Origin: Malachius bipustulatus
Lineage: Eukaryota > Arthropoda > Insecta > Coleoptera > Melyridae
DNA: 64,000 bases
Assembly: GCA_910589415.1 (NCBI GenBank)
Contig: OU342632.1
Location: forward strand, 37,151,637-37,215,636
Reading direction: 5' to 3'
Part shown: positions 1 to 64,000 of the stretch, piece by piece
How positions within the stretch are numbered: position 1 is the first letter of the stretch
Layout of the letters: each line of letters starts with the position of its first letter
Made by a program: the position numbers and the translations under genes
The notes under the pieces: generated by a model
The model's input: only the letters and a program-made list of their open reading frames with translations
Database searches by the model: none
What the model was told of the DNA's origin: nothing

Positions 1-1954
1 GCAAGGAATAGGACATTTTTAACACATGATATACTAAAGATGTGGTCAATAAAATAAGCTTTATGTGGTTTTCAAAGTTAAATCTGGTATTTACTAGACA
101 TTATTTTCTTAGACCTCTAACTTCGTAACGAATAAAGATAGACCTGCCACTTTTGGATTTTTTAGGCTTAGGAATAAGCCTACTATATGCTCACAAGATT
201 TGAACATAACGATACGGGACACCCTGTATATGAAATCATCCGTGTTATTTTATTACTCCAGCATGGGCTAACTAAGAGCGGCAATGTGATGTGCTTTCAG
301 TGCTTTCCCTTTCTTTCAGTCACCTCACCACCACAAGCCCACAACACAAATATGTAGAGTATACAATAATACGAAACCAATCATAAAATTTAAACCTGTT
401 CCCGATTAAGGACAAGGGTGCATAGCAAACAAAAAACAAAGTAATAAAAATAGCTATTATAGACTGAAAGATGATGGTAAAGTGTCTAACATTTGGGCGG
501 TGGGCGGCGCAGACAAACATGTGGTTCATTCACAAAGTCCGAACACCCAGGAATTCATAATAATACCTATATCTGATGTAATTATTTTTTGTAAAAAAAT
601 TAAACTCTTGAAAAAATTGCATAAATACTATTGCAAATTATTATTGCATAAAAGTAAAAATATTGCATTTATTATAAAAAAAAACTAATTGATACAATAA
701 AAAGTTATCTCAATTACATTATATTGACAATCATTTTCGCAATTTATTGAAAATTAATTATTATTAATATGAAACTATTCGGTCCTTGGAAAGTAGAAGA
801 GAATTTTTCTATAGAATTGTTCGGGGGCTGGGGCTACTCAGAACTGTAATCAAACTCATTTTCGGCACTTGTTTTATCATAACTTTTTTTGATTATACTT
901 ATTATTCTGAATCATTTTCGAAATTGTCAATGATTGAAGTATGCATTGATGTCTCGCTAAAGTGGAACAGATTTTCTGTAGCACTTTTCGGACACTACCC
1001 GGAGCCCGGAGCCTGGAGCTCTAAAGAATTAATTTCTACTTAGCAAAAACCTCTTGCGCTTAAAAAACTTTCACCTAAGGTACACTTTATTAATTAGATT
1101 TAGTTAATTTTTTTAATTTTTTTTATTTTAATTTTAATTCTTATTAAATACAATTAATTTAAGACTATACATAAGTAATGTGGCAAACATATTTGAAGTA
1201 GTTTTCAAGAAATAAATAAATAAATTCACAAATAATCTGTCCTGGCATGACCAGATTTCTTATGATGGGACCACAAAGGGCAGTAAATTTCTTAAAAATA
1301 TCTATCAACATCTGTTGATTTTATTGCTACTTTGTTATATTTTTCTTAAAGTTTCACAACTGCCGATGAACCGAATTTGCTACTTTGCCAGTCTGTGTTT
1401 ACAGTTTACAAACGGCTTTTTTTATACATTTTAAATTATTTTCTATATTATTTTTATTATACATTTTAAAGTTTATTTTTTGTTATTTACATAGTAACTA
1501 TATAGTGAAGTTGCTACTTCGTGCGCTTTTGTGTTGCGTTTTTTTTTTTTGAAAAGACACTTAACTATTTGTGAAGAATCGTGAATAGTTAATTAATTAT
1601 TGAGGTGTGTATTTACTATAAATATTTATTCATGTGTCAAATTATTATATTCATATTACGACTTGATATTAATCTTACTTTTGTGCTTATAAATAAAATT
1701 ATTTTAGCAATATTATAGTGTCTAGCTATTCTATACCTTTTATAGGAGGATTCCCCCCCCCCCTCCCGAAACCCCCTTTACTCTTGGGGGATACTCCATA
1801 CCCCCCAAACCCATCGGAGGTCCACCTTATTGATTATATACAATATGCTAATAAAATTTAATTTTTGAAATCACGAACCACCAATGAAGAAAACTTTAAG
1901 TGGGGGCCCGTCAAAAATATTTGGCGGGGGGGCCCCAAATCTGAAGCTACGCCA
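1..1954. other. AT-rich non-coding stretch
   Basis: I see no supportable gene here. The stretch is very AT-rich with many short A and T runs. A C-rich patch with a C homopolymer lies near 1750-1765, followed by more C- and G-runs to about 1820. The short open frames in it (for example 786-1043 plus) have no recognisable domain and no splice context. It may lie inside an intron of the anillin-like gene, whose later exons must lie below position 4338. Confidence 0.6.
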
Positions 1955-2142
1955 CTGTTTGTGCTTTTTGACAGAAAAGCATATTTTCTGATCGAATTAC
2001 GAGAAAAACAGCATCGTATTCGGAAAGTACAGAAAAGTACAGAAAGAAAGAAAAACAAATGCTAAAATGCAGAAAAGAGCTAATTGACTGGCACACTTTA
2101 CAAAAACAGATCAAAGTAAGAACTTGTACCTACCTAAACTTC
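1955..2142. repeat. Decayed copy of the 2.2-kb foldback arm
   Basis: Phrases from the foldback element at 2225-2583 recur here in the same order in diverged form: TGTGCTTTTTGACAGA, then TCTGATCGAATTACGAGAAA, an AAATGC motif, and ACAAAAACAGATC. It is therefore an older or rearranged copy of the same repeat family lying next to the better-preserved one. Confidence 0.5.
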
Positions 2143-2224
2143 AATTTTCAATTTTGCCGCAAAAATTGTTTATAATGTTCCTTATACGAGGTAGCCTATT
2201 GCCAGAATTTAAAATCTAGTAATC

Positions 2225-2583
2225 AGTACCGTACTTAAAGAAAAATTGTGCTTTATTTTTGACAGATAAGCTAATTTTCCGATCGACTTTTAGAAAAAAT
2301 ATAGCAACGGATTCAGAGAGTTCAGTAAAAATGCTATGAAATGTGCTTCTTGAATTGCACGGCCCACTTCCACCAGAGTCACAAAAACAGATTGTGAAAT
2401 GCAGTACAAGCTCTTATTTTGATCTATTTTTGTGAAGATGCTGTTCGATTTAACAAGCTCATTTCATAGCATTTCTCCGGTACTTTCTAAATATAATGCC
2501 GGTTTTTCCGAAAGTCGATCGGAAAATTAACGTTTCTGCCAAAAAAAAATGCATATTCCTGTTTTTTTTCAAGTACGGCCCTG
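2225..2583. mobile_element. Foldback element, about 360 bp
   Basis: The left half (CCGTACTTAAAGAAAAA, TAATTTTCCGATCGACTTT, AATGCTATGAAATG) is matched by the reverse complement of the right half (AAGTACGGCC, AAAGTCGATCGGAAAATTA, CATTTCATAGCATTT). The whole element could fold into one imperfect hairpin. No coding capacity is visible. It is a non-autonomous repeat of unknown superfamily. Confidence 0.65.
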
Positions 2584-3252
2584 GATTTTCAATTAGACAA
2601 TGGTAATCTTGAAGTTCCTCGGTAGAAGAGTGTTTCTGCTCAATTTTTGTAGGATTTCATCAAACCGTTACAAAAAATCGCCTTTTAAAATTAATATCGC
2701 CGTTAAAGAATAAAGTCTAAAAAAAGTATCTTCGCTATTGGCAAAAAAAAAAATTGTCATAGATTTAGACTTGCCTCGAGCCTACCTGGTACATATTTCA
2801 CTACGGTACGTCGTAGTAGTCACGAAGCAGACTGTATATAAGATAATTTCAAAATAATATGAATAATATGTGATTGTTAATTTATTCTGATATTCTTCAT
2901 TTCACCTACAAAATTTTTAATCTGACATCTATGTAAAATTTTAAAAAGGTCTGAAAAGGGACGAAAATGATGTTTCCAACAATTTTCGACAATTTAAAAA
3001 AATTTCTCAATTGTCTCTAAAATGCCTAAAAAACCTTAAAATATAACTGAAGCAACAGAATAAGACTTTTTTTAATTAACAATAAGAAGTTTCTCTCTAC
3101 AGGTGTCCCGGAATAACTGGTCATAATTTCCAGATATCCCCTATCATATCTGGAAACCACAAAACATTTTTTTTTCACAAACATGTGTCCTAAAATGTAA
3201 AATGACTGGTTTCTAAGATACATGATGTTAAATTTAAAAAAAATAAATTGAT

Positions 3253-3595
3253 AAAAAGATGTACGCCACTGGCTTGTTTACCAATTTTACATTTTTTAAT
3301 TATACAGCTAAAAATACAACTTTTTTGTATTTTTTTATATTTTGGCGTATTTTACTTAGTTTTCGAGAAAAAGCAAATAAAACCCGCTTTAATGTCAAAA
3401 AACTGATTTTAATTTTAATGATTTTATTTTATTAATTTTTTAAATACACATTGAGACTTTTATTTATTTTTTTCTCGAAAACGAAGTAGGATACAAAAAA
3501 TATCAGGAAACAAAAAAGTTGTATTTTTAGCTGCTTAACCATAACAAAAACATGAAATCTGTAAATAAGACTGTGACGTACATTTTTTTGTCAAG
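3253..3595. mobile_element. Foldback element, about 340 bp
   Basis: The left arm (GATGTACGCCACTGG, CAGCTAAAAATACAAC, TTTTCGAGAAAAA) is mirrored by the right arm (TTTTTCTCGAAAAC, GTTGTATTTTTAGCTG, GTGACGTACATTTTTT). Each arm is about 125 bp around an AT-only centre. There is no open reading frame. Text just upstream near 3102 (AGGTGTCCCGGAATAA) resembles the ends of other insect repeats, so this may be part of a larger composite. Confidence 0.65.
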
Positions 3596-4337
3596 ATTAT
3601 TCGTGTAACTACTGCATCCGGGGACGCCACTGGAACTCATAATTAGTGCTCATCATGTTAGTGCTAATGTAGCTTCTTATCACAACGAACAACACTGACA
3701 AATTTCACCAAAATCGACAAAAGGATTTTTGAGATATTACTAAAAACCGATTTTTTTTTAACTTTAACACCTTGTCTATTTTGAACACCAATTCTATTTT
3801 CCACGATTTCTCAATGCTTATTTAAAGGAAACAGATTTACACAGTGTGTACAGGGTATAAATGCAAATAAATTAGGGGGTGATACCTTGTTTTAAACCTT
3901 TTTCGTTTTAAGGGGTAGGACCTAGAATATAAAAAGCCACCCTAAAAATTATTTTCCACGTAACTTTTTTCTATGTTTCAAATTCAAAATGTATATTGGA
4001 TTCGTAATTTATTCTAAAGAAAAATATGTCTTCTAATGCTTATTTAAAGTTATAATTTCCGCAAAAATAATGATCTTTCAGAGAAATAAAAAATCAATTT
4101 TTGTTAGGTAAACTATACTCTTTTGGCACAGCCTTCAAGGGTAGTAATCCCAACGGGATAGATGCAAATTAATCATTTTCATTTGAAAAATATGCTCCAT
4201 TTTCAACAAGGAATCACCCTCCAAATTAAAAAAAAAACACTTTCGACATGGAAATTTTTGTTCAAGTTATTGTCTAGGACTAAGTAAAATAGGGGTTGGT
4301 CATAATTTAATCATTTTAGATTATTTTTTATACTTAC
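3596..4337. other. Repeat-rich presumed intron of the anillin-like gene
   Basis: This stretch lies directly downstream of the splice donor of the anillin-like exon on the minus strand, so it should be intronic. It holds decayed repeat text, with related phrases near 3866 (GCAAATAAATTAGGGGGTG) and near 4160 (ATGCAAATTAATCATTTTC), but no second coding exon that I can recognise. Confidence 0.5.
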
Positions 4338-5220
4338 TGGTCAATAGTAAAATTCTTTCGGCTTCAACAATTTGTTTTTCATTTGTCAGATTCATAGATT
4401 TGCAAAATTGAATGGCTCGTATTGTCTGCAAGATTAAATTTTTCTGGATAGCCAGTTCTAGTTTTAGCTCCTCGCGCTTGTCATCGATTTCCTTTATCGT
4501 GTACACTTTCGATCTATTTGAAGCAAATCGGGATGTATTTCTACTGAAATTATTATTCGAGTCATTTGGATTATCTTCTAAATTTTCATCCGAACTGTTA
4601 ATAGTTTTTTCACAAGATGTGTTTATATCGCTCACAACTTCGTCATACCACGATGGCGGTTTCTTTGTGGAACTTCTCTTGAGAGATTTTCGCATTTCAA
4701 AAGCAAAACTCTCCAACTCCTTTGCTTTCGATTCTGATAGCGAATTAACATTGACCTTTTTGGATAAATTAGGATCAATATTTGATGAATCCATGTCATC
4801 ATTTTCTATATCTTCGTCAATGCCAATAAAATTAAATGATTTCTGCTGATGTCTTATGAAACTTTTCCTGTATTTATCAGCCAGGTTATCATAATATTTA
4901 TCCATTACAAGTTCGTGTATAATTCTAGAATCTTCTTCTTCCTTACCTTCGGTTGGAGTTGGACTCTCTGGTTCCGCTTTGTATAAAAGAGCCGATTTTC
5001 CCATAACCGGGAATGACGTCCTTCGAAGCTCTTGTTGGTCATTTTTAATCGGAGTTGAAAAGTTAAAAATCTTATGGAGTGTTTGACGTCTTTCTGGTTC
5101 GTTAAAAATATCATTTATGTCCGGGCAGCACTTGTAATTATTCTTCTCGAATATTGTTTCACCATCCTGATGGAGTTTAAACTTCCCTTGTGGTGAAAAG
5201 CACTCAATTGAAGTTTCCAT
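4338..5220 (-). CDS. Anillin-like protein, first coding exon
   Basis: This exon encodes residues 1-294 plus the first base of codon 295. Residues 241-294 form a predicted coiled coil (KEIDDKREELKLELAIQ, then IVEAERILLLT) that matches the segment leading into the C-terminal anillin homology region of animal anillins, where the family pattern is AERxLLxAT followed by KR. Anillins are cortical scaffolds linking RhoA, actin, myosin and septins in the cytokinetic ring. Residues 1-240 are low-complexity, acidic and Ser/Asn-rich, with a basic RKSLKRSSTKKP patch near 177. The frame runs on to a stop at 4321, but CCA|GTAAGTAT at 4338/4337 is a strong donor exactly where the homology stops, so the last KYKK residues are probably intronic. 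The start is supported by an in-frame TAA upstream in the spliced 5' UTR. With about 240 residues before the coil, the N-terminus is much shorter than in canonical anillins. The C-terminal homology and PH domains must lie on exons not seen here. Confidence 0.78.
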
Positions 5221-5228
5221 TTTGCAAT

Positions 5229-5287
5229 CTAAAAATAAACTTAATTAGGTTTCCTTTATGAAACCATACTAGAAATATATAACTTAC
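5229..5287 (-). other. 5' UTR intron of the anillin-like gene
   Basis: On the minus strand AAGATTG|GTAAGTT (5288/5287) is a consensus donor, and TTTATTTTTAG|ATTGCAAAATG (5229/5228) is an acceptor 8 bases before the start codon. The 59-bp intron is typical for insects. After joining, the upstream exon puts TAA in frame 18 bases before the ATG, so coding cannot extend further 5'. The start of the 5' UTR exon was not located. Other donor-like sites lie near 5550 on this strand. Confidence 0.65.
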
Positions 5288-5288
5288 C

Positions 5289-6192
5289 AATCTTTTATTA
5301 ATTAATAATAGCACTCAAAAAGGAAATTTAAGGAAGCAATTCATCATATTAATAATTAAGCTTATTTCAGTAACATCCATTCGCAGTTTCACAATTTATT
5401 ATGTTAAGTATGTATTCAATTAGCTTGCACTGTTATCGTGTAAAGATAACACGAGAATTTAGACAAAAAATATTTCAGATATAGGTAAAATAATTCGTCT
5501 TATTCTTTATAATTATGAAAGGTGAGTGATTTTAAAGTTGCCTACTTACTTGCTCAATTAAATAAAATAAATAAAACAATATAATGTTACAACAAACTAA
5601 TAACCTCTTGCTATCACTTCTATTCACAGAATGTTATTATACCATCGTGCACTTTTGGCCCTTTTGCAGATATTATAGTCATTATGAATTATTTGTGTAA
5701 GAAAAACAAATATCATCAAAAGTATTAATGGTCTTGTTTATTTGTTTTTGGCTCTAAGTGCAATTAAATCAATATTGTGGAACCATAGAGCCATTTTCTC
5801 ACAATGTTTTCTAGCAAGTTGAGTTCACCAAAATGATAAGACAGTGTGCTGTGATACTAGAAATCACGCATGATTCATATATTATTATTTATTTCTAATT
5901 AGTACTAGTACCTATAAATATACGAGTATCACCATCAGAGAAAAATTGGGTATTTGTGTTTCGAAATAAATGCCACTGGCACATTTTCCTCGTAAATTGA
6001 TAAGTCTTTATTAAATTATTTGCTTCTGAGGCCCTAGTCCCAGTATAAATTGGGCGGTACCGAGTTGGGCCAAGAATTTTGTTTGTCGATAATGGCACAA
6101 CTTAGTTGGCGAAACCGATATATGAGATCACAGGAATTGAACATATAGCTTGTTTGCCAGAAATACCTGCGAGGGCCTTCCCATTTATACAG
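5289..6192. other. Upstream region of the anillin-like gene
   Basis: This should contain the rest of the 5' UTR exon or exons and the promoter of the minus-strand gene. I cannot identify a core promoter with confidence. From 5900 to 6190 the sequence becomes more GC-rich, but no coding frame is supportable. Confidence 0.4.
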
Positions 6193-6978
6193 CAGTGTTG
6201 CCAGATTTATTTTGAGTAACTGCTTTACTTGTTCTCGAAACTATAAAGAATATGGATATTCAAATAAGTTTTATGTCATTTATTAGGTATATTCAAGGGA
6301 TTTTTGAATAGAATTGACGAATTATGACTTGTTAGTAACAAAATAATGACCTTTCGTGTTTTCCTTACTTCCATGTTAAAATGATTATTGTAAATATCGA
6401 CTCCCCTAATTATTTGAACGAGAAATAATAAAAAGAATCATTTTTCAAGAATTAGGGTAAGAGCCGCTTTTCTGCTGCATTAATTATTAGGCATGCAATC
6501 GACTCACCCGTTTTCGTGGAAATTAATGAATATTTTTGACTAAAATAATAATTAATTGTTTATCAAGGCCGTTCTAATACAACTTGCTGTTATTTCTCAG
6601 TGAATTACCAGAAAAATTATACCATTCTTCCCGTGAAATATTAGGTATTTCATTGCAATGGTATTTTCTCAAATCACTTTAAAATGTAAACAAAAAATAA
6701 GAAATTTGAAACAAACTGAATGACTTCAACTACATAGTTACTAACATCTTGAAAATTTACTCCGAAGGTAACAGTTTTTCCCAATTTTCTCAAATACAAC
6801 TTAGCTAATTGAAAATTTAATATCAGTATCCATATAGTGTTGATTACTTTTTATGGTTTATTTCTGTATAGCAGCGACGTTTACTTTTCATTTACAAAAA
6901 GCATTAATTATATTTATTTATATTTTATTTTTATTTAATGTAAAATTTGGGAATTGCTGTTAAATCTGGCAACGTAGT
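6193..6978. mobile_element. MITE-like element with GTTGCCAGATTT ends
   Basis: GTTGCCAGATTTA near 6198 recurs in inverted form near 6960-6972 (TAAATCTGGCAAC), with looser matches on either side (AGTAACTGC against AATTGCTGT). The roughly 790 bp between are AT-rich and non-coding. This is consistent with an old TIR element, but I cannot define a target-site duplication. Confidence 0.45.
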
Positions 6979-7330
6979 CACACAACAGCATGAAAATGAC
7001 CCGGAAAATAATCAACCAAGTCTCTATTGACTTCAACGGTTCCTAGAAATTCCTTGGCCCAACTGAGCCGTCGGATAGAAGGACCCCTCTGTTTACTTAC
7101 GGAGAAATTTTAGTTTTATGTTACTTTTTAATTGGAGGAGTCCGAGAGTCATATTTCAATGAATTTATTGAATTTTGGTTTTGTTGACTCGGAATATTAA
7201 CTTTTGTTGTAGAGAAAAACAAAAACCGTTTTCTGTGAAATAAAGGGCGAGGCAGTTTGGTACTGCAGCAGTTTTCTATAATGTCTTTTACAATACTTAC
7301 AAAAAAGTAATAATTGTGTTTAAAAAGCTA

Positions 7331-8214
7331 TACAGGGTGTCCCAGCTTATTCGAAGCGGTATCTGTAAGCCAAACGATGGACTTTTTCAAAAAACTTTTT
7401 GAAAATTCAAGTACAGAATCACAGTGGCCATAATTTAAAATTATTTTGGAGTATACAGAGTGTCCCATATGAGAGTGTCATATCAAAGTTATGTTTTTTT
7501 AAATGGAATGCGCCTATGTTATTGCATTTTTAGATTGTTTGAGAAGATAAAATAAGATTGGCTTTTACAGTTGGTGTTTAAATTCAGAAGTTTTTGAGTT
7601 ATAAACAAGTGAAAATCGTCATTTTTCAAGTTCAAGGCCCTGTACAACGAAAACGGTTCAAGATAGAGAAAAACGGCTTACATGTCCCTATTTTAACTTT
7701 TTATGTACTATCCTATGGTGTAGAAACATTTGTGCTTTCTTTGATTTTTTTATTTGGCGACGCGTGGGGAAATCTCAGAATTTTTCAAATTTTTTGTCAC
7801 CCTGTATGAACATTTCATCTACATCATGGGATAGTACATGAAAAGTTAAAATAGGGACATGTAAGCCGTTTTTCTCTATCTTCAGCCGTTCTCGTTGTAC
7901 AGGGCCTTGAGCTTGAAAAATGACGATTTTCACTTGTTTATAACTCAAAAACTTCTGAATTTAAACACCAACTGTAAAAGCCAATCTTATTTTGTCTTCT
8001 CAGACAATCTAAAAATGCAATAACATAGGCGCATTCCATTTAAAAAAAACATAACTTTGATATGCCACTGTCATATGGGACACTCTGTATACTCCAAAAT
8101 AATTTTAAATTATGGCCATTGTGATCCTGTACTTGAATTTGCAAAATTTTTTTGAAAAAAAAATCAATCGTTTGGCCTACAGAGACCGCTTCGAATAACC
8201 TGGGACACCCTGTA
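7331..8214. mobile_element. Foldback MITE with TACAGGGTG ends, TA target site
   Basis: Two arms of about 396 bp (7331-7726 and 7817-8214) are near-identical inverted copies. The left begins TACAGGGTGTCCCAGCTTAT and the right ends ATAACCTGGGACACCCTGTA. A TA dinucleotide flanks each end (7329-7330 and 8215-8216), as for Tc1/mariner-type integration. The central spacer of about 90 bp contains an internal CACCCTGTATG motif, as if a solo end of the same family sat inside. No transposase is encoded. The low arm divergence points to recent formation or gene conversion between arms. Confidence 0.85.
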
Positions 8215-9883
8215 TAGCACGGTGGAAATCCTCGTATTATTGTATGCGATCATTACCCATATATCTTAAAAAAATAAATCAGCTGATTTTCTAGGAGGTA
8301 AAACATGCTTTAACTTTTCAAAAAATAAAAATGGTATTTAATCACAAATACTTTTTTGTTTGTAAAAACCTTTAAATTGAGGTACCACACACGATAAGGG
8401 CTGCAGTGTGAAATTTCGGAATTGAGGTAGCAACCCCTCTTAGGGAATAGTTTAGAAATTTGACCTGTGAAAAAAATCTTCCAGGAACTGGAACTGAGGT
8501 GGATCATATAGAAAAGATCTATGATTATTGAGTAGTGTCTAATTCAACCTTTCTTTCTGTAGTAAAAAATCCTGATTAAAATGTGGTATGCAAATCTCAA
8601 AGATTGAAGAAAAATCCTGCCGATGGAGAAATTAAGTAGCATAAGAAATTTTGATCGGTCGTATAAATTAACAGTTTGCAATTAGTCCTGCTTCATAGAT
8701 ACCCTGGACACTTGACAGTGCTTTTTAGCTCCTCTTTTTTTTAGTGTTTTAATTCGGTCGTTCTTGACTTCTTGTCAACTTTGACAATCCATTTTACCTA
8801 CATTCGGAAGCAAGTTTTAAAGAATTACATTCCTGCATGCAAGAAAAGTAACCCTGTTGCATCCAAAACGGCGACATGCTAACTTTGTTTAGTTGGTCAT
8901 GTTGTTTAAAAAAAAATTCATGGGTATAGGTGTTCTTTGTCATGCCGACATTTTGGTTCCAACAGGGATAGAAAGTGGACTTCAATTATTTGAAAGTTGT
9001 AATTGAAGATAAGTGGAGTTTTCAAGACCAGCTTTCCTTTGGAGGAAAAATTAAAACTGCAGGAGCTAGAGCCAAGTAACGAAAATCCGAAAGTTGATCA
9101 TATTTCAGTTACGAGTGTTCAATTTTAAAAACTTGAAAAAAAATTCGTGTTGACGATATCTACCTATACATCCCCTTTGCCCTTGTATAAATCTAGCTGA
9201 TACAACCTGTATAAAAAATAACTGTATTTATTTCTTCTTCTATAACTTCTGTAGCTACAATCATAACTCATTACTTTTTACAAAACTTAAAATTATTATT
9301 ATTAGAGAAGAATTTGTATATTTTTATTGCAAAAAGAGGGAACATCAGTCTTAAACACAGTCGCTCCACTCTGGGAATTTTGGCTTCGAGATCTAGGTCA
9401 TTTAGCCACACAATGTTTTTTTTAATATATAAATAGTTTTAAGACGAACACAACAACCATGGCGATACTGGAACTCAAACCCAGTCGGTGGCAGCGTCAA
9501 CGGCTCAACAGTCTTCAAGAATTAGTAATCAACTAAGCATTTATTATTTTTTTTATTACAGTTATCCAAATAATCAGATCATCATATCCCCTAAGTATTT
9601 TTCTCTACCTGCTCATCTTGAACATTATGTTCAAAGCATATCAAACGTAACCAAAAAATTTTACTCACTTCCTACTTTAATTTATGCGAACACAGGAAAA
9701 AAATAAAAAATAAATAAAACCTTTTAACTATACTACTTGCTGAGTTTATTTTCGAATTCTTAGACTGACTTTGGAAAAAATTAAATTTTTTTCACCCTTT
9801 TGTGTAAAAGCCTCCTACTTTAGGTTTCTGCTGATTTCGGGTACATCGAGTTCTTTAAACAGGAGGGCGATCCATAAGCTCTA
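8215..9883. other. Non-coding stretch with unclassified decayed repeats
   Basis: I find no supportable gene. A short minus-strand frame at 8794-8985 contains WMQQG and a few residues reminiscent of insect transposases, but it is too weak to call. Near 9470-9500 the minus strand reads GGGTTTGAGTTCC, which resembles a tRNA B box as found in SINEs; no A box was seen. Confidence 0.4.
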
Positions 9884-10833
9884 CGAGGATTGTGCAGAAA
9901 ATAACCGAACTTTATTTTTTTAAATTAAAATTAATTATTTTACGGATTACTGATCCTTGTCCGTTTCAAAGTACTTCCCTGCACCATTCATACACTTTTC
10001 TCAGCGGTGTTTCCATTTCGGGTCGCAGTCCTGGACAGCTTCATTTGAGATGACCTTTAAGGTCTATAATGAGTTTTCTTTGATGTGATCAATACTATGA
10101 AAACAGCCTCCTTTTAGCACTAACTTTAATTTCTAAAATAATAAAAAATTGCAAGGAGCCCGGTCTGGTGGGTAAGGAGGTTGACCGAAGCGGTCATCTG
10201 ATTTTTGGCACAAAATTGTCGAATTCGCAAAACTGCATGAGTGTGATTATCGTGCATTATCAGCATTGGCTCAATGTTCGAGCGCATTATCGTGGTGTGT
10301 TCCGCCACACTTATGGTCTCTTTTTGCGGATTTTTTCACGTAGTGATTGCAAAATACTTTTATACTATACACATGCATGATTCACTCTTTCGTCATGAGC
10401 CGAAAATTCAAAATGCTCAATTCCATGAAAGTCGAAAAAACAGTGAGCATCACTTTGACATCGAATCGAGACTGCCATGCTTCCTTAGAGCTTGAGCAAT
10501 CTTTGCCTGTTCAGTGTGATGATGTTTTATCTTGGAAAAAGATGTTACATTTCTGTGAACGTTTTCCCCATGCAGTTTTACTCAAAATTTTACGTTGCAT
10601 CGTTGCTCCATAAAATCGCGCATTTCAAAAATCGCAACTTATATACCTACTTAAACCCGTTGCACTCAAATAAACAATATCTTTAATAAAACTATACGAG
10701 ATATTAGCAACACCAGAACCTGCATGTGCTTGGAAAGGAGGAATATTGGATAAGCCCAAAGGATGGGCTTATCAATAAATATTTATGTTGGCGCGTAATT
10801 CACAATTTTCGGTTATTATCTGAGCAGTCCTTG
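9884..10833 (-). pseudogene. Broken mariner transposon
   Basis: The ends are imperfect inverted repeats (left CGAGGATTGTGCAGAAAATA; right, in reverse complement, CAAGGACTGCTCAGATAATA) flanked by TA at 9882-9883 and 10834-10835. On the minus strand, several frames give mariner transposase text in the proper order: HHDNA (catalytic Asp region), RIRQFCAKNQ, PPYPPDRAPCNFLLF (the PPYSPDLAPCDFFLF box with the third acidic residue lost as N), then a C-terminus near WKHR and GKYFETD. Frameshifts and stops break it. At 950 bp it is shorter than the usual 1.3 kb, and the N-terminal DNA-binding part is largely missing. Confidence 0.75.
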
Positions 10834-11019
10834 TATATGCCAAACTTTGACAGATGACAGATGGTGACTATGAAATATAATAATGCCAGATTCCTTTTTG
10901 TACAGAAATTTTCATATTATATTTCTGGCATCCTCTATTTTTCAATTATTTATTTGTCACGAGTTGTTATCTTTACTTGATATGTATACTTACCAGCTGC
11001 TTAGTTCATTTTTGTACAT

Positions 11020-11172
11020 AAAGGATTTAACATATTCAAATCTGGTAAGCATGACGGCCAGATCAATGGAACTCCAGTACTAATTCAAAATTAGGATCAA
11101 GTACTTTACTTATTTGCCTCTATATGGAGGAGTTCCATCTTGCTGAAACCATATTGTATGTGGCCAAAAATA
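11020..11172 (-). pseudogene. Transposase fragment (WFQQDGTPP type)
   Basis: The minus strand near 11165-11115 reads HTIWFQQDGTPPYRGK, and after a short break near 11085-11030 VPLIWPSCLPDLNMLN. This is the order found in insect DDE transposases of the IS630/Tc1-mariner superfamily (WFQQDGAPPH, then IEWPPRSPDLTPLD). The two pieces are in different frames and nothing else of the gene is intact. It is an old scrap only. Confidence 0.6.
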
Positions 11173-14100
11173 TGTCATCAAGAAATTTACGAAAGACAAG
11201 GTCCAACTCCCTTAGACTGAATACCAGAAGATATCTTCTTGAGCTGAGAAAAATCGATTTTTAGTTTATCGTAAGATTCGTAAGGCATCTATTTGGGAAG
11301 TCAAAATTTTCTCTCGGAAGTTCTTCTTGAATTTTTAAACCACAGATCTGGTAAAAATAGAAAAAGGAATAAATTTATATTTTGTTTCTCGTCTATATGA
11401 TATTCTCTATTAAGACCAGAAACTAATGAAACTAGTATGAGTTAAAAAAAAATTACTAAAAAATAAATGTCATAATATTATTTGTTCATGTGGTTAACCT
11501 TAATGGGAACCAATACAAATGATAATTGCAGTGTTAAAATTGTAAGCTACGACGAGAAAATGCATTGACAAATTCTTGTTCAAACGATTACTTTAGATTG
11601 TCTTATCTTTTATTATTCATTCATTCTCTTCAGCAAATTATTTCCACCCTTCGAAGCTTAGAAGCAAAAGGAATTGTTCAGTGATTAGGAAAAATAACGT
11701 AATGAATTGTTCTGCCTTAAACAGGATATCGTCTTCATCGTTTCTCAATGTTCCGATAAAAACAAGTGTTGGTTACATCATTAGGAGGCCAAAAAACAGT
11801 TTTTTCAATGCTGTAGGATCTACGGCGTCTAGTCTGGTCCGCTAAAGATTTGAGCTGCTGAAGTTTCAGCATTTAACCGGTGCACAAGCTGTACACCGTG
11901 TCCTTTCCTTTCACCTTACTTTCCCTCTCTATGGTATCGCACTAATGCAATAAAATATGCGCGCGCACTTTGCTCGTAATGTTAAAACAGTATAATTTTT
12001 AAAACAGCAGTATTATTAGCGACATAAGTGAAATAACTTTAATACCGTGATTTACAAAGAAAATCAGGACTATCTTCAGTTATTTTAACTGGTGTTTAGA
12101 CGCATAATATTAGTACAAGTTGGATGGAGTACTATACAATTACACTTTCTAATAAAATACTGTTTAAATGGACAATAATATCCCATCCATACGCGCACAT
12201 TTTTCGAAAATTTTAGCACTCCTTGCGACCCCAAGTACCTACTGCCGAAATGACTCTGCGAAAAATCATATGAGAAACGACATTGTTGGTTGTTGATTTG
12301 TGTTAAGTGATCTGTGATATAAGTTATTTTAGTGCCTAATTTTGCCTTCATCTTCAGTTTTTTTTTCCTGGATTAAAACGTAAGTTTCCTTATCTTTACT
12401 AAAATCAATAATAGATCATAAATAAAAATGCACCATTTAATACGTGATTCGAAAGTTCATAACCGTTGCGCTTAGTGAAAGGGAAATTGGTTACAGCATA
12501 CACCAGGTATTACAATATTGCCTGACTGCTCTTTTTATTATTTGTTATTAAACAGCACAAAATATTATAAAAGCTGAATAATTGCTATAGATTTAGTGGT
12601 ATTCAAATTTCGATGATCATTATCTAATTGGTTTATAAATATCATACTAAATATACTTGAATAAAAGTAGGTCTTTTCCATTTAGAATTATTTCCTACTC
12701 AGAGCAGGTGACTTTTCCTAATCGGTGGGTTTTTTATTTATTATTTTTACTTAAAGCTTACTTAAAATAAAGTAGGTTATTTTACAATTATTATTATATT
12801 ACCCACCTACCAGAAATTGCATTACATAAGTAGACATTACTGTAAGAGTAAGAGAAAGATTTTATTTGCTATTGTTGTTCACGAGATATCTCTTTGATTT
12901 ATGAAAATAATATACTCACTTATTCAATTTATTTGTTTATAATTAATATTCCTGATTTAGAGTGTGCATATGTAAAATCATTAGATAATCAATAACTTGA
13001 TTCAAAATTGAGAGGTAAATATTCTTCTTGTTTCATATACACTCTAATAGAACTCTAATATTTTAACATAATATTAGGTATCTATTATTATTAAGAATCA
13101 CAAATATTATATTAAATAATAATTATAAAACGCATTTTGATTCACAAGATTTATGGACGAAATGTTCAAAAAATAAAAACATAAAAGCGACGCATTGAAG
13201 AAGCTCTTCAAATCTTGGAGAAGACTTAAGAAACGAGGATAAGAAAGATTGCGGATCAAATTAATTGCAGTCAAAATTGTGCACGAGGAACGTCGTTTTC
13301 AACCAAAAGTGGCCCTATTTAACAGGCAATTCAAGATTTATTACAAATGATTACCTCCAATGGGTGAAATATTGTCGTTGGTTGTCAAGGATACCGCTAC
13401 AAAAAATAATGCAGACTTTTTTGTCAAAATTTTGCAAACTAATTAAGACTTCTAAATCAAAATAATCAAAACGTAAGAATAATAATAATAATGTATTTAT
13501 TTACAACAGGTGAATAGGCACCCAATTACAGGAAATAATATAAAAAAAAACATGCCATAACCTTTGTTTACAAGTATTTACATCATTAACAATACAAAAA
13601 ATAGAAAAAATGTGTAGGGGTTGTTATTATTAACGAATTATTGCTTAGACCTCATTCTTAGAAGAGGTTCACATATCTGCTCCAACCTTCTTTTGATGAA
13701 ACCAAATTATTGTTTCTTATACTGTGCACAACACCCTGTGAATTAAATGTCATAGAAGTTCCATATTTCAGATCGTTTCAAAAATATGATTTTGCCAAAT
13801 CTCATTCAGTTTAACATCCAAAGAGTTTTCTCAGATATAAGTATCACATAAAGGTAATTCTTTAACATCTTCAAGTATTTGTGCCCTGATAAAATAAAAA
13901 TTCGTATCTGTATTTTTGGAAAAAAAAAACTTGCAGCTATGTTTCATGAATTTGAAGATTTTAAAAACCTACTTTTAGAATTAAGTAGTTATCTAATTAA
14001 ATTTCCGAATCGCCTTATAAAAAAACTTCTATTATTTTTTTTTATCGTAGATATGTTTGTTGTTACTCGGCTTCGTTACCCTGAGCTACCAGTTAGTTAG

Positions 14101-14739
14101 TTTCGGGGTACTAGTGAACACAAGACTTAACAGCTCCCTATTTAAATTTTTAGCGTTTTTAGAAAGTAAATAAAAATTATTTTGATCAATTAAAAAAGGT
14201 GGTTGTAATTAAAGGTAAAAAAATCATAATCAGTGACAAAAAAATACAATAGATGCCGGTTTTAACTTTATGTAAGTTTTATTTTTTAAAAGCTTCAATC
14301 TTAATTTTTTTATGTAATCGACAATTGGATATTCCAATTATTTTTATTAAACTCAATTTCTCATGAACCTTTATTAATAGGCGGTTTTTGCTTCATTGAT
14401 AACATAGGCATGAATACATGGAATTGTATCGTAATAAAAATATGATATTTTTTAGCTTGGTTTGTTTGATTTATTTGATTTTTTTACGTTAATTAAAAGA
14501 ACCACACTTTATGTTTTTATGGACAATTAATTTTAGCACGTAGGTAGGTACTTATCTTAATACAAGAGCATATTAAAAACAAGTCGTTTGTAAAAATGTG
14601 GTGATAAAAAATGGCTATTTATGATATAAGTAGTGTTAAACGTTTTTTAACGTTATTTTACGTCACCGAAAGAAGTCTGAATCTCTCAGAATAAAAAAAT
14701 CAATCTTTTAAAATTCGTACTAATATCATGACATCATTA
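11173..14739. other. Long non-coding AT-rich stretch
   Basis: No supportable gene. An (AAT)n run at 13478-13492 followed by GTATTTATTTACAACAGG looks like the 3' end of a LINE in minus orientation, but no reverse transcriptase text follows it. Plus-strand text near 13160-13320 (GAAGAAGCTCTTCAAATC) is possibly transposon debris. Tracts such as ATTATTAGGTATCTATTATT are common background. Confidence 0.45.
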
Positions 14740-15217
14740 TTTATAGACAACATAAAGATATTATTAGGAATTATTTGGGAAAGCAATCAGTTCAATCAAA
14801 GTAAAATCTTTTTTCCAAGCTTTCGAATTTAGTTTTAATTATTCTTCAGGGCTACTGAATTTGAGATTAGAAATCAAGTTTTCCGTAAAAAATTTTATCC
14901 ATAGAACAGCGAGGTAAAATCAACAGCCAGTTGAAAGGTGAAACACAAGAAAAATACATAACAATGATTCAAGTTTGGGCTAAAATGATTAAATTTCTGG
15001 AAAGTTTTTTTTTCAAAAATTAGTTTAAAATTAATCGCTTTAAACAGCCTTTCAACTTGCTGTTGATTTTACCTCTCTGTCCTATGGTTAAGAATTTTTT
15101 CAAAAACCTTAGAAGAATTAAAACTAAATTCGAAAGCTTATTGGCTTAGAAAAAAGAGTGTACTTTGATTAAACAGACTGCTTTCCCAAACAATTCCTAA
15201 TTTATAGATAACATAAA
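14740..15217. mobile_element. Foldback element, about 480 bp
   Basis: The left arm (ATTTATAGACAACATAAA, GGAATTATTTGGGAAAGCA, CTTTCGAATTTAGTTTTAAT, GAGGTAAAATCAACAG) is mirrored by the right arm (CTGTTGATTTTACCTC, ATTAAAACTAAATTCGAAAG, TGCTTTCCCAAACAATTCC, ATTTATAGATAACATAAA). The arms are about 230 bp each, with a small centre near 14990. No open reading frame. A minus-strand frame at 15138-15329 runs partly through the right arm and has no domain. Confidence 0.75.
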
Positions 15218-15446
15218 TATATAGCAACAAAAAACGTGTTAAAAATTCTGACATAAAAGCATTAAATTTATAAAAATACAAAGTTAGCCAGGTACAAAAT
15301 GAGTGATCAAAGTTTTTATAAATACACACTTAACTCAAAAAAAAAAACAAAAAAAAACATTTAGGTACTTTATACTTACCTATGTTTAAGTGTATAATAT
15401 GTTCGATAAAGGTGCATATTCTAAGATAAGTTTAAATGCACTCATT

Positions 15447-15872
15447 TAAAGGGTGAGTCATTAATGGCGAATTTCCTCTTGAGATATTGTAGGGGGCAAT
15501 TCGTGCAGTAAAGGAAAAATAGTAAGAAAAAATATTTCTTGTAAATCGACCGAGATATGAAGAGGTAAAGTTGAGAATTCAACTTCTTTAATATTGACGT
15601 CAAATATCATAGAAATTTTTTACACTAACCCAAAAGCACCGTCCTTTTTTTTTCATTGGTGGAATGCCAGAAAAATTAAAGTTAATTTCATTCATAAAAA
15701 TTAAACCGTGCTTTTGGATTGTTTTATATTTGAAAGAAGAGGTCATAGTCTCTATTTAAAGTAAACAAATTCTTGATTTACAAGAATTTTCTTTCACTAT
15801 TTTTCCCGTGCTGCACAGTTACCCCCTGCAATGACTTGAGAGGAAATTTGAAATTGAAGACTCATCCTGTAT
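15447..15872. mobile_element. Foldback MITE, about 425 bp
   Basis: The ends are AAAGGGTGAGTCATTAATGG on the left and, in reverse complement, ACAGGATGAGTCTTCAATTT on the right. The inner parts match too: GGGGGCAATTCGTGCAG against CTGCACAGTTACCCCC, and CCCAAAAGCACCG against CCGTGCTTTTGG. The ends resemble the TACAGGGTG family of the elements at 7.3 and 36.0 kb. Non-coding. Confidence 0.7.
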
Positions 15873-15886
15873 ACAAGAAAGACACG

Positions 15887-16136
15887 ATATACATCTAGAG
15901 GGCCTTCATATTCAAGACTGTCCTTAGCATAGGGCTAATGCATTGGAAACAACAAATATAAATAAATAGAGGGGTGAAAATAGTACCAAATAAAAGATCA
16001 AAGATTTTTTTAATCAATTTGGTACCATTTTCATCCCCGTAGGTGAGAATGGGAACGAGATATCTGCTACCTAATTAATAATTGTTCCAATGCATTGGCT
16101 CTTCAGCAGTCCTAAAAGTGGTGACCTTGTATATCT
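15887..16136. mobile_element. Small foldback element, about 250 bp
   Basis: GATATACATCTAGAGGG, GACTGTCCTTAGCAT and GGCTAATGCATTGGAA on the left are mirrored by TTCCAATGCATTGGCTC, AGCAGTCCTAAAAG and ACCTTGTATATC on the right. In the middle, TAGTACCAAATAAA faces TTTGGTACCATTTT. It lies directly after the previous foldback. Non-coding. Confidence 0.65.
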
Positions 16137-17640
16137 AAACTCCGGGATTTTGTTTCGGGAAGCAGTGATGATATTTATTCTGGAAAAAGGAAACTTTGAA
16201 GATTTCTAAATTCCTACTCGCTAATATTTATATCATAGAACAGAACGCTTGGATAATATTAATAGCCATCCTTTTATAATACGTTTTTATTAACTCGCTT
16301 TTAGTCATGTCTGTCTGTCTGCCTGTCTGCGCAAATCTTGCAAACGATTATAAACTAACTTCCCGAAGAGATAGAGACTGAAAATTTTAAACATAGCTCA
16401 AAACTGGATGACAATCAATAGGTACTACTTCACTTTCATCTCTGTGTTTTTATCTGTTCGGTAAAATTAGAGAAAAAAAAACAACTAAAAATCCATACTA
16501 AAGTAAAAAGTCGAAAATAATAATAATTATTGTTATACTTTTCGAGTAATAAACTTTAGATTAAATTTGCTTTTTAATCCGCTTGGAGTCTCTTATGTAA
16601 ATGTAAATTTTGAGATGCTGTTTTTTTTTTTGAGTAAAATGAAGATTATTTCATAACTTTGCATTCCATAACCTTGACCTTTACTTTTTCTTTTGATAAG
16701 TTCATTCATGATCTTATATTTAATCCCCATTTACTTTCCCTTTTAGATTATATATATATCTCTACTACTAATCGAATTGAAGATTATCTAGGTCTGTGAC
16801 TGCGTCCAGAAGAAATAATGATAATATATTGATGCGTAATTTGGTGAAATAACTCATAACTATAATTTACAATAATTTGGAATGGATATCTTAAGTTACG
16901 GAAATGATTCAACAATAATACACAGTTAAACAAAACTGTTATTATTACTTATTTAAATTTCTATTTAATATTATTCACTTTACTGCCTATACTGTCCTTT
17001 CACTGCTGTCATAAAGTTTGGATGGTGTAAAATTTCATTAATGTCACCACAAAAATATTAAAATTATATTTATGTATTCCTTAAACTTGTAATCCCCAGG
17101 TAACCTAATTAAAAATTCATTAGATCGATAAAAGGATAATTCTTACTTAATTTCAAATAAAATGGTTTATTATTGTTAAAGGATTCGATAATTTATTCAT
17201 GAATCGGTAATTAGAAAAGTTGAACAACTCCTAACATTTGCTGTGGTTGTTACCGGCTCCATGAAAAAGAGACGCATAATTATTATCGAATCACTAGATT
17301 ATTTTTTTAGCAACAAATCAATTAGAATTAGCATAAGCTGCAAGTTAGGTCTTGATTTTGATATATCATCATTTCAATTTTAAAATCAAATCTCATATTA
17401 TATTGTCAGTAAAATAAAATAAATAGTGGTAAAATAAATAAAGTTTAGTAAAATAAATCTTCATCCAAAAATACTCGTATTGGCAAAAAACTAAATTGCA
17501 AGCATTCTTGTAGACAGACGAACACAATTTTCAAAAATACAAAACATTATCTTTCAAGATCAGCACCTCCCCCGGTGTAACAACCTGTTTGTATAATTAT
17601 TAAACGTATCACTCTCCAGTAATTAATTTTAAACCGATAA
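16137..17640. other. Non-coding AT-rich stretch
   Basis: I see no gene or defined repeat. A short TGTCTGTCTGCCTGTCTG run lies near 16308-16327 and a (TA)n run near 16749-16759. The rest is A/T-biased background. Confidence 0.5.
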
Positions 17641-17676
17641 ACGACGAAAAACTCTCTTTTCGGTCCTAATCGATCC

Positions 17677-17740
17677 GAAGCTATCTAGGAACTGTTTCGC
17701 CCTCTATAGGGCTCATCAGCATGCCATGTCGAACACTGTT
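17677..17740 (-). ncRNA. Hammerhead-like ribozyme core, probably decayed
   Basis: On the minus strand CTGATGA (17719-17713) is followed by a perfect 4-bp stem II, GCCC/GGGC, around the loop TATAGA, then GAAA (17698-17695) and CAGTT. This is the full conserved core of a hammerhead ribozyme. However, the flanks needed for stem I (GGCATG before the core, CCTAG after the expected cleavage site) do not pair well, and stem III is only about 2 bp. I read it as a decayed member of a hammerhead-bearing element rather than an active ribozyme. A chance match of this length is possible but unlikely. Confidence 0.45.
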
Positions 17741-19985
17741 GAGTACTACGCCTGCTGCTTGCTTGAAAGTTGGAAGCTTTCCACAAACAGTGGCAAGATC
17801 GTCTAAAACGACTTAAACCCTTAAAGTCTTTTTACTACTGAAATTCACGTTTTCTCCACTGACAGCTGTTATACAATAGGTAATGCCTTTTTTTTAATAA
17901 TTTGTTTTTTTTTCAAATAAATAAGGACGAAATGAGGACAAAATAAGAAAATAACGAAAAGCTCAGGATCTACATTCCCACTAATTATTCAGGAAACGTT
18001 AAATAGAAAAAAATGATTTACCAAATTTTGTATTATGTTTTATTAGTCTCGGTGCGAGCAAGGAAACTTTTGGATTTTATAATTATTACTCGTTAAAAGT
18101 GACTTATTGAAATTAGGTTGTCTGGGGTTATCCTGAAAACAGGAATTTTCGTGGGTTCAATCAATTTCCCCACTCCATTAGCAATAAATTATTATCACTG
18201 CCTATAATGAAAAATTCATCAAATTTATAATTTTTGATAATCACAAGTGGCCATCTGTTATTTTGTTTTTGTTTTTGTTTTGTTGTTTTTAAGTGGCCGA
18301 ATATTTTTTACCTTGACATATAACGGAAAAACAAAAATTAACAAAAATTACGATTATTTTTGCATAATCTATAAAATTAAAAACCAAAAAAATAAAATAA
18401 TTCAGACGTATAAGATTATGCAAAATTAGTGAAAGATTAGTATGAATATTGGAAAAATTGAGATTATAACGCACAGAAATATAAGCCAGGTGGAATCATG
18501 AATAATTCATTACAGAATGTCCTTAGCAAAATTAAATTAATATCTTGAACAGCAGAACAAGAAAAGATGGTAAAAATGTTGACATTACAGTATGGAAATT
18601 TCGATTTTTTTCAGGGCGGAAATTTGGTCTTCACGATGAGCATGATTTGTTTAAAGCTACTCCAGCGCCTATTATTAGACAAATATTTCCGAATTAATAT
18701 TTTCAGAGGGTAACTCTCCTTTTCTCAAATGGTAAATCCACGATTGGTTGGTGTGATATACCAGTTCTTCAGGTTTTTGTTATTGTTAATAGATTTATTG
18801 TTTCCATTCGCAAATCGACCTGTTGTCGCAATTTTGGCTCAGGTTTAGTATTTCACAAGACAGTGTCTAGATTGGTTGACTTCACCTTTCGCCTCTGCCT
18901 TATAAACCCATGTCATTTCAAGTAAGTTGTGTAAGATGTGTGATTTATTTTTATCTTTTTCCTTCATATAAGAATACTCGCTTCGGACCAAACTTGATTA
19001 TTAGGCTTCGATAATTTGAATTGTTTCTTACTGTTCTCATATTTCCATTCCAGAATTGATCACTCCCCCAAGTGTTCTAAAGTGTGCGGTGCTTCAGACA
19101 GTTTCTCCAAAAATTTTAATTAAGGATCGATTTGAAATACGGAGCCTTCCAAAAGTCAACTGGACTTTTGGAACGGCCAAATAAAAAAAGTCGTCCTTAT
19201 TAAGAATATCAAGTGATTGAACAACTAATTAAATAACTTCTCAAAGGTAAGTACCCGTATTATGATTGGAAAATGAAAATAACTTTCTAAGCCTGCATAT
19301 TTTCCTTGCATATGAGTTGATAACGTTAATAATACTTATCTAGAAATTATTTTATGCAATGTTGAAGTTTATGTAAAGTAAAAAATGATAAAGATTACTA
19401 TAACGAGTAACGTATGAATTAACGTAATAAATTTTTATAAACTGATGGAGGTCTCTAATAGGTATAATTTATCTCCTCAAACGGATGCTTAGCTGTTGGT
19501 CCACCCAAAATACTTAATTAATTTTTAGGCAACTATATTATGCGCAGAAAAATTAGAAATAAATTTTTACGAACACCTATTATAGGATGTAACGAAACTG
19601 TAGGTACATATACCTATAACGAAACTATTGAAACATGAAAAATAGAGACACTTAACTTATTTTTCGCGCGATTGATCTCTAGGTGACTTTTTGCTACCTT
19701 ACATCTGTTTTCAAGACAGTGTACTTCAAAACTACAGTATAGTATAAGAAAAAACTTTATAAAATTGTTTCGAAATCAAACCCAGGATCTCTGAGTAACT
19801 GGTCAAAGCCTTGCCGTTCAGACGGTCGACTCCTTGATATTTTTTAAATCAAGCCAATTTTTTTTTTAATATTTCCGCATTTTAAATAGATAAATGAATT
19901 TACCAATTTTGTCCCATTATCTGCCTCTGCCACTGTCTATAACTAATGAAAAACGGTTTTTTTGCACTTGAGTAAATTTTTGAAA
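17741..19985. other. Non-coding stretch
   Basis: No supportable coding region. A strong donor-like site, CTCAAAG|GTAAGTA, lies at 19242/19243 on the plus strand but no coding frame precedes it; it could end a non-coding first exon. Near 19780-19835 the minus strand carries CCTGGGTTTGATTTC, resembling a tRNA B box of a SINE. Both are weak. Confidence 0.35.
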
Positions 19986-19989
19986 ACGT

Positions 19990-20770
19990 TCCTCTGTTAA
20001 TTTAGCCGATGACCAGTTTGAAATTAGTCGACCGATATTACTCAAATGTGATACCAGATCTTCCTTCTGTTAGGTGCATGGGTAGGTGGGTTGTTTCAGC
20101 AGATTTTCCCATGACTAATATGACCATATCGTCCGCATAGTCTTTGTTGTTTAGCTAATCGAATAGGTCATCCACTACCATGTCCCACAACAGCGAAAAT
20201 AATACCCCCTACGGGCATCCTTTGACGACGGTGACCCTCAATGTCCGGCCAAATATGTTTTCTTGGACTCTCCTGCCCTCCAGCATAGCGGTGAGTCAAC
20301 TGGTTGTGGTTGACTCAGCGAAATGAGGTATAATCAAATAGCCTCTCAATATCAAGAAGACCCTCGAGGGCAATTTCTTTGTTATACGCAATCATTTTTC
20401 GATTCTCATCTTTTAATTCTTTATGTAGAGCCCATTTACTTGGTTTACCTGATGGTTGAAAATCATGACGTCTCTGGCCTATAAGACAGGTCTAGAGGTG
20501 ATGGTATTGCTGCTTATTCTCAATCAGCTTTTACATTGCGTTCAGTAAGAAAGGTGTTAGGCTAATCGGTCTATCGTAATCATAATCGTCACGTCCACGC
20601 TTCGTAATAAAGACATCTTTTATTTCTCTACATGGTCAAAGGAACGTATACCAAGTGCCAATGTCAAACTGGCTCTGTACTTATGGCTTCCATTGCACCA
20701 GCGCGAGATCGTCATTTGCCTGATCTAAGCCGGATTATGATCCTAGGGCACATTTGACTTTTTCATATGT
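19990..20770 (-). pseudogene. R1-type LINE reverse transcriptase fragment
   Basis: Minus-strand translation, across several frames, gives RPISLTPFLLNAME near 20540, then near 20290-20140 RVQENIFGRTLRVTVVKGCP, GGIIFAVVGHG and IRLAKQQRLCGRYGHI. These correspond to the reverse transcriptase fingers and the GCPQGG...LSPLLWN...VDDL...YADD region of R1-clade non-LTR elements. The catalytic aspartates are lost and frameshifts are frequent. Neither end of the element is visible. Confidence 0.65.
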
Positions 20771-22070
20771 ACCTAATTATATGTTTTGGTTTCTTTGTGT
20801 CCTCTTTGGTGACCCTATGCTTTGGGTTTCGCAAGAGTGTTCTCTTTGCTATTCTGTACAACTATAAGTATACTACAAAATGTACCTTAAGAAGAACCTC
20901 AAGAGAATCGGTCCCAGTTTCCATATTTTAATTGCTCAATGGGATTCTGCGATCTTTTGTTATGTAAAAGTCTGTAGTGTGCTCCCTAGGATGAGGTTTC
21001 TACGTCTAGACAGAACTTCCTTCTCACCAGAGGAAGTATTAGAAATAAATCTAATTTTTTTCAATTTTTGGAATTGATCATCACGTCATAGTATGCCAGC
21101 ACACAAGACCTGTCATTACTATAAATTCCTTGTTCTTAATTTTTACTCTCGTAATACTTTGCATAAATTCTTGACGACTTTAGAACGATTTTACTTAAGA
21201 TTGTGCCTATTAATTATGAAATTTCATCTCAAAAGGAAACAGTTCCATTGTCATTTTACCGGTGAATGTTTTTCAGATTAAAATAGTTGATGATAAAATT
21301 AAAATCATAATAACAATAGACCAGCTCGTTTTATATTGCGAGTGTTAAATCCTTGATGAGAGTTACGCAATGAGATGCGGGCTCATAAAAGACCGTCATA
21401 TTCTCGTGGCTTTCGCTTTTCTTTAATACAATGAAATGTCAAATATTAATCTTCACATGTCTCTTCTCCTTTGCTAAATATACTCTTCTATACGTATTTA
21501 AGTATAATAATGATAAAGCAAGCTGTTTTATTGAATTCAATACAATGGGAAAAATTAACAGAAGTATTTATTTGAGGATTTTTTTCTTACTTTTATCCAA
21601 GGAACGTTATCGAGATCCGATTTTTTTAAGCTTTCGTTTTTGAGTACTTCAAGTCGTAGTTTAGACCCCTTACTACTTTTATTACAATGCACATCGGTCG
21701 ACATCCATCACTTGGGCCATTATCATCTAAGTAATGTCCTTGGTATCCATGTTACAGTAGTCTGAAAATTAGAAATAAAAGTTATAAAGACGAAAAATAA
21801 AATTAAAAAAGACAAAAAACTTTCCGGCAAATTATTATTCCGATACAAATTTGCTCCAGTTAGGTTTAGTTCAAGAAGATTTTCAGTTACCCTTCTCTTT
21901 TATTCAAACAAATCCGATCTAAAAGTATTAGAATGATATATTTTTTACTAAAAAGGAGAAGGAAAAAATTTGGCTAAAAATTTGCATTTCTACCTATAAC
22001 AAAAAACTCATTGAAAATACAAGCACTTTCCCTTTCTATGTTGGTTGAGTTGATAGAGGCGAATATCTGA
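20771..22070. other. Non-coding stretch
   Basis: Short open frames at 20880-21077, 21093-21281 and 21431-21643 show no domain, no compositional coding signal and no splice context. I see no defined repeat. Confidence 0.45.
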
Positions 22071-23370
22071 GGACTCAGAGACAATTGCACAAACGTGAAT
22101 TAAAAATTTTCAGATAATTACTGATTTTGCAATGCTCTGTGTTATCAAAATATTAGTCTCACATCGATGAAAATAGCTTTTAATTCCTTTAGGGAGACTT
22201 AATTACCGATAAAAAATAAATTATCATTGATCATTCAGGGTATCCCTGAAATGACTTTATAGTTCTCTGCAAATATTACTTGAGTGAAACTAAGTGGACT
22301 TAAGTCAACTTATCTTAGTCCAAAGCTGCTTGGTTTGGCCGCTATAATAGGTCAGGTCAAAGTGTCAATTCTGAAATTGTTATTTGGTAGTAAAAACTAA
22401 ACCGCTGAATCGATTTTGATGAAATTTTGTATGACGTTATGGTTTTATGAGACAACAAGTGCAATACTAAAATTACTAATGACGTTAATTCATTGACGTA
22501 GATCATGGTTGTTGTTAGGTTTTATATTCTTTGAACTTCTACGCCAATGGAATTAAAAATTTTTTAATACCGAGCGTAGATTAGTCGACTCATTTTCTAC
22601 CAAAAAATTGCTTTTTATAAAAGTCGCCTTACCATGTCGTTTAGAAGATAATTGCATTTTAATGTGGATTTTTGTTGGGAGTTTCTTTTTTTTTCATGGG
22701 ATTTTCTTGATTTATACATGGAATGATAAAATTTATTAACATTTCAACATTCAAATGGGATTTTGAATTAATGTTCAAATATTGAAATGTAATTTTATGT
22801 AAATCAACAAAATTCCATGGAAAAATACGAATTTCCCATAAAAATCAAAATTTAAATAGGTACGATTACCTATATCTTTTGAACTATAAGGTTAGGCGAC
22901 TTTTGTAGAGATCACCTTTTTTGTAGTAAATGAGTCAAGTAATCTACGCTCGCTATTTAAAATTTTTAAATTCCATTGGCGTAGAAGTTCAAAAACCTAA
23001 AAACCCATGATCTACGCCAATGAATTAAAATCAGGAGTAATTTTAGTATTGCGATTTTTGTCCCATAAAACCATAAGGTCATACCAAATATCATAAAAAT
23101 CGCTTCAGCGGTTTAGCCTCTATAATCAAATAACGGCAATTTCAAAATGAACATTTTGGCATCTCCTTATAGCGTCCAAACTAAGCAGCTTCGGACTAGG
23201 AAAAGTTTACTTAAATCGACTCATTTTCACCCGAGGAACATTTGGTAGTGAGCTGTAGAGTCATTTCAGGGACATTAGCTTTTTTTTTTTTTAGTATTTT
23301 TGCCACGTTTAAAATAAGTAATTATCTGAAAATTTTTAATTTACGTTTTTGCAACCCGCCCTGAGTCTTG
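22071..23370. mobile_element. Large foldback element, 1.3 kb
   Basis: The two halves are inverted copies all along their length. Pairs include GACTCAG/CTGAGTC at the ends, AATTTTCAGATAATTACT/AGTAATTATCTGAAAATT in mirrored position, AAGCTGCTTGGTTTGG/CCAAACTAAGCAGCTT, AAACCGCTGAATCGATTTT against AAAAATCGCTTCAGCGGTTT, and ACTTCTACGCCAATGGAATT/AATTCCATTGGCGTAGAAGT. The centre is an AT-rich mini-hairpin near 22740-22800. The halves differ by scattered substitutions, so this is older than the 7.3-kb element. There is no coding capacity. Confidence 0.8.
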
Positions 23371-23374
23371 TTTT

Positions 23375-26040
23375 TGCTGTTTGGATAATCAACTTTAATT
23401 TAACAAAACTTTTTGTTGGATAAAAGTTTTAGCGAGATCTACCTATTGTGGGAGTTTAACAGACTCTAAAGGTTATCGATACCTGTGAGCGGTAGTAGGT
23501 TTTTCTTCGAATCCACTCAAGACAGGTATAAATTAGTTATTAATTACTTATAAATTTTAAGATATAATTTCTGTATCCAAGTGAGCAGAACACGTAAACC
23601 CCATAATTAGTCACTGAATGCTAACGGGGATTCCATAAGTCGTGAATTGAGATTTTACGTTCTTTTATTAATAGTTCATAATTCATTCATAATTCTGGAA
23701 TATAAATGTACAAAAAGTAAATTCTTAGGTTATCCAATGATTAACAGATATTACGGAATTTTATTGACCGGTCGCCTAATGAGGCCCAACTATTAATCAT
23801 GAAATACATTCAAATCAAGAATAAATTTTAAATCTTCTTAGGTTCAATCGCGCCATTATCAAAAGTTATGTTTAAAACATTTTTGTCACTTTGTCACTAG
23901 TATCACCATAGTAACATTTGATACAACAAAGATTGTTTGTCATCACAACTAAACCCTATACTTTAGTAAATTCTGTGTTTCGAAATACGGCGCAATCGGA
24001 CATTAATGGTAAAATTAATATTTGAATTAAAACAGAAAAAGCAGCAAAAAGGCACTGAGATCCGCCTTTTTTAGATCCGCCTATTTTTCCCAATTGACCA
24101 ATCGACAGTCTGCGGGTGGTTTAATTGGCTTTCTGACCTATTTCGTGGATGAAATTTTCTGTCTAGTCTGACAAAAATTAGATAAAAATATAATTACAGT
24201 TGTGCAATCTTCTTGGCGTATTTTTGAGTTATAATTAATTATTCAAAAATTATGCGACCCACTTTTTTATAGTACTTATAAATTGATTTACCTAAAAACG
24301 TTACATTCATTTTATTAGGCGAACAAAGCGTGATATAGTCGACTTATTTGTAAATCAAGAATTGGGAAACTGTACTAGAACAATTAAAAATAACTTAGAT
24401 ACCTGCCGATTAACCAAGAGATTGCTGAGCTTTGTAAAATGTCATTGTTACATGACAAAGTGTTGATTTCAATTACGAAGTAAAATGTGACGTGACATTT
24501 ATATCAGTCCTGAATATAAATGCAAGGATTCAATTTTTTATGTCTATATTTTACTTCTACATCTTTAGATTCGTTACACGTCTATATTCATTAATATAAT
24601 ATGTAGCAATTATAAACTATTCATCAATTAACTCCACGATGGCCTGAAATTACCACATTATATGACTTTTCAGAACAGCGAAAAAACTTAAAATTTTTTG
24701 TATAGATATACGTTTGTCATAATTAAGTGGTTCCGCCACATTGTAAGAAATGATTCTATAGTTTAATTATTACGGCAAAACCTGCAAATACAAAAAAAAA
24801 GGTTTCTAAGCAATCTATTGACTTCGAGAAATGTGAAGAGGGGGAGCAACCCCTGAAAAAATATGACTCCCGGCTAATTATTCACTTACACTGTTAAAGG
24901 CTGTTAGTAACCCTATGGTGCATATTTGCATGGTGACTGCATGGTGACATGGAGATTGGCAAGTTCCATCACCTGAAGACCTTGTGTGCAAATGTGAAGA
25001 CTTGTGTTGCTTTGATACGGGCAAAACATACATGAGAAGGGTGTAGAGAAATCTTAAGCTCTCCATTCTATTACACAGTTTCATGGAATATGATACCTAT
25101 CACATCAAAATTTTTTGTATGAGGCAAAAATACATCAGATTAAGGTATAATATGCCTTTACCTACATCCTACATGGCACATCCTTTACATAGAACTTGAT
25201 ATTATTAATGAAGATTTAAATAACTAGAACGCTGATTTTGGACGATAGGAAATGGTACTGGCCCTGCATGGAGGAGAGCTGTATTATTAAAGTGTAAATC
25301 AAAGGAGAACTTTCCCCCAACGGAAGTTGATCATTTTTTATACAATACGATTGCAATAATATCTATTGCAATATTTTATAAGCTAAAATACAATATTGAG
25401 ATGTAATATTTGCCAAACTGATGAAATGACATTTAAAGAAATAGTGGAAGATAACATAATTCAGATTTACCTGTTAGTACAATAAATCCTTCTCGATAAT
25501 GAATCAATTAACTAAAATTACAATAAAAAATCACCTTATTTAAATCTAATTATTTATTAGACGTCTCATCTTACCATTGTTGCTGTGATAATTTTTATTG
25601 TTTTTAATTATCTTGTTTTTAATGTCTCAAGTTTTTTTCACACAGACAACACCTGCAGGTCAAAACCTTATTTTCCTGGTAATACCAACTATTTTTTAAT
25701 TTAATCGTGTGACATAACATATTGATTTTTAATCAAAAGCAATATTAATGATCTAATTTAAATTATTTTTTTAATGATATGCTACCTGTTTTTTTCATTA
25801 TTGATGACACCTGACACTCTTTATTTTGGTGTAAATAAAAATATTTATTCATTTAATTCTATTTCTAAGCTCACATTATTAATCTTATCACCAGCCAAAG
25901 TGCGAAATTAGCGAAAGTTCAGAATTAATAATTTATGTCATCTAATTAATACTAATCAACTGCGACAAAGTTGATAATTAGTAACAAATGAGGAAACAAA
26001 TATAAATATTTAAATAATTTAAATAATCAAATAATATACA
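23375..26040. other. Non-coding AT-rich stretch
   Basis: No gene is supportable. The minus-strand frame at 24878-25084 has no domain. Composition is strongly AT-biased with many TTAATT and TAATTA words, especially from 25450 to 26030. Confidence 0.45.
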
Positions 26041-26215
26041 ACGCACGTAAAATTAATTTATGGACATAATAAAATTGATATCATTTTATGAGTTTACTAT
26101 ATCAATATCAAAAACATCAAATCTGCGTTTAACGCACTTAAATTAATTTATGGATATAATAAAATTGATATCATTTTCTATATCAATATTCAAAACATTA
26201 AATCTGGGTTTCTAA
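26041..26215. repeat. Two-copy tandem repeat, period 91 bp
   Basis: ACGCACGTAAAATTAATTTA at 26041 recurs as ACGCACTTAAATTAATTTA at 26132. The rest of the unit (ATAATAAAATTGATATCATT, ATATCAATAT, AAAACAT, AAATCTG) recurs in the same order with small deletions in the second copy. Confidence 0.8.
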
Positions 26216-26349
26216 AATTTATTTATTTATTCTAAAAATGTTCCTCCAAGTTTTTAGAATAAGTTGATGGAAGTTTTTTAATGCATAAAGTATAATGTTT
26301 TCTTTTGAAATGACTATTAGGCATGATTCAAGAGATCAGTAAAGTTGAC

Positions 26350-27000
26350 ACCCCTATAAGCGCGAATTTTTATAAAATTTTTATTCGTTTAAGTTTTTTC
26401 ACGTTTATTCAACCAGAACTTTCGTTTATGCATCCTCCAAAAAAGTTACATTTGTTTAAGAAACAAATTGATACAATAATAAATCATATCAATTACAGCA
26501 AGCCGATTATTGAAAAACAAAAATGTTTTCTGACGACACAACCCTTATGATATGATAAAGACAGAGACATCGATGTTTCACTTGTTATTTCCAGCTCATC
26601 ACTCTGATTTTCTTTTCTTTCTGTTCGGCACACTACTTTGGTTGTGATAATATGTCAGCCTGATGAGCTGGAAATAACCAGTGAAAAATCGATCTCTCTG
26701 TCTTTATCATACCATAAGGGTTGTGTCATGTTTTACATATTTTTTTATTTTTGTCATATTTTTTTTTGGAATTGCGAACAAACGAAATTTAGGTTTGGCA
26801 AACTTAGACAAACCGTGAAAAAACGAACGCTGTTTCAAAATTAATTAAATATGTTCATATGGGGGTGCTGATGTTAATTTTTTTTGCCCTAATTTTTTTT
26901 TTAAGACCTAACAAACGAAAATTTTGGTTGGTCAAACGGGGACAAATCGTGGACAAACGAACGCCGTTTGTATTTGATAAAAATTCGCACTTCAGGGTAC
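26350..27000. mobile_element. TIR element, about 650 bp, with internal direct repeats
   Basis: The left end, CCCCTATAAGCGCGAATTTT, is mirrored at the right end by AAAATTCGCACTTCAGGGT. Within it, a segment of about 62 bp at 26776-26838 (CAAACGAAATTTAGGTTTGG to ACGAACGCTGTTT) recurs at 26913-26975 (CAAACGAAAATTTTGGTTGG to ACGAACGCCGTTT). A separate foldback element at 26535-26727 sits inside. Non-coding. Confidence 0.6.
26535..26727. mobile_element. Nested foldback MITE, 193 bp
   Basis: GACACAACCCTTATGATATG and the following bases up to CCAGCTCATCA are mirrored by TGATGAGCTGGAAATAACCA through CATAAGGGTTGTGTC. The arms are about 67 bp with few mismatches, around a spacer of about 58 bp. The TGATGAGCTGG text looks like part of a hammerhead core, but the GAAA partner and stem II are missing, so it is not a ribozyme. 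Confidence 0.75.
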
Positions 27001-29144
27001 CGACTTCACTGAGTTTGATTTAAGGTGGCTTGAGACATAAACAAAACAAGTAGCATAGAAGCCAAACATTGCTTTAGAAATCCTTCTAGGGGAAAAAAGT
27101 GAGGAGAGACATTAAGTTCATAAAAATAACGTTCAATGATCTTCACAAAGTTGTCTTTGATAGTGCCCACGATTTGAAGTTGCAAAAAGAATAGTTGCAG
27201 AAAGTTCAGCAAGTAGAAATTGGACAATTCAAGTATTTTAAATTGGATAAGCAATCATTTTGAACGAGAAAGTACCCACAGCTTTCAAAATATTTTTTTT
27301 ATTGAATAAGGCACCACATTATTAGACAAAGGGAGATACGCGTGTTCACAGCCTGCTGTTGCTCTGGGTAATATCGCTCTGGCCAGCTGCCCGCTCGTTG
27401 GTCGCCTGTGCCGCGGTCGCACAGCAGGGCAGTGTATCTATAACTAAACCTAAGTTAAAACAAGGACTACAATGGAGTGCGATCGTGCTATTTTATGTTC
27501 CAAAGTGTTCGTGTCATTATCATCTCATAATATGTGTGGTGCCAGTGCTATGAACGAAATGAGCGGCATTATTGAACTGAAATCAGCGCAGGAAATTGAA
27601 CGTTTTATTCAATAGTCAATAGTCGAAGAGAAATTATTATATGCTGTCTTAATTAAGCTGACCATCGTGGTAACAAATCCAAAAAATGATGAAGAGTATC
27701 TTGCCCGGAAGTGTCGTACATACTAGTACTACCTAAAAGAGAGGAATAATTAGATAAGATGTGGGACGGATTTGCTTCTTTAGTGGAAGGACCGATAGCT
27801 GGACGATCAACTTTCTAAAACAAACATAAAATCCCACGATTACCAGATTTTAGAGCTCGTCTTGCTTTTAATTCGCGAAATTTTATGTTTATTCACTATA
27901 ACACTCGTTGTCGTAACAAGAGATTATTTTAATTAGCGGGAAATCAGCGGCAAACACTGACCAGCTCAACTGTGCTCAACTGTGTAATTCTTGGAAATTC
28001 ATGGATTTTTCTAATTATTGGATTTTACAGCAATGTATAAATGATTTATTCTTTTATATTGCAAGAATTTGTAAGAATTTATGCGTTTGAGAAGAAATTT
28101 CTCTAAGACATCTACAAGATCGGGAAAATTTTTTTAATAATCAAAACGAGAAGGTATTACCTAGTTTTTTAGTTTGTAAGTATGTAAAAACAAATAAACT
28201 GAAAAAAAAGTTGCTACAATTTTTATATAAGCAAAGTATTTAATAGACCGAGCCAGAGTGGTAATTGCTCTAGTAGTCTCACCTTTCTTGTTGGAGCTAA
28301 ATAGTCATAAGTACTAGTTGAAGTGGAAAATCAACTGAGTGGAATAATTATTGCCTATTAAAGCAAATTTTGAAAGAATAATTTATTCAAAAAAACAAAT
28401 GTGTAGGTACTTATGTAAGTTGTTTCTAAACACTGAATTTTTAACTTTAATTATCCCTGAAGGAAGCCATGATGAATAATTTTTAGTTTAAAGATGATTT
28501 TAAACCATTTCATCAAAAGATGAGATAGTTACCTATATGAAGTTTTTCCTCCGAGAGAGTTTTCTCCAGTCTAGATGTCTTCCATATTTTCTTCATTGCG
28601 ACTGTGAAGTTCATTCTTTGCAGAAGTTCCCAGCATATTAATTCTCTATGTTTAACGAATTTGAAATTCTTCCTTATAAATCCGCTCTTTTTTCTGATTT
28701 TTTTTTCTCATTATAACCCACGTTTTGTAACCGGAAATCCTCAATATCTTTTCTGCGCATTCGATGTTCACGCTTTTGTAAATAACATTTTAACTTCAGA
28801 CTCTACAAATTATATTTATTCGTACAAGTATAGTGTTAAATTATTTATAACAAGTTTGACCAAGTACCGTAAATTAGTCTATTTACACTAATTAAACATT
28901 CAAAATGTATTGTAATTGGTGCGCAATATCGACATATGTATACACTATTTTGGTATGTCTGGTTGTACACTGTGCACTGCTAATAAATGTTAAAATTCCC
29001 ACATCCAGCTTCTTCTCTTCGCCATCTAATCGTTGATTGAAAGAGTCAGGTCAGATCTTCTGGAAAATATGAATGTTTGTATTGTTCTCTAATATTTAGC
29101 AGCATTCGGCCTGACTTGGTGGTATTTGTATAAAATGATGGAAT
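27001..29144. other. Non-coding stretch with a GC-rich patch
   Basis: At 27330-27440 base composition switches abruptly to GC-rich (CTGGCCAGCTGCCCGCTCG, GTGCCGCGGTCGCACAGCA). A 64-codon plus frame crosses it without a recognisable domain. It could be a non-coding first exon or part of an unclassified element. The rest is AT-rich background; frames at 27006-27254 and 28604-28891 show no domain. Confidence 0.35.
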
Positions 29145-29345
29145 TTATACAAAAATTCGGTTTTCCAAGAAACTCGATTTAATGTCAACAAAATTACGAT
29201 TTTTTCTAATGGCACTTATATAAGTAAACAAACTGGTCTGCTTGATAGATACTGGCACCCGGTGCATTATATTTAATTCTTGTCGTTCGTTGGCTGCAAT
29301 CAGAACCTTTGTTTTCTCCGTATTCGCTTTCATGCAATGTTTTTC
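29145..29345 (-). pseudogene. LINE reverse transcriptase fragment
   Basis: The minus-strand text CMKANTEKTKVLIAANERQE followed by FTYISAI and VDIKSSFLENRIF parallels the region after the catalytic site of many non-LTR reverse transcriptases (LKMNxxKTKVM, then FKYLGSxI, then DIKxRIxxAxxxF). It resembles the form widespread as endonuclease-reverse transcriptase copies in invertebrate genomes. Only this stretch is preserved; both ends are gone. The clade is uncertain. Confidence 0.55.
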
Positions 29346-30348
29346 AAGTAAGTAGTGGTAACTCCGTTCCATAAATATTTATAAGTACTTACTCTGTAAA
29401 TACAATATTATTTTCCACTTCTTGCCATGTCTACAATGCCATCATCAGTAAAGGCACGTTCAGATATTTACACTCTTCATAACCTACTCGAGCTAAATAA
29501 GTTGCTAAATAAATTTATACTTGATGGTGAATTTGAATCAACAATAGGTAATATGGTTCTTTTATTCTCTTTGCCATTACTCGTATTTGACCTAAAAAAT
29601 TCTTGATTTTTTTTATAGTTCATTGGGAAAAATTCATTAGAAAAACTCGGTGACAAAAAATGACATCTAGCGACTATATACATACAAATAAATACTCTCC
29701 TGTTATATCTATGTATGTGAAATGGCTCTATTATACACATAGAGAGATTTTTTACATTACATTTTTTACATTAATAAAAAAAATCATCAATACCTACCTG
29801 TATTTCTCCTTTTTAGAAAAAATTCTTTTTTTGCCAAAAGGCTTAATACCGAAGTTATTAAAGTAACTTCGGGCAATGGCTAAAATGTACTAAATTAGGT
29901 ACTTTTAATAATTTTGAATAGGTTAATAATTCCAATGTAGAAAAAAAAATCTATTTTTTTTTCAAATATACCAAATAGGTACTGCCCACGCATTCAATAC
30001 ATTTTATTGTGATGCGGTGTTATTCTTCTGTTGTATAATTGTACCCACATTTCGATATTGTGGGGATTGGCTCCCGGTTATATTCGATGAGTAGATGAGA
30101 AATCTCCATTGGCGTAATCCCCCAAAACTACTGTTCTCAAGATATTCACATCTGAAGATGAATTTTTTCTGTCATGACAGTCACGCATATATACCTACTT
30201 TTAAATACTGGCCGCTCAACATGTTTAAGAGAAAAATATTTTCCGCGTCATTAGTTAAAACTGAAAAGATATTGCTGATGCTGTTGTTACATTTTAATTC
30301 TGTTGAGCCATTTTCCAGAATCGCGAGAAAATTCCCTTTGCAGTGTGT
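29346..30348. other. Non-coding stretch flanking the LINE
   Basis: No supportable gene. The open frames at 29477-29740 minus, 29660-29866 plus and 30095-30430 plus have no domain, and the last runs into the LINE 3' end. This DNA is the target into which the LINE inserted. Confidence 0.45.
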
Positions 30349-30360
30349 CATTTTTGTAAT
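30349..30360. repeat. Target-site duplication, LINE 3' side
   Basis: CATTTTTGTAAT here is identical to 30... side partner at 35830-35841, giving a 12-bp direct repeat that exactly brackets the element. The bases inside it on this side are a short (GT)n run, which is the (CA)n tail of the minus-strand element. Confidence 0.9.
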
Positions 30361-30511
30361 GTGTGTGTGTATGTCGAATGTTTTGGCTACGGAAACTACG
30401 TCCATCCGCCTATTTCCCAATAATTTATGATACTTTTAATTTGAGACAGTATTCTACACCACTTTAATTGTATACCAATTTCTTTCTATGGTTTACTTTC
30501 TACTTATATGC
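30361..30511 (-). other. LINE 3' UTR and (CA)n tail
   Basis: Downstream of the ORF2 stop there are about 150 bp without coding frame, ending ATTCGACATACACACACAC directly against the target-site duplication. A simple-repeat tail rather than poly(A) is common in I-group LINEs. This segment should hold the signal by which the reverse transcriptase recognises its own RNA, but I see no obvious hairpin. Confidence 0.8.
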
Positions 30512-33500
30512 TTAAATGTCCAGATTGCTGTTTTTTATATGTCTGACCAGTCTTTTTAATTCATCTGCGTTGGGGGTTCTTAGAATTTGTGTGAGGTTGA
30601 AAGGTAGGGTAATAGTGTTATTGTCATTGTAATATATGTCTTTCGTGTATCTATCTGTTTCGTTAGAGTTCAGACTGCAGTTAAGAATCATATGTTCCGC
30701 GTCCCCCATTTCTCCACAACGGCAATTTGGGGAGTCTGACAATCCTATTTTGTTTAAGTGTTGGGGTACCCGTCCATGGTTACATCTCAGTCTAGTTACC
30801 GTAGTTATTTCTGTTCTGTTCAAATTCATATTTTTGAACCAGGGATTTCTGAGAGGAGTTTCTTGTATATTTTTAATATAGAATAATCCTTTTGTGCTGT
30901 TGGTGTATTCTGTCGACCATATACTACTTACCCTATCTTTCATGCGAACCATTATGTCCTGCCAAGGGTATTTATACTCTGCTAGCGTTCCTTTTCGTAT
31001 GGATTCTTTTGCCATTTTGTCTACTATTTCGTTGTTTTTTACTCCACAGTGCGCTTTGACCCACACTAAGGAGACTTTTTTACCCTTGTTTCTGGCTTTA
31101 TTTAATTCTATTAGGATTCTATTTACGATATAGTTGTGGTGTCTCCCGCCCGTCATTCTTTGTATACTCTGTAATGCGCTCTTACTATCAGATATTATCA
31201 TAAAATTTTGTTGTTGACATGTGTTTGCATAATTCAAAGCTTCCAACATTGCGATTAGCTCCGCAGTAAAAATGGACATAAATTCTCTTAGTTTGATGAG
31301 TTTTTTGTAACCATTTTCTTGAACATATATAGCGCACGCCGTACCCTCCTTATTTTTAGATCCGTCCGTATATATACAATATGCATTGTTTCTATTTCTC
31401 ATTTCCTCCAAATCGTGCTCAATCATTTTATTTCGTATCTGTTCCGGGTAATTTTCATAGCTATTGATATACTTTACTCCAGAACTGGTATAGCTTTCTC
31501 TGCTCAACGCTAACGGAACTGTGCTGGTTTGTATGGCATCTCTAAATTCTACCAGTTCCCCATATACCTCAGTCAATAGTGGGGACTTTTTCTTCTGCCA
31601 ATAGTTTTGTGTCAGGTCTGCAATGTATAGTCGATGTAATTTGTCTATTAAAGTACTGTTGTGACTGAATAACTTTAGTACAAATCGATTTGTGAGATTT
31701 CTCCTTCTGTATTTGAGAGGCATTTCTCCTATCTCGCTCATCATATTTGTTATCGGGGTAGATCTTAAGGTCCCGAGTATTAGTCTAATACATTTATTTT
31801 GAGCTGTATTGACTTTATTTAGATGCGTTTTGGCCGCTTGATCATATAGAATGGATCCGTAATCCGCTATGGCTCTAATGTATGTTCGATAGATCAATAA
31901 TGCTGTTGCTGGATCTGTTCCCCATTTAGTGTGGCATGTAGCTCTTAAAATATTGGTTGACTTTTCCAATTTGGCTGAAAGTCGTTCCAGATGATTTTTC
32001 CACAACAATTTTCTATCTAATGTTATTCCTAAATATGTTATATTGGATTCTATCGCGAATTCTATGTCATCCAAATTTATTCTCTCCGGACTGCTTTGGT
32101 GTTTTCTCGAAAATATGCATACTTTTGATTTTTTTTCAGATATCTGGAGACCTAGGTCAGATAACCAGCCTCTCAAGCCGGCTACCTCCGTATTCATTTT
32201 GTTGATTCCGTCTTCTAATCTGCAATTCTTTGCATACATGCATATATCATCCGCAAATTGTAGTACCTCTATACCATCAACATATGAGTCTATCTCGTGA
32301 GTATAAACCAGATACAGTATCGGGCTAATGATGCTACCCTGTGGTAATCCAATATTGACCACTCTGGGTCCGATTATTTCTCCATTGATTTTCAAGAAAA
32401 CTTCTCTGTCCTGATAGAGGCTTGTTATTCTATTTGAGAACTCTGGAGGGATTCCAATCGTTGTCATCTTATTGTGAAGTATTTTTAGATTTACATTATC
32501 ATAGGCCCCCTCAACGTCAACAAATAGAGCAACCAGATTGTTAGTGTTTGAAAAGGATTCATAGATATCGCAGACTAAATGCGCTACATTTTCCATTGTA
32601 GACCTATTCTTTCTAAATCCATATTGGGTATCGGATAGTTTTTTATTTATTTCCAGCCACTTTTCCAGTCTATTTTTTATCATTCGCTCAAAAGTTTTCA
32701 ACACACATGATGCCAGACCAATTCCTCTATAGGAGGAAGCTAGGTTTGGGTCTTTGTTTGGTTTTGCTATAGGTATAATAAGGTATTTTTTCCAGTCTTT
32801 TGGAATTTCCCCTTTTTGCCATATTTGGTTTAATATGTTCAGTAATTTGCCCTTGGCCGTGTATCCTAGATTATATAACATGGGATAATGTATATTATCC
32901 AGACCTGGAGAGCTATTTACTCTGTTTTGCAAACTTATTTCCAATTCCTTTCGTGAGAAATTTTCTAGCAATTCATGTGCCGTACTACTAACTTCAGCGT
33001 TTTGGTGATTGATTTTCAAATTCTCCGGGACCCAACATGGAGCAAGTTTGTAAAAAAATTCATTTTGTAACAGTTCCTGGTTTGGTGTTGACCTTGAAGG
33101 AGCATATGTGCTTTTAATTCTTTTCACCTTTGTCCATATTTCTTTTATAGGCGTGTTTCTATTTAATGAATTACAGTACTCCCTCCAGCATTCTCTTTTG
33201 CTTTCTAGAATTACCCTCTTTGCAAGGGCCATATTTCTTTTGTACTTGATGAAGTTTTGAAGATTTGGAGTTCTTTTGTAATCCTTCATTGATTTCCTTT
33301 GATTCTCAATAGCGGTTTTGCAATTTTCGTTCCACCAAGGTTTGCGGAACTTCGGATTGGTAGCCTGGGACCTCCGAGGGATAGACTTGTTGGATGCTTC
33401 GTTTAGGTACTCGACAAATGTAACATAGTCCCAATCCTCTTCCTGGTTTGAAGTTATAAGTTTACAAAGTTCCGTAGAGAAAAGTTTCCAATCTGCTTTG

Positions 33501-34192
33501 CTGAGATTCCATTTCCTATAATCTTTATCTTCATAGTCCGAGCAATTGATTGAACTATTAACTTTAACTACAAAGTGATTTGAGCCTAGTGTTTCGTCAA
33601 GAACTGTCCAGTTTAACGTCGGAGAAATACTGGGTGATACTAATGTTAGGTCTATAGCTGATTTTGTTCTACTTAATGGATTTAATAGAAGCGTTGGGGA
33701 GCCATCATTTAGGAAAATTATGTTTTCATCTTCCATAGCTGACAGTAAATTATTTCCTTGGTAGTCTGACTCTGTACATCCCCAGGTTTGGTGGTGGGCG
33801 TTAAAATCTCCCCCTAGTATAAAAGGTCTCTTCAATGATCTGAAAAAGTTTCCCCATTGATTGGATGATATTCTAGTGTTTGGGGGAACGTATATTGAGT
33901 ATATATTCACAACTTTATTTACACCAACTATTTTCGCACCTGTACACATTGTATTTTCCAGTTTATAGAAATTATTTATTGGATAAAAAGGAATTTTTTG
34001 ATTAATCAGAATAGCAGCTCCGGCGTAGCCGTCGTTTCTATCTGCCCTAATTATATTGAAACCGTTTAATTTGAAATTATAGTGTGGTTTTAGCCAAGTT
34101 TCACTTAAGATCGCTATATTAATATTTTCTTCATTCACAAATTTTTCTAGATATCCCTTGTTTTTTACTATTGACCTACAATTCCATTGCAT
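30512..34192 (-). CDS. LINE ORF2: endonuclease, reverse transcriptase, RNase H
   Basis: A 1226-residue polyprotein that nicks target DNA and copies element RNA by target-primed reverse transcription. Residues 1-215 are an APE-type endonuclease: N4 in QWNCRS, E31 in LSETWL, D129 and N131 in GGDFNAHH, D181 in SAIDLTL, and H206 in SNH. The last motif is usually SDH, so the Asp is replaced by Asn. Residues about 455-740 are the reverse transcriptase: GFRKNRST (525-532), FVDVEGAYD (D559), GLPQGS (615-620) and FADD (646-649). Residues 936-1065 are RNase H with all catalytic acids (D943 in YTDGS, E978 in TAELIA, D1002 in SDSKSA, D1058 in VDKMAK). A zinc-finger-like C-x-C-x7-H-x4-C lies at 1157-1172. 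The start codon follows the ORF1 stop by 5 bases, suggesting termination-reinitiation. There are no frameshifts or stops. Confidence 0.95.
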   Translation of the reverse strand: MQWNCRSIVKNKGYLEKFVNEENINIAILSETWLKPHYNFKLNGFNIIRADRNDGYAGAAILINQKIPFYPINNFYKLENTMCTGAKIVGVNKVVNIYSIYVPPNTRISSNQWGNFFRSLKRPFILGGDFNAHHQTWGCTESDYQGNNLLSAMEDENIIFLNDGSPTLLLNPLSRTKSAIDLTLVSPSISPTLNWTVLDETLGSNHFVVKVNSSINCSDYEDKDYRKWNLSKADWKLFSTELCKLITSNQEEDWDYVTFVEYLNEASNKSIPRRSQATNPKFRKPWWNENCKTAIENQRKSMKDYKRTPNLQNFIKYKRNMALAKRVILESKRECWREYCNSLNRNTPIKEIWTKVKRIKSTYAPSRSTPNQELLQNEFFYKLAPCWVPENLKINHQNAEVSSTAHELLENFSRKELEISLQNRVNSSPGLDNIHYPMLYNLGYTAKGKLLNILNQIWQKGEIPKDWKKYLIIPIAKPNKDPNLASSYRGIGLASCVLKTFERMIKNRLEKWLEINKKLSDTQYGFRKNRSTMENVAHLVCDIYESFSNTNNLVALFVDVEGAYDNVNLKILHNKMTTIGIPPEFSNRITSLYQDREVFLKINGEIIGPRVVNIGLPQGSIISPILYLVYTHEIDSYVDGIEVLQFADDICMYAKNCRLEDGINKMNTEVAGLRGWLSDLGLQISEKKSKVCIFSRKHQSSPERINLDDIEFAIESNITYLGITLDRKLLWKNHLERLSAKLEKSTNILRATCHTKWGTDPATALLIYRTYIRAIADYGSILYDQAAKTHLNKVNTAQNKCIRLILGTLRSTPITNMMSEIGEMPLKYRRRNLTNRFVLKLFSHNSTLIDKLHRLYIADLTQNYWQKKKSPLLTEVYGELVEFRDAIQTSTVPLALSRESYTSSGVKYINSYENYPEQIRNKMIEHDLEEMRNRNNAYCIYTDGSKNKEGTACAIYVQENGYKKLIKLREFMSIFTAELIAMLEALNYANTCQQQNFMIISDSKSALQSIQRMTGGRHHNYIVNRILIELNKARNKGKKVSLVWVKAHCGVKNNEIVDKMAKESIRKGTLAEYKYPWQDIMVRMKDRVSSIWSTEYTNSTKGLFYIKNIQETPLRNPWFKNMNLNRTEITTVTRLRCNHGRVPQHLNKIGLSDSPNCRCGEMGDAEHMILNCSLNSNETDRYTKDIYYNDNNTITLPFNLTQILRTPNADELKRLVRHIKNSNLDI

Positions 34193-34197
34193 AATGT

Positions 34198-35718
34198 TTA
34201 TATTGAATGTTGTGGACTGTTTAGAATCTCGTGTAGCTTTGTCCCTATCAATTGGTTTATTTGATCTGTGTTTAGTATTTTTTTTTCCAGTTTATATAGT
34301 ATTTCTACTAAAAATGTTGTTAGTGTTTGAGTTATAACTTGTTTTTCTCGAGGTTGTATCGCTGTATAGTTAGGGTGGTAAGGATTTATTATTGGAGTTG
34401 TTGATACGTAAGGGGTCTGGAGTATTTGTTTGTGCAGTTGTAGGACTGGATCTGGGTCTTTGTTAGTGTCCATCTTTTTCCGTTTTGTTGGTCCTGTCTC
34501 AGGTGGGAGAAATGTATGGGGGCTCGTGAATTTGTTTTTTGAAATAGTTTTTGGTGATTTCGTCTCTTGTGAGACAGTCGCGTATGACACCTTATATTTA
34601 TTCCTTGCATCATTGTAAGACAAGTTCTCTGTGCCCATTATATGTTTGATTTGTTTTTGTTTAGCGAACTCTGGACAATTTTTTCTGTCTGTTGCGGAGT
34701 GGTCTCCCTCACACAGTATGCAGTGGAAGGTTCCACTCTTATTACAGTCTTTATTTGCGTGTTCCCCACCACAGTTGCTGCATCTTTCCTTGCCCTTGCA
34801 CGTAGTGCTCAGATGTCCATATCTCAGACATTTAAGACATTGTCTAACTTTTTGTATATAAGGTTCCACCTCGAATATTATCTTCTCTATTGATACTTTT
34901 TTTGGTAGTATATTACCCCTAAAGGACACCATTATTGTCTGTGTGGGTACATATTTGATATTATCCCCCTCAACTATCCTTCGGTTCATTCTTCGTACAT
35001 ATGTTACCTTAAATTTTTGGTACCCCAAAGGACTTATTAATTGTTCAAGTTCGGTCTCCGTCAATTCTATATCTATATGACGTATGATACCCGTTCTGGC
35101 TGTTAAGTATTGCGGTATAAACGGTAAGTAATCGTTTCTTTTTAAACTCTCAGATTCTACCAGAAGATTAGCACTTTTTGACGAGTTTAGTTCTATTTTT
35201 ATGAGATTTATCCCTACACTTGTTATGTTTAAAATATTTTCCTGAATATCCGGCACTAATCTATTAATTAATCTAGCCGTGCATATTTTATTTGCTCTTC
35301 CTATATTTTTACCGTTAATTCCTTTAACATAAACAAAGAATGGACCTACCATATGATTTTCATACTTGTTAATCGGCCTTGAGATAAGTTTATCATCAGA
35401 TTTTTTATCTGACGGACTTATTGAAGGCGAACCATTTATATTAATCAGATCGACATCATTTTCAACTCTATTATTACCCGTTACTGCAGTTTGACCAATA
35501 GATTTATATCCGCTTTCATTATTGTATTTAATACTAGATTTCTCACTTACCCTACCTAACTCTTCCAAAAAGTTTCTTACTTGTGGTTCCTGAACCCTGT
35601 ATCTATCGTTGTAACTCGTCTCCGTTTCCATTCTCTGTTCCGTATTTTCATCTAATAAATTTGTCCAGTTTTCCTGCAACGTTTTGCCCCTATCAGGGGG
35701 CTCACTATCTTTGCTCAT
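34198..35718 (-). CDS. LINE ORF1: nucleic-acid-binding gag-like protein
   Basis: A 506-residue protein expected to coat the element RNA and act as a chaperone in the ribonucleoprotein. Residues 1-120 are polar and probably disordered. Residues about 125-280 form the conserved central domain of this ORF1 type (VGPFFVYVKG to KIIFEVEPYI). Three zinc knuckles follow: C294-x2-C-x4-H-x4-C307, C313-x2-C-x3-H-x4-C325, and C333-x2-C-x3-H-x7-C348. The last has the CxxCxGDHSxxxxxCP form typical of I-group and jockey ORF1. The C-terminal 150 residues are Pro/Thr-rich, with a basic TKRKK patch at 411-415 that could be a nuclear localisation signal (inference). The ORF is intact. Confidence 0.93.
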   Translation of the reverse strand: MSKDSEPPDRGKTLQENWTNLLDENTEQRMETETSYNDRYRVQEPQVRNFLEELGRVSEKSSIKYNNESGYKSIGQTAVTGNNRVENDVDLININGSPSISPSDKKSDDKLISRPINKYENHMVGPFFVYVKGINGKNIGRANKICTARLINRLVPDIQENILNITSVGINLIKIELNSSKSANLLVESESLKRNDYLPFIPQYLTARTGIIRHIDIELTETELEQLISPLGYQKFKVTYVRRMNRRIVEGDNIKYVPTQTIMVSFRGNILPKKVSIEKIIFEVEPYIQKVRQCLKCLRYGHLSTTCKGKERCSNCGGEHANKDCNKSGTFHCILCEGDHSATDRKNCPEFAKQKQIKHIMGTENLSYNDARNKYKVSYATVSQETKSPKTISKNKFTSPHTFLPPETGPTKRKKMDTNKDPDPVLQLHKQILQTPYVSTTPIINPYHPNYTAIQPREKQVITQTLTTFLVEILYKLEKKILNTDQINQLIGTKLHEILNSPQHSI

Positions 35719-35829
35719 TTAAGTATGAGATTTAAGTAATCAGATTTCACTTTATTTGCTCTTCACTACTTGCCAATTTTCAGCCACTCGATTTTATATG
35801 CGTAGCGTTCGACCGACCGGTGAGAACTG
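35719..35829 (-). promoter_or_regulatory. LINE 5' UTR with presumed internal promoter
   Basis: 111 bp from the CAGT 5' end to the ORF1 ATG. Full-length I and jockey elements carry a TATA-less polymerase II promoter in this position, starting at the CAGT. The sequence has a direct CGGTCGGTC repeat near the 5' end. Promoter function is inferred from the family. Confidence 0.6.
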
Positions 35830-35841
35830 CATTTTTGTAAT
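35830..35841. repeat. Target-site duplication, LINE 5' side
   Basis: CATTTTTGTAAT, identical in all 12 positions to the copy at 30349-30360. The flanking bases differ outside it, which fixes the element borders. Confidence 0.9.
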
Positions 35842-35982
35842 AGACTTTAAAATTGGATATTTTTTGTTGGCGTTTATGTTTGTTGTAATTTTTATTGTTA
35901 ATGTCTGTGTATTGATGGAATCATAACAAATAATAAAATTAGTTTTTCTCCTAAATGGCTCAACAGACCTAAAAAGTAACTA

Positions 35983-36840
35983 TACAGGGTGGGAATCCTT
36001 TGTACTACCCATTATTGAGATCTCCTAAACGCTAAGAGATCAGGGCTCGTTAAATTAGAGAAAAGCTGCTCTATTTTGTGGTCATCTTGAATCCGTCGAG
36101 ACATACACGATATCTGAAAACGTCCCTGAAATATCCTGAAAAAACTGAAAAATTGATATTTCTTATTTTTACCATAACTCTCTTATTTTTGGAAATTAAT
36201 AAATAGTTTTTTGTAAGCGTAAGTACATAAGACATCAAGAGCTATGCATCTGACATTTCAAAAATTTTCAAAGTCAACTCTTAGAGTATTCATAGTCAAC
36301 TTTTGTTTTCCTTATGGCCGCCATATTGGATTTTCATGTCATTCTGTATTAAAAAAATTAAGGAAACCAAAAGACTTTCTTCTTCTTTTTCCGAAAACAA
36401 AAAGAAAATTTTATCACCGAACGACGTCGTGAAACGTCGCAATATGACCTGAAATTGCTTGACTTATGGTTATTTATGACATTCGGTTGGAGAAAGGTTA
36501 TTTTTTCGAAAAGGAAGTTGACTATGAATACATTGGGATCTAGTTGGCTTTCAAAATTTTTGAAATGTCAGATGGATAGCTCTTAACGGCTTATGTAAGC
36601 TTACAAAAAATTATTTATTGATCTCCAATAATAAAAAAGATATGACAAAATAAAAAATATCGATTTTTCAGTTTTTTTAGGATATTCAAGGAACGGTTCC
36701 AGATATCTTGTATGTCTCGCTCGACTGATTCGAGATGGCCACAAAATAGATCAGCTTTTCTCTAATTTAACGGACCCTGTATATCTCTTAGCGTTTAGAA
36801 GATCCCAATGATGGGTAGTATAAAAAATTACCACCCTGTA
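35983..36840. mobile_element. Foldback MITE with TACAGGGTG ends, TA target site
   Basis: The left end is TACAGGGTGGGAATCC and the right end ACCACCCTGTA, with flanking TA at 35981-35982 and 36841-36842. The arms mirror each other for over 300 bp, for example GAGAAAAGCTGCTCTATTTT against AAATAGATCAGCTTTTCTC, and AAGAGCTATGCATCTGACAT against ATGTCAGATGGATAGCTCTT in reverse complement. The middle about 190 bp are not inverted. The ends match the 7.3-kb foldback but the interiors do not, so they form a superfamily sharing ends. A diverged relative lies at 44.1-44.8 kb. It sits 140 bp from the LINE. Confidence 0.85.
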
Positions 36841-36842
36841 TA

Positions 36843-39115
36843 CTGCAGCTTTTCAACCTTAAAAATGATTCAGATAACATTTCTCTCAACAACAAGTAAG
36901 GCGGCCAATAATTAAAAATATATGCGCGACTATATCTATCGTCAGAGAAAGAATCCATTTTCATAGGTGAGTATCTCGAGAACAGGAGTTTTTAGGGTTG
37001 CTCCCATACTTCTGATCTACTCATTGAATACTATCGATCCTCAAAATTACATAATTTTAGCGGGAGCCAATTTCCATAAGAATTCTAGGGGACCCTTTGA
37101 AAATTAATTAAAATTTTCTTTTTGGATATTTCTGCACTATCAGTGAAGTGTTTTAACTCAAGATAGGCCCGTTAAATACAAATCGTTATTGTCGAAAATT
37201 ATTTCCTCTAAAATGTTTCTCTACTTCTTTATTTCTCTTAGTTAATTGTTAAAACTTAGGTTCATCTATTCGAATTGAAAAAAAATATAAAGTTATTTAT
37301 AAAACATTTTTTCCTTACAATTACTCCATCAGTTACACTTATTATGCCTTGAACAAACCTTTTATCTACCCAAAAACATCAAGAAATACGTTTATGAATG
37401 AAATTTACATTCTTTGCATGGGAGACTTTAACGATGCGTTACGCGAGAAAAATTTTCAAACCAGCATCGTCCATCGTCCATGAAATATTCAACAGTAGGA
37501 ATAGGTATATATGTTTTTCCAATTTTATAAGATTAATAGCCTGTAATTAATGGAACGCTCTAAGATATAAATACATTCTCTCAGCTATTATCTAAATTTT
37601 TAGCACCAACGAACAATAGGTTGTTAATTTTTATTTTAAAACATCAACCTGTATATATAGGTACCTAAGTATATTATAATATGATTAATGTTGCCTTAGA
37701 ACATTGACGTACTATCTCATTGTCTCAATAATATTATTGAACCTTCAATGATAAGACTGGTTGCTTGGTTGTTTTGTTAGTTATAAATAATTTGTACAAG
37801 TTTCTCCTACATATCATCGCCAAATACGTATGATAATACATAATTATTTGATTACTGATTAAATAAGGATATAATGAATGCTTTCTATTAGGTATTTATG
37901 AAAGGCAAATTGATCTTAAAAAATAAATCATATTAAGAACCTGCCTGCAACTAGTATCCATTCTTTAGATAGGAAATCTTTCGGTGTTTGAATAGATCAG
38001 CTGCACTTTCGATTTTAAGCATCTTATCAAAACGGTCAGTCAAAGGAGATTCCAAATATCCTACAAATGAAAGTGAAATCTACCGTTACCTTAGACTGGT
38101 TCCGGAGATGATTCCGTTAGTTTATGTAAAATGTCTATAATAATCTCTTAAGGTATTTTAGTATTTTTAATTAAGGTGTAGCTAGACTGGAATCATCTCC
38201 TAACAATTCTTTTTATTTTCCGAACATATGGAATTCCTATGTTAATATCAACTTCTGTGAATGTTGACTCCCCTAATTATTGTTTTAGAGATAAACGTTA
38301 AATTTGTCATTTATTAAGACTGCGAGAAGCTGCTTCTGTTGGTATAGTTTGAGTTTAAATCTGCTAAAATGACTCATAACCATTTCTCTTTTAAATAAAT
38401 CAAGACAACCGTAATTTTACAGAAATTGATATTGATATGGTAGCTCCCTAAGGTCAAAAAATCTAAAGACACCGTGTATAAGCCTATGACCATTCACGAA
38501 TAAAAAAATAAATTTAAAAACAAAAATATGAAATATTACCGGTACCTACTTGTTTATAACGAATAGGTACCTAGTACTTCTTCTATAGTAGGTGAATCCT
38601 TCCATCTGAGTGCGCCTTAACATTCAACTGAGTCATTTCCTAAATCACTAACAAATTATCTTATTTATATATTTATGTTACTTAACTCGTTGAATTATTC
38701 AAGTGTTCCTACCAAATTGATCTTGCGTGAATCTGAATCAACAGGCGCTTGTGGAGTTACTTAATCTTATATGCAGCAATAATTAGGTATTATTATGTTT
38801 TATCAAATGGAATTAAAGACAGAGAGCTCGTAAACTTTTCTCTAAATGTAGGTATCTATTCTTACAACAGTAGGTAAAGTACCTACCTAATACTCTCTAA
38901 ATTACTGTTTTCTGAAGTGCTGGTATTAACTTTACATATTGAAGCTGGATACCGAAATCGCAAAAACCGGTGGGTGTAGCTTTCTTTCATTTATCAGCAA
39001 CTTGTGACGAAATTTGGAAGAACGGTTTATACGCTCCATACGAATCTCTTTTCTGCATTTTCTCTCCTTTGTTGACCTTTTCGTTAATAAAAATATCATA
39101 TTGAGAAAAAATCTA
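36843..39115. other. Non-coding stretch
   Basis: No supportable gene or well-defined repeat. A small imperfect inverted repeat lies at about 38091-38217 (AGACTGGTTCCGGAGATGAT against ATCATCTCC). TAGGTACCTAC-like words occur repeatedly from 38550 to 38890. Confidence 0.45.
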
Positions 39116-40515
39116 AAATACAAAATCTACACATCCAGCCTATAATTTGTTGAGATAGAATTGTGTAAAGAAGTGAATGTAAGACAGCAATTGAGATGAA
39201 TAATTGAGATAATAATGAGATAATATGAGATAATATGAAAGATAAAATTAAATTAAATTCATCAATTGAGATAGATTGAGATATTAAGATTATGAGATAT
39301 GAAGATATGAGATGTGAAGATGAAAAAATGATGAGATAACAAAAATTTCAATACAAAATCTACATGCAGCCTATAATTTGTTGATACTTGTGTAAGAAAG
39401 CGAATATAAGACAACAATTGAGATGAATTGAGATAATTATGTGATAATATGATGAGATAAGTACTATGAAAGATAAAATTAAATTAAATTCATCAATTGA
39501 GATAAATTGAGATATTAAGATGATGAGATATGAAGATATGAGATATAAAGTTGAAAAAAGATGAGATAATGAAAAATTTCAATCCAAAAGCTACACATGA
39601 AGCCTGTAATTTGTTGAGAATTGTGTAAGGAAGCGAATATAAGACAACAATTCAGATGAATTGACATAATGATGAGATAATATGAGATAATATGAAAGAT
39701 AAAATTAAATTAAATTCATAAATTGAGATAGATTGAGATATTAAGATGATGGAATATGAAGATATGAGATATGAGGATGAAAAAATTCTGAGATAACATG
39801 AAAAATCGCAATCCAAAAGCTACACTTGCCTCTAATTTGTTGTGAATTTCATACGGCGAATGAATATAAGACAACAATTGAGATGAATTGAGATAATGAT
39901 GAGATACTATGAAATAATATGAATGATAAAGTTAAATTAAGTTCATCATTTGAGATAAATTGAGATATTAAGATGATGAGAGATGAAGATACGAAATATG
40001 AAGATGAAAAAATTATGAGATAACATGATAAATTTCAATCCAAAAGCTACACATGCAGCCTATAATTTGTTGAGAATTGTGTAAGGAAGTGAATGTAAGG
40101 CAACAATTGAGATGCATTCAGATAATGATGAGATAATATGAAATAATATGAAAGATAATTAAATTAAATTCATCGTTTGAGATGAATTGAGATATTAAAA
40201 TGATGAGATATGAATATATGAGATATGAAGATGAAAAAATGATGAGATATGTAACATGAAAAATTGCAATCCAAAAGCTAAACTAGCCTCTAATTTGTTG
40301 TGAATTGCATAAGGCAGCGCTAATATAAGACAACAATTGAGATGAATAGAGATAATGATGAGATAAAATCAATTCAAAAACTGCACATGCAGCCTATAAT
40401 TTGTTGAGAATAGTGTACGGAAGCGAAAATAAGAAACAATTGAGATTAATTGAGTTAATGATGAGATACTATGAAAAATTTCAATCCAAAAGCTACACAT
40501 GCAGCCTACAGTTTT
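39116..40515. repeat. Satellite array, unit about 230 bp
   Basis: The landmark CAAAAGCTACACATGCAGCC (or CAAAATCTAC) recurs at 39121, 39354, 39584, 39814, 40041, 40272, 40375 and 40487, giving periods of 233, 230, 230, 227, 231, 103 and 112 bp. There are thus five or six full units and two internally deleted ones at the downstream end. Within a unit, GAGATA, GAGATAATATGA and GATATGAAGATATGA repeat many times, so the plus strand is strongly purine-rich and the unit probably grew from a shorter GAGATA motif. The copies are clearly diverged. There is no coding frame and no ribozyme core. Confidence 0.92.
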
Positions 40516-43500
40516 TTATAAATGTGATTAGTAAATGATTACAAATCGTTCTATGTTTTACAAATCTGGAAACTATGTTCGAGATATTGATTTTATAAGA
40601 CAATGGAGAATAAAAAGTACCTAGTGAGCTTTTTTTATAAATTCTGTTTCTAAAATGTATGCTAATATTTATTTTTGACTAATCCGGAATAATACAAATC
40701 GATTATATTTGCATAATGTCACATAAACAGTACCTATGTCTGCTTGGGTCAAGCATTTACATATGCCTATAATACTAATCTATGTAAACAATACAATAAA
40801 TAATCATGGGTATATATGCATATATTATATTCTGCAAAAGTTTCTCATCATCCTTGACTTAATAAAAAAAGCAAGGGATATACTAACACTAATAACACCT
40901 GGCGAAGATCCTTTAATAATAATTGACAAAACGTTTAATCCTTCCTGATATTATATCTATCTTTAGCGGCAAATTCATATTTTATCCTACATAGGCGTAG
41001 AAGGAAGCACATCTTATTGAAATATTAAAAGGTAATTATTTTGATAAAATTTAAATCAATTTTGCTAGGTACTCAATAAATATTTTATTGCTTGAGATTA
41101 CTTGAAAAGCTTCGATCATAAAATCGAATTTCGACTTACCTTAACTGGAAAAATTGTAAAGATTAACACCAGCAATAAAATAAGTGGTTTCTCAAGTCAC
41201 AAGTCACGAATTAGCATTTGAAATACCATCTTTTTATTTCGAAATCATACCGAAAATGTCAGAGTTTCAGATTAATTACAAAATTTCTTGCGGTTTTTCT
41301 CAAAACTACGATTTTATTATCCACGATTGTAAATTGATAAACAATAAAATACAATTTTATACCTCATTTACCTTGAAGAAATATATTTTCAAATAACTCA
41401 TGATGATACATGATACATCTCTATAATGAAGAGTTCCTTCATCGTTAAGAGTGAAATCGGAAGATTTTTTATTTGTTTAATTAACACAGCCGGCGCCTTT
41501 AAAGTATGTCTATTGTGGTGCGTGCCGAAAAAAGAACACCAGGAAATCAGACGATTGTGTAAATAATTAATTGTATTGAATCAATTCAGTTTCTAATCTA
41601 ATCAGACACAATGGCGACGCTAAATTTGCTTCAAAGGATGTGAAGGAGGTGATGGTAGGTAATAATACTTCCTTCATAATTAATAATAGCGGCAAGAGGT
41701 CATGTCACAGAGATAATCTTCTTTCATATTGCTTCACTATTAACACCTACGCCTTGTTAATTTATTGTTTACATAAATTTAATCACGGCTCTTAAAATCA
41801 ATTGAACAATACATCAAGGATCTCATATATTATTTTCTCTCTTCTTATAATCAGCGTTTCATTGATAACTAAACGGTTTAATTTGGCAATGATATGGTAA
41901 TGATCATGATATGAGGGATGAGTCCTTAAAAAAAGGTTGATAAATAATTTCATATAACATACAACCCTAAAGAAATTGGTGTGTGTCTGGCAGAGACGCA
42001 GGTTTTGCGAATCAAACAATGAGCCTTTGTTAGAAATTTATTAATATTTTCAGACACTTATTGCTCTAAAGTAATATTTTATGACCGCGAGGTTGATATT
42101 ATTTATGATTTGTTTACACACCAATAAGGAACTATAGACGTTTACGAAGATAATAAAACAATTATTTAATTTACAATGACACGGAATTGTTATTTTAGCT
42201 GTTTTATCTAGGTATTTATAATTTTGTCGCTGGTAATTATACAAATCGTCACCTATGAAGAAGTCGATGATTCTTTGTTCCGTCATTTAATATTACTCAG
42301 TTGTTTGAAAATAAATAAGGAGAATGAATATTTAATTTATAAATTCGGCTTATAATTGAGCTAATGTAACTAGTTTTTAGCAAGTTTTCGACTGCTCTTT
42401 TCTGAAACAAATACATAAAGGACAATGCTTAAGTAATTCCAAATTTGAAGCTGCACCTTCATCTTTAGCTGTTCTTCTTGATTTTAGATGTTTCTTAAAA
42501 ATTTCTGTTAGGGGTATGAAATATAAAATACTTTGAAGCAACGTTATTAGGAAAACCAATTCAAAAATTAAATCAACGTTTAAACTGATTATTTTGTTTT
42601 CAATGTCTACACTTGCCTGCTGTTAGTTGAAAAAAGCTTAGTTCAGACAACAGAAGTAGGAAAATGCAGTTGTTTAAATATTGATCGATCAAATTAATAA
42701 AATTGATTTTTTCTTATCAAGAGCACAACTTTTATTCCATTTAATTGATCAAATTTAAGAAAGATAAGTATAGGTAAACACCTACCCACCTAACTATGGT
42801 TTCACAGTATTTTTCTATAATGAATCTATATATCGTTATTCTGTCATCTTTTTAACTCCCACTAATAATAATCCATGACCTTTTAAAGAATATAATAAAG
42901 TGAACTTGTCAGACTAATCCAGAATAATTAAACAGATACTTATACCTGTCTCAAAACACAAAGAACTATCTAAATAGGTCTATGTACAATAATTATGTTT
43001 TATTATAATCCTATGACATTGATGTATTATTTCACTCAATTTTGACACAATTATTCTGGTATATACCCACATAACATATTATTATCTTTTTTTGTGTAAC
43101 CGGATTTTGGGAATTATAAAAAATAATTATTAAATTGTTCCAAGAATATTTCAACCTAATAATCCCATATTTCAAATTATTGCTTAATTAAGATGAAATG
43201 TTTTTAAAGATTCAATAACCCCATGTCTGTATAATTATTCCTTATTACGCATAGGTCATATATTCTTGTCAAAAACAAAAGGAGGTTTTCTATGTAACCT
43301 CATAATGTTCTCCAATTTTATTTACACCCCTCCAAAAAGGTTGTATCAAATGTGGTGTTCAAATAATTTCTTAGATTTGAAGAAACACGAAAAAACAAAA
43401 TTTTTCATACTTTTACCGTTGACTGAAGGTGCTACTCCTTCAATCAACGCTTTTACCGTATCGAAGCTTCCCAGCATTATTTCCATCAGATTTTGTAGAT

Positions 43501-44087
43501 GTTGGTATAATTTTTTTTCCACTGAATATTTTTTCATAAAATAAGTAATTACTTATGATGAGTAATAAGTAATAGTAAGTACAAATGAAGTAATAATAAA
43601 AAACAAAGTTAATAATACGTAAGTAAATCGAGTAATAAGTAAATTACAAATGTATAATAAATGTGACACTTTACTCGTATATTTTTATTTTTGTTTTGTA
43701 CAAATTGTACTTCATTTCTTTGTTCAAAAACGCTACATTTTACGAATAAAAATATCAAAGGGGCTAAAAGGGTTCAGAGTGTTTCAAAATGTTTCAAATT
43801 GCAATTTTAAAAGTCCACATAAATATACAATGAAAAAACATTAATGTCTGCATTTTATTTAACTCTTTCTAAGGATGATGGACGAGTAAGATTTACGGTG
43901 TTTCGAAAAAATTTTTTTCATGTTTTTTAAAATCTGAGAAATTGAATAAAATCCTCATTTTATCCTGTCCCGTTGGAGGTAGGTATGTAGCTTCGATTGG
44001 AGATGGTTTTGGAAATAAGTTTATAATTTTGTTTTTGACGAGGAATCGCTCCTTGAAATTTTTCGCAATATTAGAGAGAGTCATATA
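40516..44087. other. Non-coding AT-rich stretch
   Basis: No supportable gene. Short frames at 40736-40948, 41184-41396, 41798-42019, 42050-42286 and 43266-43544 have no domain and no matching splice sites. At 43540-43650 an irregular AAGTAATAAGTAA-rich tract is a degenerate simple repeat. Confidence 0.45.
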
Positions 44088-44830
44088 TACAGGATTATGA
44101 GAATTTCACAGTTATTATGATATAGATGGAAAACGGTTATATTGGAGAAAAGTTGCACAATTTTAAAAAATTTTGTTTGAGATTGTTTTGAAAAAATTGT
44201 TTTTGAAAAAAAAATTAAAAATTCTGAAAAATCGACATTTTTTATTTAGCCATATTGGTTTATTCTTGTGAATGAATCGTTGTAAATGAATCAAATTTCG
44301 ACAATTAATTTCAAGAGGTGAAAAAAAGGTTTGTAAGTTTATCTCAACAAGTAAGGTCAAAAGTTTACCTGTTAGGAAGAATTTATCATAAAGAAAAGCA
44401 TTGTAAATATTTGCGAATGTAAAAAATAACATGTTGGTATGTAATAAACTCAAAAAGGCCAAAATGTGTCTTATGTTGTTTCTGAAATAAGCGATTCAAA
44501 TTCGTTATTTTTTTGTAGTTTTCATAAGTCGTCAAGAATTAGCCATCTGACATTTAAAAATTTTCTGTTGTTACTCTTTTGTTTTTCTTATGGCCTTGAT
44601 TGCTTTTCATGTCATTCGGTGTAAAAATAATCAAGAAAATCAAAAAATCTATCACATTTGAAAAAATACTGTTAAAGATTTTACCAGTTTTACTTTTATT
44701 TACGGAAAAAAAGAGAAAGTTTTCCAACGAATACGAAAAACAAACATAAGGCAAGTCTTAATTCATATTGACATCATTCGGTTGAAAAATGTTGTTATTT
44801 AGTTCGAAAAAGACAAATAAAATTTTGAAA
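44088..44830. repeat. Diverged relative of the 36.0-kb foldback element
   Basis: Phrases of the element at 35983-36840 recur in order: TACAGG near 44089, ATTGGAGAAAAGTTGCA, TCTGAAAAATCGACATTTTT, AGCCATCTGACATTTAAAAA, TTCTTATGGCC, TTTTCATGTCATTCGGTGT, then CATTCGGTTGAAAAATGTT and TTCGAAAAAGAC. Similarity is partial with many indels. I could not find the right end. Confidence 0.5.
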
Positions 44831-47800
44831 AAATATTTTTTGGGTAAGATACCTCTAATTATTGGTGTTTTTACGCTTTTTTTTCTTTTTTCTATTTTTT
44901 TTACTTAGGTACTTCAAATTACCATAACTCGCTTAATAAAGATACAAAAACGATTAATTCGTTCCTTGAAAAATCTACCGATTTGAGTACACTCATTTTT
45001 ATTAAACGTGTTCCTACGTCTGGAAGGCCATTGTATACCGGCTATCAAGTCGCCATGTAAGGACAACCAAATATTGGCGAATCTGAAACTTACGATTATG
45101 AAGCTTTGTTGAATCATTGATATCTCCCAGGTTTCCTGTCTCATCACTCATGTTAATCTCTTAAGTAATTTCCTACTTCGTTATATTATTTTAATTTAAA
45201 ATATGTTCCGATATTAAAATTAGTCGATCAATCCTTTCAGACAGGTAGACTTCACTGCAAATTGCAGAATTTATTTATTACCGACTAAAAATAAATCACA
45301 CTTTAACATTTTTGATATACGTAACACAAAAAATATTAAATATTGAATGCTTCAATCCATAGTATCAACACTCTACTTTTTAAACTCTCAAGTTGGTTTT
45401 CTTTTTTTATTTCAGGTGACAAAAATTTTCGAAAAAGACTATCTCGGTTTTTATAGTGCAATCTGCAAAAATAAAAAAATCTTTCCTAAATTACGTCATC
45501 TACCTCTATTTTTAGTCCATCTGTTCAGCAGACACTATACAACCAAAGCATTATTCCGAAAGACTAACCAGATTTCATGTTTCCCAAGTTTCATTTCTCA
45601 TCCCTCACGATAATCTCCGATTTTGATACAGCTACCTCAAATTTTACATAACAATGAGTATACTTTTTATATCTAAAAATTGTTTTTTTCACACTAGACT
45701 CAAAGAGACAACATTTTAAACGATTTCACTTATGCATATCTCTTTCTGTTATCATCAATATATCATCGGCATCCATCTGTTACATGTCAACTAAATGCGT
45801 TAACAGACTGGTGTTTGATCTTGAACACATCTCTCTTCCTACTCTCAATTTTCCACAAAATTTCCGTGAAAGTTGGATTTTTCGTATGACAATTTATTAG
45901 ACTGTTAAAGCAACACTTGTTGAAGAAAAGTTATTTTTGTTTCTGATGAATAAACTAAATATATTCAATAAGTAATAATTGTCTATTGCCATGCCAAGAA
46001 TAACTGTTAAGAATTGCTCTATTTTCCACCCAGAGTCAACACCTTCTTTAGGAAAAGCTTGAAAAGCAGTTGGTTCTTATAAAGTCCAATGGAGATGTTT
46101 TTAAACTCATTGGTCTCATATCTAATTAGTAAATTATTATTCAACAAAATTCTGAAGCGTCCTTCAGCCAATTACTGGCTGAAATTCACACTTATTCCAA
46201 TTCCAAAACAGAGACAACATAATCGGTTTTTTGGACCTACCGACTAATATGATCATGAGCCATATTTTGAGAAAATGATAATCCACTCCAGAATAAGAAG
46301 AGGAACGATAACGATGGATGACTTGGAACACGACTAGCACTATTTTGCTTCAAAGTCTTCCTGCAAAAAGTGTAACGACCAAAGAATTAGGAAAACACTT
46401 TTTTGATTTGATGATTTTGAGAAAATTGTTGACCGGGCTAAGCACCAATAAACTAGTTGAGATGCTTCAATGCGTTGACATGCGCAAATTATAAAACTTC
46501 ACGGGAAACAAACAATAAAAATAAGAATCGTCGAGAGAACGATTGACCACATCGAGATCTAAAGATGCCAGAAGAACTGCAATAACTCTTCTCGAGTAGG
46601 TAACTGTAAGCGCGACCAACTGAGATCCACCCTATAGTATTAATAACACATCAAAGGGACAAAAAGTTCATCAAGCACTCCCAGAACTCATCGCCACATT
46701 GAAGGGGGGGGGGGGGGGGTGATCTGATATAATATGGCAGAATGAAGAAGAATATGGACTAGATGGACTAATAATTCGCGTTCAATTAACCGCGTAGTAA
46801 CTTATACTTTTCATGAATTATATTGTCAATTGTCAAGGATCAAGGATTAAGATCACAGAACTATCTCTTACTAGGGTGTTAACCAAACTTGAGACGTTTT
46901 ATTTCAAACACAAAGCAGTTCTGACTAACTTGAATAAATTGTTGAACCACGACATGATAAATACAAGACTGCCAGTTATGTTAAGCCGTGTTGAGCCATC
47001 GATCAACAACTACCACGCAGACAATGAGCCAGATTTGTTGGGCAAATATGCAATATATGCAAAGGAAACATTGTTTGAAAACATTGTTTGAACTGAAGGA
47101 GTGAAACTATTATTACAGCGGCCATGCACACATAAAATAGGCGGTGGTGGTAAATAAACGGTAGCGCCTCGTTTCTAGAGCACATGCACACAACTCCTGG
47201 CCTTGGCAGCGATAACTGTACACGAAAAGGAAACGCAGCTCCTATGTGAAAACGAGAGTGGTTTCGTAATAGAACAGACACGCCATTGTATAAACACCTA
47301 TAATAATTGATTGGCAATTGTACACGCCGATTAAAGCGCTTTTCATGATATTACCTCAAACTCTTAACGATCACCATAAAAAATACAATGGTAGCTTAGC
47401 TGCACGATGACAACTGTTTTAATAAAAACCTCATTTTCGAAATCGTTATGCATTTTGACACGATGATTAAGTCATTTTTGTTTCCTAATTCGGTTGCACA
47501 GTGTTATTATTGTATGTCCACTACACTAAAATCACTTTAACAAGGGAAGTAGTTCAGGGTTCCTTTAGGTGTTACGACTGAAAATTTATTTCTTCTCTCG
47601 CCTGCCTTATAAGGGGTGTCGAAATGATCAAATTTATTGTAATGTTTTCAAGGTTGTTGCAAAGTGCCTTAAGTTATGGTCAAATAGATTCATTCACAAT
47701 TCATTCACAACTACTGGAAGTGCAATAAATTATTGTATAACAAGAATAAAATGAACCATGATGGTGATGCTCAATGCTCAATTATTTATACCTAACCAAC

Positions 47801-48886
47801 TCTTTCTCTCTTTTCTTTAATAATTACTTACTGTTGATCCGAACTTATATTTAATTAGAGTAGAATTTAAGTAGTAGGGAAAACTCTTCTTCTTCTTCTT
47901 CTTCTTTTGACCACCCACAAAGGACAATATAAGGATCACTGACTCGGCGCCATTAGGTTCAGATTCGTGTCACAAGAAAGGTGGAAAATTAAAAAAAAAA
48001 ATCAATTTAATGTGGTCTGCAATATGTTTATGTGTCCTTGTCCTTTACATCATTAGTCACAAAGACCTCTGAAGTGTCATTGTGTTGGAGGGGGGGGGGA
48101 TATGTTACTGATTGTCGCGTAGTTTCTTTTAGTGCCACTGTTTTTAAATCAGATGGTTCTACTGTTCTACTACCATATGAGACAAAATTGGGGTACAGTC
48201 ACAATAGCCTGAACAGGTCTTACAACTGATAGGAGTCGGAGGGGATCTAATCTGTCCCAATGAATATAACATAGACGACCCCTACCCCTTCATAAGGGTC
48301 TGCGAGGTATTTAGTCAACACTCAACATATTGGGGCCATAAGCATTTACGGAGGAAGAACTCTGGAACTCTTCTTATTATGTTAAAGACCTTCTGGTCTC
48401 TCTGAAAAGGCCGAGAATGTTTGAGTAGGAGCTCGCACCATGCTACGGGAATATCGAAAATTCCTTGATCACATAGTCACCCTTCCCATCATACCCAGAC
48501 CAATACCCACAAGTCAGGGGATCCTTAAAAGTGCACTTCACTGGGAGGAGAGATAGAGCTCCCGCTCCCCCCACCCCCAACTAAGGCCCTTGTTGTTTTT
48601 TTACAAGAGTCCAAATCACGCCTACAAGAAACTTAACTAACGCTACAAAACCAACACCAATGGAGGGGGCACCGTCAGCCAAGATGACTCCCCCTCCCCG
48701 TAATAACTTATGTTACCAAGATTACTCTTGCAGCGTTGGATGGTAATCGTTCGTAGCTAATTTTATAATCCTCTACCATGCCCGCATTCTTCTTATTTTC
48801 TTATTTTTTCGTCCGTTGCTCGTTAGCAGATTGACAGATTGTAGCTGATTGGCTGCAAGGGTCTACATCTCGACTTCTAGTGTAGG
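44831..48886. other. Non-coding stretch with simple repeats
   Basis: No supportable gene. Simple tracts are a run of about 16 G near 46704-46719, (TTC)n at 47886-47908, and a G run near 48090. From about 48230 to 48760 the sequence becomes GC-richer and looks unlike its surroundings (GGAGGGGATCTAATCTGTCC, CCCCCACCCCCAACTAAGG), yet has no long frame. It borders the ribozyme-bearing repeat and may belong to the same insertion. Near 46980-47330 a moderately GC-rich stretch has a 104-codon minus frame without a domain. Confidence 0.4.
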
Positions 48887-49480
48887 ATAGCGAATTGTAG
48901 GTCAATGAGTATAAAGCACATAGAGTGCAATTACTAGCCTGTTAGGTGGGTTCGGAGAATTCCTCCATCGCCCATAACAGTGGTCATGCTGGCAGTGCTC
49001 GAAACTCCAATCGAGAAGGAGCTTCCAATATCCAACAGCAGAGCCTTCCAGAGTACCAAATCAAGCACAGACACGTGTTTCGTTCTACTGGAACTCATCA
49101 GTGTGCTGTATCTGGAGTGTCTGGAGGATGCTGTCGGTTGAACGGAAGTTGGGGCCTCTTAAGGCAAGAATTAACACGGATCTCCGTGTGGTGTAAATAG
49201 AGCGACATCTAGCGCTCAGTGAGTGCAATTACTAGCCTGTTAGGTGGGTTCGGAGAATTCCTCCATCGCCCATAACAGTTGTCATGCTGGCAGTGTCTGT
49301 GCTTGATTTGGTACTCTGGAAGGCTCTGCTGTTGGATATTGGAAGCTTCTTCTCGATTGGAGTTTCGGGCACTGCCAGCATGACAACTGTTATGGGCGAT
49401 GGAGGAATTCTCCGAATCCACCTAACAGGCTAGTAATTGCACTCTATGTGCTTTATACTCATTGACCTACAATTCACTAT
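48887..49480 (-). mobile_element. Retrozyme-like element with hammerhead ribozyme
   Basis: The layout combines direct and inverted copies. The segment GAGTGCAATTACTAGCCTGT through GCTGGCAGTG occurs at 48923-48997 and again at 49221-49295 with one mismatch, a tandem period of exactly 298 bp. Between them lie the ribozyme and about 100 bp unique to one unit. A third copy is inverted: arm 48887-49073 mirrors 49292-49480 with only a few mismatches. One unit with a hammerhead ribozyme, plus partial tandem and inverted copies, matches metazoan retrozymes (units of a few hundred bp) and the terminal repeats of Penelope-like elements. No reverse transcriptase is nearby, so it would depend on one supplied elsewhere. 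Short frames (48946-49200, 49209-49421) are translations of the repeat and not genes. Confidence 0.75.
49047..49116 (-). ncRNA. Type I hammerhead self-cleaving ribozyme
   Basis: Read on the minus strand, all parts are present in order. Outer stem I is TCCAGATAC and inner stem I AGCACA (49107-49102). The core CTGATGA is at 49101-49095. Stem II is GTTC/GAAC around the loop CAGTA (49094-49082), followed by GAA. Stem III is ACAC/GTGT (49080... to 49071, using the last A of GAAA). The cleavage base C is at 49070. Then TGTGCT (49069-49064) closes inner stem I, and GTA-C-TCTGGA closes the outer part with a 7-base internal loop. Every helix is fully complementary. Self-cleavage would fall between 49070 and 49069. 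Stem III is a palindrome without a loop, so cleavage should need a dimer or tandem context, as reported for hammerheads of Penelope-like elements and retrozymes. Activity is inferred. Confidence 0.85.
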
Positions 49481-51430
49481 TTTATGAATTAATCATTGAG
49501 TATACTTGCCTTCTGTCTTCTTCTAGTGTAGGAGTTCACCTGTCTGACAGTCTTCAAATTTTAGTCCAGATCTTATTGATAAGAATTGTATATCTGTGTC
49601 GTATAATATACGGAATGTTTTGCAGAGCTCTGAACGTAGGAGATCCGCTGATAGAATGGTCAGAGGTCTCTATTACATCGATTCACTAAAAACGAGACAG
49701 AAAAAAATGTGAAAACTATAGGGGGTGGACTATATGGGAAGATCAAAGGCAAAAGCTAGAGAAGACGATAAAGGGAAAATAGATGAAGATCAGGCAGATT
49801 TCACAAAGAAAAAGAGGGCGATCAAGAAGATAATGGAAATATGATGAAGTGGACGAAAGCAATGGAGATGAGACACCTAGAGGGAGGGCGATGATTGGCA
49901 AGATAGGAATTCATGGAGGTAAAGGCTGAAAGCAGGAAAACAGTGCGAGTTATCAAGACAGTTATCTTATCGATATCTTCGATTTATACTTTTAAGAAGC
50001 ATGGTGTCATAATTCTTCTTTTTATGTAGGTTTCCCTGGAGTACCGCAAGAGTCCAATCTTCATCTTCTTATTTTCTATTTTTATGCTGCTGTTATTATA
50101 AAAATTTTCAAGTGTTCACGGATGTTACTTTTTTGTTCACTTGAACAGAAGTACAAGTGCAACAACTTGAATTTCAATGTAATAAAACTGTAAAATATTC
50201 GTTTTCATACGAAGAAAACATCCGGATCTATTCTTACATTATGATTTCATCATTGATGTTTCTTACTGAGAATTATATTGTAGAACTTGAGGTTTGGGGT
50301 GCTAGTGTCTGATTATTGTTTTCTCCAGCTCACCTAAAACTGTAGATGCAATTTTCTTTCTTTTTCAGTAGGTACCTAAAATTTTTATTCGTTAGTTCTA
50401 ATTTATTAAGGCTATCCTTCTTAGTAACGTATGTATATTTCAAATATGTAAGTATGTATTGACGATTTATATAGTATAAATTCCCATAAAGAGGATATAT
50501 CTCTTACTGGTAATTATTATGGAAACTTTACAAAAGTTGTTATCTCTATAAAAATTTTATATTAATAGAACTCACGTTTTAAATAAATAAATACCTATAA
50601 CTATTTTATTTTCTAAGAAATAAATAGGACAATAACATTTAACAGCAGCTCTAAATTTTTTGCCTTTAAATAGATCGGTAGCGAATTATCATAAATTATA
50701 AAATCAATAAAGTGCGGTCTTAATTGCTTGTAACGTCAAAGCACGATCAATAAAATTAGTCGGTCTATTCTTAAGTTGAAGAAGATTTAATTAATGCACA
50801 ATATTAATTAAATCTTATGGTCCTTCATTTATTATAGTTTGTCATCGGTGAGTATTTTCCTCGTTTATAAATCAAGTTGTCAGATCGGTTATCTTCACTA
50901 TTTATCTCTGCCAGGGTAAATATGAAGGTCTTGGACTTTTTCCAAAGAAACGTACAATAACAATAACGCATACGTTCAAAACCTGCATTTACTTTTCCTA
51001 TTTACACTTTTATATTTATTTTACCTAAAATAAATCATTTGTTGATATACATCGTAAGGTAAAACAATTACTCATCATAATGTACGCTTAAGCTAATGAT
51101 AAACTAAGCCTTGGCAACTTCGCCTCGGTCATGTCGTCAGTGAAAATGTTAAGATGAACGTCGGATCCAAGACCATGGCTAGACAATTGGAAATTTCTTG
51201 AGAGTACAGAATAAAATATCTAACCAATGAAGTGCAAACTTCGAGGTCATTATCACCATCGACATCACCGTTGAGAAATTCTTGAACTTTTCACTTATCT
51301 AAAAATTGAGAGATGGAAGTTTACAAATTTCAAAACCTTTTGAGCATCAATCGTCTAAATAGTGCATTTTTTAAATGACCGATCCAACTGACTTAGGAAA
51401 TCGAGTACGCACGTGGTAGATTTTGCTTCA
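49481..51430. other. Non-coding stretch
   Basis: No supportable gene. At 49690-49960 a purine-rich, GC-richer patch (AAGCTAGAGAAGACGATAAA, GAGGGAGGGCGATGATTGGC) looks like decayed coding text of an element, but no domain can be named. Beyond 50000 it is AT-rich background. Confidence 0.4.
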
Positions 51431-51435
51431 TTATG

Positions 51436-51765
51436 TTGCCAACAAGAAATATTAGATTCTCTTAGCAAAGTATGTAGAGTACGTTCAGAAATATTATGAA
51501 GCTCAAAGCATCATTAGTTTTTGACGGATTTTCTGATCTTGCATCTGATAAGAATACAAAATTTGCTGGACGTCAAAGAAGAAATCGAACAAATGTCTCA
51601 GTAAACGTTTATTCCGATGACGGTAACAATGCCCCAGGAAAAGCTTGCAGAATTCGTTGTGAAACAGGCTGTTGAAGATGCTGACGCTCTGATCATCAGC
51701 TCAGCGATAGATCTTTTGACTGAACACATATTCCGTAATAATAGTAGGTGAAGAGATTGATCTTT
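51436..51765 (+). pseudogene. Broken fragment of a PIN-like-domain protein family
   Basis: Plus-strand text in shifting frames reads YVEYVQKYYEAQSII, then FDGFSDLASDKNTKFAGRQR, then MTVTMPQEK, then VVKQAVEDADALIISSAIDL. From memory, this follows a family of uncharacterised invertebrate proteins with the order YVxYVxxxY...VVFDGY...RR...S(Q/K)EKFL...A..DADxLIVxxA, thought to have a PIN-like nuclease fold. The reading frame shifts at least twice, and the segment between EKFL and the DAD motif is deleted, so it cannot be functional. The link between these proteins and transposons is uncertain. Confidence 0.5.
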
Positions 51766-53356
51766 TGATCCTTTTGACCGGATTATTTACACCTACCTGC
51801 AACTTGCAAAGAAAAGCAAAATTCGTCAAACTGTTTAAAAAATTCGGAAAACGGCCAAAAATCGCACAAGCTTTTTAAAACCCGATAGTATCGATCTAGC
51901 TGACCCGAAGGAACGCTGGCATGTTTGTTTACATTCTCTTTAATGAAATAAATCATTCTTAACAACACTTGTTTCTTCTTCTATTTCTATTATTTTGTCG
52001 TGTTGATATCTTTTTTTCATCTAGTAGATACAATATTGTTTTAATAACATAATTTAACAATTTTATCTTGTAAAAATTAAATAAATTTTTTTTTCAAGAA
52101 AAATTAAACAAAATTTGAACCAGGATATTGCTCAGAAAATATTGCCAGTAAAAGACAACCTTTCATCACTCAGTTAACATGAAAATATTTCGAATGCGCC
52201 TAACCACACCTACAAAGTAAACAACAAATAAAAACTATTACAATTATTATAATTAATCACAGCTTGTTCTAATTTAATAAATTATCACGATTAGTGTTCG
52301 CTTTTCTCGATTGTTATGAAAATCGTGGTCTTTCAACACAGATACAGCCAAGTTACTTCAGAATAATCTAATGGTGCCTATTTATTTAGACATGCCTATT
52401 ATGTGCTATTAAATGCGTATTGTCTATGTTAATATACCTAGTCATGACTGGTAGTGGGTATATTATTTCAGTTTGCAATTGTATTAAATTTTGACTATTA
52501 ATATTCAAAAAGCATATACTTCTGTCACGTTGGTATGTACGGAGGGTCACTGGCAAGTGAACTTATCCATAGAATAATTATTATTGTGACATATTTAAAC
52601 TTGAAATGCCTTTTTATATCTTTTGTTCTGCGAAATTTTGTAAGAGATTACACTATATGCATTATGAATATGTACTAGGTCATTAGAGGTAATTAGTATT
52701 CTTGCTGGATATGCACTTCATATTTGTTTGGATTCTTGTTGAAACGGATTGGTATGAGAAAAATATTCTTTTTAATTTCTCACATACCTCAATAACAATT
52801 ATGAAGACGTGTAGAGATTTTCATAACAGAAAAGGGAAAAATAATTTTCTGTACTTATAAAGGGATTTAAATTCTGAAATTATGACGGATACGCTGCTGG
52901 ATTTTTTTGGGTTGTTTAAAAGTTGAGTAAAAGTGAATTTAAAGAATGAAGAAACTCTTCAGATACTCAGATGTACCTGTAAAAGTCAAATAACTTTTTT
53001 GCAATCAAAAATTTATTAAATTTATTAAATTTATTAAGTTCGCATTTAAATTAAGCACAATCCGAAGCGTAGGTGACTAGGACTCTTTTAGCTACCCCCA
53101 AACTCCAATTTGTGTTGTTTTTGTTTTAGAAAAAAAAATTTGTTTCCATTTCTCCATACAATTTTCTTAGAGACTTGTCCCAAGGTTTTTGATTAGAGGT
53201 GGCCACGATCGAAATTACCTAGCAAGCACCGCAAGGTCCCTTCTACAAATTCCACCACATTACTGTAACTCTCTGATATTTGTTCAGGCGTCTACATCCG
53301 GGATGGTACCCATTTTGATTGCACCATGCAGAACATAAAATTCTCTAAGTTCAATA
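51766..53356. other. Non-coding stretch
   Basis: No supportable gene or bounded repeat. The minus frame at 51783-51968 has no domain. A triplicated TTTATTAAA motif lies near 53010-53040. Confidence 0.45.
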
Positions 53357-53402
53357 AATGTCTCTCTCTTTCTCTCTCTCTTCCCCTCTCTCCCTTTCTC
53401 AC
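53357..53402. repeat. TC-rich microsatellite
   Basis: An irregular (TC)n run, GTCTCTCTCTTTCTCTCTC followed by TTCCCCTCTCTCCCTTTC. It is translated within a 191-codon open frame that starts here and is not a gene. Confidence 0.8.
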
Positions 53403-53744
53403 ATCTTTGTGTTTGTTCAAGCATCATTCGGTATGATGCACATCTTGCTTAAAGATTACATGCTCAAAATTTTTTCCAAAAAACTGTCATCATACCACAA
53501 TCTCTATCAACACAAATCAGTCTTCTGTTGGTTTGGGAGCCAACATTCTTTTGGAGTAACTCATTTAATGTCATGGGCATTAGAACCAGACTCCGAATTC
53601 TTTAGCCAATCAAATTCCAATCGTGTTCAACCTAGCTGGCATCTGAACCAACCACTGACCAGGGATATAATAATTATTTTAGATGTGAAGGTCTGGCGAT
53701 ATAAAGTCTTTTTTCCTCGGATCATAGTACGTAAACCTCTGTTC

Positions 53745-54035
53745 CTTGGTATTATTATTATTATTTCTAGAGTAGGTCAAAGCCCTCGTACTGAAGCTGG
53801 TCCTTATTGTACCCCTTTGGATAATTATCTCATCAGTCCCGCCTCCCGAAAGTATTTCAGTATGAGTCCAATGGGTGCTTGTTCTAATTTTTTTGGTTCT
53901 GCCATTTCGGTCCCAAATACTAGAAGTCTATAGTTCCCTCTAGTGCTGGGCATTCACACATTAGGTGGTATAGGGTTTCCTCCCCCTCCCCGCATCTCTT
54001 GCAATCTGGGTAATCTTGGTGAGTCAACGCTGAGT
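53745..54035 (-). pseudogene. LINE 3' end: C-terminal zinc finger and (AAT)n tail
   Basis: On the minus strand CKRCGEGEETLYHLMCECPA (near 54010-53950) is the C-x2-C...H-x4-C finger at the C-terminus of R1/jockey/Loa-type ORF2 proteins. It is followed, after a stop, by VFGTEMAEPKKLEQAP and LILKYFREAGL, the usual final residues, and a 3' UTR ending in (AAT)n at about 53747-53763. The element is 5'-truncated or broken at about 54040. A 191-codon plus-strand frame overlying this region is antisense to it. Confidence 0.65.
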
Positions 54036-54059
54036 CTTAAGTGATGCAGTTGGGTCTAC

Positions 54060-55290
54060 CCCATTCTTCGTCACACTATTTCACTGTCACCTGGGATGGC
54101 AGTCAAAACATGGATTCATCTCTAAACACAATGCGTTTTCAATAATTTTTGCCCTAGTACTACTGATATACCAAGGTGCATTGACTATATTCCTTACTAC
54201 TTTGTTTTGGAGTCTCTGGATAGTTAAAATGTAAAATGTAAAGACTCATGCGAGTACAGCCCCAGAGCTGTATGCCATAAGTCCACACTGGTTTAGGGAT
54301 TTGTTTATAAAGCAATATTTTGTTGTATGTTGATAGACTCGAGTGTCTACCAAGCAGCCAGTACATTTTCTTGTATCTTATGTTGAATTCTTCTTTCTTT
54401 TTTTACAAATGAGCCTTCCAGTTTTTCATCTAATGTCATGCAAGGTATTTAGCTGTTTCAGCGTAAGATTTATGCTAATTGGTGTTTGTTTCCCCTTTTC
54501 ATCGTAAGGTTGACATGAACCGATTTGGTTTCGTTCAATTTAATGCGCCAATTTTCGGTCCATATGGTAATTTTGTTAACTGTTGTTTGTAGTTTACTCG
54601 CCGCCTCTTCGTAGGTTTTCCCCACTGTCAATATAACCGTAATCTTCAAATGTTGCTATTTTGCCTTGTTCTGGCTGTGGTATGTCACCGGTGTAAATCA
54701 GGTACAACATGGGTCCTAGAACGCTTCTCTAAGGTACTCCTGCTTCAATTCCCTTTAACTCAGTATACACTTCTACGTGCTTTACTTTGAAGAATCTGTC
54801 TGATATGTAGGATAAGTTTACTGACAATGATTGACAATGATACTTTCCCCTGCTTCACCACATTATTTCACTCTCATCTGTGGTGGCGTCAAGGCCTGGA
54901 TTCATCTCTGAGCAAAATACTTCTTCAAATACTTCTTCTCGAAGAAATCTGAGAAGTTCGAACCCGCAACAAGTCTTTCTTGCTAGATATACTTTTACCC
55001 CATACTTACCCCGTGTTGGCCTGAAGGTAAATTTGCTTGCGTTGTGGTCAAGTTAATTTCTGATTACCATAATAGTGGACTGACAATAATTAAAGGCTCA
55101 TCAAGTGCGATTGTTCTTTGTTTGGGGCCAGTTCCTCCATACTTCTTTCGTTTTTAGGCAACGCATTGCATAACGTTGCACCGTACTCGATAGGATATTA
55201 CATACAGTCTGATCATATACCTAGGTTTTACCTTGGATCCATATCTATTTAATATAGCCCATAAATTGCCATTTTCTTTTCAGGACCCGG
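54060..55290 (-). pseudogene. Jockey-type LINE reverse transcriptase debris
   Basis: On the minus strand from about 54800 downwards the frames give VYTELKGIEAGVP, VLGPMLYLIYTGDIP (RT motif B region, normally VPQGSVLGPxLYxxYTxDxP), ATFEDYG (catalytic FADD region, broken), then near 54366-54240 MYWLLGRHSSLSTYNK and PVWTYGIQLWG, then NKVVRNIVNAPWYIS. This is jockey-clade order. At 55100-55200 further scraps (IEYGATLCNALP) belong to a similar protein. Text at 54066-54132 recurs at 54846-54918 in the same orientation, so the region was rearranged or holds two copies. It is fully inactive. Confidence 0.65.
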
Positions 55291-56217
55291 CCCCATGAGT
55301 AGGTACCTATCTTAATGGGCTGCTGAGTTAATGTAATTATACAGATGGTTACTTTAGAACGTTTTATCTTTTTTTATTTAATTAATACTGCATCAACAGT
55401 AACAATATGCATAGAGCAGTGACTTGTAATAATAAATAAATATGGGTTGTTTCAGTCACTCCTTCGGTCAATCAAGGTACGATCGAGTACGTACAAGTAT
55501 CAAGGTCTGATTGTGGTGATGGTGCTGGATCAAATACCAAGATCAAGCTGCGATTATTGTTCTCATTCTGTCGTTTATTTTGTATTAAATGTTAATAAAA
55601 TTATTATCTCATAACAATAATAATAATTGTTGTAACAGTCACATTCTTGACTCATGAATAGCATTATGTCACAAATCCGTTATAAATGTAAAGCTTTTAA
55701 CGGTAACTGTTCACGTGTGAATTAATTAATTTATGGGTGCGATATTATGTAATAATAATTGATTATTAATTAAGGGTAGGCAGATATGTATTTAATAATA
55801 ATTATTAATATTATTCCTGATAGCGATTCTTAATATTTATTATGTTATTTACGTAGTCGGTTGCTTTCAGATATGAAAGTAACGTCAAAATGGTATTTTG
55901 AATTATTATTGATTTACTTGAAACCAGAAATAATTACAATAAATTCCTTCTCAGTGTAATTTACGCATATTATATTTTCTAGGCGTAGAGATTTTTAGAA
56001 GGAAAATGAAAACTCCTGTGTATGTAATTTAACTTATCTGATTGCATAAATTATTTAATTACTATTAATGGTGCTTTAGTAATGGAAAATTAATGAATAA
56101 ATATCAATAAATTCAAAGACGTTTATTAGTATTGTTGAAATATTTAAAATTCAGTTAATTACAACAAGAGACATCTGATAATAATATATCGTTTTGTGGT
56201 GAATTTATTTTTATAAG
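55291..56217. other. Non-coding AT-rich stretch
   Basis: No supportable gene. It is dominated by TAATAATAATT and TTATTAATT words from 55560 to 56150. It may hold 5' regulatory or UTR sequence of the secreted-protein gene whose first coding exon lies at 56810, but nothing can be named. Confidence 0.4.
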
Positions 56218-56219
56218 TA

Positions 56220-56733
56220 CAGTAGAGTCCCGTTCATTCGAGCTAAACGGGACCGGACGGTGCTCGGATTTGCGGGAAACTCGGATCTCACGGATGAAAA
56301 AATAATCCGTCTAATCCGACCGTCGCTGAACTTTGTTCCGCTTAAATCGAGCCCACGACATTTATGTAATTACATACATACCCAAAAATCAATTATTATT
56401 TCCGTTTGCCTCTTAAAAAGATCTGAAATATGTACCTAATAGGAACAGGATGTAATAAAATATCAAGTGGCTTATGACTTAGTTCTCATTCCTCTCTAAT
56501 ACTTTTCCAGATGCGTAGTTGTATGTACATTATGTACACATTCATAATATGTATAGTACATACATATGTATGTATGTATGTATGTATGTACTTTAACAGG
56601 GAATGCGATAGCTCGAATAAAGCGGAACCTAGCATAATGTTGCTCGGTTAATACGGATCGTGTAAATTCTATTTTTAGCTCGGATCACACGGAAGCTCGG
56701 AACACCGGGACTCGGATTAGCGAGACTCCACTG
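56220..56733. mobile_element. pogo/Tigger-like MITE, 514 bp
   Basis: The left end, CAGTAGAGTCCCGTTCATTC, and the right end (reverse complement CAGTGGAGTCTCGCTAATCC) are inverted repeats of the pogo/Tigger style (CAGTxGAxxCTCGxTxATCCG). They are flanked by TA at 56218-56219 and 56734-56735. Internal text such as GCTCGGATTTG and AGCTCGGATCACACGG is also mirrored. A (TATG)n microsatellite of about 30 bp lies at 56556-56590. No transposase. It ends 76 bp before the exon at 56810. Confidence 0.85.
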
Positions 56734-56809
56734 TATAATATTAATATAATTTTCTCTGTTCATAATTAAATAATAATTCATCTCCTAATATATTGTTCTT
56801 CTTTTTCAG

Positions 56810-56878
56810 ATGAAGACACCTATCTGTGGAATTTTAACAGTAACATTATGGATTATTAATAGTGTCACGTCATATAAT
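56810..56878 (+). CDS. Signal-peptide exon of an unidentified secreted protein
   Basis: ATG follows directly on a strong acceptor (polypyrimidine TTGTTCTTCTTTTTCAG, ending 56809). After exactly 23 codons comes a donor, AAT|GTAAGTAA (56878/56879), leaving a phase-0 intron. The peptide begins MKTPICGILTVTLW and ends NSVTSYN: a basic residue, a hydrophobic core and an AxA-like VTS cleavage site, as in a signal peptide. An exon holding little more than the signal peptide is common in secreted insect proteins. The protein cannot be named, because the next exons are not recognisable downstream in this window and may lie beyond it. An upstream 5' UTR exon is implied. Confidence 0.65.
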
Positions 56879-57086
56879 GTAAGTAATTCCATGATTTTTA
56901 TAACTTACCCTACCAATTATTCCAGAAATTAGGAAACTTTAAAAACTTTTTTTACTTTATTTATTAACAGTAACAAACTGATTTTAAATAATAGTCACTG
57001 ATTAGTAAATTCTTACTAAAGTCCATCAGATATGCCATTTTTTTTGTTTTGCTTAAGATTTGTAATTTTTTTATACATCTAGGTAA

Positions 57087-57824
57087 TACAGGGTTAGCCT
57101 ACATAATACGAAAAATGTTAGATGATTTCTTAGCTCATTCTAATAGAAAAAGTTGCCATTAACGTGTATTCGAAAATGCACCCGTTTTTGACATACAGTG
57201 TGATTGTAAAAAAAATTGTTTTTCCAGTATTTTGAAGTTACAAACCGGGAACCGTTTGAGATACAGAACTCAGCTTTTCTCCAAATTTTATCATTGCTAT
57301 TAGCTACTTTTTTTATACCAATTCTTTTTTTTTCATGTGTTATTGGGGGACATTTTAAGATTGATCGAAATTTTTTCCCTTCAATTTTCGACACATATTT
57401 TGAAACGTCCAAAACGAGTTTTCGACGAAAATTGCAATTTTTTTTTTTTTTTTGGAAAACGGTTTACGTTAGCCATTATGACCAAGAGTACCTTTTTTAT
57501 GTAGAAAATATTGACGGCTTAAAATATGTTTTCAAAATATCGAATTTTCCAGTGTCGTAGTGTCATCACTGGCATACGGAAAAAAATTAGTTATCATTAA
57601 AAAAGTAAATTTGGTACAGATATGTACCAAAGTTGACCTATGTACCATGAACGGTTCCTTAGATATCATCAAAAAAAAATTGAAAAAAGTATTTCTTTGA
57701 CACCCTGTATCTCAAAAACGGTGCGTTTGCGAGCCCACTTTATTGGGGACCCAACTTTTTTCCTTAGAATCAGCCAAGAAATCGCCCCCTAAAAGGTTTC
57801 GCACTTATTTAAGATAAACCTGTA
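57087..57824. mobile_element. Element with TACAGGGTT ends
   Basis: The left end, TACAGGGTTAGCCTACATAA, and the right end (reverse complement TACAGGTTTATCTTAAATAA) form short imperfect inverted repeats. A second end-like motif, CACCCTGTATCTCAAAAACG, lies inside at 57700. The open frames 57140-57412 minus and 57216-57560 plus are without domains. This is probably another non-autonomous member of the TACAGGG-ended group, inserted just downstream of the signal-peptide exon and so within its intron. Confidence 0.5.
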
Positions 57825-58013
57825 TATTAAAATGAGGTTCGGTGGAGACGTGACTATCTTTACCCCAAGATGACTCCTGTTTAACGTGACTTCCGAAACA
57901 CGTGCTTCTTATTAGAAAGATGAAAGTAGTACAATTTGGGCATAGGTTAGTATCACAAGGTGAGATCTATCGGAATAATAATTATTCAAAAATTGTACTG
58001 CTTCAAGGTGTAT

Positions 58014-58224
58014 TTACATCTAACGGCACGGACACGTACGGGTCCGGGTGTTCAACGTAGACGTGCATTTTTATTAATAAATGAATGGCTGCATTTAGAT
58101 CACGGGGACAGACTGACAACAAAACGTCGCTTTCAGATGTAATGCAGTCAATCAAAATCCATTTATTATTAAAAATGCACGTCTACGTTGAACACCCGGC
58201 CCGTGTCCGTGCCGTTAGATGTAA
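58014..58224. mobile_element. Short MITE with long, GC-rich inverted repeats
   Basis: TTACATCTAACGGCACGGAC and the following bases through ACGTGCATTTTTATTAATAA are mirrored by TTATTATTAAAAATGCACGT through GTGCCGTTAGATGTAA. The arms are about 65 bp with one small indel (ACGTACGGGTCC against ACGGGCC) around a centre of about 75 bp. The GC-rich ends stand out from the AT-rich surroundings. The superfamily and target-site duplication are unclear. Confidence 0.8.
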
Positions 58225-58599
58225 GTAGACCTTTACGGTCTTACAGCACTTTAAATAAATTATGGAATCTCTACTCACTCGCCATTCTTAAACCAGTAGT
58301 ATCGTTTCATTCTATTTTTGATGTCCTGAATATCCCTCAGCAATTTCCGGAACCTTTTTTGGTGCCACATGTAGAAACAAACTGAAGATATTATAATGAA
58401 ATATTTTTATTTCGTCAAAATTTGTGCAAATGTGCAAAATGTGCAAAGACCTTGTTTTCGCAAACATCTAGAAACAAGGAATTTTGCGTTAACGTAATTT
58501 AGTCGGTACTATCCCTAATTAGCTTATATTCGTCGTTTCAGGGCTGTAGTAGCTTGGTGCATGAGTATTCGATTGACAGCACTTTAATCACGAAAACTT

Positions 58600-59260
58600 T
58601 GGAGTTTAAAAAAAATGTAATATTTTTAAAAACGGGCTTAACGCCAAAACAAATCAAGGAAGAAATGGATAACACACTCGAAGACTCTGCCCCATCATAT
58701 TACAGTGACAAGGTGGATGTCAGGGATTAAATTGGGACGTACACGAGTACAAGGGATGAGCCTCGATCCGAACGCTCTGTGAAAGTGGCAACTCCTGAAA
58801 TGATTGAAAAAAATCGATCAAATCGTGCTCCAAGACCGCAAATTAAAGTTGTTTGAGATAACAAAGAATGTTAAAATATCAAAGGAACCTGTGGGTGATA
58901 TTTTAAACAATATTTTGAGTTTTAGAAAGATCTATGCGAGATGGGTGCCGTGTTTGCTGACACGTCACCAAATGTTGAAACGAAAAATTGTTTCAAGTGA
59001 GAACTTTACGCTTATACCATAAAAATTCCAATGAATTTTCTAGACGTTTTATAACGATGGATGAGACTTTGATCCACTACTACACTCCTGAAATCAAATT
59101 ACAGTCAAACTAGTGGATTTCACCAGGTGAAGGATTGAAAAAATTGTTGTTTTCTTTGTGAGGTCCGAGTATTTTCAACCAACCCTCGTAGATTTCTTTC
59201 AAAAAGCATATCCTCAACAAGGCAATTCTGAAAAAGCGAAATCCGCAGTAGGTTTCACAA
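58600..59260 (+). pseudogene. Broken mariner transposase gene
   Basis: Plus-strand text in order: GLTPKQIKEEMDNTLEDSAP (N-terminal helix-turn-helix), TSTRDEPRSERSVKVATPEM, KIDQIVLQDRKLKLFEITKN, ISKEPVGDIL, IYARWVPCLLT (the WVPHxL box), RRFITMDETLIHYYTPEIK (catalytic DETW region, Trp changed to Leu) and QWISPGE-like text. This is mariner order up to the first catalytic Asp, with the catalytic C-terminal half missing after about 59200. Frameshifts break it at several points. It is a different mariner lineage from the copy at 9.9 kb. I found no clear inverted repeats. Confidence 0.8.
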
Positions 59261-61044
59261 GAAATTTTCAGGAATGATGAATAATTCAAGCAGTGTTGAA
59301 AGGTTTTGTCCAGACAACCTTCTTTTAAAATTCCCTTATCATAATTTCAGTTAATAAAAGTTCATCCTCGATTATTCTACGTACCTAATCATGTTATTCT
59401 TCTTCTCCTTCTTGAAGACACACTACGCCTACTGGCAAAATTTCTTCTCCCCCTTCGTCGGCATTAACAATTTCTGATTCTTAAATTATTGTCACATGAA
59501 GTCAAGTCTTTTTAATGTAAATTATCTGAAAAGAGAAAAATATTATTTTTTTCAAAAATATGAATCCATTTATCATTTGAAAGCTTTACCGTCAATTTTT
59601 TGCCTTGCAGTTTTGGTGATAATTATCTTATATTAACAGAAGAACAAAGAATGACCCTCAAATGTTAAAGCTAGTTCTCTTATTTGAATTATCGTCAACA
59701 GATTTATGGTAGTCTGAAGAAAAAAATAAGCTGGGGGTCAAAATTGCAGTTATTGTTATAATTTTTCATTATTGATTACTGAAGACACTCTGTCTGAACC
59801 AGCCGAGTACCTACGTCATAGATTAAAAAAAAGTAACATTTTCTGTAATTTAACCATTTTATTGCTTTTTTAATCCCTTGTGGGAACTTCCTTTTGTGGT
59901 AAAAAGGTCAAGGATTTGCATATAATACATTTTCTGATCGGTTTCGAATATACATTTACATAATCATTATATAAAGACATCTTTATTGTCACCTGTTTTG
60001 AATATTAAGTTTTATTTATTGAAAAGTATTTTAATATTCTATTTTATACACATAAAGCATTATAATAATATCCCATCTTCCTTTATCTCTGTGTTACATA
60101 ATAGATTGTCATTGCCTATTATTTAATTATTGAATATTCTGGAAATCAAATGAATCTCCTTTTATCTTTTTTGCTATCTACTTCTTATGAATATTATAGA
60201 AATGTTAGTAATAATTAAATAATAATTTTCTAACAGAAGGAATATAATTATTATCAACTTGACTAGCATTTCGCTTTTATTCCTGTTCAAACTTTCTTAA
60301 CTGATGTTTAACAAAAGCATGAAGATCTTATCATAGCAGAAATGACTATTCTTCTTCCACCAGTTCCTTTGATTCAAAATATCGTGACCGGGACTCTTCT
60401 CGCTTGGGAAAAAATTCAGTTTCTTCGAATTCAAAAAGTTAGATACAAGCCCAGAATCCCAATCAAAGGATAAGCTCTCAAATTCAATTTTATTAATCAT
60501 ATTATTTAACATTCGGCCAAAAATAACTTGGCGGAATGTTAGTTAGATATGATTAACTATTGATAACAGCATGCAACTACTGACTTCTAGGCCAATTCCT
60601 TCAGACCAATTTTCCACTTCTAGAGTAGAAGCATCATTTGTCAAGCCTAGCGCTAGTGGTGAGAAGAATCTGCCTTGGCCTTGGAGTCTTGGTCTCCGTC
60701 TTGAAAAAAAACTAACACCGTCACTTTAGATGAAGTAGCGAGACCAAGACTTGACTTTCAACACAAAAATCATGTTTTCGAGCCCCTTGACCAGAACGAA
60801 CGCGAGTCTTGCTGATTGAAAACGTTATTTACTTCTCTATTTTTAGTACCTTTAAGGATTTGTCATCAGTTTAAAAAATCCCCATCTTTAACACGAGGCT
60901 TAGTGCAGACTATCAGACTTGTGAAATTTTAACAAAATCAAAACAGTTATTGATATTTATCAGACTTATATCTCAAATCTCGAGACTGTGGACATGGAAA
61001 ACCGCAAAAGTCTCGCAAATGAGACTAAGACTCCAAGACTAAAA
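59261..61044. other. Non-coding stretch
   Basis: No supportable gene. From about 60690 to 61030 words such as GGAGTCTTGGTCTCC, GACCAAGACTTGAC and GAGACTAAGACTCCAAGAC recur on both strands, continuing at 61195-61250 (AAAACCAAGACTGAA, ATACCAAGACAAAAG). This is a degenerate CAAGAC-rich repeat into which the MITE at 61045 inserted. Confidence 0.45.
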
Positions 61045-61193
61045 TGCCCGTATTCACAAACGATAATTTCCTAAATAATTACGTAATTAATTAAATGAGT
61101 GAGATGGAGATATGCAGTTTTTTTGCAATAGAATGAGATGGGGATAATTGATTACGTAATTATTTTGGAAATTATCGTTTGTGAATACGGGCA
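61045..61193. mobile_element. MITE, 149 bp, with 48-bp inverted repeats
   Basis: TGCCCGTATTCACAAACGAT and the following bases (AATTTCCTAAATAATTACGT) are mirrored by ACGTAATTATTTTGGAAATT followed by ATCGTTTGTGAATACGGGCA. The arms differ at only a few sites. The centre contains GAGTGAGATGGAGAT and AATGAGATGGGGAT. It is inserted within a CAAGAC-rich repeat. Non-coding. Confidence 0.85.
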
Positions 61194-61792
61194 TAAGTCT
61201 GATGCAAGACAAAACCAAGACTGAATATGCAATACCAAGACAAAAGCTATCATGGCTTTGGTTTAGGTTCTAGTATTATATTTGCCCATCGCCACCAGCT
61301 CTCAGTTTCTTATCTCGAGATTTACTAGGTGATCCTTTGGTCATTGACAGGTACCTATCCTAATTATCCAGATGAGTCTTTTCTGGATTAACCTGAATAT
61401 CAAGCATCTTATATTGGTCCAATTTAACAACCTAATGGCTGTTTAACATTGATTATTTTGATTAGAACCCGTCTCTACCTGGAAGACTATCTGGAGACGG
61501 GTGATATCCTTTGGATGACTAGTGGGTTCGTCGAGAAACACACGTTCAATCTAGATAGTTATTGATCAAATCTCTTGGTCTATTTGATTATTCTCCAAGC
61601 ATTTTTTCTAAGCTGCTTAAATTCACAATGCGTTTGGTGTCTCTTGAGCCTTTTCGGTGCTTATTGCTTGCTCAGCATTCTCAATTCTCAAATCAAAGCA
61701 ACCCATCCTCAATTGTCGATCCACAATGGGACCATATCCATATCTTTTGTCGGTGGGTAATTTCCCTTCTATCAATGTGAACATCGGCTGCT
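61194..61792. other. Non-coding stretch
   Basis: No supportable gene. Overlapping plus frames at 61562-61780, 61575-61760 and 61657-61869 show no domain; the most protein-like text (SSIVDPQWDHIHIF) matches nothing I know. Confidence 0.4.
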
Positions 61793-62500
61793 TAATAATA
61801 ATAATAATAATAATAAAGTTTATTGTATCACATCATTTACACTCAATATGCAAATACATAAAACTATAATTAAATTACATAGAACAATAGCAAACAACAA
61901 ACGAATTTTCAACTGGACGCAATAAAAAATAATTGACATAATAAATCCACAGAAATAAATGATGCTTTTAAACAATAAACATAATTATGCATGCATATAC
62001 GTATATACCTATCTTACAGGCACACATGTTCCACAGAAACCACCATTTGGTAGTTTGTATGTGGTGTACATTAGTATAGAACATGCAGCAGTCCCACCCA
62101 ACCACTGCCATTTCTCCATGCAGTCTGTACAAACTTATTTGACAACATATTACATTTGACATCAGCTATATGAACTATATTTTGTTTCTTTCTTTTTTCC
62201 CTGTTACAATTTTCTCTCTCTACAATCATTTAGAGTGTTTTTATCTACAATTTATTCCGTTAACAGTATCATGTATTAAATGTCTATCCGTATTTTTCAA
62301 CCACAACTTTAGTTTCCTTTTAAATGTTTTATGACTGTCCATACATTTTATGTGTGTTGGTAACATATTATAAAATTTGGGTCCCAAGTACGTATAGCTT
62401 CTTTGCCCAATTGTCTTGAAACATTTAGGAGTCGTAACAAAAAGCTCTTTTTGTCTAGTTGAGTAATTGTGAGAAATAGGTGTCAGGGACAACTTACTTG
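61793..62500 (-). pseudogene. LINE 3' end, CR1-like C-terminus with (ATT)n tail
   Basis: On the minus strand, residues from about 62480 to 62260 read HNYSTRQKELFVTTP, GQRSYTYLGPKFYNMLP, HKTFKRKLKLWL. This is the usual C-terminal tail of CR1-like and related non-LTR reverse transcriptases (YxTRxxxxLxxPxxxxxxxxxSxxYxGxxxWNxLPxxI...FKxxLKxxL). A 3' UTR of about 430 bp follows and ends in (ATT)n, seen as (AAT)n at 61793-61816. The copy is 5'-truncated. The exact clade is uncertain. Confidence 0.65.
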
Positions 62501-62689
62501 AGTGAATTTTTTTAAGAATCTGCTGACAAAAAAGTTGTCTGTGACAAAAAAGTGCTTGCTAGCTAATTTCATATCAATCAATTAGTTTGTTATACACGGC
62601 ATTAGAAGTATTTCAAGAGTTTTTTCTGAAGAGACTTAATTCAATCCTAGGTAACTTAAGTAACCAAGTTCAACATACTGGAACCATGT

Positions 62690-63190
62690 ACCTGGAGTTA
62701 ACCGTGGCAAGTTAATATTGGAAGAGTCGTCTTCAAACCTTCCCAATGAAATACTGCTCCTAAACAGAACACAGACCAGGACAGCAGTGGGACTTCTCAC
62801 AGGGAACTGCCACCTAAAAGAACATCTGCATAAGATAGGCGTCGACAGAGAAGAGCTACTAGAGAAGAAGAAGACAGAGAAGAGCAGTCTTTGCTTTGAG
62901 GAAGACGAGGACTTTCCATGTAATTTTTGAGTGTCTGCGGTTCTTGCCCGAACCCGCTCTACAGTTATGGGGGTAAACCTGCTTCATAAAGACTGCTGGC
63001 AAGAAAATCCTTGGCTAACAGACTGTTGAAAAAGGCTTGAAAGAGAATCTTATAAAAGGCTGTTCGAACTGTTCGACTAGTCAAGGACAGGATAAATACG
63101 AAAGAATACAATACGCATATACGGCTGCAGCATCACAGAGCACAAAACCGTCTTCTGTATTTAGCAGAACAAACAACAAACAACAATAAA
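62690..63190 (+). pseudogene. LINE ORF2 C-terminal fragment with (AAC)n tail
   Basis: Plus-strand text RTQTRTAVGLLTGNCHLKEH and HLHKIGVDREEL matches the stretch between RNase H and the terminal zinc finger in R1/Loa/jockey-type ORF2 proteins (LVGLLTGHCxLxxHLxxMG). The following part is scrambled, with CWQENPWLTDC recalling the final residues. The fragment ends in an (AAC)n-like run near 63165-63188, a plausible LINE tail. Stops and a simple-repeat expansion (GAAGAAGAAGACAGAGAAG) break it. Confidence 0.6.
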
Positions 63191-64000
63191 GTCTTCCTCG
63201 ATCATCCATTTGGTTTCAGAACATAATATGGCACAACTTGAAAAAAATATATCTTAGTTTTTTTTAAAGGTTCGACAAGCCTTTCGATAAAGTTAGGCTG
63301 ACTGAAGTTGATATAATATTAACTGCAAAAGACCTATCATATTGTATATTGTTACTTTTCCTCCTTGAAGTCTTATCCAAAAGACACATTTTTAATGACA
63401 CAATAAGGTGAATACACCGAACTATGCCTTATCAAGTCCGGCATGCCACATGAAACTGTACTATCTGATTGCTCGCAGGTCCGAGCTGCGAACTCGAAGA
63501 ATACTGTAAATTAATTTGCTTCTATGTATAAGGCTATCCTTAAACCAATTTGGACCTATTGAATTCTGCTATGGAAACCTACTAGTAACTTCAATGAAGT
63601 CTTGAAAGTCTTCGGCGTTTCCAGAATAAAGTATTGACATTAATAATGAAACCCCGTGGTAAACGGTTAACGGTAAACGGTAAGGGGTTTAAGGGTAAAC
63701 CCCTTAAACGCTTAGAACTGAAGATCTGGTGAAAAGATTTACAGTTAAATTATGTAATGTAATTATCTTTGTTTGATTTGAGTTTTAATCTATCCTTAAT
63801 GCATATAGCCCAGTCATTATATACTTTCAACCTTGGAAAAATTCTGTTGTCGATCTTTTTCTACCGGTTTATCCCTGCGCATCCATCAGCCATTTTGAAT
63901 TTTATGAAAATGTGTTTTTCCTAATTAACTCAGCAATTTTAAATTTTTTGGGCAAACCTAAGCTGATAGGAAATTTAATTTCCCACAACTTTGTTAATTA
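63191..64000 (+). other. Terminal stretch with a jockey reverse transcriptase scrap
   Basis: At 63525-63650 the plus strand reads YKAILKPIWTY, LWKPTSNFNE, FQNKVLTLIMKP, matching the jockey-clade stretch LYKxILKPIWTYGIQLWG...QxFQSKVLRxIxxAPW with one frameshift. It corresponds to the same region as the minus-strand scrap at 54.2 kb but is in opposite orientation. At 63655-63710 GGTAAACGGTTAACGGTAAA and GGGTAAACCCCTTAAACG form short direct and inverted repeats. Nothing else is recognisable up to the window end. Confidence 0.5.

Follow-up and report, generated by a model that had tools for sequence, protein, structure and literature searches.

The window, a stretch of 64,000 nucleotides from the beetle Malachius bipustulatus (contig OU342632.1), very probably carries an old copy of a non-coding, non-autonomous retrozyme with a unit of 461 nucleotides (nt) that was inserted by the machinery of a Penelope-like element (PLE). 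By composition the locus is a retrozyme, its unit slightly over the reported length, and by insertion it is PLE-like. The new part is the insertion anatomy, which consists of two arms, two fixed start sites, and an initiation region also found in a PLE.

A first-pass annotation of the window had placed a type I hammerhead ribozyme on the minus strand, which is borne out by direct reading and by an end-to-end match to the Rfam model:

49064 to 49107, minus strand: type I hammerhead ribozyme (Rfam extent), match to Rfam RF00163, predicted cleavage C49070/T49069

The core reads CTGATGA at 49101-49095 and GAA at 49081-49079. Stem I pairs AGCACA (49107-49102) with TGTGCT (49069-49064) and continues distally as TCCAGA/TCTGGA (49116-49111 and 49052-49047), while stem II pairs GTTC (49094-49091) with GAAC (49085-49082) around the loop CAGTA; both stems pair as annotated, and C49070 appears to be the correctly placed cleavage base according to the reading and the RF00163 match. 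The motif displays the CUGANGA...GAAA...H core and the three helices of type I hammerheads, is open at stem I, and has a helix III of only 2 bp plus a tetraloop. Among the three helices first described, stems I and II stand, but the 4-bp ACAC/GTGT hairpin proposed as stem III is impossible, as no loop would remain; the intramolecular stem III is instead 2 bp (AC/GU) capped by a palindromic ACGU tetraloop. The 8-nt palindrome ACACGUGU at this stem could pair in full only between two molecules. A similarly short helix III is known from the minimal type I hammerheads of terminons and other minimal PLE hammerheads (PMC7761336), yet the retrozyme, unlike terminons, has no reading frames.

The RF00163 model matches over 49107-49064 with 32.6 bits (E = 3e-5 with 6 kb scanned, and 3.2e-4 across the full window). 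As this is below the Rfam gathering score of 34, a default Rfam scan shows no hammerhead, and the covariance-model check proposed in the annotation, a score over threshold, is formally missed by 1.4 bits. In four further retrozyme loci (L012, L026, L041, and L049), every one of 31 matches to the model scores 32.6 bits. Nor does folding energy mark out the hammerhead stretch; 36 of 200 shuffles reach an equally good fold (z = -0.98). The score under the cut-off and the unremarkable energy are what could be said for a chance match, an explanation with practically no probability, since the genome (544 Mb in 52 contigs) contains 594 exact copies of the 25-nt core, 282 forward and 312 reverse, compared to 0 + 0 for a reversed-pattern control. 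The same counts uphold the earlier argument that the motif was too improbable to be accidental. The window hammerhead is a real motif and part of a small non-coding mobile element with hundreds of genomic copies, and from its sequence, RNA of the unit would be expected to cleave itself. A second, bare hammerhead-like core was seen at 17719-17694 on the minus strand (CTGATGA-GCCCT/AGGGC-GAAAC) and was rejected as a complete ribozyme because it has no matching stem I or III; its exact 26-mer occurs at two genomic places, the window and G000:C3:36482677. Exact-pattern scans of viral contigs gave no match.

The parent unit is 461 bp long and arranged head to tail in tandem, with one arm of locus L012 containing 13 whole units and two part units. 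Positions within it are numbered u1-u461, u1 being placed at the cleavage site. A DNA search with the unit gave at least 295 matches, from 40 scored of 1019 candidate stretches. The family resembles the metazoan non-LTR retrozymes described in PMC7229834 in its type I hammerhead within a tandem-repeat context, its short non-coding units, its highly self-paired predicted circle, its duplications of more than 4 bp, and the presence of PLEs in the same genome. Folded as a circle, the unit has a predicted energy of -173.5 kcal/mol compared to a mean of -119.3 kcal/mol for 60 shuffles (z = -8.4), and its G+C content of 46.6% is below 50 and above 45, the values for metazoan retrozymes being under 45-50%. 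It differs in size, as 461 nt is slightly over the 170-400 nt given for metazoan retrozyme units (PMC7229834) and the 150-450 bp of earlier surveys. The longest ATG frame on the repeated unit is 54 amino acids (aa), leaving it without coding capacity, and an ORF with reverse transcriptase and GIY-YIG domains, which would indicate PLE membership, is absent from the 461-nt unit. The anole PLE has a frame that begins at an ATG within its ribozyme core; a PLE-like frame of this kind was rejected for the retrozyme, as it runs by eye for 54 codons and then stops.

For comparison across the family, 52 loci were used, comprising all 51 clusters from the first 100 of the 594 exact-core places together with the window; chosen by exact core, the sampled loci favor intact copies. 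Whole units inside the arms of L026, L041, and L046, which are young arrays, differ by 0-1 bases, compared to 0-14 in the older L012, where most variable sites among 11 aligned units are private to one unit. With such small differences, the L041 and L026 copies look recent.

In the window, the retrozyme forms a single two-armed insertion with the following features:

48874 to 48887: left target-site duplication CTTCTAGTGTAGGA, 14 bp; the exact word occurs in the window only here and at 49520
48888 to 49519: entire retrozyme insertion, 632 bp, two head-to-head arms
48888 to 49069, minus strand: left arm, u1 to ~u182, running from the cleavage site out to the short (S) end (aligned by BLAST with the 461-bp unit; end u181 defined by the duplication)
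49070 to 49220, minus strand: left arm, u310-u461, with the hammerhead core (BLAST to the unit)
49221 to 49295, minus strand: left arm, u73-u147 (BLAST to the unit); u148-u309 absent between this piece and the u310-u461 piece
49293 to 49295: 3-bp overlap GTG at the arm junction; inner ends u73 (left arm) and u457 (right arm)
49293 to 49519, plus strand: right arm, inverted, u457-u461 followed by u1 to ~u222, where the long (T, tail) end lies (BLAST and duplication)
49454 to 49504, plus strand: right-arm hairpin TATACTCA (49454-49461) / TGAGTATA (49497-49504), around S and just before the T end
49520 to 49533: right target-site duplication CTTCTAGTGTAGGA, 14 bp

The insertion contains a pair of 188-bp inverted repeats, 97% complementary, with the ribozyme at the inner edge of one of them. 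The window copy, in which u148-u309 is missing and the two arms disagree at 5 of 183 sites, is therefore an older insertion. Taken by itself, the window had suggested a unit of about 302 nt, a value rejected on account of the same missing segment. The tail, which is about 35 nt across the family, measures about 40 nt in the window copy, and the right-arm hairpin is the counterpart of a hairpin in the Penelope element described below.

The window contains several other features. A LINE-type retrotransposon lies at 30512-35718 on the minus strand, with a 1259-aa frame containing endonuclease, reverse transcriptase, and RNase H domains; its preceding 506-aa frame has no Pfam match and shows CCHC-like cysteines by eye. 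A tandem repeat with a 227-bp period (5.4 copies, 84% matches) extends over 39137-40366. Two stretches, 26553-26709 and 58049-58194, score against the microRNA precursor families MIR7504 and MIR7502 below the cut-offs, and our guess is that they are long hairpins of inverted-repeat mobile elements. Finally, a 307-aa frame at 4324-5244 on the minus strand has no Pfam match, and its C-terminus recalls anillin.

Across the family, the outer ends of the arms fall at about u190 (S) and u225 (T), and they were assigned to two classes, S = u181-u195 and T = u219-u236, drawn after the ends had been seen. Clusters containing both orientations among the first 100 of the 594 core places run minus then plus with their 3' sides outward in 16 of 16 cases, and 13 further mixed clusters among the unit-search matches listed are all minus then plus. 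Duplications of at least 12 bp were found at 24 of the 52 loci and of at least 9 bp at 31, while 300 random flank pairs gave three of 9-10 bp, none longer than 10 bp, and 0 reaching 12 bp. By structure, 26 loci combine two arms with a duplication of 9 bp or more, 9 have two arms but lack such a duplication, and 17 are one-armed or otherwise arranged. In all 26 of the first class, one end is S and the other T, with S on the left in 13 and T on the left in 13, and S/S or T/T in none; ends that were independent and of equal odds would give 26 of 26 with a probability of 0.5 to the 26th. Once the rule had been set, four loci on C4, C7, C13, and C16 were added from among the 13 mixed clusters, and it held in four of four, each with a 12-bp duplication. 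Among the nine two-armed loci without duplication, L031 shows T and S (230/191), while in each of the other eight one or both ends belong to neither class, and the 17 one-armed or other loci show an S-like end in 10, a T-like end in 4, and neither in 3. The anatomy, the duplications, and this one-S-one-T pairing are direct observations, and a comparable count was not met in the literature searched, coverage of which was partial and thin for subscription journals.

PLEs insert with their arms head to head, a short duplication, and one arm bearing a tail of 30-40 nt. In Adineta vaga, Penelope insertions are reported with an inverted pseudo-LTR (pLTR) and an optional 31-bp tail on one inverted pLTR; their duplications, if any, measure 8-10 bp (PMC3846280). 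The retrozyme shares with them the head-to-head arms, the short duplication, and the tail on one arm, but it is non-coding, its arms often contain one or more whole units, and its duplications measure 12-15 bp in 24 of the 31 loci having at least 9 bp. It is very improbable that these insertions go back to LINE-driven movement of a satellite or retrozyme, in which arrays would have arisen via unequal crossing-over and inverted arms via later DNA rearrangement. Although LINEs are present (in the window at 30515-34291) and hammerhead-bearing satellites exist, the duplications enclose the whole two-armed block, the outer ends sit at two fixed positions, all 30 scored loci obey the S/T pairing, and the same two ends occur in a PLE of this genome.

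That PLE belongs to a well-populated group. A GIY-YIG profile search of the genome gave 775 candidates, 150 of which were scored, and many of the scored matches belong to tandemly arranged open frames, 823-855 aa long and about 3.3 kb apart. On G000:C11 (84,009 bases), GIY-YIG matches recur every ~3.3 kb, six on the minus strand and then the listed rest on the plus strand; it is a giant head-to-head array of an 833-aa PLE. The unit was compared by lax local alignment to ten PLE loci, including six ORF-length classes and with five of the ten taken from twenty profile-search loci. Only one of the ten, L081 of the 823-aa family, matches the unit, with u155-u286 aligning to the stretch just before and at the ORF start. 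The alignment scores 34; shuffling the unit 200 times never gave more than 24, and none of the remaining nine loci exceeded 19. By BLAST, the unit and L081 agree at 66% over 98 columns (E = 1.2e-4), and a plain BLAST search with the unit among the twenty PLE loci produced no match better than E 3.6. Both RVT_1 and GIY-YIG were found in the 791 aa examined of the 823-aa protein, for which 540 relatives were found; the named ones among the 120 listed are insect proteins, 34-43% identical, mostly from beetles (Diabrotica, Coccinella, Anthonomus, and Pyrocoelia) and two from butterflies.

The homology between unit and PLE covers the region where copying starts, and the ends of the 823-aa PLE's own insertions match those of the retrozyme. 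In three of three two-ended PLE insertions, BLAST placed one S end (1409, 1411, or 1415) and one T end (1446, 1448, or 1456). Duplications of 13 bp refine two of them to 1409 with 1444 and 1409 with 1446, the second duplication being T/A-rich and weaker, and three single ends lie at 1408, 1446, and 1452. The alignment of unit and PLE equates u190 with 1407 and u225 with 1444. The retrozyme RNA can form an 8-bp stem from TATACTCA and TGAGTATA, and the PLE RNA one from TATACCCA and TGGGTATA, the two stems differing by one compensatory pair; compared to shuffles, the PLE hairpin is unexceptional (z = -1.25) and the retrozyme hairpin reaches z = -2.78. A hammerhead-like core, recognized by pattern only and differing from the retrozyme core, is also found in the PLE, while an Rfam scan of six PLE loci gave no family match at E 0.01. 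The 823-aa family, rather than a close relative, would be the source of the enzyme.

Published Penelope inserts, with their inverted and direct pLTRs, short duplication, and 31-bp tail, resemble the window copy, and intact-looking PLE frames are plentiful in this genome. The locus might accordingly be read as a decayed pLTR fragment of an ordinary autonomous PLE, with no separate retrozyme family. This is improbable, as complete 461-bp units are repeated in tandem, have many matches in the genome, and contain no ATG frame over 54 aa. Furthermore, the homology of the unit to PLEs is confined to the ~130-nt initiation region in one of the ten loci, the rest of the unit being in none, although some of these stretches may miss the ORF start. 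An autonomous copy with the whole unit as its pLTR was absent among the PLE loci examined, ten by alignment and twenty by BLAST. The guess in the annotation that the host unit was a retrozyme or a PLE proved apt, in that a 461-bp non-coding retrozyme shows the insertion anatomy of a PLE. The annotation itself had described the motif only, so that the 632-bp insertion with its duplication, the parent unit and its copy number, the head-to-head arms, and the initiation region in common with a PLE are additions to it.

Inside the insertions, the inner ends of 52 arms are scattered along the unit. An initial pile-up at the cleavage site (6 of 52) was rejected as an edge artefact of a unit starting there; it disappeared when arms were re-extended across the join, and a footprint of cleavage in vivo is therefore not claimed. 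After re-extension, 1 of 52 inner ends lies within u460-u3, compared to 0.56 expected, and there is hence no sign that templates were cut at the cleavage site. The absence of such a stop of the cDNAs speaks against a needed cut and fits circles closed across the site, and equally uncut multimers. Four of the 52 ends lie exactly at u368 (L030, L040, L045, and L046), possibly a pause site of the reverse transcriptase. A gap in inner ends at u171-u234 was disregarded because short arms there would escape detection. Where the arms meet (26 loci), 11 junctions show overlaps of 1-9 bp and 15 contain 1-54 extra bases, resembling end-joining.

Arms at the same locus have 262 variants in common, compared to a permutation mean of 65 and a maximum of 156 (2000 permutations, 26 loci). 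For rare shared variants, present in at most eight loci, the count is 85 compared to a mean of 9.6 and a maximum of 47 (2000 permutations). This directly observed sharing indicates that both arms derive from one RNA or one source, and a single RNA may have served each insertion. Gene conversion, subfamily structure, or two RNAs of one source could also produce shared variants.

PLE-type insertion is favored here with either uncleaved or circular RNA as the template. A rival form of it would start from linear, uncut multimers transcribed from genomic arrays, with the hammerhead and circles having no part in transposition. The missing stop at the cleavage site agrees with this, as does the anole PLE PAc, whose hammerhead, located where pLTR and ORF join, is assisted by the protein and not needed in vitro, where unprocessed RNA is inserted (PMC11167929). 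We nevertheless regard it as the less likely course, given how the hammerhead varies among copies. In 19 hammerhead positions, 6 of 1339 cells are variable compared to 1295 of 25287 elsewhere, about 11 times less variation, and only 5 of 5000 random block sets were as low. Sampling was biased to intact cores, but the 19 counted positions lie outside the search pattern, and so the ribozyme seems to matter; its conservation also lends indirect support to self-cleavage. The near-identical units of young arrays and the private variants of L012 likewise fit one repeatedly copied template, although a multimer from a young array would look alike.

For PLE-type insertion of the retrozyme, the following course may be proposed. 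Retrozyme arrays would be transcribed, and the hammerhead would cut the multimers to units that are then circularized, or multimers may remain uncut. A PLE protein would bind the RNA at the hairpin common to retrozyme and PLE, and its endonuclease would cut the target with a stagger of ~12-15 bp. Both cut target strands could then prime reverse transcription on the RNA, one at S (u190) and the other at T (u225). Each copy would pass back through the cleavage-site junction, sometimes for several rounds, with scattered stops, and end-joining would link the two cDNAs head to head. As a tentative model, to which we give slightly less than even weight, two PLE reverse transcriptases may work on one circular ribozyme RNA, at S and T, with rolling-circle copying that proceeds from the two sides of a single staggered break and yields mirror-image tandem arrays. 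The one-S-one-T rule would then be the mark of a dimeric integration complex whose two priming seats are unequal, and the retrozyme could be seen as a parasite of PLEs, reduced to the initiation hairpin and a ribozyme.

Parts of this course are known from the anole PLE PAc, which cleaves and extends both target strands in vitro and whose cDNA starts inside the RNA at two sites delimiting a 30-40 bp tail (PMC11167929). The retrozyme similarly starts internally at two sites 30-40 nt apart. For PAc, the two strands are reported not to differ in their start sites, whereas each scored retrozyme insertion uses S and T once, on opposite strands (PMC11167929). The word "retrozyme" does not occur in that paper.

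For animal retrozymes, movement by PLEs using circular templates has been suggested, PLEs being named a strong candidate only (Cervera and de la Pena 2020, PMC7229834), and a 2024 review still words the movers as LINEs or PLEs (PMC11722881); as far as these sources go, the mover has so far been only a proposal. The two-arm anatomy, the two fixed starts, and the initiation region shared with a PLE go beyond what is described in PMC7229834. With the start region, the two start sites, and a comparable duplication size all common to a retrozyme and an autonomous PLE of one genome, the question of the mover becomes a direct biochemical test in which both the enzyme family and the RNA can be named. 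The one-S-one-T pairing also bears on PLE integration generally, as each scored insertion combines two different priming events on two strands.
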